Below, piece after piece: positions 1 to 44,084 of a DNA stretch of 44,084 bases. The notes under the pieces were generated by a model. That model had not been told where the DNA came from, made no database searches, and saw nothing but the letters and a program-made list of their open reading frames with translations. Each line of letters starts with the position of its first letter. Position 1 is the stretch's first letter. A program made the translations under genes and the position numbers. This DNA is from Quinella sp. 2Q5 (GTDB lineage: Bacteria > Bacillota > Negativicutes > Selenomonadales > Selenomonadaceae), in NCBI GenBank assembly GCA_015206785.1, contig JADEZQ010000013.1:1-44084 (forward strand), in the 5' to 3' direction.

Positions 1-3000
1 AAGCTTTCGTCCTCGTCCAAGGAACTTAAGGTTGCTTCACCGCCGCTCACGCTGACGTTGAGTTCCAAGCCCCCCGTTTTATAGACCGTAGTATCTGCTA
101 CGGTGACGGATTCGAGTCCGCTGTCGCCCGCGGCGACCAGTCCCGCCGTCTGCGTGATGCCCTCTGCCCCGCCGAGCAACGCGCCGCCCGTGCGCCTGTC
201 CGTGACGATAAAGCTGCTCTCGCCCGTGTCGACCAAGAAGGTCGCCCCCGACCGCACGGCATTTATACTTGCCGAAGCAAAGGCGGAATCTATGCTGACC
301 GTCGTCTCATCCACGTTAATCGTGTAGCCGTCTTCCCACGCGTCGCCGTTTGTTAAGGTGGTTAATGCAAAGCCGCCGCCGCTGATGGACGCCACTTCGC
401 CGTAGAGTTTGGTAGGATTGACCGTGCGGCTGAAGGTGTCAACCAAGAAACCTTCGTGCGGATAGTTACTGCTTATCGACGCGCCGCTAATCGACGAGGT
501 GCCTATCATGTTCACCCAGTCGCTAGTGCCCGAAACGAGACTGAGAGGCATGGCGGTTGTTTCGGAGGCAATCTTGGTGCCGCGGCGCAGTTGGTCGCCC
601 GAACCGTTGCGCAAGCCCGCCTTAGTGAAGGTGTAATTGGTGCCGTCGACGCGGAAAGAATTGCCGCCTTCGAGGCCTGAAATGGAGCCGCCGCCGCTTG
701 AGCCGTCGGTGAGGACAGTGACAGGTTGGTCGGAGTGAAGGACCTGGTCGCCCACGGTGATGGAGGCGATAGAGCTGTTGGCAGAGAGCGAGCCGTTATA
801 CAAAACGGCCTCAATGTCGGAGCCGAGCAAGCCCGATTCGCGCGCCGCGCCGTCGACAGTGACTTGGAAGGTGTCGTTGTTGGCGGCAGAGACCAAGAGC
901 GTGGAGGCGTTCGAGGCAATGGATACGTTAAGGAAGTTATCGGCGTTGGCAGTGAGGGTGGATTTGCGAGTGCCGTTTTCGATAAAAATTTCTTTGAGTG
1001 AGCCGCCGTCATTGTCGTTGGCGGTCAGCAGGTAAGAATCATCGCCGTTCTTTTCTACGCGACCGTAGGTGTTGGTGAAGTCGTCGGACATAAGTACGCC
1101 TGAATTGTTAGAGGCGGGGTAGAGAGTGATTTTGTCGTTGGAAACGAGAATGAGGTCGCCCCAGTTGGAGGCGTTGGTCATATCGGCGACGGAAACGGAG
1201 TTGTTGGCCAGGGAATAGGAAGAGGAGTTGGCAATCCACAGAGCGCAGTCGTTGGGTGGTGTGCCCTTCATGAAACCGCCGCCCGTGATGGAGTAGGAGG
1301 TGGAGTCGTAGGAAAATTGGTCGCCGGTATCGAGTGCGCGCAGAGTGACGTCAGTGCCGCTGATGTCAAGGGAAATGCCGTTGCCTGCAGTGACGGTGAA
1401 GGGGCGGTTGTTGAAGGTGAAAGAGGCAGTGGAGTTGGTATTGACGGAGAAGGTGGAGCCTGAGAGAGAGATGGTAACGGAGTCGGAGCTGTCGCCGAGT
1501 TTAAGAGTTCTGCCGCCCGAGCCGAGAGTGATGGATTGACCGGCGGTGGCAGTGAGTTTGCCGCTAAGCAGGGTGATATTTGACGCGCCGTTAATGGAGG
1601 GAGAGGAGGCGGTGGCGTCAATGGAGAAGAAGGCGGAATCGGAATCGGAGACAAGGAAGGTGGTATTGGGAGTGATGATGGTTACGCCGTCCGAAACGAG
1701 GGATTTATAAATGGAAGCGTTGCCTGCGGAAATGGAAATGGAATCAACGGCAGAGTGGAAATTGGCTGCGCCGCTGAGAGAGGATAGGGTGAAGTTGGAG
1801 CCGTTGGCGTCCAGTGAGGCGTAGAGGGAGGTGGGGTTATCGGTGTCGTTGAAGACCACGGCGTCGGATTTATTGGTTGAGCCGATTTCCAACAGACGGT
1901 TGTTGGGGGCAATGACGAGCGCGCCGTTGACGGAGGAATTGAGTGAGGCGAGATTGGCGGAAATGCCCGTGTTGCCCGAAGGTTGCCCGAAGTTGTAGAC
2001 GCGACGATTGGAGCCGGCGGACTCGAACAGCAGGTTGCCCGCGCTTAGCAAAGTGTAATTGGCAAGGCCTGAGGCAGTGGACAGTTGGAAAGATTCGTTC
2101 GTGTCGATATCGGAAATGATGACGTCTGAGGAAGAGAGAGAGGAAGCGCGAGCGATGTCGAAGTCGCCGTTATAGCCGGATACGGAATAGAGCCCCGCGC
2201 CGATAGATTGATTGGAATCGGAATGGAGGGAGCCGCTGATAAGGCTGACGGAGGCAGAAGAGAGAGAGAGCCCCGAAGAAGTGGTTGCATAGGTGAAGTC
2301 GGTGTTATCGCGGGAGGTGAAGGTGGTCGAATTGACGGTGATGGGTACGTCGGTCAGGTATTGATTAAGTTGAATGGAAAGGTTGTCTTCTATGGTGACG
2401 GCGGAGTATTTTAGGTTGCCGCTTTTGGAAGAATCGACGCCGCGCAGGGAGTAGGTGGTTATGCCGTCGGCGTCGGTGGCGCGCGTGAAACTGCCGTAGG
2501 ATTCGTCGGGGTCTTCGTTCACGTGGTCGAAGGTTTTGACGATGGCGAGAGAGTTTTTGTTGGTTAGTTTGCCGATAAGAGAATTGTTAATGGTGAGAGC
2601 CCCGTTAATCTCGTGAATTTCTTCGAGGAGCCAAGAGTTGTTAACGTCCAAGGCGTCGGAAGAAACTTCGCCGTCGGTAACCAGCCCGTCTTGGGTGTCC
2701 TGCGAGACGTTGCCGATAAGGATGTGCTCGGTGCCGCCCGAGTCGGTATATCTGGCGACAAGGAGAGTGCCGCCCATGGTGTAGCTCACGTCGTCGAGGG
2801 TGAATTTGTCGCCCTTGTCCAAGTCGGTAATGTAGAATTTGGAGGAGTCGTTGTTGTCGGCGATGAGAGTGATTGTGCCGCTGTCCAAAGTGAAGTTTTT
2901 GCCGCTGATGGAGGCGGTGTCGCCCGTGGAGACGTCGTGGATGTAGGTTTTGCCGTCCTTTACGGTCAAGTCCACGCTGGAATTGGAGTCTGCGACCGCG

Positions 3001-3806
3001 GCGGTCTTATAGGAAATAGCCCCCGCGCTGAATGTAATGGGACCGCCGTTAGTAATGGAGGTAGTGTCGCCGTAGTAGTTGTAGGAAGTTAAGTTGATGG
3101 AAGTAGAGCCGTCGGTGTTTTTGGTCACGGTGGAATCAATGGAGTAGAGGGCACCGTCACTAAATTGTGGTGTCCACGTGATACCACCCTCGCCGAGGGT
3201 AATGGTGTGGTTGGCATGCTGAAAGCTTTTTAACGAGCCGCTGATCAAGATAACGGGAGTATTGGTGGGATAGAGGTAGGCGGCACTTGAGCCTGAGGGA
3301 ACGTCAAGCTGCGGTGTGGTGCCGTCGGAGTTTATGGTTAAAGTGGCACCCCCGCCGTTGCTGATGGAGTAATCGGTATAGGTAGTGCCGTTGACGACGC
3401 GGAAGAAATCCTGCCCCGAATTTAAGGTAAGGGTATCGCCCGCGGAGATGTTGCGCGAGATTAGTCTTTGGTTGCTGATTTGCCCGTTGGTTCCTGCGGT
3501 CGCGGCGCGATAGAGGGTATCACCGTAAACGAATTTGAAAGCGGCCAAATCCATTATGCCTGAATTTGCGGAAATGGATACTGTGGCGTTACTCAAGTCG
3601 CTTGAGCCGGTCAAGGTAACACTGTTTGACGGGTTTATGTCTTGAGGGTCGCCGACGACGGAAGTAAGCGCGACCGTGGAGGTAACGGTGTAGGTTCTGA
3701 TGTTAGAGCTGTCCACTTGCACTTGGCACGTCCAAGTTCTGCCGCCGTTGCTGCTTGACCATGTGGGGGCAGCAAATCTTTGCAGGTCGAAGGTGAATTT
3801 GTTCAT
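1..3806 (-). CDS. Giant repetitive FDLQRFA-type protein, N-terminal 1,268 residues (3' end outside window)
   Basis: The minus-strand frame opens at an ATG at 3806 and stays open to the window edge; frame checks at 3100-3200, 2040-2100, 1200-1230 and 1-60 found no stop. An AAAGGAG Shine-Dalgarno lies about 13 nt upstream. The protein starts MNKFTFDLQRFA with no Sec or Tat signal. The rest is rich in Ser, Thr, Asn, Gly and Asp, very poor in Cys, and has degenerate repeats of the form G(D/N)xFxxDxxxYxxxxxG, for example GDKFTLDDVSYTM (near 2790), GDQFSYDSTSYSITGGG (near 1300) and GNSFRVDGTNYTF (near 650). This composition is typical of beta-rich surface or secreted proteins. Adhesin, matrix or S-layer-like roles are all possible and none is shown. 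It is preceded by the decarboxylase operon terminator. AAATTT runs, common elsewhere in the window, are almost absent here. Confidence 0.85.
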   Translation of the reverse strand, partial: MNKFTFDLQRFAAPTWSSSNGGRTWTCQVQVDSSNIRTYTVTSTVALTSVVGDPQDINPSNSVTLTGSSDLSNATVSISANSGIMDLAAFKFVYGDTLYRAATAGTNGQISNQRLISRNISAGDTLTLNSGQDFFRVVNGTTYTDYSISNGGGATLTINSDGTTPQLDVPSGSSAAYLYPTNTPVILISGSLKSFQHANHTITLGEGGITWTPQFSDGALYSIDSTVTKNTDGSTSINLTSYNYYGDTTSITNGGPITFSAGAISYKTAAVADSNSSVDLTVKDGKTYIHDVSTGDTASISGKNFTLDSGTITLIADNNDSSKFYITDLDKGDKFTLDDVSYTMGGTLLVARYTDSGGTEHILIGNVSQDTQDGLVTDGEVSSDALDVNNSWLLEEIHEINGALTINNSLIGKLTNKNSLAIVKTFDHVNEDPDESYGSFTRATDADGITTYSLRGVDSSKSGNLKYSAVTIEDNLSIQLNQYLTDVPITVNSTTFTSRDNTDFTYATTSSGLSLSSASVSLISGSLHSDSNQSIGAGLYSVSGYNGDFDIARASSLSSSDVIISDIDTNESFQLSTASGLANYTLLSAGNLLFESAGSNRRVYNFGQPSGNTGISANLASLNSSVNGALVIAPNNRLLEIGSTNKSDAVVFNDTDNPTSLYASLDANGSNFTLSSLSGAANFHSAVDSISISAGNASIYKSLVSDGVTIITPNTTFLVSDSDSAFFSIDATASSPSINGASNITLLSGKLTATAGQSITLGSGGRTLKLGDSSDSVTISLSGSTFSVNTNSTASFTFNNRPFTVTAGNGISLDISGTDVTLRALDTGDQFSYDSTSYSITGGGFMKGTPPNDCALWIANSSSYSLANNSVSVADMTNASNWGDLILVSNDKITLYPASNNSGVLMSDDFTNTYGRVEKNGDDSYLLTANDNDGGSLKEIFIENGTRKSTLTANADNFLNVSIASNASTLLVSAANNDTFQVTVDGAARESGLLGSDIEAVLYNGSLSANSSIASITVGDQVLHSDQPVTVLTDGSSGGGSISGLEGGNSFRVDGTNYTFTKAGLRNGSGDQLRRGTKIASETTAMPLSLVSGTSDWVNMIGTSSISGASISSNYPHEGFLVDTFSRTVNPTKLYGEVASISGGGFALTTLTNGDAWEDGYTINVDETTVSIDSAFASASINAVRSGATFLVDTGESSFIVTDRRTGGALLGGAEGITQTAGLVAAGDSGLESVTVADTTVYKTGGLELNVSVSGGEATLSSLDEDES

Positions 3807-3874
3807 GATTTATCTGAAGCTCCTTTCCGAGGTTGATGTCTTAAGTAATAAATCGAATGAACGGCATTAAGCCT

Positions 3875-3908
3875 TAAAAAATTAGGGATTAGAACTTTCC
3901 TAACCCCC
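3875..3908 (-). terminator. Intrinsic terminator downstream of the decarboxylase beta gene
   Basis: Read on the minus strand, a GGG(T)TTAG / CTAATCCC stem with a short loop is followed by TAATTTTTTAA. It lies between the oadB-like stop and the start of the giant repeat protein, so it should separate the two transcripts. I found no convincing promoter for the repeat protein in the remaining ~70 nt. Confidence 0.6.
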
Positions 3909-3940
3909 AATTCCCAATTCCCAATTCCTAATTCCCAATT
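3906..3940. repeat. Heptamer array CCCAATT x5, overlapping the oadB stop codon
   Basis: Five tandem 7-nt units, four CCCAATT and one CCTAATT, run up to and into the TAA stop at 3939-3941. In the sense of the gene this reads TAATTGGGAATTAGG and so on, so the stop codon supplies the first unit. The array also overlaps one arm of the terminator hairpin. Confidence 0.9.
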
Positions 3941-5072
3941 ATTTCAGCATGGCAAGCATGGTGCCCGCGGCCACCGCCGTCCCGATAACGCCCGCGACGT
4001 TGGGACCCATGGCGTGCATAAGCAGATAGTTGCCCGGCTTTGACTTCATGCCCACGAGCTGACTGACGCGCGCCGCCATAGGAACAGCCGACACGCCCGC
4101 CGAGCCGATAAGCGGATTAATCGCGCCGCCCGTGAATTTGCACATAATCTTGCCGAAAATCAAACCGCCCGCAGTGCCGCCCATAAACGCGACGAGCCCC
4201 AGCCCGATAATCAGCAGGGTGTCCGTGCGCAGGAATGATTCCGCGCTCATGGTCATGCCCGTGCCCGTGCCCAGGAAGATTGTAACGATGTTGATAAGTG
4301 CATTTTGCGCGGTATCGCTCAGGCGGTCGGTGACGCCCGATTCGCGGAAGAGATTTCCGAGCATAAGGCAACCGAGCAACGCGGCGATAGGCGGCAGAAG
4401 CAAGCTGATAAAAATCGTGGAGACAATCGGGAAAACCACGCGTTCAAATTTGGTGACTTGCCGCAGTTCCTTCATGACGATTTCGCGTTCAGCCTGCGTG
4501 GTCATCAGTTTCATAATCGGCGGCTGAATCAGCGGGACGAGCGACATATAAGAATAAGCCGCGACCGCGATAGCTCCGAGGAGGTGAGGAGCCAGTTTCG
4601 TCGACAGATAAATGGACGTGGGACCGTCCGCGCCGCCGATGATTCCGATAGCGGCCGCCTCGTGCACATTGAAGCCGACAAGCATAGCTCCGCCCAGCGC
4701 GACGAACACGCCAATCTGCGCGGCGGCACCCAAGAGCAAAGTCGACGGGCGGGCAAGCAACGGACTGAAGTCGGTCATTGCACCGATACCCAGGAAGATT
4801 AGCGGCGGGAAAATTTCATAGGTAATGCCGTAGTTAATCGCCTTCATAACGTTCATTTCCTCGCCGAAAAAGCCTGTGTTCGGGAAGTTGGCAAGGATAC
4901 AGCCGAAGGCAATGGGACCCAAGAGGAGCGGTTCAAATTCCTTGACGAATGCCATGTACAAGAGGAGCAAGCCGACAAGAATCATAATGCCGTTGCCCAT
5001 GGTGAAGGCCGAAAAGCCGCTGTCATTCCACACCGCCTGGAGCGACACGCTGAATGCATTTAAAGCTTCCAA
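3939..5072 (-). CDS. oadB: Na+-translocating decarboxylase beta subunit (OadB/GcdB/MmdB family)
   Basis: This 377-residue polytopic membrane protein is the sodium-channel subunit of biotin-dependent decarboxylase pumps (oxaloacetate, methylmalonyl-CoA or glutaconyl-CoA), which couple decarboxylation to Na+ export. It carries the family signatures GGADGPTSIYLSTKLAP in the middle and FLGTGTGMTMSAESFL in the C-terminal half, with many hydrophobic segments. The start is a TTG 9 nt after AAAGGAG. It follows the gamma-type subunit by 15 nt in one transcript. The carboxyltransferase (alpha) and biotin-carrier subunits are not in the window, so the substrate cannot be assigned; the symbol marks the family rather than oxaloacetate specificity. 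Confidence 0.9.
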   Translation of the reverse strand: MEALNAFSVSLQAVWNDSGFSAFTMGNGIMILVGLLLLYMAFVKEFEPLLLGPIAFGCILANFPNTGFFGEEMNVMKAINYGITYEIFPPLIFLGIGAMTDFSPLLARPSTLLLGAAAQIGVFVALGGAMLVGFNVHEAAAIGIIGGADGPTSIYLSTKLAPHLLGAIAVAAYSYMSLVPLIQPPIMKLMTTQAEREIVMKELRQVTKFERVVFPIVSTIFISLLLPPIAALLGCLMLGNLFRESGVTDRLSDTAQNALINIVTIFLGTGTGMTMSAESFLRTDTLLIIGLGLVAFMGGTAGGLIFGKIMCKFTGGAINPLIGSAGVSAVPMAARVSQLVGMKSKPGNYLLMHAMGPNVAGVIGTAVAAGTMLAMLK

Positions 5073-5087
5073 AAAATATCACTCCTT

Positions 5088-5453
5088 TTACTTGCGCGGG
5101 AAGTTGTTGAACTTGGCGGCGGCTCTCCACGGGGTGCCTTCGTGGTTGAGGATGTGGACGGCTTTGACTTGCCCCGCGAAACCGTAAGCCGCGATAGCCG
5201 CTGAAATTGCCGCGATGACTTCAGAGTTAATGCCCTCCTCGACGACGGGCGCGGGCGCGCTTGCCGCAGGTGCCGATTTGACTGCCACGAGCGGTTCATC
5301 TTCTTCGACTTCGGGCTTGGGTTTTTCCTTGGTCGGGTCGACGAAGTGAATCAGCTTGATTAGATAAATCAGCGACACCAGCACGAGGAAGACGACCGTC
5401 ATGTTTATCAGCATGATAATCAGCGGGTTGGTTGTTACCGGAGAATGTTCCAT
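5088..5453 (-). CDS. Sodium pump decarboxylase gamma/delta-type subunit (OadG family)
   Basis: A small protein (121 residues from the chosen start) with one N-terminal membrane helix (LIIMLINMTVVFLVLVSLIYL), an acidic/Ala-Pro linker and a conserved C-terminal segment ending WRAAAKFNNFPRK. The layout matches OadG or MmdD subunits, which anchor the carboxyltransferase to the membrane subunit. The ATG at 5453 is chosen because GAGG sits 10 nt upstream; an in-frame GTG at 5465 would overlap that site. It is the first gene of a two-gene operon with the beta subunit and has a near-consensus promoter. Confidence 0.8.
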   Translation of the reverse strand: MEHSPVTTNPLIIMLINMTVVFLVLVSLIYLIKLIHFVDPTKEKPKPEVEEDEPLVAVKSAPAASAPAPVVEEGINSEVIAAISAAIAAYGFAGQVKAVHILNHEGTPWRAAAKFNNFPRK

Positions 5454-5488
5454 GAACAAAATCACCTCGATTGATATTTGACGCGTTC

Positions 5489-5517
5489 ATTATAAAGCCT
5501 AGCGCATTAAAAATCAA
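5489..5517 (-). promoter_or_regulatory. Sigma-70-type promoter of the decarboxylase subunit operon
   Basis: On the minus strand TTGATT (5517-5512) and TATAAT (5494-5489) are separated by 17 nt, about 36 nt upstream of the gamma-subunit start. The rest of the 5454-5684 gap holds the ptsG terminator and heptamer repeats. Confidence 0.75.
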
Positions 5518-5534
5518 TTCAGCTTTTCAATTAG

Positions 5535-5564
5535 CAAAAAAAATCGCCCGTCTTATTGACGAGC
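5535..5564 (-). terminator. Intrinsic terminator downstream of ptsG
   Basis: On the minus strand GCTCGTC-AATAA-GACGGGC forms a 7-bp stem followed by GATTTTTTTT. It lies about 120 nt past the ptsG stop and just before the decarboxylase promoter, so it insulates the two units. Confidence 0.8.
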
Positions 5565-5620
5565 AGAACGGAAGAATATTTTCACTCAGAAATTTAGCTT
5601 TCAGCTGATTAGCGGTTAGG

Positions 5621-5648
5621 TTTTAAGTTTTAAGTTTTAAGTTTCAGG
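5621..5648. repeat. Second heptamer array, TTTTAAG x3 plus one degenerate unit
   Basis: Three perfect copies of TTTTAAG are followed by TTTCAGG in the same 7-nt phase. It sits six bases from the AATTCCT array in the same intergenic gap, so two arrays of different sequence share the same period. Confidence 0.85.
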
Positions 5649-5654
5649 TTTTTC

Positions 5655-5686
5655 AATTCCTAATTCCTAATTCCTAATTCCTAATT
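5655..5686. repeat. Heptamer array AATTCCT x4 plus AATT, overlapping the ptsG stop codon
   Basis: Four perfect AATTCCT units and a partial fifth run into the TAA stop of ptsG (5685-5687). In the gene's sense this reads TAATTAGGAATTAGG and so on. It is nearly the same motif, in the same position relative to the stop, as the array behind the decarboxylase beta gene. Confidence 0.9.
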
Positions 5687-7883
5687 AACCGAGGACTTCC
5701 AGCAGGTCGTCGGAGCCCGCCTTGACGTCGCCGGTCTTGAGCGGACGAACCGTGCCGTAAGCAGAAGAATTGGTAACGATGAGCGGAGTGGTAACGGGGT
5801 AGCCCGCCTTGTGAATCGCGTCGATGTCGAAGGTGACGAGCAAATCGCCGCGCTTGACTTCCTGACCGTCGGTGACGTGAACTTCAAAGTTCTCGCCGTT
5901 GAGTTTAACGGTGTCGATACCGATATGCATGAGCAGTTCCGCGCCGCCGGGCGTGACCATGCCGATAGCGTGCTTGGTCGGGAAGATAAGAGTAATTGTA
6001 CCGTCGCAGGGCGCAACGAGTTTTCCTTCGGTCGGCTCGACAGCCACACCGTCGCCCATGGCGCGCGAGGCAAATCCGTCGTCGGGTACTTCGTTCATTA
6101 ACATCATACGACCCGTGAGGTGTGCGCCGAAAGTTTCGTCGGGCATCTTGGGCTTCTCTTCTTCAGCCGCCGCAGAGCCGCCGCCGCCGCTTGCGCCTTC
6201 CAAAATCGAGCGGTCAATCTTGCCCGCGCGAATATCTTCGACGAATTCTTCAAAGTTAGCCTTGACGATAGTGACGGACGGACCGTAGATAACTTGGATA
6301 GCGTTGCCCTTAATGACGACGCCGCCCGCGCCCGTGGACTTCAAGATACCTTCGTTGACTTTGGAGCCGTCGACGAGGGTCAAGCGCAGACGCGTTGCGC
6401 AGCAGTCAATTTCGGTGACGTTATCCACGCCGCCGACACCCGTAAGAATCGTCGCAGATTTTTGCTGGTCAGGAGTGAGACTCGCAAGAGCCGCGGAACC
6501 TGCGCCGCCGCCTGCCACGCCGACACCCGTTGCTTTTTGATAATCGGCTTTGGACATCATCTTGATTTCTTCGTCGTCAGCCTCACGACCCGGCGTCTTC
6601 AAATCCCATTTCAGAATGAAAAACTTAAACGTGACGAAGTAGAGGACGGCGTAGACCGCGAAGACCGGCAACATCATCATCCAGTTGGTCTTGGCTTGCC
6701 CGGGCAGGACGCCGTAGAGGATAAAGTCAATCAAGCCGTCGGAGAAGGTGGTGCCCATTGCGATTCCGAGAATGTGGCACGTCGCGAAGGAAAGACCCGC
6801 GTAGAAAACGTGAATCATGAAAAGTTCTTTCGCGAGGAAAAGGAACGTGAATTCGATAGGCTCGGTGATACCCGTGAGGAATGAAGTTAAGCCGACCGAG
6901 AAGAGCAGGGAGCCCGCCGCTTTTTTCTTTTCGGGACGAGCGCAGGTGTACATGGCGAACGCCGCCGCAGGAAGACCCGCCATCATGAACGGGAACTTGC
7001 CCATGAGGAAGCGTGCCGCGTCAACCGAGAAATGCTCGGTGTTGGGCGAGGCAAGTTCTGCGAAGAAAATATTCTGCGCGCCCATGACGGTTTGTCCGTC
7101 GATAACCGCCGTGCCGCCGAGACCCGTCTGCCAGAACGGCAGATAGAAAATGTGGTGCAAGCCGAACGGAATCAGCGCACGTTCACAGCAACCGAAGAAG
7201 AATGTTCCGAAGTAGCCCGCCGCCTGAACGACGCCGCCGAGTGCGAAGATACCGTTTTGAATGAACGGCCAAACGAAATACATGATAACGCCCGTCACGA
7301 TGCCGAAAATCATACAAACAATCGGGACAAAGCGCGTGCCGCCGAAGAACGAGAACGCCGCCGGCAGTTGCATCTTGTAGTAACGGTTACAAAGTTCAGC
7401 CGCGACCAAACCCGTAACGATACCCGCGAAAACGCCCATTTGCAACGTGGTGATACCAAGCACGGACGTTATCGCACCTTCCTTGACGCTCTCATCAATC
7501 GAGCCGTCGGCATGAATCGAGCCGTCGAGTCCAAGGAAAACGTGAATCGTCGTGAGCATAACCAGATAAAAAATTGCTGCGCCAAGGACGGCGATACCTT
7601 TTTCTTTTTTCGCCATGCCCAAAGCAACCGCCAACGCGAAGATCAACGGCAGGTTGCCGAAGATTGCGCCGCCGACGTTTGACAAAATCAGCATGAAGCT
7701 GAACAGTCCGCCGCCGGGGTGAAGTACACTTTCCAGACCGTATGCCGCGATTGTCGTCGGGTTTGAGAACGACGCACCGATACCCAACAAGACGCCCGCG
7801 AACGGCAATACGGCAATCGGCAGGAACAGCGACTTACCGATCTGTTGCGCTACGGCAAATGCCGAAGAGCCTCCTTCACTCAT
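5685..7883 (-). CDS. ptsG: PTS glucose-type permease EIICBA
   Basis: This 732-residue protein imports and phosphorylates a hexose at the cytoplasmic membrane. The EIIC domain comes first; its RALIPFGLHHIFYLPF motif fits glucose permeases better than NagE. Next is EIIB with phosphorylatable Cys near residue 494 (EIDCCATRLRL). After an Ala/Gly/Glu linker comes EIIA of the glucose class with the active His near residue 650 (LLMHIGIDTV). The start is the ATG at 7883, 7 nt after AAGGAGG; an upstream in-frame start at 7907 lacks a ribosome site. The gene is monocistronic, with its own promoter, a ~140-nt leader containing a hairpin, and a downstream terminator. Glucose is the best guess; glucosamine or GlcNAc cannot be excluded. 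Confidence 0.92.
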   Translation of the reverse strand: MSEGGSSAFAVAQQIGKSLFLPIAVLPFAGVLLGIGASFSNPTTIAAYGLESVLHPGGGLFSFMLILSNVGGAIFGNLPLIFALAVALGMAKKEKGIAVLGAAIFYLVMLTTIHVFLGLDGSIHADGSIDESVKEGAITSVLGITTLQMGVFAGIVTGLVAAELCNRYYKMQLPAAFSFFGGTRFVPIVCMIFGIVTGVIMYFVWPFIQNGIFALGGVVQAAGYFGTFFFGCCERALIPFGLHHIFYLPFWQTGLGGTAVIDGQTVMGAQNIFFAELASPNTEHFSVDAARFLMGKFPFMMAGLPAAAFAMYTCARPEKKKAAGSLLFSVGLTSFLTGITEPIEFTFLFLAKELFMIHVFYAGLSFATCHILGIAMGTTFSDGLIDFILYGVLPGQAKTNWMMMLPVFAVYAVLYFVTFKFFILKWDLKTPGREADDEEIKMMSKADYQKATGVGVAGGGAGSAALASLTPDQQKSATILTGVGGVDNVTEIDCCATRLRLTLVDGSKVNEGILKSTGAGGVVIKGNAIQVIYGPSVTIVKANFEEFVEDIRAGKIDRSILEGASGGGGSAAAEEEKPKMPDETFGAHLTGRMMLMNEVPDDGFASRAMGDGVAVEPTEGKLVAPCDGTITLIFPTKHAIGMVTPGGAELLMHIGIDTVKLNGENFEVHVTDGQEVKRGDLLVTFDIDAIHKAGYPVTTPLIVTNSSAYGTVRPLKTGDVKAGSDDLLEVLG

Positions 7884-7983
7884 GTTATAACCTCCTTGCC
7901 AGTGCAAAAAATTACTCCCGATGAAACTTCTCCTTCCCGTTGTATTCTATTGGAGTCGGGATAAAACCGCCCCTTGCTCGCAA

Positions 7984-8015
7984 AAGGAGGACGCTTTCGC
8001 TGAAGCCTCCTCCTT
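7984..8015 (-). promoter_or_regulatory. Leader hairpin upstream of ptsG (terminator or attenuator)
   Basis: On the minus strand AAGGAGGA pairs perfectly with TCCTCCTT, and an inner GCTT/AAGC stem extends the helix; CCTTTTGCG follows. It lies 60-90 nt downstream of the stop of the NYN gene and 10-40 nt inside the predicted ptsG transcript. It could end the NYN transcript or act as an attenuator. The U-run is short (four), so terminator strength is uncertain. Confidence 0.5.
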
Positions 8016-8031
8016 GCAAGATATTTTCAAA

Positions 8032-8060
8032 ATCATACACGACGACGCGGCGTTTGTCTA
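8032..8060 (-). promoter_or_regulatory. Predicted ptsG promoter
   Basis: On the minus strand TAGACA (8060-8055) and TATGAT (8037-8032) are spaced by 17 nt, each one mismatch from consensus. Transcription from here gives a leader of about 140 nt ahead of ptsG. Confidence 0.6.
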
Positions 8061-8074
8061 CCGATTGGGGCAAG

Positions 8075-9421
8075 TTATTTTTCGGACTTGCAACGATAGC
8101 TGACGATTTGCCCAACCTTCTGCACCTCATAGAGCTTCGGGAAGGCGCAGACAAATTTTTGCAGGGTGCCGTGCCCCGAATCTTTGATGCTGAGTTTTTT
8201 TTGCAGAATGGCGGCACCCGCTCGGCTCAATTGAGCGAAGCCTCTGTCGTCGCCGTAAGTCTCGGCGGTCTCGCGCAAGACGCTATGCACCTGTCCCAAA
8301 CCGTCGGCGGGCTTTTTGGCATCGACTGCGCGGCAACGAATGAAAATTTTCTGCTCGTCCCTGTGCAATTCGTAAACGTCGGGGAATGCCTCGATGAACC
8401 GTTGAAGTGAACCGAAGCCCAAGTCTTGAACAGCGAAGCCGAGATTTTTCCTGACGATATAACTGCCGACCGAACACAGATTTGCAAAGCCCGTGCCGTC
8501 CGCATGAAGTGATGTAGCCTCGTGCAGGGCGCAATGCATTTGGCGGAGCTTGTCGCCGTCAACGACGGGTACAGCCTTGCGTTCGGTCGTTCGGCAACGA
8601 TAGGTGAAGCGTTGACCGTTTTCGTCCTGGCGAGTTTCGTACAGCTTCGGATAGGCGGCGATGAAATCTTTCAGTTGCCCGTAGCCGAAGTCGTGAACGG
8701 TGAAGCTGAAATTTTTCTTGCGCACGTCTTGCCTGGCGTGATTTAGCGACGAGAAACCCTCGGCGTTGCCGTGAAGATCGGCAGACTCGTGCAGGGCGTC
8801 GTGCATCTGCTGAATCTTTTTATCGCGCTCGCTCTGTAGCTTTCGTTCCTCTAAGGAAATGACCTTGGGGTTTGTCTTGACGGGCGGCTCAACAGATTCT
8901 ACCTGGTCGAACAGCGACATCTGCACGGAAGATTTTTTTGCGGGCGCGTGAGAAGTTTTTTCCTCGGCTATCGGCGCAACGGGCTTGCTCTCCGTCAGCG
9001 TGTTGAGCTCGATGAACTCATTGCAGGCGGCGCGGAAGGCGTTGGAGGCGTTGGCATTGCCAAGACCGATGATGTTCTTGTCGCCCTCGCGCAAGCGGAT
9101 GACCAGCGGCGTAAAATCGCTGTCGTTGGAAACTATCGCGAAGACTTCCACCTTGCCTTCGTGAAGCACGTCCATAGCGTCAATCGTCAGGGACATATCG
9201 GTTGCGTTCTTGCCCGTGGTGAAGTCGGGCTGTTGCACGGCACGCAAGGAATAGTTCAAGATGGCGTCGTTCCAGCCGCGCAGGGTGAGCTTTTCCCAGT
9301 TGCCGTAAATTCGGCGGATAGAAAGTTCCCCGCGGCTTGAAAGCATCTCGATAATCTGCTTGCCGTATTTGGGTGATACGTTGTCTGCGTCGATGAAGAG
9401 CGCGATTTTTTTCGTCGTCAT
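8075..9421 (-). CDS. NYN-domain (LabA/DUF88-like) protein with three LOTUS/OST-HTH repeats
   Basis: A 448-residue protein. Residues 1-140 form an NYN (PIN-like) nuclease fold with the expected acidic residues: D11 and D13 (FIDADN), D75 (KNATDMSL), D81, D100 and D102 (SNDSDFTPL). After a linker come three ~73-residue repeats at about 205-277, 292-365 and 375-445. Each has the pattern H(x)LxExA...GF..L......K......G.G.L..F..A.P..YE......RC, matching LOTUS/OST-HTH modules that bind RNA. The start at 9421 is set by GAGG 8 nt upstream. It is co-transcribed with the small gene 16 nt upstream. The family suggests an RNA-directed nuclease or RNA-binding regulator; its target is unknown. Confidence 0.85.
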   Translation of the reverse strand: MTTKKIALFIDADNVSPKYGKQIIEMLSSRGELSIRRIYGNWEKLTLRGWNDAILNYSLRAVQQPDFTTGKNATDMSLTIDAMDVLHEGKVEVFAIVSNDSDFTPLVIRLREGDKNIIGLGNANASNAFRAACNEFIELNTLTESKPVAPIAEEKTSHAPAKKSSVQMSLFDQVESVEPPVKTNPKVISLEERKLQSERDKKIQQMHDALHESADLHGNAEGFSSLNHARQDVRKKNFSFTVHDFGYGQLKDFIAAYPKLYETRQDENGQRFTYRCRTTERKAVPVVDGDKLRQMHCALHEATSLHADGTGFANLCSVGSYIVRKNLGFAVQDLGFGSLQRFIEAFPDVYELHRDEQKIFIRCRAVDAKKPADGLGQVHSVLRETAETYGDDRGFAQLSRAGAAILQKKLSIKDSGHGTLQKFVCAFPKLYEVQKVGQIVSYRCKSEK

Positions 9422-9437
9422 TGCTGAAACCTCGAAG

Positions 9438-9713
9438 TCAATAGCATTCCAAGGCACGAATGGCACCGAACTGAATGAACTCGCTTGCCGAAACGGGGTC
9501 GCCTTCGATTATGGCGAACTCGATGGTTGGGATATTCTCCGCGGCGATTTGGATACGCTCTGCGCCGTATTCCTCCTTGACTTTTTTCCACAGGTTTTTG
9601 CGGGAAGTCTTGTTGTCTTTGTACACGGCGTTGTTATAGAAAATATTCATGGACGCTTCGCTCTTGTCGGCGTCGCAGTTGAAGAAGACGAACACTTTGC
9701 CGGGTTTTGCCAT
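9438..9713 (-). CDS. Small conserved-looking protein of unknown function (91 aa)
   Basis: The start ATG has AAGGAGA 9 nt upstream and a consensus-like promoter. The product is soluble, with no signal or membrane segment, and is mixed alpha/beta in appearance: an opening strand KVFVFFNCD, a central charged stretch rich in Lys/Asn/Glu (SRKNLWKKVKEEYGAERIQ) and a C-terminal helix. I do not recognise the family. It is the first gene of an operon with the NYN-LOTUS protein 16 nt downstream, so the two may act together, possibly as partner or regulator. Confidence 0.75.
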   Translation of the reverse strand: MAKPGKVFVFFNCDADKSEASMNIFYNNAVYKDNKTSRKNLWKKVKEEYGAERIQIAAENIPTIEFAIIEGDPVSASEFIQFGAIRALECY

Positions 9714-9752
9714 AAATAAAATCTCCTTTCGATTATTTCGGGCACCGCGGGA

Positions 9753-9781
9753 ATTATAACCAATCTCGTGTCGTTTCGCAA
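9753..9781 (-). promoter_or_regulatory. Promoter of the small-protein / NYN-LOTUS operon
   Basis: On the minus strand TTGCGA (9781-9776) and a perfect TATAAT (9758-9753) are spaced by 17 nt, about 40 nt upstream of the ATG at 9713. It diverges from the promoter of the SDR operon. Confidence 0.75.
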
Positions 9782-9801
9782 TGAAAAGTTTTTCGGCGAC
9801 A

Positions 9802-9832
9802 TTGACTTGAAGTTGGCGCGAAGGTTTATATT
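9802..9832 (+). promoter_or_regulatory. Promoter of the SDR / DUF362 / flavodoxin operon
   Basis: TTGACT at 9802 and TATATT at 9827 are spaced by 19 nt; an alternative TTTATA -10 gives 17 nt. AAGGAGG and the start at 9872 follow. The -35 element is good but the spacing is not optimal. Confidence 0.5.
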
Positions 9833-9871
9833 GGGCGCGGTATCGGGATTATCAATCAAGGAGGTCATCTC

Positions 9872-10705
9872 ATGAAGGAAGTTGTTGTACTGGTCGGCAC
9901 GGGCTCAATCGGTCAGGCTTGCGCTCGCAGGGTCGGCGCGGGCAAACACGTCGTGCTCGGCGATTTACATCAAGAGGCAGCTGACGCGGCGTCAAAAATT
10001 TTTGACGGCGCAGGTTTTGAAACTTCAACCATCGCTGTGGATATTTCAAACCGCGAATCAATTTTGAAACTCGTCGAACACGCAAAAAATTTCGGCGCGG
10101 TGAAAAATTTAATCTGCGCGGCGGGAGTGAGTCCTTCGCAAGCACCGGTCGAAAAAATTTTGCAAGTCGACCTGTACGGCACAGCGGTTTTGCTGGAAGA
10201 ATTCGGCAAAATCATCGCGGACGGCGGTTCGGGTGTGGTAATCTCGTCGCAATCGGGTCACAGGCTCGGCGCATTGACGGAGGAGCAAAATTTTCAACTC
10301 GCCACGACGCCGACCGAAGAGCTTTTGAATTTGCCGTTCCTCAAGACGATAACCGACACGCTCAAAGCCTACCAATATTCCAAACGGTGCAACGTGTTGC
10401 GTGTTGCCGGTCAAGCGACGCCTTGGGGCAAACGCGGCGCGACTATTAACTCAATCAGTCCGGGCATAATCATCACGCCACTTGCCGCCGACGAACTCAA
10501 AGGTCCTCGCGGCGAAGGTTATCGCAAGATGTTGGAAGCGTCACCCGCAAAAAGAGCCGGTACTCCCGACGAAGTGGGCGACCTCGCCGAATTCCTCATG
10601 AGCAGCCGCGGGCGGTTCATCAGCGGCGCGGACTTCCTCATTGACGGCGGAACGACCGCTTCCTATTGGTTCGGCGACTTGCAATATCTCAAGACGACTC
10701 ATTGA
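9872..10705 (+). CDS. Short-chain dehydrogenase/reductase (SDR)
   Basis: A 277-residue NAD(P)-dependent oxidoreductase with a Rossmann fold. The N-terminal glycine motif is GTGSIGQ (residues 9-15), a variant of TGxxxGxG. Residue D31 (GDLH) near the end of beta-2 suggests an NAD preference. The catalytic motif YxxxK is Y167/K171 (YQYSK), with a Ser near 126-128, and the C-terminal SPGII and SGADFLIDGG motifs are intact. AAGGAGG lies just upstream of the ATG. It is the first gene of a three-gene plus-strand operon with a Tat-exported DUF362 protein and a flavodoxin-like lipoprotein. The substrate is unknown. Confidence 0.88.
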   Translation: MKEVVVLVGTGSIGQACARRVGAGKHVVLGDLHQEAADAASKIFDGAGFETSTIAVDISNRESILKLVEHAKNFGAVKNLICAAGVSPSQAPVEKILQVDLYGTAVLLEEFGKIIADGGSGVVISSQSGHRLGALTEEQNFQLATTPTEELLNLPFLKTITDTLKAYQYSKRCNVLRVAGQATPWGKRGATINSISPGIIITPLAADELKGPRGEGYRKMLEASPAKRAGTPDEVGDLAEFLMSSRGRFISGADFLIDGGTTASYWFGDLQYLKTTH

Positions 10706-10717
10706 GGAGGAATTATC

Positions 10718-11773
10718 ATGGACATCACTCGGCGCAATTTACTCAAGCTGGCGGGCATCGCGGCAGTCAGTGCTACAGTCGGTCAATTCGACACGGCGCA
10801 TGCCGCGGCAAAAGTTCCCAAGCTCAAAGCCGCGCCCGTCGTCGGCAGCAAGAACGTCACGGGCACGAAATACACGGGCTCGGCGGCTAAGGTCTACTTC
10901 ACCGACAAGCTCGACGCCGCACACCTCATCAAGCTCTACGACATCATAAGCGGAGAAATTTTCGGCAAGGTCGGCATTAAGCTCCACACGGGCGAACCAC
11001 ACGGTCCGAACATCTTGCCGCGGGACTGGGTGCAAAAGTTTCAGGCGCACATCCCCAACAGCAACATCATCGAGACGAACACGATGTATGACGGCGCACG
11101 CTACACCACCGAAGGTCACCGCGAGACGCTCAAGGTCAACGGCTGGACGTTCTGCCCCGTCGACATCATGGACGAGGACGGCTCGGTCAATCTGCCCGTC
11201 AACGGCGGCAAACACCTTAGCGAAGTGGCAATGGGCGCGCACCTCGTCGATTATGATTCGGTCGTCGTTTTGACACACTTCAAGGGGCACGCAATGGGCG
11301 GCTTCGGCGGCTCGTTGAAGAACATTGCAATCGGCATGGCAAGCGGGCAACTGGGCAAGCGGCAAGTCCACGGCTACACCCTGCCCGAAATGCCGCCGCC
11401 CGGTCCCGCGTGGTTTGACGGCGTGAGCATGCCCCTGCAAGGAAAATTCATGGAGCTTATGGCAGACAGCGGCAAGGCGACCTGCGATCACTTCGGCAAG
11501 CGAATCGTCTTCCTCAACGTGATGCGGCGCATGAGTGTCGACTGCGACTGCGCGGGAACCTCAGCGAAGGAACCGACGATGAAGGACGTTGGGATTCTCG
11601 CCTCGACTGATATCCTTGCGATTGACCAGGCGTGCTGTGATTTCGTTTACTCTGCCGCGGACAGCTCCGACCTTCGCGAACGCATAGAAAGCCGCAACGG
11701 TCTGCACCAGCTGCAGGCAATGCGCGAATTGAACATGGGCAACCCGCAATACGAACTGATTGGAGTTGATTGA
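10718..11773 (+). CDS. Tat-exported DUF362 protein
   Basis: A 351-residue protein with a twin-arginine signal (TRRNLLKLAG, residues 4-13) and a likely cleavage site after AHA near residue 29. The mature part is a DUF362-type domain; no classical CxxCxxCxxxC ferredoxin motif is present. Conserved cysteines occur in FCPVDIMD, ATCDHF, DCDCAG and QACCDF, and most also occur in the paralogue at 21859-22797. Tat export implies folding, and probably cofactor loading, in the cytoplasm. It follows the SDR gene by 12 nt with GAGGAGG upstream, and overlaps the signals of the next gene. DUF362 proteins are generally linked to Fe-S or redox functions; the precise activity is unknown. Confidence 0.85.
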   Translation: MDITRRNLLKLAGIAAVSATVGQFDTAHAAAKVPKLKAAPVVGSKNVTGTKYTGSAAKVYFTDKLDAAHLIKLYDIISGEIFGKVGIKLHTGEPHGPNILPRDWVQKFQAHIPNSNIIETNTMYDGARYTTEGHRETLKVNGWTFCPVDIMDEDGSVNLPVNGGKHLSEVAMGAHLVDYDSVVVLTHFKGHAMGGFGGSLKNIAIGMASGQLGKRQVHGYTLPEMPPPGPAWFDGVSMPLQGKFMELMADSGKATCDHFGKRIVFLNVMRRMSVDCDCAGTSAKEPTMKDVGILASTDILAIDQACCDFVYSAADSSDLRERIESRNGLHQLQAMRELNMGNPQYELIGVD

Positions 11774-11774
11774 C

Positions 11775-12419
11775 GTGAAGAAAATTTTTCTGCTCTTGCT
11801 GATGATTTTGACGGTGAGCGGTTGCGGCGGCGCGTCGCAGGAAAAAACTTCAACTGCGCCCGAAAAAAATCAGCCGACCACTCAAGCTCGGTCCGCTGAT
11901 AAAAAAATTCTCGTCGTGTATTTTTCGCGCACGGGTGAAGAATACAACGTCGGCAACATCACGACGGGCAACACCGCCATCGTCGCCGACATCATCGCAA
12001 AGAAACTCGGCGCGGACACGTTTGAAGTCAAAGCCGCCACGCCTTACCCCGACGCCTACGAAGCTTGCACCGAGCTTGCCAAGCGCGAACTCGAATCCAA
12101 CGCCCGCCCCGCCTTCGCGAAAAACATCGACAGCTTTGCGCAATACGATACGATTTTCGTCGGCTATCCAATCTGGTGGGGAGCTGTGCCGCGCGTGATG
12201 ATGACGTTCCTTGAAGCCAACGCCTTGAGCGGCAAGACAATCGTCCCGTTCTGCACGCACGGAGGCAGCGGGCTCTCCGGCACCGAACGCGAAATTGCCG
12301 ACGCCTGCCCGAACGCAAAAGTTTTGTCGGGGCTGGCGATTGTCGGCAAGCAGTGCCAAAATGATCCCGCCGCCGTCGAAAGTGAAGTTGCCGACTGGTT
12401 GAAGGGTCTGGGCTACTGA
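11775..12419 (+). CDS. Flavodoxin-like lipoprotein
   Basis: A 214-residue product with a lipoprotein signal peptide (lipobox VSGC near residue 18), a Ser/Thr/Gln-rich linker, then a flavodoxin-fold domain. The phosphate-binding loop is FSRTGEEYNVGNITTGNT, and later motifs YPIWWGAVP and THGGSGLSG resemble flavin-contacting loops of the long flavodoxin-like family. The GTG at 11775 is preferred, with GGAG 9 nt upstream and a clean signal peptide; an ATG at 11760 would add five residues. It starts one base after the DUF362 stop. An anchored, extracytoplasmic flavodoxin is unusual and would need FMN outside the cytoplasm. The convergent mnmE stop lies one base away. Confidence 0.85.
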   Translation: MKKIFLLLLMILTVSGCGGASQEKTSTAPEKNQPTTQARSADKKILVVYFSRTGEEYNVGNITTGNTAIVADIIAKKLGADTFEVKAATPYPDAYEACTELAKRELESNARPAFAKNIDSFAQYDTIFVGYPIWWGAVPRVMMTFLEANALSGKTIVPFCTHGGSGLSGTEREIADACPNAKVLSGLAIVGKQCQNDPAAVESEVADWLKGLGY

Positions 12420-12420
12420 T

Positions 12421-13776
12421 TCACTTGCCGATACAAAACTTGCTGAATATCTCGTTGAGCACGTCCTCGGCGACGCTCTCGCCCGTCAGCTCACTCAAAC
12501 ATTCCAACGCGGCGTGCAGGTCAATCGACACGAAATCCAAGCCGATGTTGAGCTTGACGGTCTGTCGGGCGGCGTGCAAATGATTGACGGCGCGGCGGAG
12601 CAAATCAGCCTCGCGTTCGTCGCGGACGAAACTCATATCGAAATCAATCTTGCCGACGCGTTGAGCGATTGCCGTCAACAATTCGTCGGTACCTGCCCCG
12701 CTTTTGAGCGACAGTTCAAGCACGCGCTCGGCGGGAATTTTTTTTGCCAAAGTCGCGGCGTCGGTGACGGGCGGCAGGTCGGTCTTCGTCAACACAATCA
12801 GCGCGGGGCGATTCGTCAGCATGCGGAAAATTTCTTCGTCCTCGTCGTCGAGTGGTCTTGATCCGTCGAACAGCGCAAGGATCAGCTCGGCGCGCTCGGC
12901 ACTGTCTTTGGCGCGGGCAATGCCGATTTGCTCGACGGCGTCCGATGAATTGCGAATGCCGGCCGTGTCGATGATCTTGAGCGGGATGCCGCCGACTGAA
13001 ACGAACTCTTCAATCTGGTCGCGGGTGGTGCCTGGCACGTCGGTGACGATGGCGCGTTCAGCTTTGGCGAAGAAGTTCAACAGGCTGGACTTGCCGACGT
13101 TTGGTTTGCCGATGATTGCAGTCTCCAGCCCCTCGCGCAGAATTTTTCCCGCGGACTGATTGTCGAGCAGGGCGTTGAGCTTTTGAATCTGCGCGGCGAT
13201 GTTCGCGTCGACTTCGGAGAGAATCACGGCGTCGATGTCGTCTTCGGGGAAGTCGATTGCGGCTTCGATGTGCGCGGCGGAATTGAGCAGGGCTTGTCGA
13301 ATTTGGCGGACGGTCTCGGAAGTTTTGCCCGCCAACTGATTTTGCGCGACGTTCAACGCGGCAGACGTCTTCGCCTGAATCACGTCGAGCACGGCTTGCG
13401 CCTGCGTCAGGTCGATTCGTCCGTTGAGGAAGGCGCGTTTGGTGAATTCGCCTCTTTCGGCAGGACGAGCCCCCGCCTGATACGTGAGCCGCAAAACTTC
13501 ACGCAGGGCGACGCTGCCGCCGTGACATTGCAGTTCGACGACGTCCTCGCGTGTGTAAGACTTTGGCGCACGCATCACCAGAGCAATCGCCTCGTCAACG
13601 ACGACGCCCGAAAAATTTTTCACATGCCCGAAGACAAATCGTCCGCCGGAAATTTTCGTCAGCGGTCGGTCAAAAATTTTTTCTGCCACGGCAACGGCGT
13701 CCGCCCCGCTCAATCGCACGACACCAATCGCGCCGATGCCGGGCGCAGTCGCTATGGCACTGATGGTCTCTTCCAC
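12421..13776 (-). CDS. mnmE: tRNA modification GTPase MnmE
   Basis: MnmE (TrmE) works with MnmG to modify the wobble uridine of certain tRNAs (cmnm5U). The 451-residue product has the N-terminal folate-binding domain (TAPGIGAIGVVRLSG), a helical domain and an inserted G domain (GKPNVGKSSLLN, DTAG, TKTD). It ends with the catalytic FCIGK motif, and its length is normal. The start GTG at 13776 is placed by GGGGTGAT 8 nt upstream; an in-frame GTG at 13785 would place the site inside the gene. It is the last gene of the rpmH cluster. mnmG, rsmG and parAB, which often follow, are absent here. Confidence 0.96.
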   Translation of the reverse strand: MEETISAIATAPGIGAIGVVRLSGADAVAVAEKIFDRPLTKISGGRFVFGHVKNFSGVVVDEAIALVMRAPKSYTREDVVELQCHGGSVALREVLRLTYQAGARPAERGEFTKRAFLNGRIDLTQAQAVLDVIQAKTSAALNVAQNQLAGKTSETVRQIRQALLNSAAHIEAAIDFPEDDIDAVILSEVDANIAAQIQKLNALLDNQSAGKILREGLETAIIGKPNVGKSSLLNFFAKAERAIVTDVPGTTRDQIEEFVSVGGIPLKIIDTAGIRNSSDAVEQIGIARAKDSAERAELILALFDGSRPLDDEDEEIFRMLTNRPALIVLTKTDLPPVTDAATLAKKIPAERVLELSLKSGAGTDELLTAIAQRVGKIDFDMSFVRDEREADLLRRAVNHLHAARQTVKLNIGLDFVSIDLHAALECLSELTGESVAEDVLNEIFSKFCIGK

Positions 13777-13839
13777 GTCAATCACCCCAAAAAAATTCCC
13801 GCCAACCTTTCGTCGACGGGCTGAAAAATTTTCAACGGT

Positions 13840-14676
13840 CTATCTCTTGCCGCGCTTGACGGGCGTGACGATGACGTAGCGATAGGGCTCCTCGCCGCTG
13901 CTGTGAGTCTCGACGCGGTCGTTGTCTTGCAAGGCGGTGTGAATGATTTTGCGTTCGTGGCGATTCATGGGCTCAAGGCGCACGTCGCGGCGGGTCTTGA
14001 TTGCGCGTTCGGCGACGCCGCGGGCGAGCTTGATGAGCGCGTCTTCGCGGCGGCGGCGATAGCCTTCAACGTCAATGATGAAATGAACTTTCGCGTCTGT
14101 CGCACGATTGACCGACAGATTCAGCAGGTACTGCAGAGCGTCGAGAGCCTGACCGCGTTTGCCGATGAGCACGCCGAGATTTTTGCCGACGAGGTCTAAC
14201 AGATAGGTGTCGTCGTTTTCTTCGGTGACGTTGATTGTGACTTCCAGATCCATCGTGGCGAAGACGTTCTGCAGAAAATTTTTCGCCGCGGCAATGATTC
14301 GGTCGTGGTCGGGAAGTTCAGGTTCGCCAACGGTTTCAGCGACAGGCTCAACGGTTTCAGCGACAGGTTCGACGGTTTCAACGACAGGCTCGACGGTTTC
14401 AGCGACGGGCTCAACGGTTTCAGCGACAGGTTCGACGGTTTCGGCGACGGGCTCAACGGCTTCGGCGACAGGTTCGACGGTTTCAGCGACGGGTTCAGGA
14501 ATTTTTACCGTGGCGCGAATTTTGGCGGGTGTCTCGCCGAGCAAGCCGAACAGCCTTTTCGAGGGCGTCTCCAAAACTTCAACGGCAAGTTCGCTCACGT
14601 CCACGCCGAGTTTGACGGCGGCAGCTTGGATCGCCTCTTCGACGGTCTTGCCGGTAATTTCAATCACATTCGCCAT
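13840..14676 (-). CDS. jag: Jag/KhpB (EloR) RNA-binding protein with heptapeptide-repeat linker
   Basis: A 278-residue protein with a Jag-N domain (residues 1-57), a long linker, a KH domain (VLIGKRGQALDALQYL) and an R3H domain (RREDALIKLARGVAERA ... NRHERKIIH). Members bind RNA and are linked to cell elongation and division. The linker consists of seven-residue VEPVAET units encoded by a 21-bp tandem repeat; most Jag linkers are shorter and not repeated. The ATG follows the yidC TAA directly, with GGAGG 8 nt upstream, so the two genes should be translationally coupled. Confidence 0.93.
   Translation of the reverse strand: MANVIEITGKTVEEAIQAAAVKLGVDVSELAVEVLETPSKRLFGLLGETPAKIRATVKIPEPVAETVEPVAEAVEPVAETVEPVAETVEPVAETVEPVVETVEPVAETVEPVAETVGEPELPDHDRIIAAAKNFLQNVFATMDLEVTINVTEENDDTYLLDLVGKNLGVLIGKRGQALDALQYLLNLSVNRATDAKVHFIIDVEGYRRRREDALIKLARGVAERAIKTRRDVRLEPMNRHERKIIHTALQDNDRVETHSSGEEPYRYVIVTPVKRGKR
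14333..14500. repeat. 21-bp coding minisatellite in jag, eight units
   Basis: Eight in-frame units based on GTTTCAGCGACAGGCTCAACG (plus strand), differing at a few mostly third-position sites. Each encodes VEPVAET. The count can change without shifting frame, so length variation among strains is likely. Confidence 0.9.
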
Positions 14677-15354
14677 TTAAGCAGCCTCCTTGTCAGAGTC
14701 GCCTTGCCTGTTCGTCCACCATTGCTGAACGATCTGCACGACGTTCATCGTCACCCAATAGAGCACCAGCCCCGCGGGGAATTGCAAACTTATCCAGCCG
14801 ATAAAGATCGGCATGATAACCATCATAATTTTCATCTGCTGATTCTGGTCGGAAGTGGTCATCATCTTTTGCTGAAGGAAGGTCGTCGCCGCAGACAGGA
14901 ACGGCAAAGCATACGTCGGGTCAGGTTCGGAAAGACTCGGCAACCACGCAAACGAGGGCGGTGCTCCGCCGTAATCGAAACTGAACAGCGTGTAATACAT
15001 CCCCATCAGAATCGGCATCTGTATCAGCATGGGCAGGCAACCCGACATCGGATTTGCGCCTTCCTTCTGATAGAGCTCCATCAGCTTCTGTTGCATGAGG
15101 CGCGGGTTGTCCTTGTACTTTTCCTGCAACTTCTTCATCTGCGGCTGAATGCGTTGCATCGCCTTCATGGATTGAAGTTGCTTCTTCGTCAGCGGGTAGA
15201 CCAAAATTTTTATCAGTATGGTCAACAGGATTATCGCCAAGCCGTAGCTAGGCACGCCGAGCGTTTGCGTCACCGAATAGAGCGCGGCAAGCACCGCGGT
15301 CATCACATATTCTATCGGCGCAAAGATGCTGCTAAAGATTCCGGGGTCGCCCAA
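14677..15354 (-). CDS. yidC: Membrane protein insertase YidC
   Basis: A 225-residue short YidC of the Gram-positive type without the large periplasmic domain. Five or so hydrophobic segments surround the conserved region QPQMKKLQEKYKDNPRLMQQ and the GCLPMLIQMPILMGMYY motif. It inserts proteins into the inner membrane, alone or with SecYEG. The TTG at 15354 is chosen because GAAGGA lies 9 nt upstream and the longer open frame runs back through yidD. The lipoprotein cysteine seen in many Firmicute homologues is missing with this start. Confidence 0.92.
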   Translation of the reverse strand: MGDPGIFSSIFAPIEYVMTAVLAALYSVTQTLGVPSYGLAIILLTILIKILVYPLTKKQLQSMKAMQRIQPQMKKLQEKYKDNPRLMQQKLMELYQKEGANPMSGCLPMLIQMPILMGMYYTLFSFDYGGAPPSFAWLPSLSEPDPTYALPFLSAATTFLQQKMMTTSDQNQQMKIMMVIMPIFIGWISLQFPAGLVLYWVTMNVVQIVQQWWTNRQGDSDKEAA

Positions 15355-15371
15355 AAAATCACGTCCTTCAA

Positions 15372-15581
15372 TCAGGGAACGGGGTCGTAGCCGCCTTTGC
15401 AAAGCGGGTTGCAACGCACGATTCGTTTGACCGTCAACCAGCCGCCGCGTGCCCAGCCGTATTTGGTCAGAGCTTCCACGGCATAGGCAGAGCACGTCGG
15501 CACGAATCGGCAACAAGGGCTTTTGAGCGGCGACAACCACCGTCGATAAAATTTCACCAAAGCTATCAAAAAACTCGTCAC
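15372..15581 (-). CDS. yidD: YidD membrane insertion efficiency factor
   Basis: A 69-residue protein with the family core [24 protein letters not shown] and [14 protein letters not shown], including the conserved cysteines. YidD assists YidC-dependent insertion at the membrane. The GTG at 15581 overlaps the rnpA stop (GTGA), a typical coupling arrangement; a GTG nine codons upstream is possible. Confidence 0.9.
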
Positions 15582-15922
15582 GGCTTGAGCAATCCGGCAC
15601 GCCTGCACAAATCGCGGAAGGCGCGTTCGGCGTCGGCATACTTAGCATTGACCAGGAACTTGCGCCCGACGAGAATCATCGCGCAATCGCGGCGCAGAGA
15701 ATTTTTGTTGAGGCGATAGACCTCGCGCATGAGCCGACGGACACGGTTGCGAACGACCGCCCCGCCGAGTTTTTTGCCCGCCGCAAAGCCGACCTTGCCC
15801 GCGTGGTTTTCGTCGTTGACGATTAGCAAAACCAGCGCGTGGTTGGCGAATGAGCGGCCGCGGTTGTGCACCGCGTTGAAGTTTTTGCCGCGCAAAATTT
15901 CCGTCTTGCTCAACGTAAACAT
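15578..15922 (-). CDS. rnpA: Ribonuclease P protein component
   Basis: The protein subunit of RNase P, which matures tRNA 5' ends with the RnpB RNA. The 114-residue product shows the RNR signature ([13 protein letters not shown]) and the N-terminal start [26 protein letters not shown] lies 6 nt before the ATG at 15922. It sits between rpmH and yidD in the standard order. Confidence 0.95.
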
Positions 15923-15987
15923 CTGAATCCTCCGCACGCCGTTAAAGCGAAAAAAAAGGCCACCTCGATTAGTGACCTGCCGCACCT

Positions 15988-16122
15988 TTAAGCCGTGAGC
16001 ACTTTTCTGCCACGCTGACGGCGTCTTTTGATGACAAGTCGCCCGCCTTTGGTTTTCATGCGTTCACGGAAGCCGTGCGTTTTTTTGCGCCAATGTGTAT
16101 TCGGTTGAAACGTTCTTTTCAC
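15988..16122 (-). CDS. rpmH: 50S ribosomal protein bL34
   Basis: A 44-codon gene. The product begins [18 protein letters not shown] and ends with the basic tail [12 protein letters not shown], which is diagnostic for bL34. The start is a GTG with GAGGAGG 9 nt upstream. It is the first gene of the rpmH-rnpA-yidD-yidC-jag-mnmE operon. Confidence 0.97.
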
Positions 16123-16167
16123 GCCCCGCCACCTCCTCAACGAAAATTTTCAGCAATAACACCGCCG

Positions 16168-16196
16168 ATTATAGACGAGCGTTTTTTTCGTGTCAA
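16168..16196 (-). promoter_or_regulatory. Perfect consensus promoter of the rpmH operon
   Basis: On the minus strand TTGACA (16196-16191), a 17-nt spacer and TATAAT (16173-16168) match the sigma-70/sigma-A consensus exactly. The rpmH start lies about 45 nt downstream. The -35 box is only about 7 nt from the tmcAL stop. Confidence 0.9.
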
Positions 16197-16202
16197 GTAA
16201 AT

Positions 16203-17399
16203 TCAGCTCACGAAGACGGGCGGCGTATAAAAATCCGTCTGCAACGGACGCGGCGCGGTGAACAGCAATTGACGCAGGTCTGTCGCCGTCACGTCCGCGA
16301 GCAAAATTTTTTGGTACGGCTGAAGTTGTCGTCGGCGTTCGGATAGATCGCGGCGGTTCAAATGTTTGGTGAGCTTGGTGACGACGGGTGCGGAAATTTT
16401 CTTCAGCAGGGAGCGTCCGCGTTCGTTGAATGCCAAAACTCGTGCGCAAGTTTCGGCGTCGGCTTCGGCAATCATTTCGGCGGAGACATTGAGCAACGTG
16501 AACAGCAACAGGCGGCGAATTCGTGCGGCGGTGTATCGACGGGCGGTGAGCGTGTCGATGAGTTGCGCGAAATTTTTTGCCGACGATGCGTTCATCAGCC
16601 GATGTTCAAGCCCTTCGGTCATGCCGAAAATTTTTCGCAGGTCTGCCGCCCGTGACGTCAACAGCTTCACCATGAGCGGCCGCAACAAAAATTCTTCGTC
16701 GACGAAACCCGCTGACGCTTCGTCACGCAGAGCCGCCAAAGTCGCGGCGGACACGCACGCCGAAATTTTTTCCCACGGCGGGAATTTTTCACGGACTGCC
16801 GAGCGGATTGCCGACGCGCTGGAAATTTCCCGCAACGTCAAATCGTCGTAGGCTCCGACTCGTTCGATGAGCAGCGGCGAAATTTTTTTCGGCAGGGCAC
16901 GCAGATATTCCACGGCGAGGATTGTGTTGGGCAGGCGCAAAATTTTTTCGTCGATGCCCGTGACGTTCGCCAAGATGTTTGTGACTGCCGCCGCGTACGA
17001 TGTGCCGACCGACATGAGCCGCCGCAGTTCCTGCGCGAAAAATTTTTCGTCGAACGCCGCCGCCGCCCTCCGCAACGTCGCAAGGTCTGCCAGCTCCGCG
17101 CCGAATGCCAACGTATCGATGACGCCGAGGCTTGCCAGCAATCTGATGCCGCCGCGAGCGAAGTCTTGCGCACTCCTGACCGCCGCCACGAACGGCAACT
17201 CCAAAACCAAATCCACGCCGCCGAGAATTGCCAGCCGTGCCCGCGTCCATTTGTCGAGGATTGTCGGCGAACCGCGTTGCGTGAAACTGCCGCTCATCAC
17301 CGCCACGATTGGTTCGCCCGAAAATTTTTTCACCGCCGCCAGCTGATGAGCGTGCCCCGCGTGGAACGGATTGTACTCCGCGATTATCCCGACCGCCAA
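16203..17399 (-). CDS. tmcAL: tRNA(Met) cytidine acetate ligase TmcAL
   Basis: A 398-residue member of the TmcAL (formerly YlbM/DUF795) family, which forms N4-acetylcytidine at the wobble position of elongator tRNA-Met using acetate and ATP. The nucleotidyltransferase motif is at the N-terminus (GIIAEYNPFHAGHAHQL), followed by SGSFTQRGSP and the ELPF region. The start is a TTG with GGAGG 8 nt upstream. At least ten AAATTT-centred runs fall in this gene. It lies where dnaA is often found relative to rpmH, but on the same strand. Confidence 0.92.
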   Translation of the reverse strand: MAVGIIAEYNPFHAGHAHQLAAVKKFSGEPIVAVMSGSFTQRGSPTILDKWTRARLAILGGVDLVLELPFVAAVRSAQDFARGGIRLLASLGVIDTLAFGAELADLATLRRAAAAFDEKFFAQELRRLMSVGTSYAAAVTNILANVTGIDEKILRLPNTILAVEYLRALPKKISPLLIERVGAYDDLTLREISSASAIRSAVREKFPPWEKISACVSAATLAALRDEASAGFVDEEFLLRPLMVKLLTSRAADLRKIFGMTEGLEHRLMNASSAKNFAQLIDTLTARRYTAARIRRLLLFTLLNVSAEMIAEADAETCARVLAFNERGRSLLKKISAPVVTKLTKHLNRRDLSERRRQLQPYQKILLADVTATDLRQLLFTAPRPLQTDFYTPPVFVS

Positions 17400-17428
17400 C
17401 GCCGTCGCCTCCGTTTCAGCTAAAATTC

Positions 17429-17457
17429 TTGCAAGAAATTCTCAGATGGTATATACT
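17429..17457 (+). promoter_or_regulatory. Promoter of the secreted glucosaminidase gene
   Basis: TTGCAA (17429-17434), a 17-nt spacer and TATACT (17452-17457), about 48 nt upstream of the TTG start at 17505. It lies in the divergent gap with tmcAL. Confidence 0.7.
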
Positions 17458-17504
17458 TCGCGGCAGTGAAAGCTACATGAAAAAAATCTGCAGAGGTGAA
17501 CGTT

Positions 17505-18269
17505 TTGGTATCACGTGCGAAAAAATTTTTGGCGGCGGCAATTGTCGGCGCGTTTGCAATTTCCATGCCCGCGGCGGCGGACGCTGCCATCAAGAGGATT
17601 CACGACCCGAAGGTTGCGACCAAGACCGTTGAGCGAAAACTTCCGACGCTGCGTGAACGCGTGGAAGAGACGATGAGCAAGTTTAAGCCCGCCGAGGAAG
17701 TTCAGGACTTCGACGCCATTGACGGGACGCAAAGTTTCTTCGTGCCCGAAACCGTTTCCACGTCCGACACGTCGATTATCGGCACGCCGCTGGCGACTCA
17801 GCAGCAGTGCGTTAAATATCTCCTGCGCAACAATCCGCATCCGAACTTGAGCGTTTCTGCCGAAGAGATCGTCGCCTACTATTACGAGGAGGGTCGCCGC
17901 GAAGGAATTCGTCCCGACGTGGCGTTTGCGCAGGCTCTCAAGGAAACGGGCTTCTTCCGTTACGGCGGGGACGTCGTGCCCGAACAGAACAATTATTGCG
18001 GGCTCGGCACAACCGGCGGCGGCGTCCGCGGAGCATACTTCGCCACGGCGCAACTCGGTGTTCGTGCGCACATTCAGCACCTGCTGTCATATACTTCCAC
18101 CCGCCAACCCTCAACCCCCGTCGTCGACCCGCGCTATGGTCTCGTCCGTCAAACTTACGGCTCGCGCACGCTCGGCACTTGGCAAGATTTGAACGGACGC
18201 TGGGCAGTTCCGGGCAGATATTACGGGCAAGAGATTCTGTCCATGTTCAGAGACATTTTGATCCAGTAA
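17505..18269 (+). CDS. Secreted glucosaminidase-domain protein
   Basis: A 254-residue protein with a Sec signal peptide (basic start, hydrophobic core, cleavage near ADA|AIK at residue 27), a spacer, then a glucosaminidase (GH73-like) domain from about residue 95. The likely catalytic Glu is E147 in FAQALKETGFFRYGG, followed by NNYCGLGTTGGG. Such enzymes cut the N-acetylglucosaminyl bond of peptidoglycan. The TTG start is chosen because AGAGGTGA lies just upstream at proper spacing and the in-frame GTG at 17496 overlaps it. The gene appears monocistronic. Confidence 0.85.
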   Translation: MVSRAKKFLAAAIVGAFAISMPAAADAAIKRIHDPKVATKTVERKLPTLRERVEETMSKFKPAEEVQDFDAIDGTQSFFVPETVSTSDTSIIGTPLATQQQCVKYLLRNNPHPNLSVSAEEIVAYYYEEGRREGIRPDVAFAQALKETGFFRYGGDVVPEQNNYCGLGTTGGGVRGAYFATAQLGVRAHIQHLLSYTSTRQPSTPVVDPRYGLVRQTYGSRTLGTWQDLNGRWAVPGRYYGQEILSMFRDILIQ

Positions 18270-18334
18270 GGTATTTGACGAGCGGTCTATCTTCAACTGC
18301 TCGGTGTCGGTAAAAATTTTCCGTGGTGATTCCT

Positions 18335-19669
18335 ATGTCAGAAAACAAAATGCAGCGCGGCTTGAAGAACCGTCACCTGCAAATGATTGCGCTGGGCACC
18401 GCCGTCGGCACGGGTCTTTTCTATGGCTCGACCGCGACGATTGCGCTGGCAGGTCCCGCCGTATCGTTGAGCTATCTCATCGGCGGGATAATTATTTTCC
18501 TCATCGTGCGTATGCTCGGCGAGATGAGCGTCGAAGAACCCGTCAGCGGCTCGTTCAGCTATTACGCTTCGAAGTATTGGGGCAAGTTCCCCGGTTTCCT
18601 TGCGGGCTGGAACTATTGGTTCCTGTATATCCTCGTGAGCATGGCGGAGCTGTCGGCAGTGTCAATCTATCTGGGCTATTGGTTCCCCGACCTGCCCAAA
18701 TGGATAGGCGTGCTGGCGTGCCTGGTCATCATCACCGCCGTCAATCTCGTCACCGTCAGCGCGTACGGCGAAATCGAATTCTGGATGGCGGGCATAAAAA
18801 TTTCCGCGATAATCGGAATGATTCTTATCGGCTCGTATTACATCGCCACGAACCCCAACCCGTTCCCGATGAATTTCCATTACCTTTGGGATCACGGCGG
18901 CTTCTTCCCTAACGGCGTGGAAGGAATGCTCATGTCGCTGGCGCCCGTGCTGTTCAGCTTCGGCGGCATTGAACTGATCGGCATCACCGCGGGCGAGGCG
19001 CAGAATCCCGAAAAGACCATTCCCCGCGCCGTCAACCAAGTTATCTACCGCATACTGATCTTCTACGTCGGCACCATGATTGTGCTGATGTCGCTGTGGC
19101 CGTGGAATATGGTCGGCAAAGAGGCGAGCCCCTTCGTGCAGATTTTCGAGGGCGCGGGCTTCCCTGCGACGGCGAGCATTTTGAACTTCGTGGTGCTCAC
19201 GGCGGCGGTCAGCGTCTACAACTCGGCAATCTATTCCAATTCGCGCATGCTGTTCGGTTTGGCAAAGAGCGGCAACGCTCCGAAGTTCTTCGAGAAACTT
19301 TCAGCGCGCGGCGTCCCCGTCAACGGCATCCTCGTCTCCTCGGCGATAACGCTATTGGCGGCGGTCTTGAACGCCGTGTTGCCCGACGAAGCGTTCATGT
19401 ATATGATGGCAATCGTCACGGGCGCGGTCGTCATCAGCTGGGCAATGATCGTCCTGACGCATATCAAGTTCCGTCAACACTGCGCAAAGGACGGCATCGT
19501 CCCCAAGTTCAAGGCGTTGCTGTATCCCGCGGCGAATTATTTTTGTCTGGCGTTCCTGGCAATGATTCTGGTCATCATGGCTTTGATGGACGAGATGCGC
19601 CCGGCGGTAATCGTTATGCCCCTTTGGATTTTGGCGATATGGATTTTCTATCGGTCAAAAAGAAGGTGA
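18335..19669 (+). CDS. APC-family amino acid permease
   Basis: A 444-residue transporter with about 12 membrane segments. The N-terminal signature is RGLKNRHLQMIALGTAVGTGLFYGS, followed by AGPAVSLSYLIGG and FSFGGIELIGITAGEAQNPEK, typical of the AAT group of APC permeases. Substrate specificity cannot be read from sequence. The ATG at 18335 follows GGTGAT. It ends 4 bp before the condensation-domain gene, whose ribosome site AAGGTGA overlaps its stop codon, so the two should be co-translated. Confidence 0.9.
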   Translation: MSENKMQRGLKNRHLQMIALGTAVGTGLFYGSTATIALAGPAVSLSYLIGGIIIFLIVRMLGEMSVEEPVSGSFSYYASKYWGKFPGFLAGWNYWFLYILVSMAELSAVSIYLGYWFPDLPKWIGVLACLVIITAVNLVTVSAYGEIEFWMAGIKISAIIGMILIGSYYIATNPNPFPMNFHYLWDHGGFFPNGVEGMLMSLAPVLFSFGGIELIGITAGEAQNPEKTIPRAVNQVIYRILIFYVGTMIVLMSLWPWNMVGKEASPFVQIFEGAGFPATASILNFVVLTAAVSVYNSAIYSNSRMLFGLAKSGNAPKFFEKLSARGVPVNGILVSSAITLLAAVLNAVLPDEAFMYMMAIVTGAVVISWAMIVLTHIKFRQHCAKDGIVPKFKALLYPAANYFCLAFLAMILVIMALMDEMRPAVIVMPLWILAIWIFYRSKRR

Positions 19670-19673
19670 CGTT

Positions 19674-21482
19674 ATGCAATTGACACGCGACGAGCAAAAA
19701 GTTTTGGACAGCGTCTACGGGCGACAGGTCGGCGGCTTGGACGGCTATAACCCCAACAAACTTGACGCGGTGCTTGAGCTGAACGAACACGAGCAAAAAT
19801 TTTTCGCGGGCAAGAATTTCGTGTCGGCTCACTTCTTCGCGCAGACGCTCTACAAAGTTCGCGGCAACATCAGCCCGATAACATTCAACCGCGCCGTCAA
19901 TCGCCTGCTCAACGAAACGGACAACCTTCGCGCAAATTTCTGCAACGTCGGCACGCGCACGCTCAAAGTCATTTGCCCCGCCGAGAACGTCAAAGCCGAA
20001 GTCATCTTCCGCAACCTGACGCAGATCGACCCCGACGACCTCAACGACGAGTTCCGCAAGATTTTGGCGGCAGACATGCGCCGCGACGTCGATATCCGCC
20101 ACGCCCCGCTGATTCGGTTCGCGGTCTACAGGACGGGCGACGACGAGTTTGCCGTGCTCATCACCGCCGCGCAGATTGTTGCCGATAGCTTCGACGTTGC
20201 AAAGTTTTTCGCGAACGTCACGGGCACGAGCTTTCAAGCCGCGCCGAAAATTTCCGACGACCTGTCGCCGAATAATCAAGACGCCATCCGCGACTATTGG
20301 GCGAAGGTTCTTGATCATGCGCCGAGAGCCGCCTCGTTGCCCTTCGAGAGCGCGAGCGTCGGCACGTATCGGCAGAAGGCATTCCACACGACCATTGACG
20401 TCGATATCTTGAGCGACCTGCGTCGGCGTGCGCAATCCAACCGCGTGATGTTGACGGCGATTCTGCAGAGCGCGTGGGGCTTCATGTTGCAACTGACCAA
20501 CCGCCGCCGCGACGTACTGTTCTGCCAGATACTTTCCGCCGACGACGCGACGCTCAACGTCATTCCCGTGCGCGTCATAAGCGACAACGATCAAACCGTC
20601 GAACAGACCGTCCGCAAACAATTTCGCCAGCTCGTCGTGTCACAGCCATACAGCCGCGTCGATTGGACGACCCTGGGTGATCTTTCGGGCGGCAGAAAAC
20701 TTTTCGACCACTTCCTGAGCTTCAAGGAGTTTCAGTCCGCCGAGCTCAATTACGTCGCCGCCGAAGCCTCCGAACGCGGCACTGTCGTCGCGAAAAATTC
20801 TTGGGACGCTCGCGGCATGAAACTCGGCGCGTACTTCCGCTACTCCGAAAAAAATTTGTCAATCGGCTTCCTGTACGATGAGCGGCAATTTCGCACGCGC
20901 GGCGTTGAACGTTTGTGCGAGCTGTACGGATTGATTCTGCGGCAGATGTTGAGCGACTGGAACGCAAAATTTACCGACTTCATGTCGCGGCTGGGCAAGC
21001 GCGTCGATTTGCTTGAGGACGACGAAAAAATTTCCCGCGAGGACGAACGCCTGAGGATTCGCGATTTCCTGTCGCAGTTGCCGATTCTGCAGGGACGCTT
21101 TGCAGGGACGATTGAACTGTTCGAAAACCAAGCCGAGCTCCTCACGCTCTACGAAGGCGACAGAATTTCCGGCGACGCGCTCAAAAAATTTTTCGTCTTC
21201 GTCGTCGACGGCAAACTCGTTCGCAATGCTGACACGGGCGACGGCTGGTACGACCCGCTTGATGTCGTCGGCAAGAACGCGTTCATCAACCCCGCGAACT
21301 TTTTGGCGCGGCAAAGGCTCACGCTTTCGGCGGAAGTCCTCACCGAGCGGGCGGAGCTGTTGACGATACCCCGCGACGTTTTGACCGACGCCTTGCGAAA
21401 AAATTCCGAGGTCGCCGAGTCGCTGATGACGTACGCGCTTGAGCAGATGGAACGCTATCAATTGCTCTGGTTGCAGTCGTGA
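19674..21482 (+). CDS. Degenerate condensation-domain protein with C-terminal cNMP-binding-like domain
   Basis: A 602-residue protein. Residues about 30-450 resemble an NRPS condensation (C) domain, but the catalytic HHxxxDG motif reads AQIVADS (residues 166-172): both His and the Gly are lost, so acyl-transfer chemistry is unlikely. Residues about 468-600 resemble a cyclic-nucleotide-binding fold (LYEGDRISGDALKKFFVFVVDGKLV ... VVGKNAFINP ... ELLTIPRDVL), yet the ligand-binding GE is GK. There is no signal peptide. The gene is translationally coupled to the upstream permease and followed by a terminator. I infer a regulatory or binding role connected with transport. The fold assignments are by eye and the function is unknown. 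Confidence 0.7.
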   Translation: MQLTRDEQKVLDSVYGRQVGGLDGYNPNKLDAVLELNEHEQKFFAGKNFVSAHFFAQTLYKVRGNISPITFNRAVNRLLNETDNLRANFCNVGTRTLKVICPAENVKAEVIFRNLTQIDPDDLNDEFRKILAADMRRDVDIRHAPLIRFAVYRTGDDEFAVLITAAQIVADSFDVAKFFANVTGTSFQAAPKISDDLSPNNQDAIRDYWAKVLDHAPRAASLPFESASVGTYRQKAFHTTIDVDILSDLRRRAQSNRVMLTAILQSAWGFMLQLTNRRRDVLFCQILSADDATLNVIPVRVISDNDQTVEQTVRKQFRQLVVSQPYSRVDWTTLGDLSGGRKLFDHFLSFKEFQSAELNYVAAEASERGTVVAKNSWDARGMKLGAYFRYSEKNLSIGFLYDERQFRTRGVERLCELYGLILRQMLSDWNAKFTDFMSRLGKRVDLLEDDEKISREDERLRIRDFLSQLPILQGRFAGTIELFENQAELLTLYEGDRISGDALKKFFVFVVDGKLVRNADTGDGWYDPLDVVGKNAFINPANFLARQRLTLSAEVLTERAELLTIPRDVLTDALRKNSEVAESLMTYALEQMERYQLLWLQS

Positions 21483-21531
21483 CGGTGTCTGTCATTGCGT
21501 CAGTGTCTGCTCACTGCGTTTGCGTTTGAAT

Positions 21532-21660
21532 CTACTTTCTTTTGCGGGTCCAAAAGAAAGTAGCAAAGAAAAGGACCTCCGAGCCGGCAACGACGCATCA
21601 CGTCGTCGTATGCCGGCGACCGCCCATCCTTGGGCGGTCGTGTTGTCAGCTGATTCAACA
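21532..21660. other. Multi-hairpin intergenic element
   Basis: Four successive inverted repeats fill this gap. A 13-bp perfect stem (21532-21544 with 21551-21563, loop CGGGTC) comes first. A 7+6-bp stem with one bulge follows (21583-21595 with 21604-21617). Directly after it is a 9-bp perfect stem with a TCCT loop (21618-21626 with 21631-21639), and last a 5-bp stem (21641-21645 with 21656-21660). No open frame with a ribosome site is visible. It may be a REP/BIME-like element or a structured RNA. Confidence 0.7.
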
Positions 21661-21686
21661 GGTGACGATTGTCGGCGACATAACGA

Positions 21687-21716
21687 AAAACACCGAGGCA
21701 ACCGCTTCGGTGTTTT
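21687..21716. terminator. Bidirectional intrinsic terminator
   Basis: AAAACACCGA pairs perfectly with TCGGTGTTTT, 10 bp, with a short loop. T-rich tails follow on the plus strand (GTGTTTTAATTT) and the minus strand (GTGTTTTTCG). It can end both the condensation-domain transcript and the tRNA-Ala/DUF362 side. Confidence 0.85.
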
Positions 21717-21728
21717 AATTTGCAATTT

Positions 21729-21804
<76 letters not shown>

Positions 21805-21814
21805 AACGCGGGCT

Positions 21815-21843
21815 ATGTTAAACCATTTGCCGCAGGTTGTCAA
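21815..21843 (-). promoter_or_regulatory. Promoter of tRNA-Ala
   Basis: On the minus strand TTGACA (21843-21838), a 17-nt spacer and TAACAT (21820-21815) lie about 11 nt ahead of the mature tRNA 5' end, and just after the DUF362 stop codon. Confidence 0.8.
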
Positions 21844-21858
21844 GAATTTTTTTCGGCG

Positions 21859-22797
21859 TCAATCGATTTCAATCAGCTCGTATTGCGGATTGCCCATGAG
21901 CTTTTCAGCCATTGCGCTGAGCTGACGCAGACCGTGACGAGATTCAATGCGTTCCTTCATGTCGTGGCTGTCGGCGGCGGCGTAGATCATATCGGCGCAC
22001 GCCTGGTCGACGGCGAGGATGTCGGTCGAGACGGCGATGCCGATGTCCTTCATTGTCGGCTCGGCGGCAGTGACGCCCGCGCAGTCGCAGTCAACGCTGA
22101 TTCGGCGCATGACGTTGATGAAGACGATGTGCTTGCCGAAGTAGTCGCAGGTCGCCTTCGCGCTGTCAGCCATAAGCTCCATGAAATATTCTTTGTCGGG
22201 CCATTCAAGATAATTGGCGGGGACGTTGTCGGGGTCGACGCCGTGAACTTGCGCCTTGCCCAGGTGACCCGACGCGTTGCCGATGCCGATGTTTTTCATT
22301 GAGCCGCCGAAGCCGCCCATTGCGTGCCCCTTGAAGTGCGTCAGAACAATCAGCGAATCATAATCGACGAGATGTGCGCCCATTGCCACTTCCTTGAGAT
22401 GGAAGCCGTTGTTGACGGGCAGATTGACGGTTTTGTCGTCCTCGTCCATGATGTCGACGGGGCAGAACGTCCAGCCGTTGACCTTGAGCGTCTCGCGGTG
22501 ACCTTCGGTGGTGTAGCGGTCGCCTTCATAAAGCGTGTTGCATTCGACGATTGCCGAGTTGGGAACCTGAGCTTGGAACTCACGAACCATATCCCGCGGC
22601 AAAATGTTCGGACCATGCTTCTCGCCGGTGTGCAGCTTGATGGCAACCTTGCCGTAGATGCTCTCGTTGATGAGCTTGTAAAGCTTAATCAGGTGCGCGG
22701 CGTCGATGGTGCGCGTGAAATAAACTTTCGCCGCGGTGCCCGTGTAGTTGGTGCCGGTGACGTTGCGGCTGCCGACGACGGGTGCTTGTATCGCCAT
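21859..22797 (-). CDS. Cytoplasmic DUF362 protein (paralogue of 10718-11773)
   Basis: A 312-residue protein that aligns along its whole length with the mature part of the Tat-exported DUF362 protein and is identical at most positions, including HTGE.HGPNILPRD, GHRETLKVNGWTFCPVDIMDED and LTHFKGHAMGGFGGS. It begins almost exactly where the other's signal peptide ends and has no export signal. The cysteines of FCPVD, ATCD, DCDCAG and DQAC are shared. GGAGG lies 7 nt before the ATG. Its activity is unknown; the pair suggests the same reaction on either side of the membrane. Confidence 0.85.
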   Translation of the reverse strand: MAIQAPVVGSRNVTGTNYTGTAAKVYFTRTIDAAHLIKLYKLINESIYGKVAIKLHTGEKHGPNILPRDMVREFQAQVPNSAIVECNTLYEGDRYTTEGHRETLKVNGWTFCPVDIMDEDDKTVNLPVNNGFHLKEVAMGAHLVDYDSLIVLTHFKGHAMGGFGGSMKNIGIGNASGHLGKAQVHGVDPDNVPANYLEWPDKEYFMELMADSAKATCDYFGKHIVFINVMRRISVDCDCAGVTAAEPTMKDIGIAVSTDILAVDQACADMIYAAADSHDMKERIESRHGLRQLSAMAEKLMGNPQYELIEID

Positions 22798-22839
22798 AAA
22801 AATTCCTCCTATCCCCGCGCAGGGGTTGTTGTCACTCAG

Positions 22840-22869
22840 ATATTAGCCGCTGGAGTTTGCTCTAGTCAA
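22840..22869 (-). promoter_or_regulatory. Predicted promoter of the cytoplasmic DUF362 gene
   Basis: On the minus strand TTGACT (22869-22864) and TAATAT (22845-22840) are spaced by 18 nt. The start codon is about 43 nt downstream. Confidence 0.55.
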
Positions 22870-22877
22870 GAAAATTT

Positions 22878-22906
22878 TTGCCACGCCCCGACGCGTCGGC
22901 TATAAT
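22878..22906 (+). promoter_or_regulatory. Promoter of the Hsp70-like gene
   Basis: TTGCCA (22878-22883), a 17-nt spacer and a perfect TATAAT (22901-22906), 31 nt before the GTG start, with GGGGAG between. It diverges from the DUF362 promoter nine bases away. Confidence 0.85.
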
Positions 22907-22936
22907 GGAAAAAATTTTTCGAGGGGAGTCGACATC

Positions 22937-25315
22937 GTGACGAAGATTTTAACGGGCGTACGGATATCCGAGGACATTGCCGAGCTTTTTGACGGCGGCA
23001 AAAAAAATTTCACCGAGCGGCTGAAAAGTTTCCTACTCAACTGCGACAGCGAACGGGCGGGGCTTGACGCTTACGACGAAAATATTTTGTTCGACCCCAA
23101 CCGCGGGCATTGGGACTTGTGGGACATCGACCGAGGCGGCGGCGAGGAGGTTGCCTTGGACGAAAATTTTGTCGCGCGCAATCCTGCCGACGACGTTTCC
23201 ACCGGCATCGTCGCCATAGACTTCGGCACGAGCCGCACCGTCGTCGTCTATGAGAACGAACATTCGCAGATCATTCCGTTGCAGGTGGGCAGCGGCTCTT
23301 ATCGCGGCGGAATAAATTTTTCTGCCAACTACGAAAACCCGACCGTCATTCAGTTCATCGACATCGAAAGTTTTTTGACGGCTTACTATTGGCGCGAGGG
23401 CAGACCCTTCACGCGCTGGGCGGACGTCAAAGTTTCTCACGCGGCGTTCGACAACCTGACTGCCGGCGGCTCCGAAAAGTTTTACTCGTTCCTGACCGAC
23501 CTGAAGTATTGGTGCGGATCGAAGATGCAGTTCATGTTGCGCGACGAGAAAAAATTTATCACGCAGCTTGCGCCGTTCGATGAGCTTGCCGAAGACGAGA
23601 TCAACCCGCTGGAAATTTACGCGTACTATCTGGGGCTGTTCATCAACAACATGCAACAGGAGCGGCACGTCTTCCTGAACTACATCCTGTCGTTTCCCGT
23701 GACGTATGAGCGAGCCATCCGCGAGAAAATGCGCCGGTGCTTCGAACGCGGGCTGAAGAAGTCTCTGCCGACGGCTCTGCTGTCGAACGAAGCGGCGATG
23801 AAAAAATTTTCCGTGCGCGAGGGTGCAAGCGAGGCTGCGGCTTACGCGATAACCGCGCTGCTTGAATACGGCTTTGACCCCGCGGGCGAGGAAGAAAATT
23901 ATTACGCGGTGTTCGACTTCGGCGGCGGCACCACGGATTTTGATTTCGGTTTCCTGCGCGAATCCTCCAACGACCGCTACGACTATCTGCTGGTGCATTT
24001 CGGCGAGAACGGCGACAGAACTTTGGGCGGAGAAAATCTCTTGAAGCTCCTGGCGTTCGAGCTGTTCAAGGCGAATCAAGACGCTCTGCTCAACGTCGAG
24101 GGCGGCAAGATTCCTTTCACGTGGGCGGCGGACAAAATCAACTTCGCGGGCTCCGAGGCGTTGATTAAAGATTCGCAGGAAGCTCACGCCAACATTCACG
24201 CGCTGGTTGAGGCACTACGCCCCGTGTGGGAAGCTCCGGCTTCCGAGGCGGCGGCAAAAATTTTGTCGGGCGGCACAATCGAAGTCAACCTTTTCCGCGA
24301 CGACGGACGCCCCGTAAAAAATTTCCCGCTGAATGTTTCCATCGACCTGCAAGAAATTCTTCGCAACCGAATCCGCGCGGGCATCAAAAATTTTTTCATC
24401 TCTATGAAGGAAGCCTTCGACAAGAACAGCAAGAACTCCCTGCGCAAAATCAAATCCCTGCGCGACATCGACGAAGTCTCAATCTTCCTTGCGGGCAACT
24501 CGTCAAAATCTCCGCTGGTCAACGAGCTTTTCAACGAGTATCTGACGCCGACCGAAGACACACGCCTTGCCGACGACGAGAATCCGTTCGTCAGCGGCAG
24601 ACTCAAGCACGGCTACGAGCTCAAGGACGATTACTTCATGCAGGGCGGTAGCATCTATCGTCGCGACGGCAACGGGCTTGAGATTTGGCTCGGCGACATG
24701 GACAACGCCAACGACCAGATCGTCTTGAGCGAGACCGTCAAAAAAATTCCCGTCGACCGCGCCAACGAGAAGTCCCCCGCCGATATCCTCTTCGGCTTCA
24801 CGGGCAAAGCTCCGCGCTTCAAGATTTATCCCGCGCTGGGAACTGATTCTGCTCACGAGATTCAATCGGCACGCGGCGTGGAAATTCGCACCGACATGAG
24901 CGCACCCACCGGCAAGACGGGCGTCGCCTTTGGGCTGTTGCTCAGCCGAGCGGGCGGACAGATTCAGACCAAACACATCACGCCCGACCCCGAACGCACT
25001 CCCTTCGCCTGTTACGTCGGCCGCAACAAGAAACGCAAGTTCCGCACCGTCATCGACCGCACCACCAAGTTCGACGTGTGGTATCCCTTCATCGACGCCA
25101 GCGACAGCTTCGACATCTACTACACCAACCTGCCCGAAGCCGTCTCAAACAACATGAACATCGGCAAGGCAAAGCGCATCACCGTCAACCTGGCCGCGCC
25201 CGACGCCGACGCCACCGTTTACATTCGCGCCGTCAAGAGCAACGTCATCGAATACGCCATCGCCCGCGACGAATCCGAAATCACCGACGCCGCCGAGCAA
25301 ATTGAGCTGGTTTAA
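22937..25315 (+). CDS. Divergent Hsp70/actin-fold ATPase
   Basis: A 792-residue protein with an extra ~88-residue N-terminal segment before the actin-like ATPase core. Phosphate-1 motif GIVAIDFGTSRTVVVYE is near residues 90-106, phosphate-2 motif VFDFGGGTTDFDF near 323-335, and the adenosine motif IFLAGNSSKSPLV near 516-528. The C-terminal ~250 residues do not look like the DnaK substrate-binding domain and carry no linker motif of the DLLLLDV type. It is therefore not the housekeeping DnaK, and no grpE or dnaJ is nearby. Similar large DnaK-like proteins occur as orphans in many bacteria with unknown clients. A GTG start with GGGGAG upstream and a strong promoter are present. Confidence 0.82.
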   Translation: MTKILTGVRISEDIAELFDGGKKNFTERLKSFLLNCDSERAGLDAYDENILFDPNRGHWDLWDIDRGGGEEVALDENFVARNPADDVSTGIVAIDFGTSRTVVVYENEHSQIIPLQVGSGSYRGGINFSANYENPTVIQFIDIESFLTAYYWREGRPFTRWADVKVSHAAFDNLTAGGSEKFYSFLTDLKYWCGSKMQFMLRDEKKFITQLAPFDELAEDEINPLEIYAYYLGLFINNMQQERHVFLNYILSFPVTYERAIREKMRRCFERGLKKSLPTALLSNEAAMKKFSVREGASEAAAYAITALLEYGFDPAGEEENYYAVFDFGGGTTDFDFGFLRESSNDRYDYLLVHFGENGDRTLGGENLLKLLAFELFKANQDALLNVEGGKIPFTWAADKINFAGSEALIKDSQEAHANIHALVEALRPVWEAPASEAAAKILSGGTIEVNLFRDDGRPVKNFPLNVSIDLQEILRNRIRAGIKNFFISMKEAFDKNSKNSLRKIKSLRDIDEVSIFLAGNSSKSPLVNELFNEYLTPTEDTRLADDENPFVSGRLKHGYELKDDYFMQGGSIYRRDGNGLEIWLGDMDNANDQIVLSETVKKIPVDRANEKSPADILFGFTGKAPRFKIYPALGTDSAHEIQSARGVEIRTDMSAPTGKTGVAFGLLLSRAGGQIQTKHITPDPERTPFACYVGRNKKRKFRTVIDRTTKFDVWYPFIDASDSFDIYYTNLPEAVSNNMNIGKAKRITVNLAAPDADATVYIRAVKSNVIEYAIARDESEITDAAEQIELV

Positions 25316-25384
25316 AATTTTTTTCGCGGCTTAAAAATTTTTCGCGGCTGTAGTAAAATGACTGCAAGAAAGGGGGCGATACCG

Positions 25385-26344
25385 TTGGTTGAGATTTTCA
25401 AATCGCAGGAGTCGGGGCACCTGGAAAAGCTCACGCTCAAAACTCTGCAGAAGGGCGCGTGGATAAACATCGTGGACCCGACGCCATACGAACTGCGCGA
25501 AGTCAGCGCGGCGACGAACGTGGAACCGGACTTCTTGCGCGCGGCACTGGACGAAGAGGAACGCTCTCACCTCGACGTTGAGGACGGCTCCGTTATGATC
25601 CTGACGAACGTGCCAATCGTCTACGAAGAGGAAAGTTACGACACGTTGCCGCTGTCCATCATCCTGACGAAACAATACATCATCACCGTTTGCCTGGAAG
25701 AAACGCCCGTAGTTTCCAGCTTCAACCAACGCACGGCGCGGCTCTTCCACACCTACAAACGCACGCAGTTCCTGTTCGAGATTCTGTATCGCTCCGCGAC
25801 GTTTTATCTGCGCTACCTGCGGCAAATAAATAAGCTCTCCGACGAAATCGAAGAGCAACTGCGCCGCTCCATGAAGAATTCGGATATCTTGCGGCTGATG
25901 GAATTGCAACGGGGTCTTACGTATTTCAACGCGTCGTTGCGTTCAAATGACGCCGTGTTTGAAAAACTTTTGCGCCTTCGCAACAACCACAGCGTCGACG
26001 GAATTCTTGAGATCTACGAAGAGGACGAAGACCTCTTGGAAGACGTCATTATCGAGAATAAACAGGCTCGCGAGATGGTCGAGATGTACAGCCAGATCCT
26101 GTCGCAGATGGCGGATATCTTCTCGTCAATCATCTCCAACAACCAGAACATGGTCATGAAGTTTCTTGCGGCAATGACGATTATCATTGCGGTGCCCACG
26201 GTCATCGCCAGCTTCTTCGGAATGAACGTTCCCGTGCCCTTAGCGGAGAACAACGCCGGCTTCATCATCGTCATCGCAATTGCGCTTTTGGCGTCGATCT
26301 GCGCGGCGATAATTTTCTGGCGAAAGAACATGTTTTGGGGTTAA
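25385..26344 (+). CDS. corA: CorA-family Mg2+/divalent cation channel
   Basis: A 319-residue protein with a large cytoplasmic N-terminal domain, long helices and two C-terminal membrane segments. The hallmark GMN motif is present at the end of the first (SFFGMNVPVP). CorA channels are pentameric and carry Mg2+, Co2+ or Ni2+ inward, or Zn2+ in related ZntB. The TTG at 25385 is preferred because a GGGGG site lies 8 nt upstream; an in-frame ATG at 25358 has none. The stop overlaps the stop of the convergent gene by four bases (TTAA). Confidence 0.92.
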   Translation: MVEIFKSQESGHLEKLTLKTLQKGAWINIVDPTPYELREVSAATNVEPDFLRAALDEEERSHLDVEDGSVMILTNVPIVYEEESYDTLPLSIILTKQYIITVCLEETPVVSSFNQRTARLFHTYKRTQFLFEILYRSATFYLRYLRQINKLSDEIEEQLRRSMKNSDILRLMELQRGLTYFNASLRSNDAVFEKLLRLRNNHSVDGILEIYEEDEDLLEDVIIENKQAREMVEMYSQILSQMADIFSSIISNNQNMVMKFLAAMTIIIAVPTVIASFFGMNVPVPLAENNAGFIIVIAIALLASICAAIIFWRKNMFWG

Positions 26345-27741
26345 CGGTCAGCCTCGTCGGATTCGGCGGGGCTTTCTTCATTTGCGGCTTGAGCTTTGGC
26401 GGCAATCTCTTCGGGGGGACGATAATCCACGCCGGTCTCCAAACCCGCCAGCTGATAGATGAAGATGAAATCCTTTGGCTTGTAGACGATGTTGGTGAAG
26501 CCGCGCATCTTGTACTTGAAGTTGCGTTCGGCGTCGGGGTCGTCCAGGTTGTCGCGGTAAATGATGAGCTCGTCGAAAATTTTATCGAAGACCTGCGGCT
26601 TGTCTTTCTTCTTGCGGACGACAAGATTATCCAGCGCGAAGAAGTCAACCAGCTCTATGAACTTCTTCTCCAGCGTGAAATATTTTTCCAGCTTGTCAGT
26701 CGGCGCACCCTGTTCCTTGAGCTTGGCATAGCCGTCAATCCACGCGAAGAAAGACTCAACGATTCTGCTGAAGCGTTCCCTGTTCGAACAGTAGAAATTC
26801 ACGCGGCGGACGATACCGCTTACGCTGAAGGCAACGGTGTCTGCCATCTCGTCGAAGGGAGCGCGCTCGGCGCAACGCAAGCTGTCGGAGGGATCGGTTG
26901 CATAGCTGACAAAGTTCGCCATCTCGTAGTGACGCTTCATGTTTTCGGCGTGCATCTTCAGCGCGTAAAGATTGTCGTTGACGGCACCCATGCCGTGCCC
27001 TAACAGACGGAAGAGCAGCTTCTGTTGCTCGGCAAAGGTTTGGTTCTCTTCGTCGGAAAAAATTTCGCGCGGCTGATATTCGGCAACAAGCGGCATCATC
27101 AGTTTGCGCATCTCCGCCAAAACGTCGCGGTTCTTGAGCCCATAGTCGTTGACGATTCTAAACGCTTGGGTCGTCAGCTTGTTGACGGCTTGCCAATAGC
27201 GCACGGGCGACGCGTCCGGCGAATCAATCTTGAGCTTGTTGATAATCGCCCAGGTGTCTGTTTCATGTGTCAGCGGCTGTACAAAAGCCTTTGCCTGCTT
27301 CTTCGTCAATGCGCTGTAGTAGTTTCCGATGAAGTCGTTGCCGGCCGCGATAGCCTCACGATAAACCGCCTGCGTTGCCGCGGCGATGGGGTTGATTTTG
27401 GCGGGGTCGTCGTCCTGCGCAAGTGCCTTGCTCTGCGCGTCGGGCTCTTGAGGCTGGGCGGATTTCTTATTCTTCTTTTTTGCGGGCGCAGATTCCGCGG
27501 CTTTGACGGCGGGCGCAGGTTTCGCAGGTTCAACGACAGGCTCAACGACGGGTTCAGGTTCGGGTTTTACGACGGGTTCGGGCGGCGCAGTATACTTTGC
27601 CTTGAGCATGTCGTAAGTGTCGTCGCTCACCGCGCTCAATCTGTTGCCGACCTTGATGCCCTGACTGATGAGGAAGTCGATGATTTCTTTCTCGTCGCAC
27701 TCGAATTCCTTTGCCAGCTGATAGATTCTTTTTGCTGCCAC
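26341..27741 (-). CDS. IF2 N-terminal-domain protein of unknown function
   Basis: A 466-residue protein. Residues 1-52 match the small IF2-N module (RIYQLAKEFECDEKEIIDFLISQGIKV...LSAVSDDTYDMLKAKY). A Pro/Glu/Val/Lys-rich linker follows to about residue 110. The remaining ~350 residues are a helical, charged domain without GTPase motifs, so it is not translation initiation factor 2. The start is a GTG with GGGAG 9 nt upstream. It is the last gene of the long ispD-cysS-rlmB transcript, where other Firmicutes often have sigH. RNA or ribosome binding is a guess from the IF2-N module and its neighbours. Confidence 0.75.
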   Translation of the reverse strand: MAAKRIYQLAKEFECDEKEIIDFLISQGIKVGNRLSAVSDDTYDMLKAKYTAPPEPVVKPEPEPVVEPVVEPAKPAPAVKAAESAPAKKKNKKSAQPQEPDAQSKALAQDDDPAKINPIAAATQAVYREAIAAGNDFIGNYYSALTKKQAKAFVQPLTHETDTWAIINKLKIDSPDASPVRYWQAVNKLTTQAFRIVNDYGLKNRDVLAEMRKLMMPLVAEYQPREIFSDEENQTFAEQQKLLFRLLGHGMGAVNDNLYALKMHAENMKRHYEMANFVSYATDPSDSLRCAERAPFDEMADTVAFSVSGIVRRVNFYCSNRERFSRIVESFFAWIDGYAKLKEQGAPTDKLEKYFTLEKKFIELVDFFALDNLVVRKKKDKPQVFDKIFDELIIYRDNLDDPDAERNFKYKMRGFTNIVYKPKDFIFIYQLAGLETGVDYRPPEEIAAKAQAANEESPAESDEADR

Positions 27742-27767
27742 AAAGATTCACTCCCAACAAAAAAATT

Positions 27768-28289
27768 TTATTTTGCTCGCCGAAGTTTCTCAAGCTTGGC
27801 GAAGACATCTGCGCCGATTCTGTCGCCCACTTCGTTTCTCACGACGGGCAACGTCACATCGTCCAGATACTTCTTGCGCAGGAATTGCTTCATGCGTTTG
27901 ATGGCGCGATAAAATTCCGTCGAAGGGTGACGATATGCGCCCGCGCCCAAGATAACGGTCTCGATTGTGGCGTCGGAGCTGACAACGTGGACTTCGCGCT
28001 TCTTCTGAACGAGTTCATAGCTTAGCCGCTCGATGACGTTGTCGGCGGTCTCGTTGAAGGCACTGTAAACCACGCGGAAGGTGTTGTCGTAAATTTCGAC
28101 GCGCCGTTCGTCCTCGTTGCGTGCGGCATCGAAGACGAGGGTGATGTCGAACTTTTCATATGCGCCGTATTCGTGCAGGTTGCGGATCAAAAATTCCCGC
28201 GCCGTGGACAAATCGTCGGTGTTGATCTCTCGCCAGACGTGCAGCAGGTTGTAGCCGTCAACCAGGTAATGCGGTCTCTGCTTGGTCAT
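27768..28289 (-). CDS. yacP: YacP-like NYN-domain ribonuclease (Rae1 family)
   Basis: A 173-residue NYN/PIN-fold protein starting HYLVDGYNLLHVW, with acidic residues in LVFDAARNEDERRVE, FNETADNVIERL and VVSSDATIE. B. subtilis YacP (Rae1) is a ribosome-associated mRNA endonuclease. It overlaps the 3' end of rlmB by 32 nt, the standard neighbour order. The ATG has only a weak GCGGA site, fitting coupled translation. Confidence 0.9.
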   Translation of the reverse strand: MTKQRPHYLVDGYNLLHVWREINTDDLSTAREFLIRNLHEYGAYEKFDITLVFDAARNEDERRVEIYDNTFRVVYSAFNETADNVIERLSYELVQKKREVHVVSSDATIETVILGAGAYRHPSTEFYRAIKRMKQFLRKKYLDDVTLPVVRNEVGDRIGADVFAKLEKLRRAK

Positions 28290-29025
28290 GGTGATTCCGC
28301 CGTCTCTGATAAAAGATTTCGTACATGAGCACCGCGCCCGCCGCCGAAGCGTTGAGCGAATTGATTTGACCGACCATTGGGATGTTGACGAGGGCGTCGC
28401 AGTTTTCGCGCGTGAGCCGACGCATGCCGTGCCCTTCGTTGCCGACGACCAGGACGATTCCGCCGGTCAAGTCTGCCGCCCGAAGATCAATCGCCGCGCC
28501 CGGTGCCGAGCCGACGACCTTCAAGCCGAGACCGCGCAGTTGCTTGAGGGTTTGGGCGACGTTGGTGACTTGGGCGACCTTGACGAACTTTGCCGCGCCC
28601 GCCGATGTCTTGAAGACCGTGGCGTTTAGGCGGACGCTTCGACGTTTGGGAATGATGACGCCGTGGACGCCGACAGCCTCTGCCGTGCGAAGGAGCGCGC
28701 CGAAATTTTGCGGGTCTTCCAGTTCGTCGAGCAACAACAGGAACGGCGGTTGGTCACGGCTTTCGGCAAGCGACAGAATCTCTTCCACGGTGGAATATTC
28801 CGCCGCCGCCACGTAAGCCGCCGCGCCTTGATGTCTTCCGCCGCAGAGCCTGTCGAGTTTGTCGTGCTTGACGAATTCTACAATAACGCCCGCGTCTTTG
28901 GCAAGCGCGAAAATTTTTTGCAAGGTGCCGTCGCGGTTGCCTTCGGCGAGAAAAATTTTGTTGATGCCGCGCGGCGATTTGAGCAATTCGATGACGGCGT
29001 TGCGCCCGTAAATGATGTCGTCCAC
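28258..29025 (-). CDS. rlmB: 23S rRNA 2'-O-ribose methyltransferase RlmB (SpoU family)
   Basis: A 255-residue SPOUT methyltransferase. The N-terminal substrate-binding domain begins DDIIYGRNAVIELL. The trefoil-knot motifs are LLLLDELEDPQNFGALLRTAEA, VVGNEGHGMRRL and NSLNASAAGAVLMYE. RlmB methylates G2251 (E. coli numbering) in the peptidyl-transferase centre. The GTG at 29025, two bases after the preceding stop, has GAGGAGA 8 nt upstream; an earlier GTG at 29058 lies within the upstream gene. Confidence 0.93.
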   Translation of the reverse strand: MDDIIYGRNAVIELLKSPRGINKIFLAEGNRDGTLQKIFALAKDAGVIVEFVKHDKLDRLCGGRHQGAAAYVAAAEYSTVEEILSLAESRDQPPFLLLLDELEDPQNFGALLRTAEAVGVHGVIIPKRRSVRLNATVFKTSAGAAKFVKVAQVTNVAQTLKQLRGLGLKVVGSAPGAAIDLRAADLTGGIVLVVGNEGHGMRRLTRENCDALVNIPMVGQINSLNASAAGAVLMYEIFYQRRRNHHDQAETALPG

Positions 29026-29027
29026 GA

Positions 29028-29738
29028 TTAATTTCTCCTCGGCGTTGCAATCAGCCACGGCTGATTACGTTCGGCTTCGGGCAACATGTTGTGATCGAAC
29101 CACATGCTGAAGAACCTGTCCAGGCTGGCGAAGGTGTAGCCGTCTTGACCGTGGCCGCTCGTGTCGAAGGGATCGGCGAAGATCAGCACGTCGTCATAGA
29201 GATTGTCCGTGCCCATGCCGTCCAGCCCGATGATAACGCGCCAGTGCCCGCCGAACTCGATGTTCTCGACGATGATTGGCTTGCCGTGCGAAGGATTTTC
29301 CGCGACAAAATTTTTGAAGTCGGATATGTCAGCGAACGGCGGGCTGTCCAAAGAACTTTGCACGTTCCAGCCGATGGAGCGGAAGAACTTGACCATGTTG
29401 CCGAGGCTCGTGCCGATGGCGGGCTTAGTTTCCATGCGCGTAATGAGCGTCGCCTCGTCGAAGTCGCGGTTGCCGAAATAATTCAGCACGGTGAGCGCGG
29501 CGGCGGGTCCGCAGCTGTAGCCCGTCGTCTGCTGAACGGTCGGGTAGTTCGTCAAGATGATTCGGTCAGCGGCGGGGGGCAGAGCATTGACGTCGACGCG
29601 CGGGAAGTAAATCGAATCGGGGTGATTGATGTCGGCTGGGGCGGACGTCGCGCCTTCGGGGTCGCTGATTTCTTCGGCGCAGGCGTTGCCGAAGATTAAC
29701 GCCGTCATAAGCAGCGCGGTGGCAAAAAATTTTTTCAT
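29028..29738 (-). CDS. Secreted C39-family cysteine peptidase
   Basis: A 236-residue protein with a Sec signal peptide (cleavage near ACA|EE, residue 21) and a papain-like C39 domain. Catalytic Cys is C76 (TTGYSCGPAAALTVL), His is H165 (FGGHWRVIIGLDG) and a following Asp sits in FADPFD. Stand-alone C39 domains process or degrade peptides outside the cytoplasm; no ABC transporter is attached. The ATG overlaps the mrnC stop (TGATG). It interrupts the usual mrnC-rlmB adjacency, so it is an insertion into a core operon. Confidence 0.85.
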   Translation of the reverse strand: MKKFFATALLMTALIFGNACAEEISDPEGATSAPADINHPDSIYFPRVDVNALPPAADRIILTNYPTVQQTTGYSCGPAAALTVLNYFGNRDFDEATLITRMETKPAIGTSLGNMVKFFRSIGWNVQSSLDSPPFADISDFKNFVAENPSHGKPIIVENIEFGGHWRVIIGLDGMGTDNLYDDVLIFADPFDTSGHGQDGYTFASLDRFFSMWFDHNMLPEAERNQPWLIATPRRN

Positions 29739-30271
29739 CACGTCGAAACCTCCTTGAACGCGATATTGAATGACAGCTCACAGATTTCGTCGAGGCGCAC
29801 AAAATTTTTCCGCAAGAACAGTTCGCCGAGCAGTGCCTCGAAGCCGGTTGAAGCGTGATATTCGGCGACGGTCGCCTTGCGCGGCGGATGGCTCTTGGCG
29901 TTTCGTCCGCGGCGGAAGATGTCGCGTTCGGCGTCGGTCAAAAAATTTTCCAGCGCGTGATAAATCTTCGACTGCGCCTGAGCCGAGACGATCTGTACAC
30001 TAAGTTCGTGCAGGCGCGTGACGTTGCGGGTGACATGCAACAGGCGCGTGCGGATGTACAGATGAAAGTAAGCGTCGCCGACGTGCGCGAGTATCAGAGG
30101 CGAGAGCGTCTTGACTTCGTCCGTCGGAAAATCTAAAGCGTGGCGATTGGCTTCGGATGTCGGATGGTTGAGCGCGTCAACTGGATGCAACGTCACGTTG
30201 CCGTCGCCGACGTGCGCGAGTATCGGCGGCGAAAGCGTCTTGACTTCGTCGGGATTTATTGACGATGCCAT
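29738..30271 (-). CDS. mrnC: Mini-ribonuclease III with internal duplication
   Basis: A 177-residue protein. The Mini-III core begins at about residue 50: DEVKTLSPLILAHVGDAYFHLYIR, with catalytic Asp in HVGDA, then FRRGRNAKSH and FEALLGELFL, the standard RNase III-like motifs. Mini-III matures 23S rRNA ends. The N-terminal ~45 residues hold a second copy of DEVKTLSPPILAHVGD, encoded by a 49-bp direct duplication (46 of 49 identical). The ATG lies 16 nt inside cysS without a clear ribosome site; an in-frame GTG between the copies (NVTLHP) is an alternative start. Confidence 0.87.
   Translation of the reverse strand: MASSINPDEVKTLSPPILAHVGDGNVTLHPVDALNHPTSEANRHALDFPTDEVKTLSPLILAHVGDAYFHLYIRTRLLHVTRNVTRLHELSVQIVSAQAQSKIYHALENFLTDAERDIFRRGRNAKSHPPRKATVAEYHASTGFEALLGELFLRKNFVRLDEICELSFNIAFKEVST
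30073..30250. repeat. 49-bp direct repeat inside mrnC (129 bp apart)
   Basis: 30073-30121 and 30202-30250 match at 46 of 49 positions and are offset by exactly 129 nt (43 codons), so frame is kept. Flanking sequence differs on both sides. Confidence 0.9.
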
Positions 30272-31779
30272 TTCGCACCGTCGGGCGTGTCTTCGACGAC
30301 GATACCCGCCGCATTGAGCGCGTCGCGGATTTTATCGGCGGTCGTCCAATTTTTTGCGGCGCGAGCGTCTTGCCGAAGGTCAAGGATAATTTTCATCAGC
30401 GCACCGACGAGTTCGGGTTGGTCGTCGTCGTCAGTCTTCTCCACGGGCACAGGCTGTTCAAAAATCCCAATGACGCCAGCCATCTCCAGATAGATGTCGC
30501 GCACGCGAAGGATTATGTCGCCGTCAATGGACACGGGCAAAATTTTTCCCGCGGCAAGGTCTTTGCAATAGTCGCCGATTTCTCCGGCAAGCTCGAACAT
30601 ATTCGTGATAGCAAGCGCGGTGTTGAAGTCGTCGCTCATCGCGTCATAGAAGTTCGCCAGCAACCGTTCGCCTTCTTCGCACAGACCACCCGCGCGGCTG
30701 ACGGTTATGGCGAAATTTTTTTCAGCGGTGTCCTTGACGAATTCGCCCGCGTGAATCTTGCGAGCCATCTCGTCGAGCTGCCAATACGCCCGCGCCAGTT
30801 TGCCGAAGAATTCTTGAGCCTCAATGACGCGTTCCTCGTTGAACTCCAGCGGGTTGCGATAATGAGTCTGCAAAAGCAACAGCCTGACAACTTCGCCGGG
30901 ATATTTCGCCAGAACTTCTTCGACGGTGAAAAAACCTTTCGCCGAGATTTCTTGCGCACGGTTGGACTTGCTGAGCTTGTCGTTGTTCTTGGTGATGAAG
31001 CCGTTGTGCACCCAGTAGCGTGCGAAGGAATTTTCGTCGCCGATAGCCGACTGCGACTGAGCAATCTCGTTCTCGTGGTGCGGGAAGATCAAATCCGAGC
31101 CGCCGCCGTGAAAGTCAAAACGTTCGCCCAAAAACTTCAGCGACATCGCCGAGCACTCGATATGCCAGCCTGGACGACCTTTGCCCCACGGGCTTTCCCA
31201 CGAAGGTTCGCCTGGCTTAGCCGACTTCCACAGCGCGAAGTCCATCGGGTGATGTTTGCGTTCGTCCACAGCCACGCGTGCGCCCGCCATCATGTCGGAC
31301 AGGGTGCGGCGGCTGAGCTTGCCGTAGTTGGGAATTTTTTCCACGCTGCAGAAGACGTCGCCGCCTTCAAGGACATAAGCGAAGCCTTTGTCGACGAGGG
31401 TCTGCACCATCTGAATAATGTCGTCCATAGTCTCGGACACTCGCGGATAGATGTCGGCGCGGCGGACGTTTAGGGCGTCCATGCTCTTGAAGTAAGTGGC
31501 GATATTTTTCTCGGCGACTTCCTTCCACGTGACGCCCGCGTCTTTGGCGGCTTTGATGATTTTGTCGTCGACGTCGGTGAAATTCTGGACGTAATGAACT
31601 TTGTAGCCGCTCTTGGCAAAAAATCTGCGAATGACATCCCACACGACGAAGGGTCTGGCGTTGCCGATGTGCGGCGCGTTGTAGGGCGTGACCCCGCAGC
31701 AATAGATACTGACTTCGCCGGTCTTGAGCGGCTTGAAAATTTCTTTCGTGCGGCTCATTGTGTTAAAAACTTTGATCAT
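30256..31779 (-). CDS. cysS: Cysteinyl-tRNA synthetase
   Basis: A 507-residue class I aminoacyl-tRNA synthetase that charges tRNA-Cys. The HIGH-like motif is PHIGNARP and the KMSKS-like motif is KLSKS (NDKLSKSNRAQ). The zinc-ligand region is visible in IYCCGVTPYNAPHIG, GWHIECSAMS and FPHHENEIAQS. The start ATG at 31779 has AGGAG 9 nt upstream. It follows cysE by 6 nt, so cysteine synthesis and charging share a transcript. Confidence 0.96.
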   Translation of the reverse strand: MIKVFNTMSRTKEIFKPLKTGEVSIYCCGVTPYNAPHIGNARPFVVWDVIRRFFAKSGYKVHYVQNFTDVDDKIIKAAKDAGVTWKEVAEKNIATYFKSMDALNVRRADIYPRVSETMDDIIQMVQTLVDKGFAYVLEGGDVFCSVEKIPNYGKLSRRTLSDMMAGARVAVDERKHHPMDFALWKSAKPGEPSWESPWGKGRPGWHIECSAMSLKFLGERFDFHGGGSDLIFPHHENEIAQSQSAIGDENSFARYWVHNGFITKNNDKLSKSNRAQEISAKGFFTVEEVLAKYPGEVVRLLLLQTHYRNPLEFNEERVIEAQEFFGKLARAYWQLDEMARKIHAGEFVKDTAEKNFAITVSRAGGLCEEGERLLANFYDAMSDDFNTALAITNMFELAGEIGDYCKDLAAGKILPVSIDGDIILRVRDIYLEMAGVIGIFEQPVPVEKTDDDDQPELVGALMKIILDLRQDARAAKNWTTADKIRDALNAAGIVVEDTPDGAKWHRQ

Positions 31780-31785
31780 GAGCAA

Positions 31786-32628
31786 TCACTCCTTTTTGAG
31801 GTTGACTTTGGTTTCGGTAAGCGATACTTCCAACGACGAGGTGCGCATTGATTCGGTGGAAATTTCTGCGCGGGCGGCGGCAAGTTCCCGTTCCAATTCG
31901 TTGACACGGTCTTCGAGACGCTGAATCTGTCGCAGGGCAACTTCAATCATCTCGCGTTCGGGGTCGGGCAACATGTCGTGATTCAAGTCGACGTCAATCT
32001 CTTCCATCAGCTCCGCGCGGACTTTTGGGTCGTTCGCGTCGTAGCCGCGTTCGCGACACAGTTCAGCGATGGCGGCGCGATATTCCTCCTCATTGTGGAC
32101 GCGTTTGCCGTGAAGGACGACGACTCTGCCGGGAATGCCGACGACGGTTGCGTGCGGGGGAACTTCCTTTAGCACGACGGAACCCGCGCCGATCTTTGCA
32201 TGGTCGCCGACTTTGAACGAGCCGAGAACTTTTGCACCGGTTGCGACGACGACGTTGTTGCCGATGGTCGGGTGACGCTTGCCCTTCTCCTTGCCGGTGC
32301 CGCCGAGCGTGACGCCCTGATAGAGCGTGACGTTCTTGCCGAGCTCTGCGGTTTCGCCGATGACAATGCCTGTGCCGTGGTCGATAAAAAGCCCGTCGCC
32401 AATCGTCGCGCCGGGGTGAATCTCGATGCCCGTCAAGAACCTGCAGAAGTTTGATACCAGCCGCGCCGAGACTATCCAGCCGCGCGTGAACAGCGCGTGC
32501 GAAATTCTATGCAACCAGATGGCGTGCAGTCCCGAATAACACAGGACGACTTCCGCCACGCTCTTTGCTGCGGGGTCGCGCTCAAAGATGACGCGGATGT
32601 CTTTCTTGATGCGCGAAAAAAATTTCAT
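31786..32628 (-). CDS. cysE: Serine O-acetyltransferase with C-terminal coiled coil
   Basis: CysE makes O-acetylserine from serine and acetyl-CoA, the first step of cysteine synthesis. The 280-residue product has the helical N-terminal domain and a left-handed beta-helix with [34 protein letters not shown] and [15 protein letters not shown]. An additional ~90 residues follow, ending in a predicted coiled coil ([20 protein letters not shown]); the compact Bacillus-type enzyme stops near 217 residues. The usual C-terminal Ile that binds CysK is not terminal here. The ATG at 32628 has GAGG 8 nt upstream. Confidence 0.94.
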
Positions 32629-32648
32629 TGCCGCCACCTCGACGAGAA

Positions 32649-33119
32649 TTATTTTTCCAAGCTTGCCACGGCGTATGATGCGATGCCTTGCTCTGTGCCC
32701 GTGAAGCCGAGCCCCTCTTCGGTCTTTGCCTTCACGCTGACGGCGTCGATGTCGATGTTCATCACCTGTGCCAGACGCTGACGCATGGCACCGATGTGCG
32801 GCGCGAGCTTTGGCTTCTGCGCGACGATGATTGAATCCACGTTGCCGAGGGCGTAACCCTTCGCCGAAACCATCTCGCAGGTGCGCTTGAGTAATTCACA
32901 GCTTGAAACGTTCTTGAATTCGTCGGTCATTGGGAAGTGCTGACCGATGTCGCCGAGGGTTGCCGCGCCGAGCAGTGCGTCGATTATCGCGTGAATCAGA
33001 ACGTCGCCGTCGGAATGCGCCTCCAGTCCGAGCGGGTGAGCAATTTCCACTCCGCCGAGAATGAGCTTTCGATTGGGCGCGAGTTTGTGGACGTCGTAGC
33101 CGATGCCAAAGCGTGTCAT
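32649..33119 (-). CDS. ispF: 2-C-methyl-D-erythritol 2,4-cyclodiphosphate synthase
   Basis: IspF catalyses the fifth step of the MEP isoprenoid pathway. The 156-residue product has metal ligands D8 and H10 (GIGYDVHKL), the [15 protein letters not shown] motif and the C-terminal [15 protein letters not shown] motif. The ATG at 33119 overlaps the ispD stop (ATGA), and AAGGAGA lies 8 nt upstream. Confidence 0.97.
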
Positions 33120-33802
33120 GAGTTTCGTCTCCTTAGGAAAGTTTCTGCGATGTCGAGGTCTTCGGGCGTGGTGACTTTGATGTTGTCGTAGGTGCCCGTG
33201 ACGACCTTGACGCGCGCGCCGATTCGTTCGACCAGGCAGGCGTCGTCGGTGCCGAGAAAATTTTCTGCGGCGGCACGAGCGTAAGCGTCGAGCAAAATTT
33301 TTCGGCGGAAGCCCTGCGGCGTTTGCACCAAGACCAATTCCGAGCGCGGCGGCGTACATCGAACGAAACCTTCGGCGTCGATGACCTTGACGGTGTCTTT
33401 GGCGGGCACGGCGACAATTGCTCCGCCAAAAATTTCCGCGGCGTCAATGACGGCGTTGATGGTCTGCGTCGTGATGAGCGGGCGAGCGGCGTCGTGCACC
33501 AAGATGATTTCGGCGTCGTCAGTCAGGAGCTTGAGCCCGTTGGCGATGGAAAATTGTCGTTCGCTGCCGCCGACAGTCACGCGCCACGGTTTGAGACCGT
33601 CCGCGCCGCGCAGAAGCTTTTCTACGGTTTGGACTTCATTGGCACCGACGACGACGATTAGGTTGCTCACACGTTCGACGCGCGAAAAAGTTTTCAACGT
33701 GCGAAGGAGAATCGCCGCGCCGCCCAGCTGCAGAAAATTTTTGTTGACGCCGCTTTTCATGCGTGTGCTTGAGCCCGCGGCGGGGAAGATTGCCGTTACC
33801 AT
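33116..33802 (-). CDS. ispD: 2-C-methyl-D-erythritol 4-phosphate cytidylyltransferase
   Basis: IspD joins CTP and MEP in the isoprenoid pathway. The 228-residue protein has the CTP-binding start FPAAGSSTRMKSGVNKNFLQL, the HDAARPL motif and TPQGFRRKIL. The ATG at 33802 follows GGAGG by 6 nt. It is adjacent to ispF with a 4-nt overlap, and one base after the PRT-HAD gene. Confidence 0.96.
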   Translation of the reverse strand: MVTAIFPAAGSSTRMKSGVNKNFLQLGGAAILLRTLKTFSRVERVSNLIVVVGANEVQTVEKLLRGADGLKPWRVTVGGSERQFSIANGLKLLTDDAEIILVHDAARPLITTQTINAVIDAAEIFGGAIVAVPAKDTVKVIDAEGFVRCTPPRSELVLVQTPQGFRRKILLDAYARAAAENFLGTDDACLVERIGARVKVVTGTYDNIKVTTPEDLDIAETFLRRRNS

Positions 33803-33803
33803 G

Positions 33804-34664
33804 TCAAACCTCCGCATACATTGCGCTGTTCGCCACACACCAGACGGGCTTTCCCGTCAGTCGGAAAATTTCTTGCGCCTGGTCGGGGTTGCTTTCGACG
33901 AAGAGCATTGCGCTTTCGATTGAACCGTAGACCTGCGCCTTAAACTTAGCGTTGAGGGCGAGCACCTGTCGTTGATGAGCGGTGACGCCATCGAGCATTG
34001 CCAGCGCGTTAAACTTGACGTTGTGTTCGTTGAGCCAGCGCACAGTTTCCTCGGAATATTTTTTCAGACGGGCGGTGACGATGCACCCGACAGTGAACGA
34101 TGGGATAAACTTGGGCGCGGCTGTGAGCAGGAAGCGGCGATAATTTTCGCCGTCGTCGTCTTGTTCAGGCGCGGGGTCTTGGCAAAGGACGCCGTCAAAA
34201 TCCACGCAACAACGACCGATAATCGGGTGGTGCATGAAGTTCCATTCGAACACGCGCGGCTGAGGGACGGTTGCGAAGAACATATCGACCATGGCGGCGG
34301 ACTCGGGCACGACGAAGGCGGCGAGATAAATTTTTTCGGCGGCAACGTGAGCCAGACGCGCCTTGGCTCGATTTAGCGACAGACCGGTGTAGACGGTGTC
34401 ATCGACGACTAAAATTTTTTTCGCGGTGGAAAAATTCTTTATCATGCCGTCGCGGGGCTTGGTACTGCCCATCTCGAAGAGCCTGCCGGCAAGTGCGCCG
34501 TCAACATCGGTCAGCGGCTTGTTAAAGTAGCAGGCAATCATGTTAGCCAAAAGCAATCCGCTCCTTGGCACGCCGACGACGACGTCAATGTCGTGCGGGA
34601 TTCGGTGCAGGTTGGCAACCAAAATTTTGTTGAGCATGTTGAACGTCACGAACGTCAAAGCCAA
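33804..34664 (-). CDS. Phosphoribosyltransferase-HAD fusion protein
   Basis: A 286-residue two-domain protein. The N-terminal half is a type I phosphoribosyltransferase with the PRPP loop VVDDTVYTGLSLNRA (residues 86-100). The C-terminal half begins with a HAD-like DxD motif CVDFDGVLCQD (D155, D157). Its substrate is not evident. The start is a TTG with GGGGGA just upstream; the site overlaps the preceding gene's stop. It is located between a Cof-type HAD phosphatase and ispD. Confidence 0.82.
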   Translation of the reverse strand: MALTFVTFNMLNKILVANLHRIPHDIDVVVGVPRSGLLLANMIACYFNKPLTDVDGALAGRLFEMGSTKPRDGMIKNFSTAKKILVVDDTVYTGLSLNRAKARLAHVAAEKIYLAAFVVPESAAMVDMFFATVPQPRVFEWNFMHHPIIGRCCVDFDGVLCQDPAPEQDDDGENYRRFLLTAAPKFIPSFTVGCIVTARLKKYSEETVRWLNEHNVKFNALAMLDGVTAHQRQVLALNAKFKAQVYGSIESAMLFVESNPDQAQEIFRLTGKPVWCVANSAMYAEV

Positions 34665-34676
34665 TGAGATTCCCCC

Positions 34677-35483
34677 TTAGATCAATCCGTAAGCGATGAG
34701 CCGACGAATGCCGACGAGGACGCCCGCTTGATCGTTGCTGACGGTCTCGAACTTCGCCAGGCGTTTGATGTCGGGGTGAGCGTTCGACATTGCGAAGCCG
34801 TAGCCGACAGCTTTTAGCATTTCGGTATCGTTTAGGTAGTCGCCGAAAGCGGCGCACTCTTCGGGCTTAAAGTTCATCGTGCGTTGAATGTTGCGGACGG
34901 CGACGCCCTTGTTGATGTCGGGGCTCATAACGTCCACCCAATAATCCGAACTCAAAACGACTTGCAAGATGTCATGGAACTTGGCGAGCCTGTCGAAAAT
35001 TTTTTCCTTAGACCTGCCCGTCGGGTCGAAGAACGAAATTTTCAGCGGCACGTCGTCCACGTCGCTCCAGCTGTCGACGGTGCCGTTGTGCGTGTAATAT
35101 TTCTCCAGCTCCGCGCGGAAGGTGGGTATCTCCTGTTCGCGGCGAAGGTAAGCGTCCTTCTTGCCGCACCACACGCGAAGAATGTCGTCGCCAAAAATTT
35201 CCGACGCCGCCAAAACTTCGTGCGCCATTTCAAAGCCAATCGGTGCAGAAAAAATTTCCGCGCCCTTGTACATCACCAGCGTGCCGTTCTCGCCGAGGAA
35301 GAGGAATTCGTCGCGATACTTGTCGAACGACTTGAGCAGCGAAAAATATTGCCGACCGCTCGCCGGTGCAAAGATCACCCCGCGCCGTTTGAGATCGCTC
35401 ATCGCCTCATCGAAGCCTTCGGGCAATTCGTTCGCGCTCGTCAAAAGCGTGCCGTCCATGTCGGAAAAAATTATCTTGACCAT
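34677..35483 (-). CDS. Cof-type HAD-superfamily phosphatase
   Basis: A 268-residue HAD hydrolase of the Cof/IIB group. The nucleophile motif is FSDMDGTLL (D8, D10), motif II is FAPASGRQY and motif IV is GDYLNDTEML, with the C2 cap between. Such enzymes dephosphorylate sugar phosphates or cofactors; the substrate is unknown. GGAGG lies 7 nt before the ATG. It is the first gene of the long minus-strand transcript that ends at 26341. Confidence 0.9.
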   Translation of the reverse strand: MVKIIFSDMDGTLLTSANELPEGFDEAMSDLKRRGVIFAPASGRQYFSLLKSFDKYRDEFLFLGENGTLVMYKGAEIFSAPIGFEMAHEVLAASEIFGDDILRVWCGKKDAYLRREQEIPTFRAELEKYYTHNGTVDSWSDVDDVPLKISFFDPTGRSKEKIFDRLAKFHDILQVVLSSDYWVDVMSPDINKGVAVRNIQRTMNFKPEECAAFGDYLNDTEMLKAVGYGFAMSNAHPDIKRLAKFETVSNDQAGVLVGIRRLIAYGLI

Positions 35484-35511
35484 CGTGTTGCCTCCAAAAA
35501 ACATTTCGGCG

Positions 35512-35540
35512 ATTATAACACATAATCGGCGGGGCGTCGA
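35512..35540 (-). promoter_or_regulatory. Promoter of the HAD-ispDF-cysES-rlmB operon
   Basis: On the minus strand TCGACG (35540-35535) and a perfect TATAAT (35517-35512) are spaced by 17 nt, 29 nt before the HAD start. No other strong promoter is visible in the next 9 kb of tightly packed genes. Confidence 0.7.
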
Positions 35541-35573
35541 AAATTTTTGTCTGCCGCGCGTTAAATTTGTCAC

Positions 35574-35602
35574 TTGTATTTTAAAAACCCGTCGTTTATA
35601 AT
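35574..35602 (+). promoter_or_regulatory. Promoter of rodZ
   Basis: A perfect TATAAT at 35597-35602 with TTGTAT 17 nt upstream. The ribosome site AAAGGAG starts about 8 nt after the -10 box, so the leader is very short. Confidence 0.65.
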
Positions 35603-35625
35603 GCGCCCGAAAGGAGATGTTTCCT

Positions 35626-36420
35626 ATGGTAGGCTACACGCTGCGCCAAGAGCGCGAGCGACAAAATCTATCCGTCAACGACATTGAGCAGGGCACGAGT
35701 ATTCGCGCTGTTTACATAGAGGCTATCGAGAACGGCGAATACGACAAACTGCCGGGCGCAATCTACACCAAAGGTTTCATCAAGAACTACGCCAAGTTCC
35801 TGGCTCTCGACGCCGACGCCGTCGCCAAAGAGTTCGCTGCGGATATGGCGGAAATCAAGGCAGAACAGGAAGCCGAAGCCGCCAAAGCCGTCGCCGAATC
35901 ACAGTCCGAAGGCGAAACCGAGGTCAAGCCCGTTCAGCCCGAAAAGAAACCGTTGGGGCATTCCATTCAGCTGGAACGGCGCGCACCATCGGGCGTGTTG
36001 ATCGTGGCGGCGGTGGTGTTGATTGCGGCACTGGCGGGCTTCGCCTGGTCACAGCTCTCGTCCGACGGCGACGTTGCCCAAGTCGAGACGCCCGCTCCGC
36101 AAGTTCAGACCGTTGCACCCGAACCTGAACCCGAACCCGAACCCGTTGCTGAGCCCGTTGCGGCAGCCGCTCCCAAAAGCGACGTCGTCAGCGTTCAAGC
36201 CCGTTTCAACAACCGCTGCTGGACTCTGGTCACCGTGGACGGCGCGGTCGTTCAAGAAGGCATCATCGACGGCGGACAAACTCTCTCCTGGGAGGGCAAG
36301 GAGCAAATCACCTTCCGCCTGGGCAATGCCGGCGCGGTCGAATTTTTCCAAGACGGCAAGAGTATCGGCGTGCTCGGTGCCGAAGGCGACATCGTCGACA
36401 AAACTTTCAGCCGCCAATAA
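35626..36420 (+). CDS. rodZ: RodZ-like cell-shape protein
   Basis: A 264-residue bitopic membrane protein. An N-terminal helix-turn-helix (HTH_25: GYTLRQERERQNLSVNDIEQGTSI, YTKGFIKNYAKFL) is followed by a charged linker and one membrane helix (GVLIVAAVVLIAALAGFAW). A Pro/Glu-rich periplasmic linker leads to a DUF4115-type beta domain (CWTLVTVDGAVVQEGIIDGG). RodZ links MreB to the cell-wall elongation machinery. The ATG at 35626 is preferred over 35617 because AAAGGAG is 9 nt upstream. A terminator follows. Confidence 0.9.
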   Translation: MVGYTLRQERERQNLSVNDIEQGTSIRAVYIEAIENGEYDKLPGAIYTKGFIKNYAKFLALDADAVAKEFAADMAEIKAEQEAEAAKAVAESQSEGETEVKPVQPEKKPLGHSIQLERRAPSGVLIVAAVVLIAALAGFAWSQLSSDGDVAQVETPAPQVQTVAPEPEPEPEPVAEPVAAAAPKSDVVSVQARFNNRCWTLVTVDGAVVQEGIIDGGQTLSWEGKEQITFRLGNAGAVEFFQDGKSIGVLGAEGDIVDKTFSRQ

Positions 36421-36446
36421 CTCACCGAACATCACACGAAATTTCA

Positions 36447-36477
36447 AGTCGCTCGTCAATTCGACGGCGGCTTTTTT
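36447..36477 (+). terminator. Intrinsic terminator between rodZ and pnp
   Basis: AGTCGCT(C)GTC-AATTC-GACGGCGGCT forms a 10-bp stem with one bulged C and two G-U pairs, followed by TTTTTT. pnp begins 65 nt later; its promoter is not clear. Confidence 0.75.
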
Positions 36478-36541
36478 CGTGGAAGGAACAAACCGTTTTG
36501 TGTCGAAGATTGGCGCGACAAACGATTAGGAGGAAAAAATT

Positions 36542-38845
36542 TTGAACACATTTGAAATGGAACTCGGCGGCAGGAAGTTGGTCGTCGAACACGGCAAGAT
36601 GGCCAAGCAAGCCAACGGCTCGGTGCTCGTTCGTTATGGCGACACGGCTGTTCTCGTGGCGGCGACGATGTCGGCTGAACCGCGCGAGGGCGTCGACTTC
36701 TTCCCGCTGACGGTCGACTTCGAGGAGAAGATGTATTCGGCGGGCAAAATCCCCGGCGGCTTCATCAAGCGCGAAGGTCGTCCGCAGACCAGCGGCATCC
36801 TCAAGAGCCGACTGATTGACAGACCGATTCGTCCGCTCTTCCCCGACGGCTTCCGCAACGACGTGCAGATTATCGCCACGTGCATCTGCTTCGACGAGGA
36901 CAACGCTCCGGAAATCGCGGGCATGCTCGGCGCGAGCTGTGCCCTGTGCGTGAGCGACATTCCCTTTGGCGGACCGATTGCGGGCGTTCATGTCGGGCGC
37001 GTCGATGGCGAATTCATCATCAACCCCACGAAAGAACAGCTCGACGTTTCCGAAATGGATTTGATCGTCGCGGGCTCAAAGGACGCGGTGATGATGGTCG
37101 AGGCGGGCGTCAAAGAGCTGCCCGAAGAAATTGTTCTGGAAGCGATTCTGTTCGGGCACGAGGCGATTAAACAGCTCGTCGCCTTCCAAGAGGAGATCGT
37201 CGCCGCCGTCGGCAAGGACAAGCGCGAAGTCAAACTCTTCCAGCCGAACGAGGAGATTGCCGCCGCCGTCCGTGAACTCGCTTACGACAGGATCAACACC
37301 GTTATCCGCAACCCCGACAAGCTCGAACGCGAAGCAAATCTCGACGCCGTCAAAGCCGAGGTCGTCGAAGAACTCGCCGAAAAATTTCCCGCCGAAGAAT
37401 ATCCCACCGCCGTCAAGGACATCGGCGCGGTTTTCTATAAGCTCGAAAAGGAAATCGTCCGCCGCATGATCACCCACGAGAAAATTCGCCCCGACGGTCG
37501 CGAACTCGAAGAGGTGCGCCCCATCAGTTGCGAAGTCGGGCTGTTTGCCAGAACGCACGGTTCGGGATTGTTCACGCGCGGGCAGACGCAGGTGCTCACG
37601 ATAACGACGCTCGGCTCCATCGGCGACGAACAGATTATCGACGGACTTGAGCCCGAATACACGAAGCATTACATTCATCATTACAACTTCCCCGGCTACA
37701 GCGTCGGCGAGGCTCGTCCTGCACGCGGTCCCGGTCGTCGCGAAATCGGTCACGGTGCTCTGGCTGAACGTGCGCTCGTTCCGGTCATTCCGTCCATTGA
37801 AGACTTCCCCTACACCATTCGCCTCGTCTCGGAAGTTCTCGAAAGCAACGGCTCCAGCTCAATGGGCAGCGTCTGCGGCAGTACGTTGAGCTTGATGCAG
37901 GCGGGCGTTCCGATTAAGCGACCCGTCAGCGGCGTGGCGATGGGGCTGGTCAAGGACGGCGACGCGCACACGATTTTGACGGATATCCAAGGCATGGAGG
38001 ACGCGCTCGGCGACATGGACTTTAAGGTTGCCGGCACGACCGAAGGCGTCACGGCGATTCAGATGGACATCAAGGTTGCGGGAATATCGCGCGAAATTTT
38101 GGCGGACGCTCTGGCTCAAGCTAAACGCGGCAGAAGTTTCATTCTCGGCAAGATGTTGGAGGTCATCAGCGAGCCCGCGCCCGACCTGTCGCCGTATGCG
38201 CCGCGTGTCCGCACGATTAAGATCGCCGTCGACAAAATCCGCGAAGTCATCGGCACGGGCGGCAAAGTCGTCAACAAAATCATCGAGGAGACCGGCGTCG
38301 AGATCGACATTCACGAGGACGGTCAAATCTTCGTCACCAGCAAGAACGTCGAGGGCATCGACCGCGCCATTGAGATCATCGAACAGATTGTTCACGACGT
38401 CACGGTCGGCGAAGTCTACGAAGGCACCGTCACGCGAATCATGCCCACGGGCGCGTTCGTCGAAATTGCTTTCGGCAAGGAAGCTCTGTGCCACATCTCG
38501 CAGCTGTCCGACAGGCGCATTCCCACCGTTGAAGACGCCGTGAAGGTTGGCGACAAGCTCACCGTCAAGATAACCGAAATCGACGAGAAGGGCAGAATCA
38601 ACGCCAGCCACCGCGCATTGCTTGAGGGCGACAACCCGCGGCCGCGTCCCGAACGTTCAGACCGCCCGCGTTATGACAGACCGCGCTCCGACAGAGATTA
38701 TGACCGCTCGCGCTCCGACCGTCCACGCGACGACAGACCGCGTTCCGACAGACCACGCTCTGACAGACCACGCGGCGAATCCCGCACCATCAAAGACCTG
38801 CGCGACCTGCGCAACCGTGACCGCGACGGCCGCCGCAGAAGGTAA
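36542..38845 (+). CDS. pnp: Polynucleotide phosphorylase with Arg/Asp-rich tail
   Basis: PNPase degrades RNA 3'-to-5' with phosphate. The 767-residue protein has two RNase PH domains (the second with [14 protein letters not shown]), a KH domain ([18 protein letters not shown]) and an S1 domain ([20 protein letters not shown]). It adds a ~65-residue disordered tail rich in Arg, Asp, Ser and Pro with repeated SDRPR units, longer than in most homologues. The start is a TTG 8 nt after AGGAGG. rpsO, the common upstream neighbour, is absent. A strong hairpin follows the stop. Confidence 0.97.
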
Positions 38846-38870
38846 TTTTTTTCCGACGAGCCCGCAACCG

Positions 38871-38913
38871 TCCGCGGCGACAGCTTCAACCCGATTGTTG
38901 CCGCGGATATTTT
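38871..38913 (+). terminator. Strong hairpin downstream of pnp
   Basis: TCCGCGGCGACA (38871-38882) pairs with TGTTGCCGCGGA (38896-38907), 12 bp with one G-U, followed by TATTTTC. It may be a terminator or a processing site; the next gene starts 41 nt later in the same direction. Confidence 0.6.
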
Positions 38914-38948
38914 CTGCGCGGGAAAATTTTCTGGAAGGAGCGATTGAC

Positions 38949-39332
38949 GTGGCAACGATTGACAGATTCAAAGACGTTTTGGAAACAGGCACGATTATAG
39001 ACGCAAACGACATGGAGGCACCGATTTCCGCGCAGATGAAGTACGATTACCTGGCGGCAGTTCACACGATGGAGCAGCTCGACAAACTGGCGCGGGAGAT
39101 TGAGAATCGCAAACGTTCCCGCACCGCGCTCAAGGACGACCTGTTCAAAAGTTGCAGGCAGGCGATCAAAAAAATTGCCGACGACAAGGACGCCCTCAAC
39201 CTAAAGCGAATTGACGACGCCATAAAGTTGCTCACCGATTGCCGCCGCGAGATTATGAAGATTGACAGCGCAGCCCGCGAGAGCGATAAACTTTTCGGCT
39301 TCATCAAGGACGGCGTCAGCGCGGGTCATTGA
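38949..39332 (+). CDS. Small helical protein of unknown function (127 aa)
   Basis: The product is acidic-basic mixed and almost entirely helical, with likely coiled coil from residue 30 on (YLAAVHTMEQLDKLAREIEN, then many Lys/Arg/Asp residues). It lacks a signal or membrane segment. I do not recognise the family. The GTG start has GGAAGGAG 8 nt upstream. It precedes a PNPOx-family gene by 13 nt, and four further genes follow closely. Confidence 0.75.
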   Translation: MATIDRFKDVLETGTIIDANDMEAPISAQMKYDYLAAVHTMEQLDKLAREIENRKRSRTALKDDLFKSCRQAIKKIADDKDALNLKRIDDAIKLLTDCRREIMKIDSAARESDKLFGFIKDGVSAGH

Positions 39333-39345
39333 GGAGGCGGTTGCG

Positions 39346-39846
39346 ATGTTCAGAACGATGCGGCGTGCGAAGTGTCAGCTCTCAACTGAAGCGGCGGAAA
39401 AAATTTTGCGCGAGGGAGATTATGGCGTGCTTGCCCTTGAAGGCGACGACGGCTATCCGTATGCCGTGCCGATCAATTACGCTGTCGACGGCGAAAAAAT
39501 TTTTTTCCACAGCGCGAAGACCGGTCACAAGCTCGACGCCATCCGCCGCAACGACAAAGCTTCCTTGTGCGTCGTCGGCAAGCACACGGTCGTTGCCGAA
39601 GAGTTCACTACGTATTTCACCAGCGTGATTGCCTTCGGGCGGATTAAACTCGTCGAAGACGACGCCGACCCCGACAAACTGCGCGGGCTTGAATTGCTTG
39701 CCGATAAGTTTTCGCCGAACGTCGACGCCGCACTTCGAGCCAAGGAACTTGCTCGCTTGAGCGCGGTGGTCGTGCCCGTGATGACGATTGAGCACCTGAC
39801 GGGCAAGGCGGCGCGTGAAATCATTCGCAACGGACAGATTGTTTGA
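39346..39846 (+). CDS. Pyridoxamine 5'-phosphate oxidase-family flavoprotein
   Basis: A 166-residue protein of the split-barrel FMN-binding (Pyridox_ox_2/NimA-like) group. Visible motifs are YGVLALEGDDGYPYAVPINYA, IFFHSAKTGHKLDAI and CVVGKHTVV. Members reduce or bind small molecules; NimA-type members act on nitroimidazoles, but activity here cannot be assigned. GAGGAGG lies 8 nt before the ATG. Confidence 0.85.
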   Translation: MFRTMRRAKCQLSTEAAEKILREGDYGVLALEGDDGYPYAVPINYAVDGEKIFFHSAKTGHKLDAIRRNDKASLCVVGKHTVVAEEFTTYFTSVIAFGRIKLVEDDADPDKLRGLELLADKFSPNVDAALRAKELARLSAVVVPVMTIEHLTGKAAREIIRNGQIV

Positions 39847-39855
39847 GGTGTTATC

Positions 39856-40605
39856 ATGAACAAAAAATTTCTGACGTACAACATGGAAGTCAACGGGCTC
39901 ACGCAGGAGGTTCGTTTCAGCGCGGACGCCGTGGAAAAAATTTTCATGCCGCTGTTGCACGAGCTCACTGACTTGCGCTTGACGATGGACAGGAAAGTTG
40001 TCGCGTACCTTGTCGCGCCGCCCGGCTCCGGCAAATCGACGCTGGCGCAGTTCCTCGAATGGCTCAGCCGTGAACGCGGCGAAGTCGACAACATTCGCGC
40101 GCTCGGCATGGACGGCTTCCACTTCACCGCCGCTTACATGAGCGCCACCGAAATCGAACGCGACGGCGAAAAAATTCTCATGCGCAACATCAAAGGTGCG
40201 CCCGAAACTTTTGACGTCGATCTGCTCGTCGATAAGATTCGTCAGCTGCGACAGGATGGCACGGACTGGAACGTCTACGACCGCAGGATTCACGACGTGC
40301 TGCCCGACTACATGAGCGTTGAGGACGACATCGTCTTGATTGAGGGCAACTATCTGCTGCTCAATGAGCCGACGTGGACGAACGTGCGCGTGCTTTGCGA
40401 TTACTCGGTGTTCATTGACGCGGACGCCTCTGTCCTTCGCGAACGAATCATCAGCCGCAAGATGATGGGTGGTTCGTCACGTGAAGACGCGGAAAAATTT
40501 TTCAACTTCAGCGACGCCCGCAACATCGAACGCGTGCTGAAGAACTCTGCTCGCGCCGACGAGACCTGGAAACTTCTTCCCGACGGCGACTTCGTCAAGC
40601 AATGA
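39856..40605 (+). CDS. P-loop nucleoside/sugar kinase-like protein
   Basis: A 249-residue kinase of the uridine kinase/phosphoribulokinase-like group. The Walker A motif is APPGSGKSTLAQFL (about residues 54-67), followed by MDGFHFTAAYM (substrate region), YDRRIHDVLPD and VLIEGNYLLL. RERIISRK is a lid-like segment. The substrate is not determined; a sugar, nucleoside or pantothenate-like compound is possible. It overlaps the UbiA gene by 4 nt (ATGA). Confidence 0.85.
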   Translation: MNKKFLTYNMEVNGLTQEVRFSADAVEKIFMPLLHELTDLRLTMDRKVVAYLVAPPGSGKSTLAQFLEWLSRERGEVDNIRALGMDGFHFTAAYMSATEIERDGEKILMRNIKGAPETFDVDLLVDKIRQLRQDGTDWNVYDRRIHDVLPDYMSVEDDIVLIEGNYLLLNEPTWTNVRVLCDYSVFIDADASVLRERIISRKMMGGSSREDAEKFFNFSDARNIERVLKNSARADETWKLLPDGDFVKQ

Positions 40606-41444
40606 GCAAATTTAAATCTCACGCCAACAACATCGCTCTGCCGCACACGATCTTCAGCCTGCCGTTCGCCCTGGCAAGCGCGTTCATGGCGGCGAAGGGT
40701 CACCCCGACGCGTGGACGGTCGCGCTGATTTTGTTGGCGATAACATCTGCGCGGTGGGCGGCGATTGCAATAGACAACCTGGCGGACTTGAAGTACGACA
40801 AGCTTCAGCCGCGGCTCTCGTATCGGGCGATGGTGCGCGGCGAAATTTCCAAGACCGAGGCTCTGATATTTATCGCGGCGTGTTTAATCGTGCTGGTCGT
40901 CGCCGTCGCTCAACTGCCACCGATATGTTTGCGGCTGTTGCCGATTGCGGCGGTACCGTTCGTCATCTATCCGTTCACGAAACGATTCACGCCGTGGTGT
41001 CATCTGTGGCTGGGCGTGGCGATTGCAATGGCTCCGGCGGGCGCGTGGGTCGCCGTCACCGAAAAAATTTCCCCGCCGATGGTCGTGCTGTGCATAGCCG
41101 TCGCGCTGTGGATTGGTGCATTCGACGCGGTCTATGGTGCGCAGGACGAACGCTTCGACAAAATTCACGGGCTCCATTCCCTGGCGACACGTTACGGCGC
41201 GGCGGGTGCCCTGAAGATTGCTCGCGGCTTGCACGTCGTGTCAATCGCTTGCTTCGTCGTCGTCGGGCTCATGCTCAAGATGGGCGGCGCATATTTCGTC
41301 GGCGTGGTGATTGCGGCGGCGGCTCTCGTCTTCCAACACGCTATCGTCCGCCCGAACGATTATCGCTTCGTCACGCAGGCTTACTTCATGCGCAACGGTA
41401 TCGTCTCCGTCGCAATTTTCATCTGCACGTGGCTGAGCTATTGA
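40602..41444 (+). CDS. UbiA-family prenyltransferase (MqnP-like)
   Basis: A 280-residue membrane prenyltransferase with about eight helices. The first Asp-rich motif is IDNLADLKYDKLQPR (D58, D62, D66; an ND-to-DN swap relative to the usual NDxxDxxxD). The second is FDAVYGAQDERFDKIHGLHS, close to the futalosine-pathway enzyme MqnP and its relatives. It probably attaches a polyprenyl chain to an aromatic acid in menaquinone synthesis, but no other mqn or men gene is in the window. Confidence 0.88.
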   Translation: MSKFKSHANNIALPHTIFSLPFALASAFMAAKGHPDAWTVALILLAITSARWAAIAIDNLADLKYDKLQPRLSYRAMVRGEISKTEALIFIAACLIVLVVAVAQLPPICLRLLPIAAVPFVIYPFTKRFTPWCHLWLGVAIAMAPAGAWVAVTEKISPPMVVLCIAVALWIGAFDAVYGAQDERFDKIHGLHSLATRYGAAGALKIARGLHVVSIACFVVVGLMLKMGGAYFVGVVIAAAALVFQHAIVRPNDYRFVTQAYFMRNGIVSVAIFICTWLSY

Positions 41445-41456
41445 GGAGGTGCCGCT

Positions 41457-42083
41457 TTGACCGCAAGCATAAAAAACGCCGCGATGCTCACGCTGTGTTT
41501 GATTCTGCCGCCTCTGGGTTGGCTGTTCATGTACAAATACTCCACCTACGACCGCAAGACCAACGTCGCAATCGCCGCGGCGTGCCTGGCGTTCTTCGTC
41601 TACGCAAACATTTCCGCCGGCAACGTCGACAACATCTTCGGCAGCCGCGCAGGCTACGGCGAACAGCTCACCGCCGAGACCTTCCGCGAAAAATTCAACT
41701 CCGCCGCCCGACGTCTGGCACCCAATCTGAACTTGACCATCAATGCGCCGTTCACCGACGAAAAAATTTTCCGCTACGAGTTCGCGCCGAAGCTCACGCT
41801 TGAAGGCACGACCAATGACGGCTCCGTCACCGAGCTGAAAATTTTTGCCGCGCCGACAAACCAAGATGAATCCTTCCAAACGCTGAACGTCTTCGGGCTG
41901 ATGATTGCCGCGCTCAACCCCGAACTTGACGCCGAAGACCGCGGCGAAGTCATGCGCGATTTGCGAATGCTCAAGGAAGTTTCCACCGAAGGCAGCTACG
42001 ACTGGACGACCGCCCGCGGCAACGTCACCTACTCCGTCCACGCCGACCGCGGCAACGTCACCTTCACCGCCGCGATCAAATGA
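41457..42083 (+). CDS. Small membrane protein of unknown function (208 aa)
   Basis: Two N-terminal membrane helices (about residues 8-26 and 38-53) are followed by a ~150-residue soluble domain with alternating strands. There are no recognisable catalytic motifs. The TTG start has GAGGAGG 7 nt upstream. It is last in the plus-strand series that begins with the coiled-coil gene at 38949, and a terminator follows. Confidence 0.75.
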   Translation: MTASIKNAAMLTLCLILPPLGWLFMYKYSTYDRKTNVAIAAACLAFFVYANISAGNVDNIFGSRAGYGEQLTAETFREKFNSAARRLAPNLNLTINAPFTDEKIFRYEFAPKLTLEGTTNDGSVTELKIFAAPTNQDESFQTLNVFGLMIAALNPELDAEDRGEVMRDLRMLKEVSTEGSYDWTTARGNVTYSVHADRGNVTFTAAIK

Positions 42084-42089
42084 TCGTCT

Positions 42090-42123
42090 GCAAAAAAAAT
42101 CCCGTCACTCATCACGAGCGGCG
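42090..42123. repeat. Truncated copy of a terminator-type repeat
   Basis: GCAAAAAAAATCCCGTCACT... through GAGCGGCG matches the unit at 42201-42235 almost perfectly but lacks the closing GGGAATTTTTTT, so it cannot form the full stem. Confidence 0.85.
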
Positions 42124-42200
42124 CAAACGTGACGTTTGATCCGGATGTCGCGCCACAACGTATCATCGTTCGGAGTTAGTCGCCGCGTCCATACACAACC

Positions 42201-42246
42201 GCAAAAAAAAATCCCGTCACTCATCACGAGCGGCGGGAATTTTTTT
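42201..42246. terminator. Bidirectional terminator (second copy of the repeat)
   Basis: AAAAAAAATCCCG ... CGGGAATTTTTTT forms an extended stem with an inner CTC/GAG, flanked by A- and T-runs. It lies between the convergent plus-strand membrane-protein gene and the yoeB toxin gene and can serve both. Confidence 0.75.
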
Positions 42247-42508
42247 ATTCGTAATGTCCCTTGCAGTATTCGATTCGGAGCGTTCCGTGCTCATCGACCT
42301 TATAAACGAGGCGGTTAGTTTCGTCGATTCGCCGCGACCAATGCCCTGCCAGTTCGTGCTTGAGCATTTCGGGCTTGCCGATGCCTTTGTCGACGCCGTT
42401 GCGGTCGATGTCCTTGATGAGCGCATTAATTCGGTTTAGAGTTTTGCGATCTTGTCGTTGCCAATAAAGATACTGTTCAAAGGCCTTGTCAGAGAATGCT
42501 TTGTTCAT
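42245..42508 (-). CDS. yoeB: YoeB/Txe-family mRNA interferase toxin
   Basis: An 87-residue RelE-superfamily toxin. The family pattern is KGIGKPEMLKHELAGHWSRR ... RLVYKV ... YCKGHYE, with the conserved Glu, Arg and terminal His-Tyr needed for ribosome-dependent mRNA cleavage. The ATG overlaps the antitoxin gene by 20 nt, with GGGAGG 9 nt upstream. It is the distal gene of the pair, as usual. Confidence 0.94.
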   Translation of the reverse strand: MNKAFSDKAFEQYLYWQRQDRKTLNRINALIKDIDRNGVDKGIGKPEMLKHELAGHWSRRIDETNRLVYKVDEHGTLRIEYCKGHYE

Positions 42509-42752
42509 TGACGAAAGCCTCCCATTCCTCCGCGGTGAACTTTACAACTTTGCCCTCGTCGAACTGTTTGATACTGCGCTCCAGCCCCGCCAGATAAAAT
42601 GCGTTGTTCAGAGCCTTGAGTATATCGACGCCGCCCGATTCGGTGAGTTGCCTGTCCAGTTCCGCTTTGAAAAGGCACAGTTCACGCGGCGCAAAATTTA
42701 TCGGCTTGCTGATGTCGATGTCGTCTTGGTTTAGCGTTTGACCTTCCGACAC
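42489..42752 (-). CDS. Antitoxin partner of YoeB
   Basis: An 87-residue acidic protein directly upstream of yoeB. The C-terminal part (YLAGLERSIKQFDEGKVVKF) resembles the toxin-binding tail of YefM/Phd antitoxins. The N-terminal part does not look like the usual Phd/YefM DNA-binding fold, so autorepression may differ. The GTG at 42752 follows AAGGAGG by 8 nt; that site contains the stop codon of the activase-family gene, so all three genes may be read together. Confidence 0.8.
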   Translation of the reverse strand: MSEGQTLNQDDIDISKPINFAPRELCLFKAELDRQLTESGGVDILKALNNAFYLAGLERSIKQFDEGKVVKFTAEEWEAFVNEQSIL

Positions 42753-42757
42753 GTGTA

Positions 42758-44084
42758 TCACCTCCTTGCCGAAAATTTTTTCGCGACGGACAGCATGAGC
42801 TTTATGCGGTTGAGCTGATTGACTTCCGAAGAGCCCGCGTCGCAGTCGATTGCCGTGACGTTGACGCCGTCAAAATTCTCGCGCAGGGTATGCATGACGC
42901 CCTTGGCGATGATGTGATTGGGCAGGCACGCGAACGGACTTAGGCAGACGATGTTGCGGATGTCCTCTTCGATGAGCGCGACCATCTCGCCGCAGATGAG
43001 CCAGCCCTCGCCGGCAAGGTTGCCGTTGCTCACGAAGCGGCTTGCAAGCTTGGCGGTGTGTTTAATCGGGTGCGGTGCGCGGAAGTGTTTGGAGCTGCGC
43101 AGGGCGTTCATCATTGGGCGGCGGAAAAATTCTATGAACTGGATAAAAATTTCTGCGGCAAGTTTATCGCGACGGCTGCCGACCAAAAGTTCTCGGCGAA
43201 CAATCGAATCGTAGGCGACATACAGGAAGAAGTCCACGAAGTCCGGCATGACGACCTCTGCGCCCTCGTCGGCAAGCAACCGCTCAATGAAGTTGTTCGC
43301 CGTCGGGTGATACTTGACGAGAATTTCTCCGACGATGCCCACGCGCGGCTTGCTCAAGTTCTCGTCGATTGCAATGGCGTCGAACCGGCGGACGATCTCC
43401 TTAACGTTGCGGCGGAAGCTGAAATAATTTCCGTCAACGAGATCCGTCTTGGCGCGTGCCATCCAATCAGCGAAGAGCTTATCGGTCTCGCCGCGATGAA
43501 TTTCGTACGGACGCATTCGGTTGCTCACGTTCTGCAACAGGTCACCGTAGACGGCGGCTTTAATCGCGTCCATCAGGCAATCGCGGCTCAGCTCGAAGGC
43601 GTCGGTTTCGTCGGGCAACCCCCAGCATGCGAAGACCGGCACTTGACCGAAGCCCGCGAACTTTAGCGCACGCCGCAGGACGCTGATGTAGTTCGTCGCA
43701 CGACACGCGCCGCACGTCTGGAACAGGATTATCGACGTGTTGTCGGGGTCGCAGTCGCCTCTCTTCAACGCCGCGAGCATTTGCCCGGCCACGACGATTG
43801 CGGGATAACACATCTCGTTGTTGACGTAGCGCAAGCCCAAATCAATCGCCGCCTTGTCGGGCAAATCGGGAATGACGACGCGGTAGCCGTACTTGCGCAG
43901 GACGGTTTGAATCAGTTCGAAATGAATCGGTGCCATCTGCGGCGCAAGGATCGTGTGCTTGGGCTTGCAGTCGGCAGTGAAGCGCGGGCGGTCGGGAAAA
44001 ATTTTCGGCGTGTAAGCGACGGGCGTGCGGCGTTTCAACGCGGCGAGCAGTGAACGCAATCTGATTCGTGCCGCGCCGAGATTC
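42758..44084 (-). CDS. 2-hydroxyacyl-CoA dehydratase/activase-family protein (5' end outside window)
   Basis: The frame is open from the window edge; a TTG at 44059 has no supported ribosome site, and upstream codons (NLGAARIRL) continue the frame, so the start is outside. The 442 visible residues match the HgdB-like C-terminal part of the large activase/dehydratase proteins. Markers include [67 protein letters not shown] and [14 protein letters not shown]. The conserved Cys residues (MCYP, TCGAC, FACLP) fit Fe-S ligands. Whether an ATPase part precedes it is not visible. Confidence 0.82.

Follow-up and report, generated by a model that had tools for sequence, protein, structure and literature searches.

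A condensation-like protein that has lost its HHxxxDG motif, fused to a cNMP-binding-like domain, is conserved in Selenomonadaceae and is a candidate component of partner-switching systems

The window considered here, the whole 44,084-nucleotide stretch of contig JADEZQ010000013.1 from Quinella sp. 2Q5, contains an intact reading frame with an ATG start that encodes a protein of 602 residues, in which a pseudo-condensation (C) domain is fused to a domain resembling the cNMP-binding (CNB) fold (Table 1). We refer to this gene, its product, and the family to which they belong as C-CNB. The gene directly upstream encodes an APC amino acid permease, for which the nearest NCBIfam models are the phenylalanine transporter and AroP, both matched below their cut-offs. 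The permease stop codon (TGA, 19667-19669) is followed by a gap of only 4 bp and is abutted by a ribosome-binding-like sequence, as the first-pass annotation of this DNA had reported in essence; the short gap makes a shared transcript of the two genes likely in the window. On the 3' side the minus strand carries a tRNA-Ala gene and then a DUF362 gene.

Table 1. Positions of the C-CNB gene, its parts and its upstream neighbours in the window.
Feature	Position	Strand	Basis and remarks
Glucosaminidase-domain gene (PF01832)	17496-18269	+	Pfam; its cluster is upstream in 4 of 4 permease-pair loci
APC amino acid permease gene (PF00324)	18323-19669	+	Upstream neighbour of the C-CNB gene; not a conserved partner
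Ribosome-binding-like AGAAGG	19661-19666	+	Abuts the permease stop codon; from sequence
C-CNB gene, 602 aa	19674-21482	+	Pseudo-condensation domain fused to CNB-like domain; Pfam, AlphaFold models and profile alignment
Condensation fold, residues about 31-440	19764-20993	+	
Former HHxxxDG motif, AQIVADS, residues 166-172	20169-20189	+	Family and profile alignments
CNB-like domain, residues about 486-602	21129-21479	+	AlphaFold with Foldseek/VIA-align; lowest mean entropy of five segments compared
Family signature EGDRI, residues 494-498	21153-21167	+	Gly495 and Asp496 in 51 of 51 rows

The DUF362 gene that directly follows the tRNA-Ala gene beside C-CNB (21859-22797, minus strand) is one of two in the window, the other lying at 10718-11773 on the plus strand. 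Further downstream, a frame at 22937-25315 (plus strand) encodes a 792-residue protein with an Hsp70/actin-like stretch recognizable by eye (GIVAIDFGTSRTVVVYENE) and no Pfam match up to an E-value of 1.

A single-sequence adenylation (A) domain HMM found no match in any window ORF of at least 60 aa, and a Pfam scan of 14 neighbour proteins, the set to which the carrier search was confined, returned neither an A nor a PP-binding domain, in agreement with the earlier remark that no adenylation or carrier domain is nearby. By these searches A and carrier domains are absent from the C-CNB protein and its neighbourhood in the window; they are found next to the gene in a distant relative described below. 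The genome from which the window comes, which is 79% complete, contains one other Condensation gene, on another contig.

The N-terminal part of the protein matches the Pfam Condensation model (PF00668) with an E-value of 1.1e-25 and 90.7 bits, and a two-lobed C fold is supported by the AlphaFold model with Foldseek/VIA-align, by Pfam and by profile alignment; both fold and sequence profile are those of the C domains of TycB, bacitracin synthase 3 and SrfA-C. In the profile alignment, HHILMDG of tyrocidine synthase 2 falls on AQIVADS in the window protein and on the family consensus a-q-l-i-a-e-s, which places Gln167 at the position of the catalytic histidine. Among 51 aligned family rows, the window protein included, position 167 is Gln in 38, Glu in six, Arg in three, Lys in two, Tyr in one, Gly in one and His in none, so that the second His of HHxxxDG is missing throughout; position 171 is Asp in 19 rows and position 172 is Gly in a single row. 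The entropies of positions 167, 171 and 172 fall at the 33rd, 80th and 92nd percentiles of all positions in these rows, while Arg148, Trp209, Trp268 and His346 are invariant. The proposal that this is a C domain with a lost catalytic His thus survives both structural checks that could have overturned it, since the C fold is predicted and no intact His lies in register. Compared with TycB-type C domains, C-CNB has the His replaced, the Asp and Gly unconserved, no A or PCP domain in the protein, and a CNB domain added. We consider the loss of the HHxxxDG motif in the family well supported. The His is retained in four of 20 more distant rows (G314, G235b, G236b and G235a), together with the Asp in G235b and G236b and without it in G235a, and its loss was therefore not one clean event.

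An altered active site that does without the His, using Gln167 or another residue, could in principle keep C-CNB an enzyme. The predominance of Gln at the former His position and the invariance of Arg148 and Trp209 would fit such a site, and activity has been described for C domains whose motif deviates, for example OaaC with its (D/H)HxxxDS (PMC13142362). However, 13 of the 51 rows have Glu, Arg, Lys, Tyr or Gly at position 167, variability is comparatively high in the Asp and Gly columns, and in the OaaC class the second His is present in more than 99% of sequences and the Asp is highly conserved (PMC13142362). We therefore regard an enzyme with an altered active site as unlikely. OaaC itself, a free-standing C domain that forms fatty acid amides and is active with an A domain and an ACP, resembles C-CNB in being a stand-alone C protein of a gut bacterium and in a motif that often ends in DS, but its class keeps the His (>99%), and the part of the report at hand mentions no CNB domain (PMC13142362). 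An enzyme of the OaaC type was rejected for C-CNB because none of the 51 rows has the His, as against more than 99% in the OaaC class (PMC13142362), and only 19 have the Asp.

Since a structure search with the whole chain fills up with C-domain matches, the C-terminal part was folded alone; its AlphaFold model, compared by Foldseek/VIA-align, has the CNB fold, and the Pfam cNMP_binding model (PF00027) matches the protein with 20.0 bits, under its cut-off of 27.5. In CNB domains that bind cAMP or cGMP the phosphate is held by a cassette of the form GE...R. The first-pass annotation had recognized a degenerate cNMP-like domain here, which stands, and had read the cassette GE as GK, presumably Gly533-Lys534, which does not: in the profile alignment to GlxR the GE falls on Asn539-Pro540. 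Position 539 is Asn in all 51 rows, position 540 is Glu in 26, Pro in 21 and Asp in four, and the column of the canonical cassette Arg (549) is variable, so that no GE...R cassette is present in the window protein or conserved in the family. With the cassette Gly replaced by Asn in 51 of 51 rows and the Arg column variable in this alignment, a canonical cAMP sensor was rejected. At the neighbouring position 548, Arg or Lys is found in 44 of the 51 rows, and from this pattern of residues the domain may bind a ligand other than cAMP or cGMP. The last CNB helix also forms the C-terminus of the protein, which leaves no room for a DNA-binding domain behind it; in this, as in its cassette Asn and variable Arg column, C-CNB differs from CNB proteins of the CRP/FNR type such as GlxR and HcpR.

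The family is conserved well beyond the window. The window protein itself was matched in 37 of 60 genomes, its own included and partial matches to NRPS proteins counted, and a family profile was matched in 59 of 66 genomes of the genus (some of these being fragments at contig ends) and in 130 of 380 genomes of the class (with fragments and some partial NRPS matches included). A scan of named genomes gave 109 relatives, of which 80 were kept; these come from Quinella, Selenomonas, Anaerovibrio and other Selenomonadaceae, largely from ruminant-gut MAGs. In an even sample of 398 genomes of the phylum, matches at an E-value of 1e-15 were found in 10: six belong to the same family and have full-length members, and four are partial matches to frames of 1,277-6,412 aa that are NRPS-like by size. 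Full-length members were thus confined to the family of the window among the 398 genomes sampled. Tandem copies of the gene occur in some loci (L031, 7079-10880; L075, 8085-11821; L078).

Across the 51 sequences, which go down to 33% identity, 24 positions are invariant, and dN/dS for the 14 closest pairs is 0.08-0.26, with the qualification that these pairs overlap in their members and that dS is partly greater than 1. C-CNB is therefore more than one decayed gene. The lost catalytic motif and the varied position of the gene in the genome could be expected of a decaying relic without function; against this stand the presence of the gene in nearly all genomes of the genus, albeit in some as fragments at contig ends, the invariant positions and above all the dN/dS values, which largely refute such a reading, and we can give it hardly any credence. 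Purifying selection together with the loss of the motif implies that the function for which C-CNB is kept is not HHxxxDG chemistry and is probably not the binding of cAMP either. The protein is real, conserved and unusual in its architecture. Our literature search, which covered little of the subscription journals, returned no description of it, and a term search of the Quinella genome paper (PMC9585023) gave no match.

The first-pass annotation had proposed that this pseudo-enzyme and pseudo-sensor is a new kind of transport regulator or ligand-binding partner, coupled to the adjacent APC permease. The 4-bp gap, and hence the likely shared transcript in the window, speaks for such a partnership, and so does the fact that the two genes are also neighbours in three other genomes of the genus. 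However, a close match to the permease (E-value up to 1e-100) is present in 60 of the 66 genus genomes and both genes in 53, and they are adjacent in only four of these (gaps of 4, 114, 144 and 414 bp), a count from which the contig ends of fragmented MAGs could hide some pairs. The same four are the only ones with the permease within 500 bp upstream among the 72 of 81 loci that have more than 1.5 kb of upstream sequence, with two more at 6.4 kb. Seven genomes have the permease without C-CNB, two of them 99-100% complete (G003 and G006); presence of the two genes is not associated across the 66 genomes (Fisher p 0.55); and a permease HMM matched no locus outside the genus among 99 loci. The pair does exist outside this genome, in three relatives, so that the proposal narrowly escapes refutation by absence of the pair elsewhere; all four loci belong to a single synteny block with the glucosaminidase gene upstream. 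The structural half of the proposal is thus upheld and its transporter half is wrong or specific to this lineage: there is no conserved gene pair, the permease was ruled out as functional partner by the rarity of adjacency, the permease-only genomes and its absence from loci outside the genus, and a permease regulator or ligand-binding partner appears very unlikely.

The origin of the family is indicated by a distant relative from another family of the class (locus L171, genome G314), in which the gene order is a 2919-aa NRPS, a PP-binding protein, C-CNB and a 4'-phosphopantetheinyl transferase. The C-CNB protein of this locus has 694 residues, matches the Condensation and cNMP models with 264 and 31.4 bits, both above the Pfam cut-offs, and retains an intact His in the motif PHITFDG. 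A quick tree places it as the basal branch of the C-CNB clade (SH-aLRT 96); this tree was calculated with no mixture model and with a single NRPS row as its root, carries a long-branch warning, and is used here only for this grouping and for the closeness of L202 to L103, two loci considered below. Other outlying genomes have the motifs PQMIADG (G037) and PQIIADG and PQLIEDN (G048), which are plausible intermediates in the loss of the motif. Taken together, an NRPS origin of the family is well supported. A CNB domain on an NRPS protein is also seen outside this family, since class genome G051 encodes an NRPS (L050, 7272-19499, minus strand) that ends in an NAD_binding_4 reductase followed by a CNB domain above the Pfam cut-off.

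To describe the gene neighbourhoods we defined a module of SpoIIE phosphatase, RsbW-like kinase and STAS antagonist, and dropped before counting the loci with a flank shorter than 3 kb (25 of 81 loci and three of 18 extra loci). A SpoIIE, STAS or RsbW gene lies within 3 kb of C-CNB in 19 of the 56 loci with both flanks longer than 3 kb, and 37 have none. By genus membership as we assigned it, such a gene is present in 14 of 17 well-flanked loci outside the genus versus five of 39 inside (L087, L102, L105, L123 and L129); the remaining 34 genus loci, and the window's own genome, are without one. The 15 well-flanked extra loci, which were picked by hand for diversity and not sampled, include six with a module gene in this range; kept out of the extras were L172 (an NRPS), L181 (no HMM match), L182 and L186 (short or truncated), and L187 and L189 (contig ends). 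In L187 the opposite strand carries a MATE gene. Over 99 loci, 62 module matches were found in 28, 60 of them within 3 kb and all 62 on the strand of the C-CNB gene; the context HMMs were made from few sequences, partly from the same loci that were then scanned, and the loci are not independent, as L120/L122 and L127/L128 are near-identical strains and the Anaerovibrio order represents one inherited arrangement.

Pfam confirms the module neighbours in five loci (L121, L202, L103, L174 and L102). In L121 and other Anaerovibrio loci the order by Pfam is RsbW-like HATPase, STAS, dCache-HAMP-SpoIIE and C-CNB. In Selenomonas ruminantium S137 (L103) and in L202, which lies close to it in the quick tree, the order is MATE, SpoIIE, RsbW, C-CNB, STAS and a gene we call c27; in L103 this is an operon-like run with small gaps or overlaps between genes, and the MATE proteins of both loci carry a HATPase_c_2 domain above the cut-off. 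An RsbW-type gene is directly upstream of C-CNB in L174, L175 and L184, and a STAS gene is directly downstream in L177 and directly upstream in L183, L087 and L105. The c27 protein, of about 207 residues (L202, 10907-11527; L103, 12175-12798), is conserved after STAS in the Selenomonas switch operons and has no Pfam match.

In the genome of the window a STAS, RsbW and dCache-HAMP-SpoIIE operon is present on another contig (G000:C23), unlinked to C-CNB. This genome of 1.8 Mb has three SpoIIE and two HATPase_c_2 matches, so chance proximity to such genes should be rare, with the proviso that the loci are related and the counts are not independent events. Across the 66 genus genomes, C-CNB and a strong STAS match occur together in 55, C-CNB only in three, STAS only in three and neither in five (Fisher p 3e-4), where the E-value that defines a strong STAS match was chosen with the list already in view and G206, whose match reached only E 3.4e-5, was scored as having no C-CNB. 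A tree-aware comparison of this co-occurrence was not significant: of five independent pairs, on average 2.2 pointed the same way, 0.1 the opposite way and 2.7 showed no difference. Other contexts of C-CNB also exist, since in L188 (C-CNB gene at 6879-9784, minus strand) a sigma-70-type gene follows 563 bp downstream on the same strand, with a DnaK-like gene further on and no module gene.

We propose that C-CNB is an NRPS-derived pseudo-enzyme that has been recruited as a non-catalytic part of the SpoIIE-STAS-RsbW switch, and give this reading a probability of roughly one half. A signalling role, which we infer from gene neighbourhoods, is the best-supported proposal, held at about the same even odds. 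The family would consist of the Negativicutes descendants of a stand-alone NRPS condensation protein with a C-terminal CNB domain, with the basal relative, in an NRPS cluster with carrier protein and phosphopantetheinyl transferase and with PHITFDG kept, at the base of the clade. Both folds of C-CNB are predicted with good confidence. In the Selenomonadaceae the canonical motif has disappeared while the fold is conserved, the CNB domain most of all, and the majority of Selenomonas and Anaerovibrio loci have C-CNB co-directional with genes for dCache-HAMP-SpoIIE, an RsbW-like kinase, STAS and sometimes MATE, often in operon-like fashion. The C fold, no longer forming amide bonds, may still bind an acyl ligand, free or on a carrier, or else the STAS or RsbW proteins; the CNB domain may bind a small ligand or relay a conformational change; and C-CNB could be the cytoplasmic target or adaptor of the switch, acting in trans in the window's genome because the STAS-RsbW-SpoIIE operon is there on another contig. 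More specifically, and tentatively, the pocket of the C fold for acyl groups or carrier proteins might persist as a sensor whose state is relayed by the CNB domain, with the SpoIIE-controlled STAS and RsbW proteins binding C-CNB in place of a sigma factor. If this were true, C-CNB would be a non-transcriptional target of a partner switch and, as such, fixed throughout a family of rumen bacteria. The phosphatase, antagonist and kinase genes of RsbU/RsbV/RsbW switches are likewise found beside many C-CNB members; in contrast to those switches, C-CNB would presumably replace the target or adaptor, and a sigma-70-type gene was seen near the module-less locus L188.

X domains dock carrier proteins or recruit tailoring enzymes. 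The dead C domain of C-CNB could in the same manner be an accessory of a biosynthetic pathway, NRPS-like or for fatty acid amides, with the switch only timing that pathway. This would agree with the ancestry of the family, in a protein of an NRPS cluster that has a free-standing PP-binding protein next to it, with the MATE genes found in 11 of the 99 loci, and with further free-standing C proteins that these genomes encode close to MATE genes, among them four STAS-C fusions with an intact motif and an A-PP-C neighbour in S137. However, the window has no A domain by HMM and its genome, at 79% completeness, only the one further Condensation gene, and in a search of 20 loci, a set apart from the 80 loci L051-L130, the A-domain HMM matched only L171 and L172; we consider a biosynthetic accessory rather unlikely.

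A published parallel to the preferred signalling role comes from Methanobrevibacter ruminantium, in which one NRPS gene is surrounded by genes for two serine phosphatases, an anti-sigma-factor antagonist and MatE, and a third cluster combines a PPTase with a phosphatase, an antagonist and a kinase (PMC2812497). Condensation proteins are accompanied there, too, by serine phosphatases, antagonists and MATE genes, but the synthetase has A, T and release domains (PMC2812497), whereas the C part of C-CNB stands alone, has lost its motif and is fused to a CNB domain. Such phosphatase, antagonist and MATE genes around an NRPS have been interpreted as regulators of peptide production (PMC2812497). Because the C-CNB motif is lost and yet the family is conserved, and is kept with the switch in most Selenomonas and Anaerovibrio loci, our data suggest that the link between the condensation fold and partner switching can be physical and not merely regulatory. 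They would also warn annotators that C-CNB genes in rumen genomes should not be counted as biosynthetic.

All 10 genomes searched have Condensation matches besides the C-CNB gene, and the six free-standing C-gene loci that we examined all have motifs of the YHxxMDG type. Four of these proteins are STAS-condensation fusions by Pfam, with an intact YHxIMDG, beside or close to MATE genes (L142, 8541-10145; L143, 8412-10007; L144, 8252-9844; L145, 5847-7442), and such fusions occur in both Anaerovibrio and Selenomonas genomes. Pfam-confirmed MATE genes are present on five of the six loci, with a HATPase_c_2 match that is weak in two and above the cut-off in one; downstream of the STAS-C gene of S. 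ruminantium S137 come genes for an A-PP-C protein and a MATE-HATPase protein. The STAS-C/MATE loci and the M. ruminantium clusters together suggest that condensation proteins, partner switching and MATE transport are more widely associated, and that the C-CNB family is a branch in which the motif was lost. MATE proteins with a C-terminal, RsbW-like HATPase_c_2 domain above the Pfam cut-off are encoded at L202 (4303-6045), L103 (5548-7302) and L145 (423-2204), and possibly represent a transporter fused to a switch kinase.
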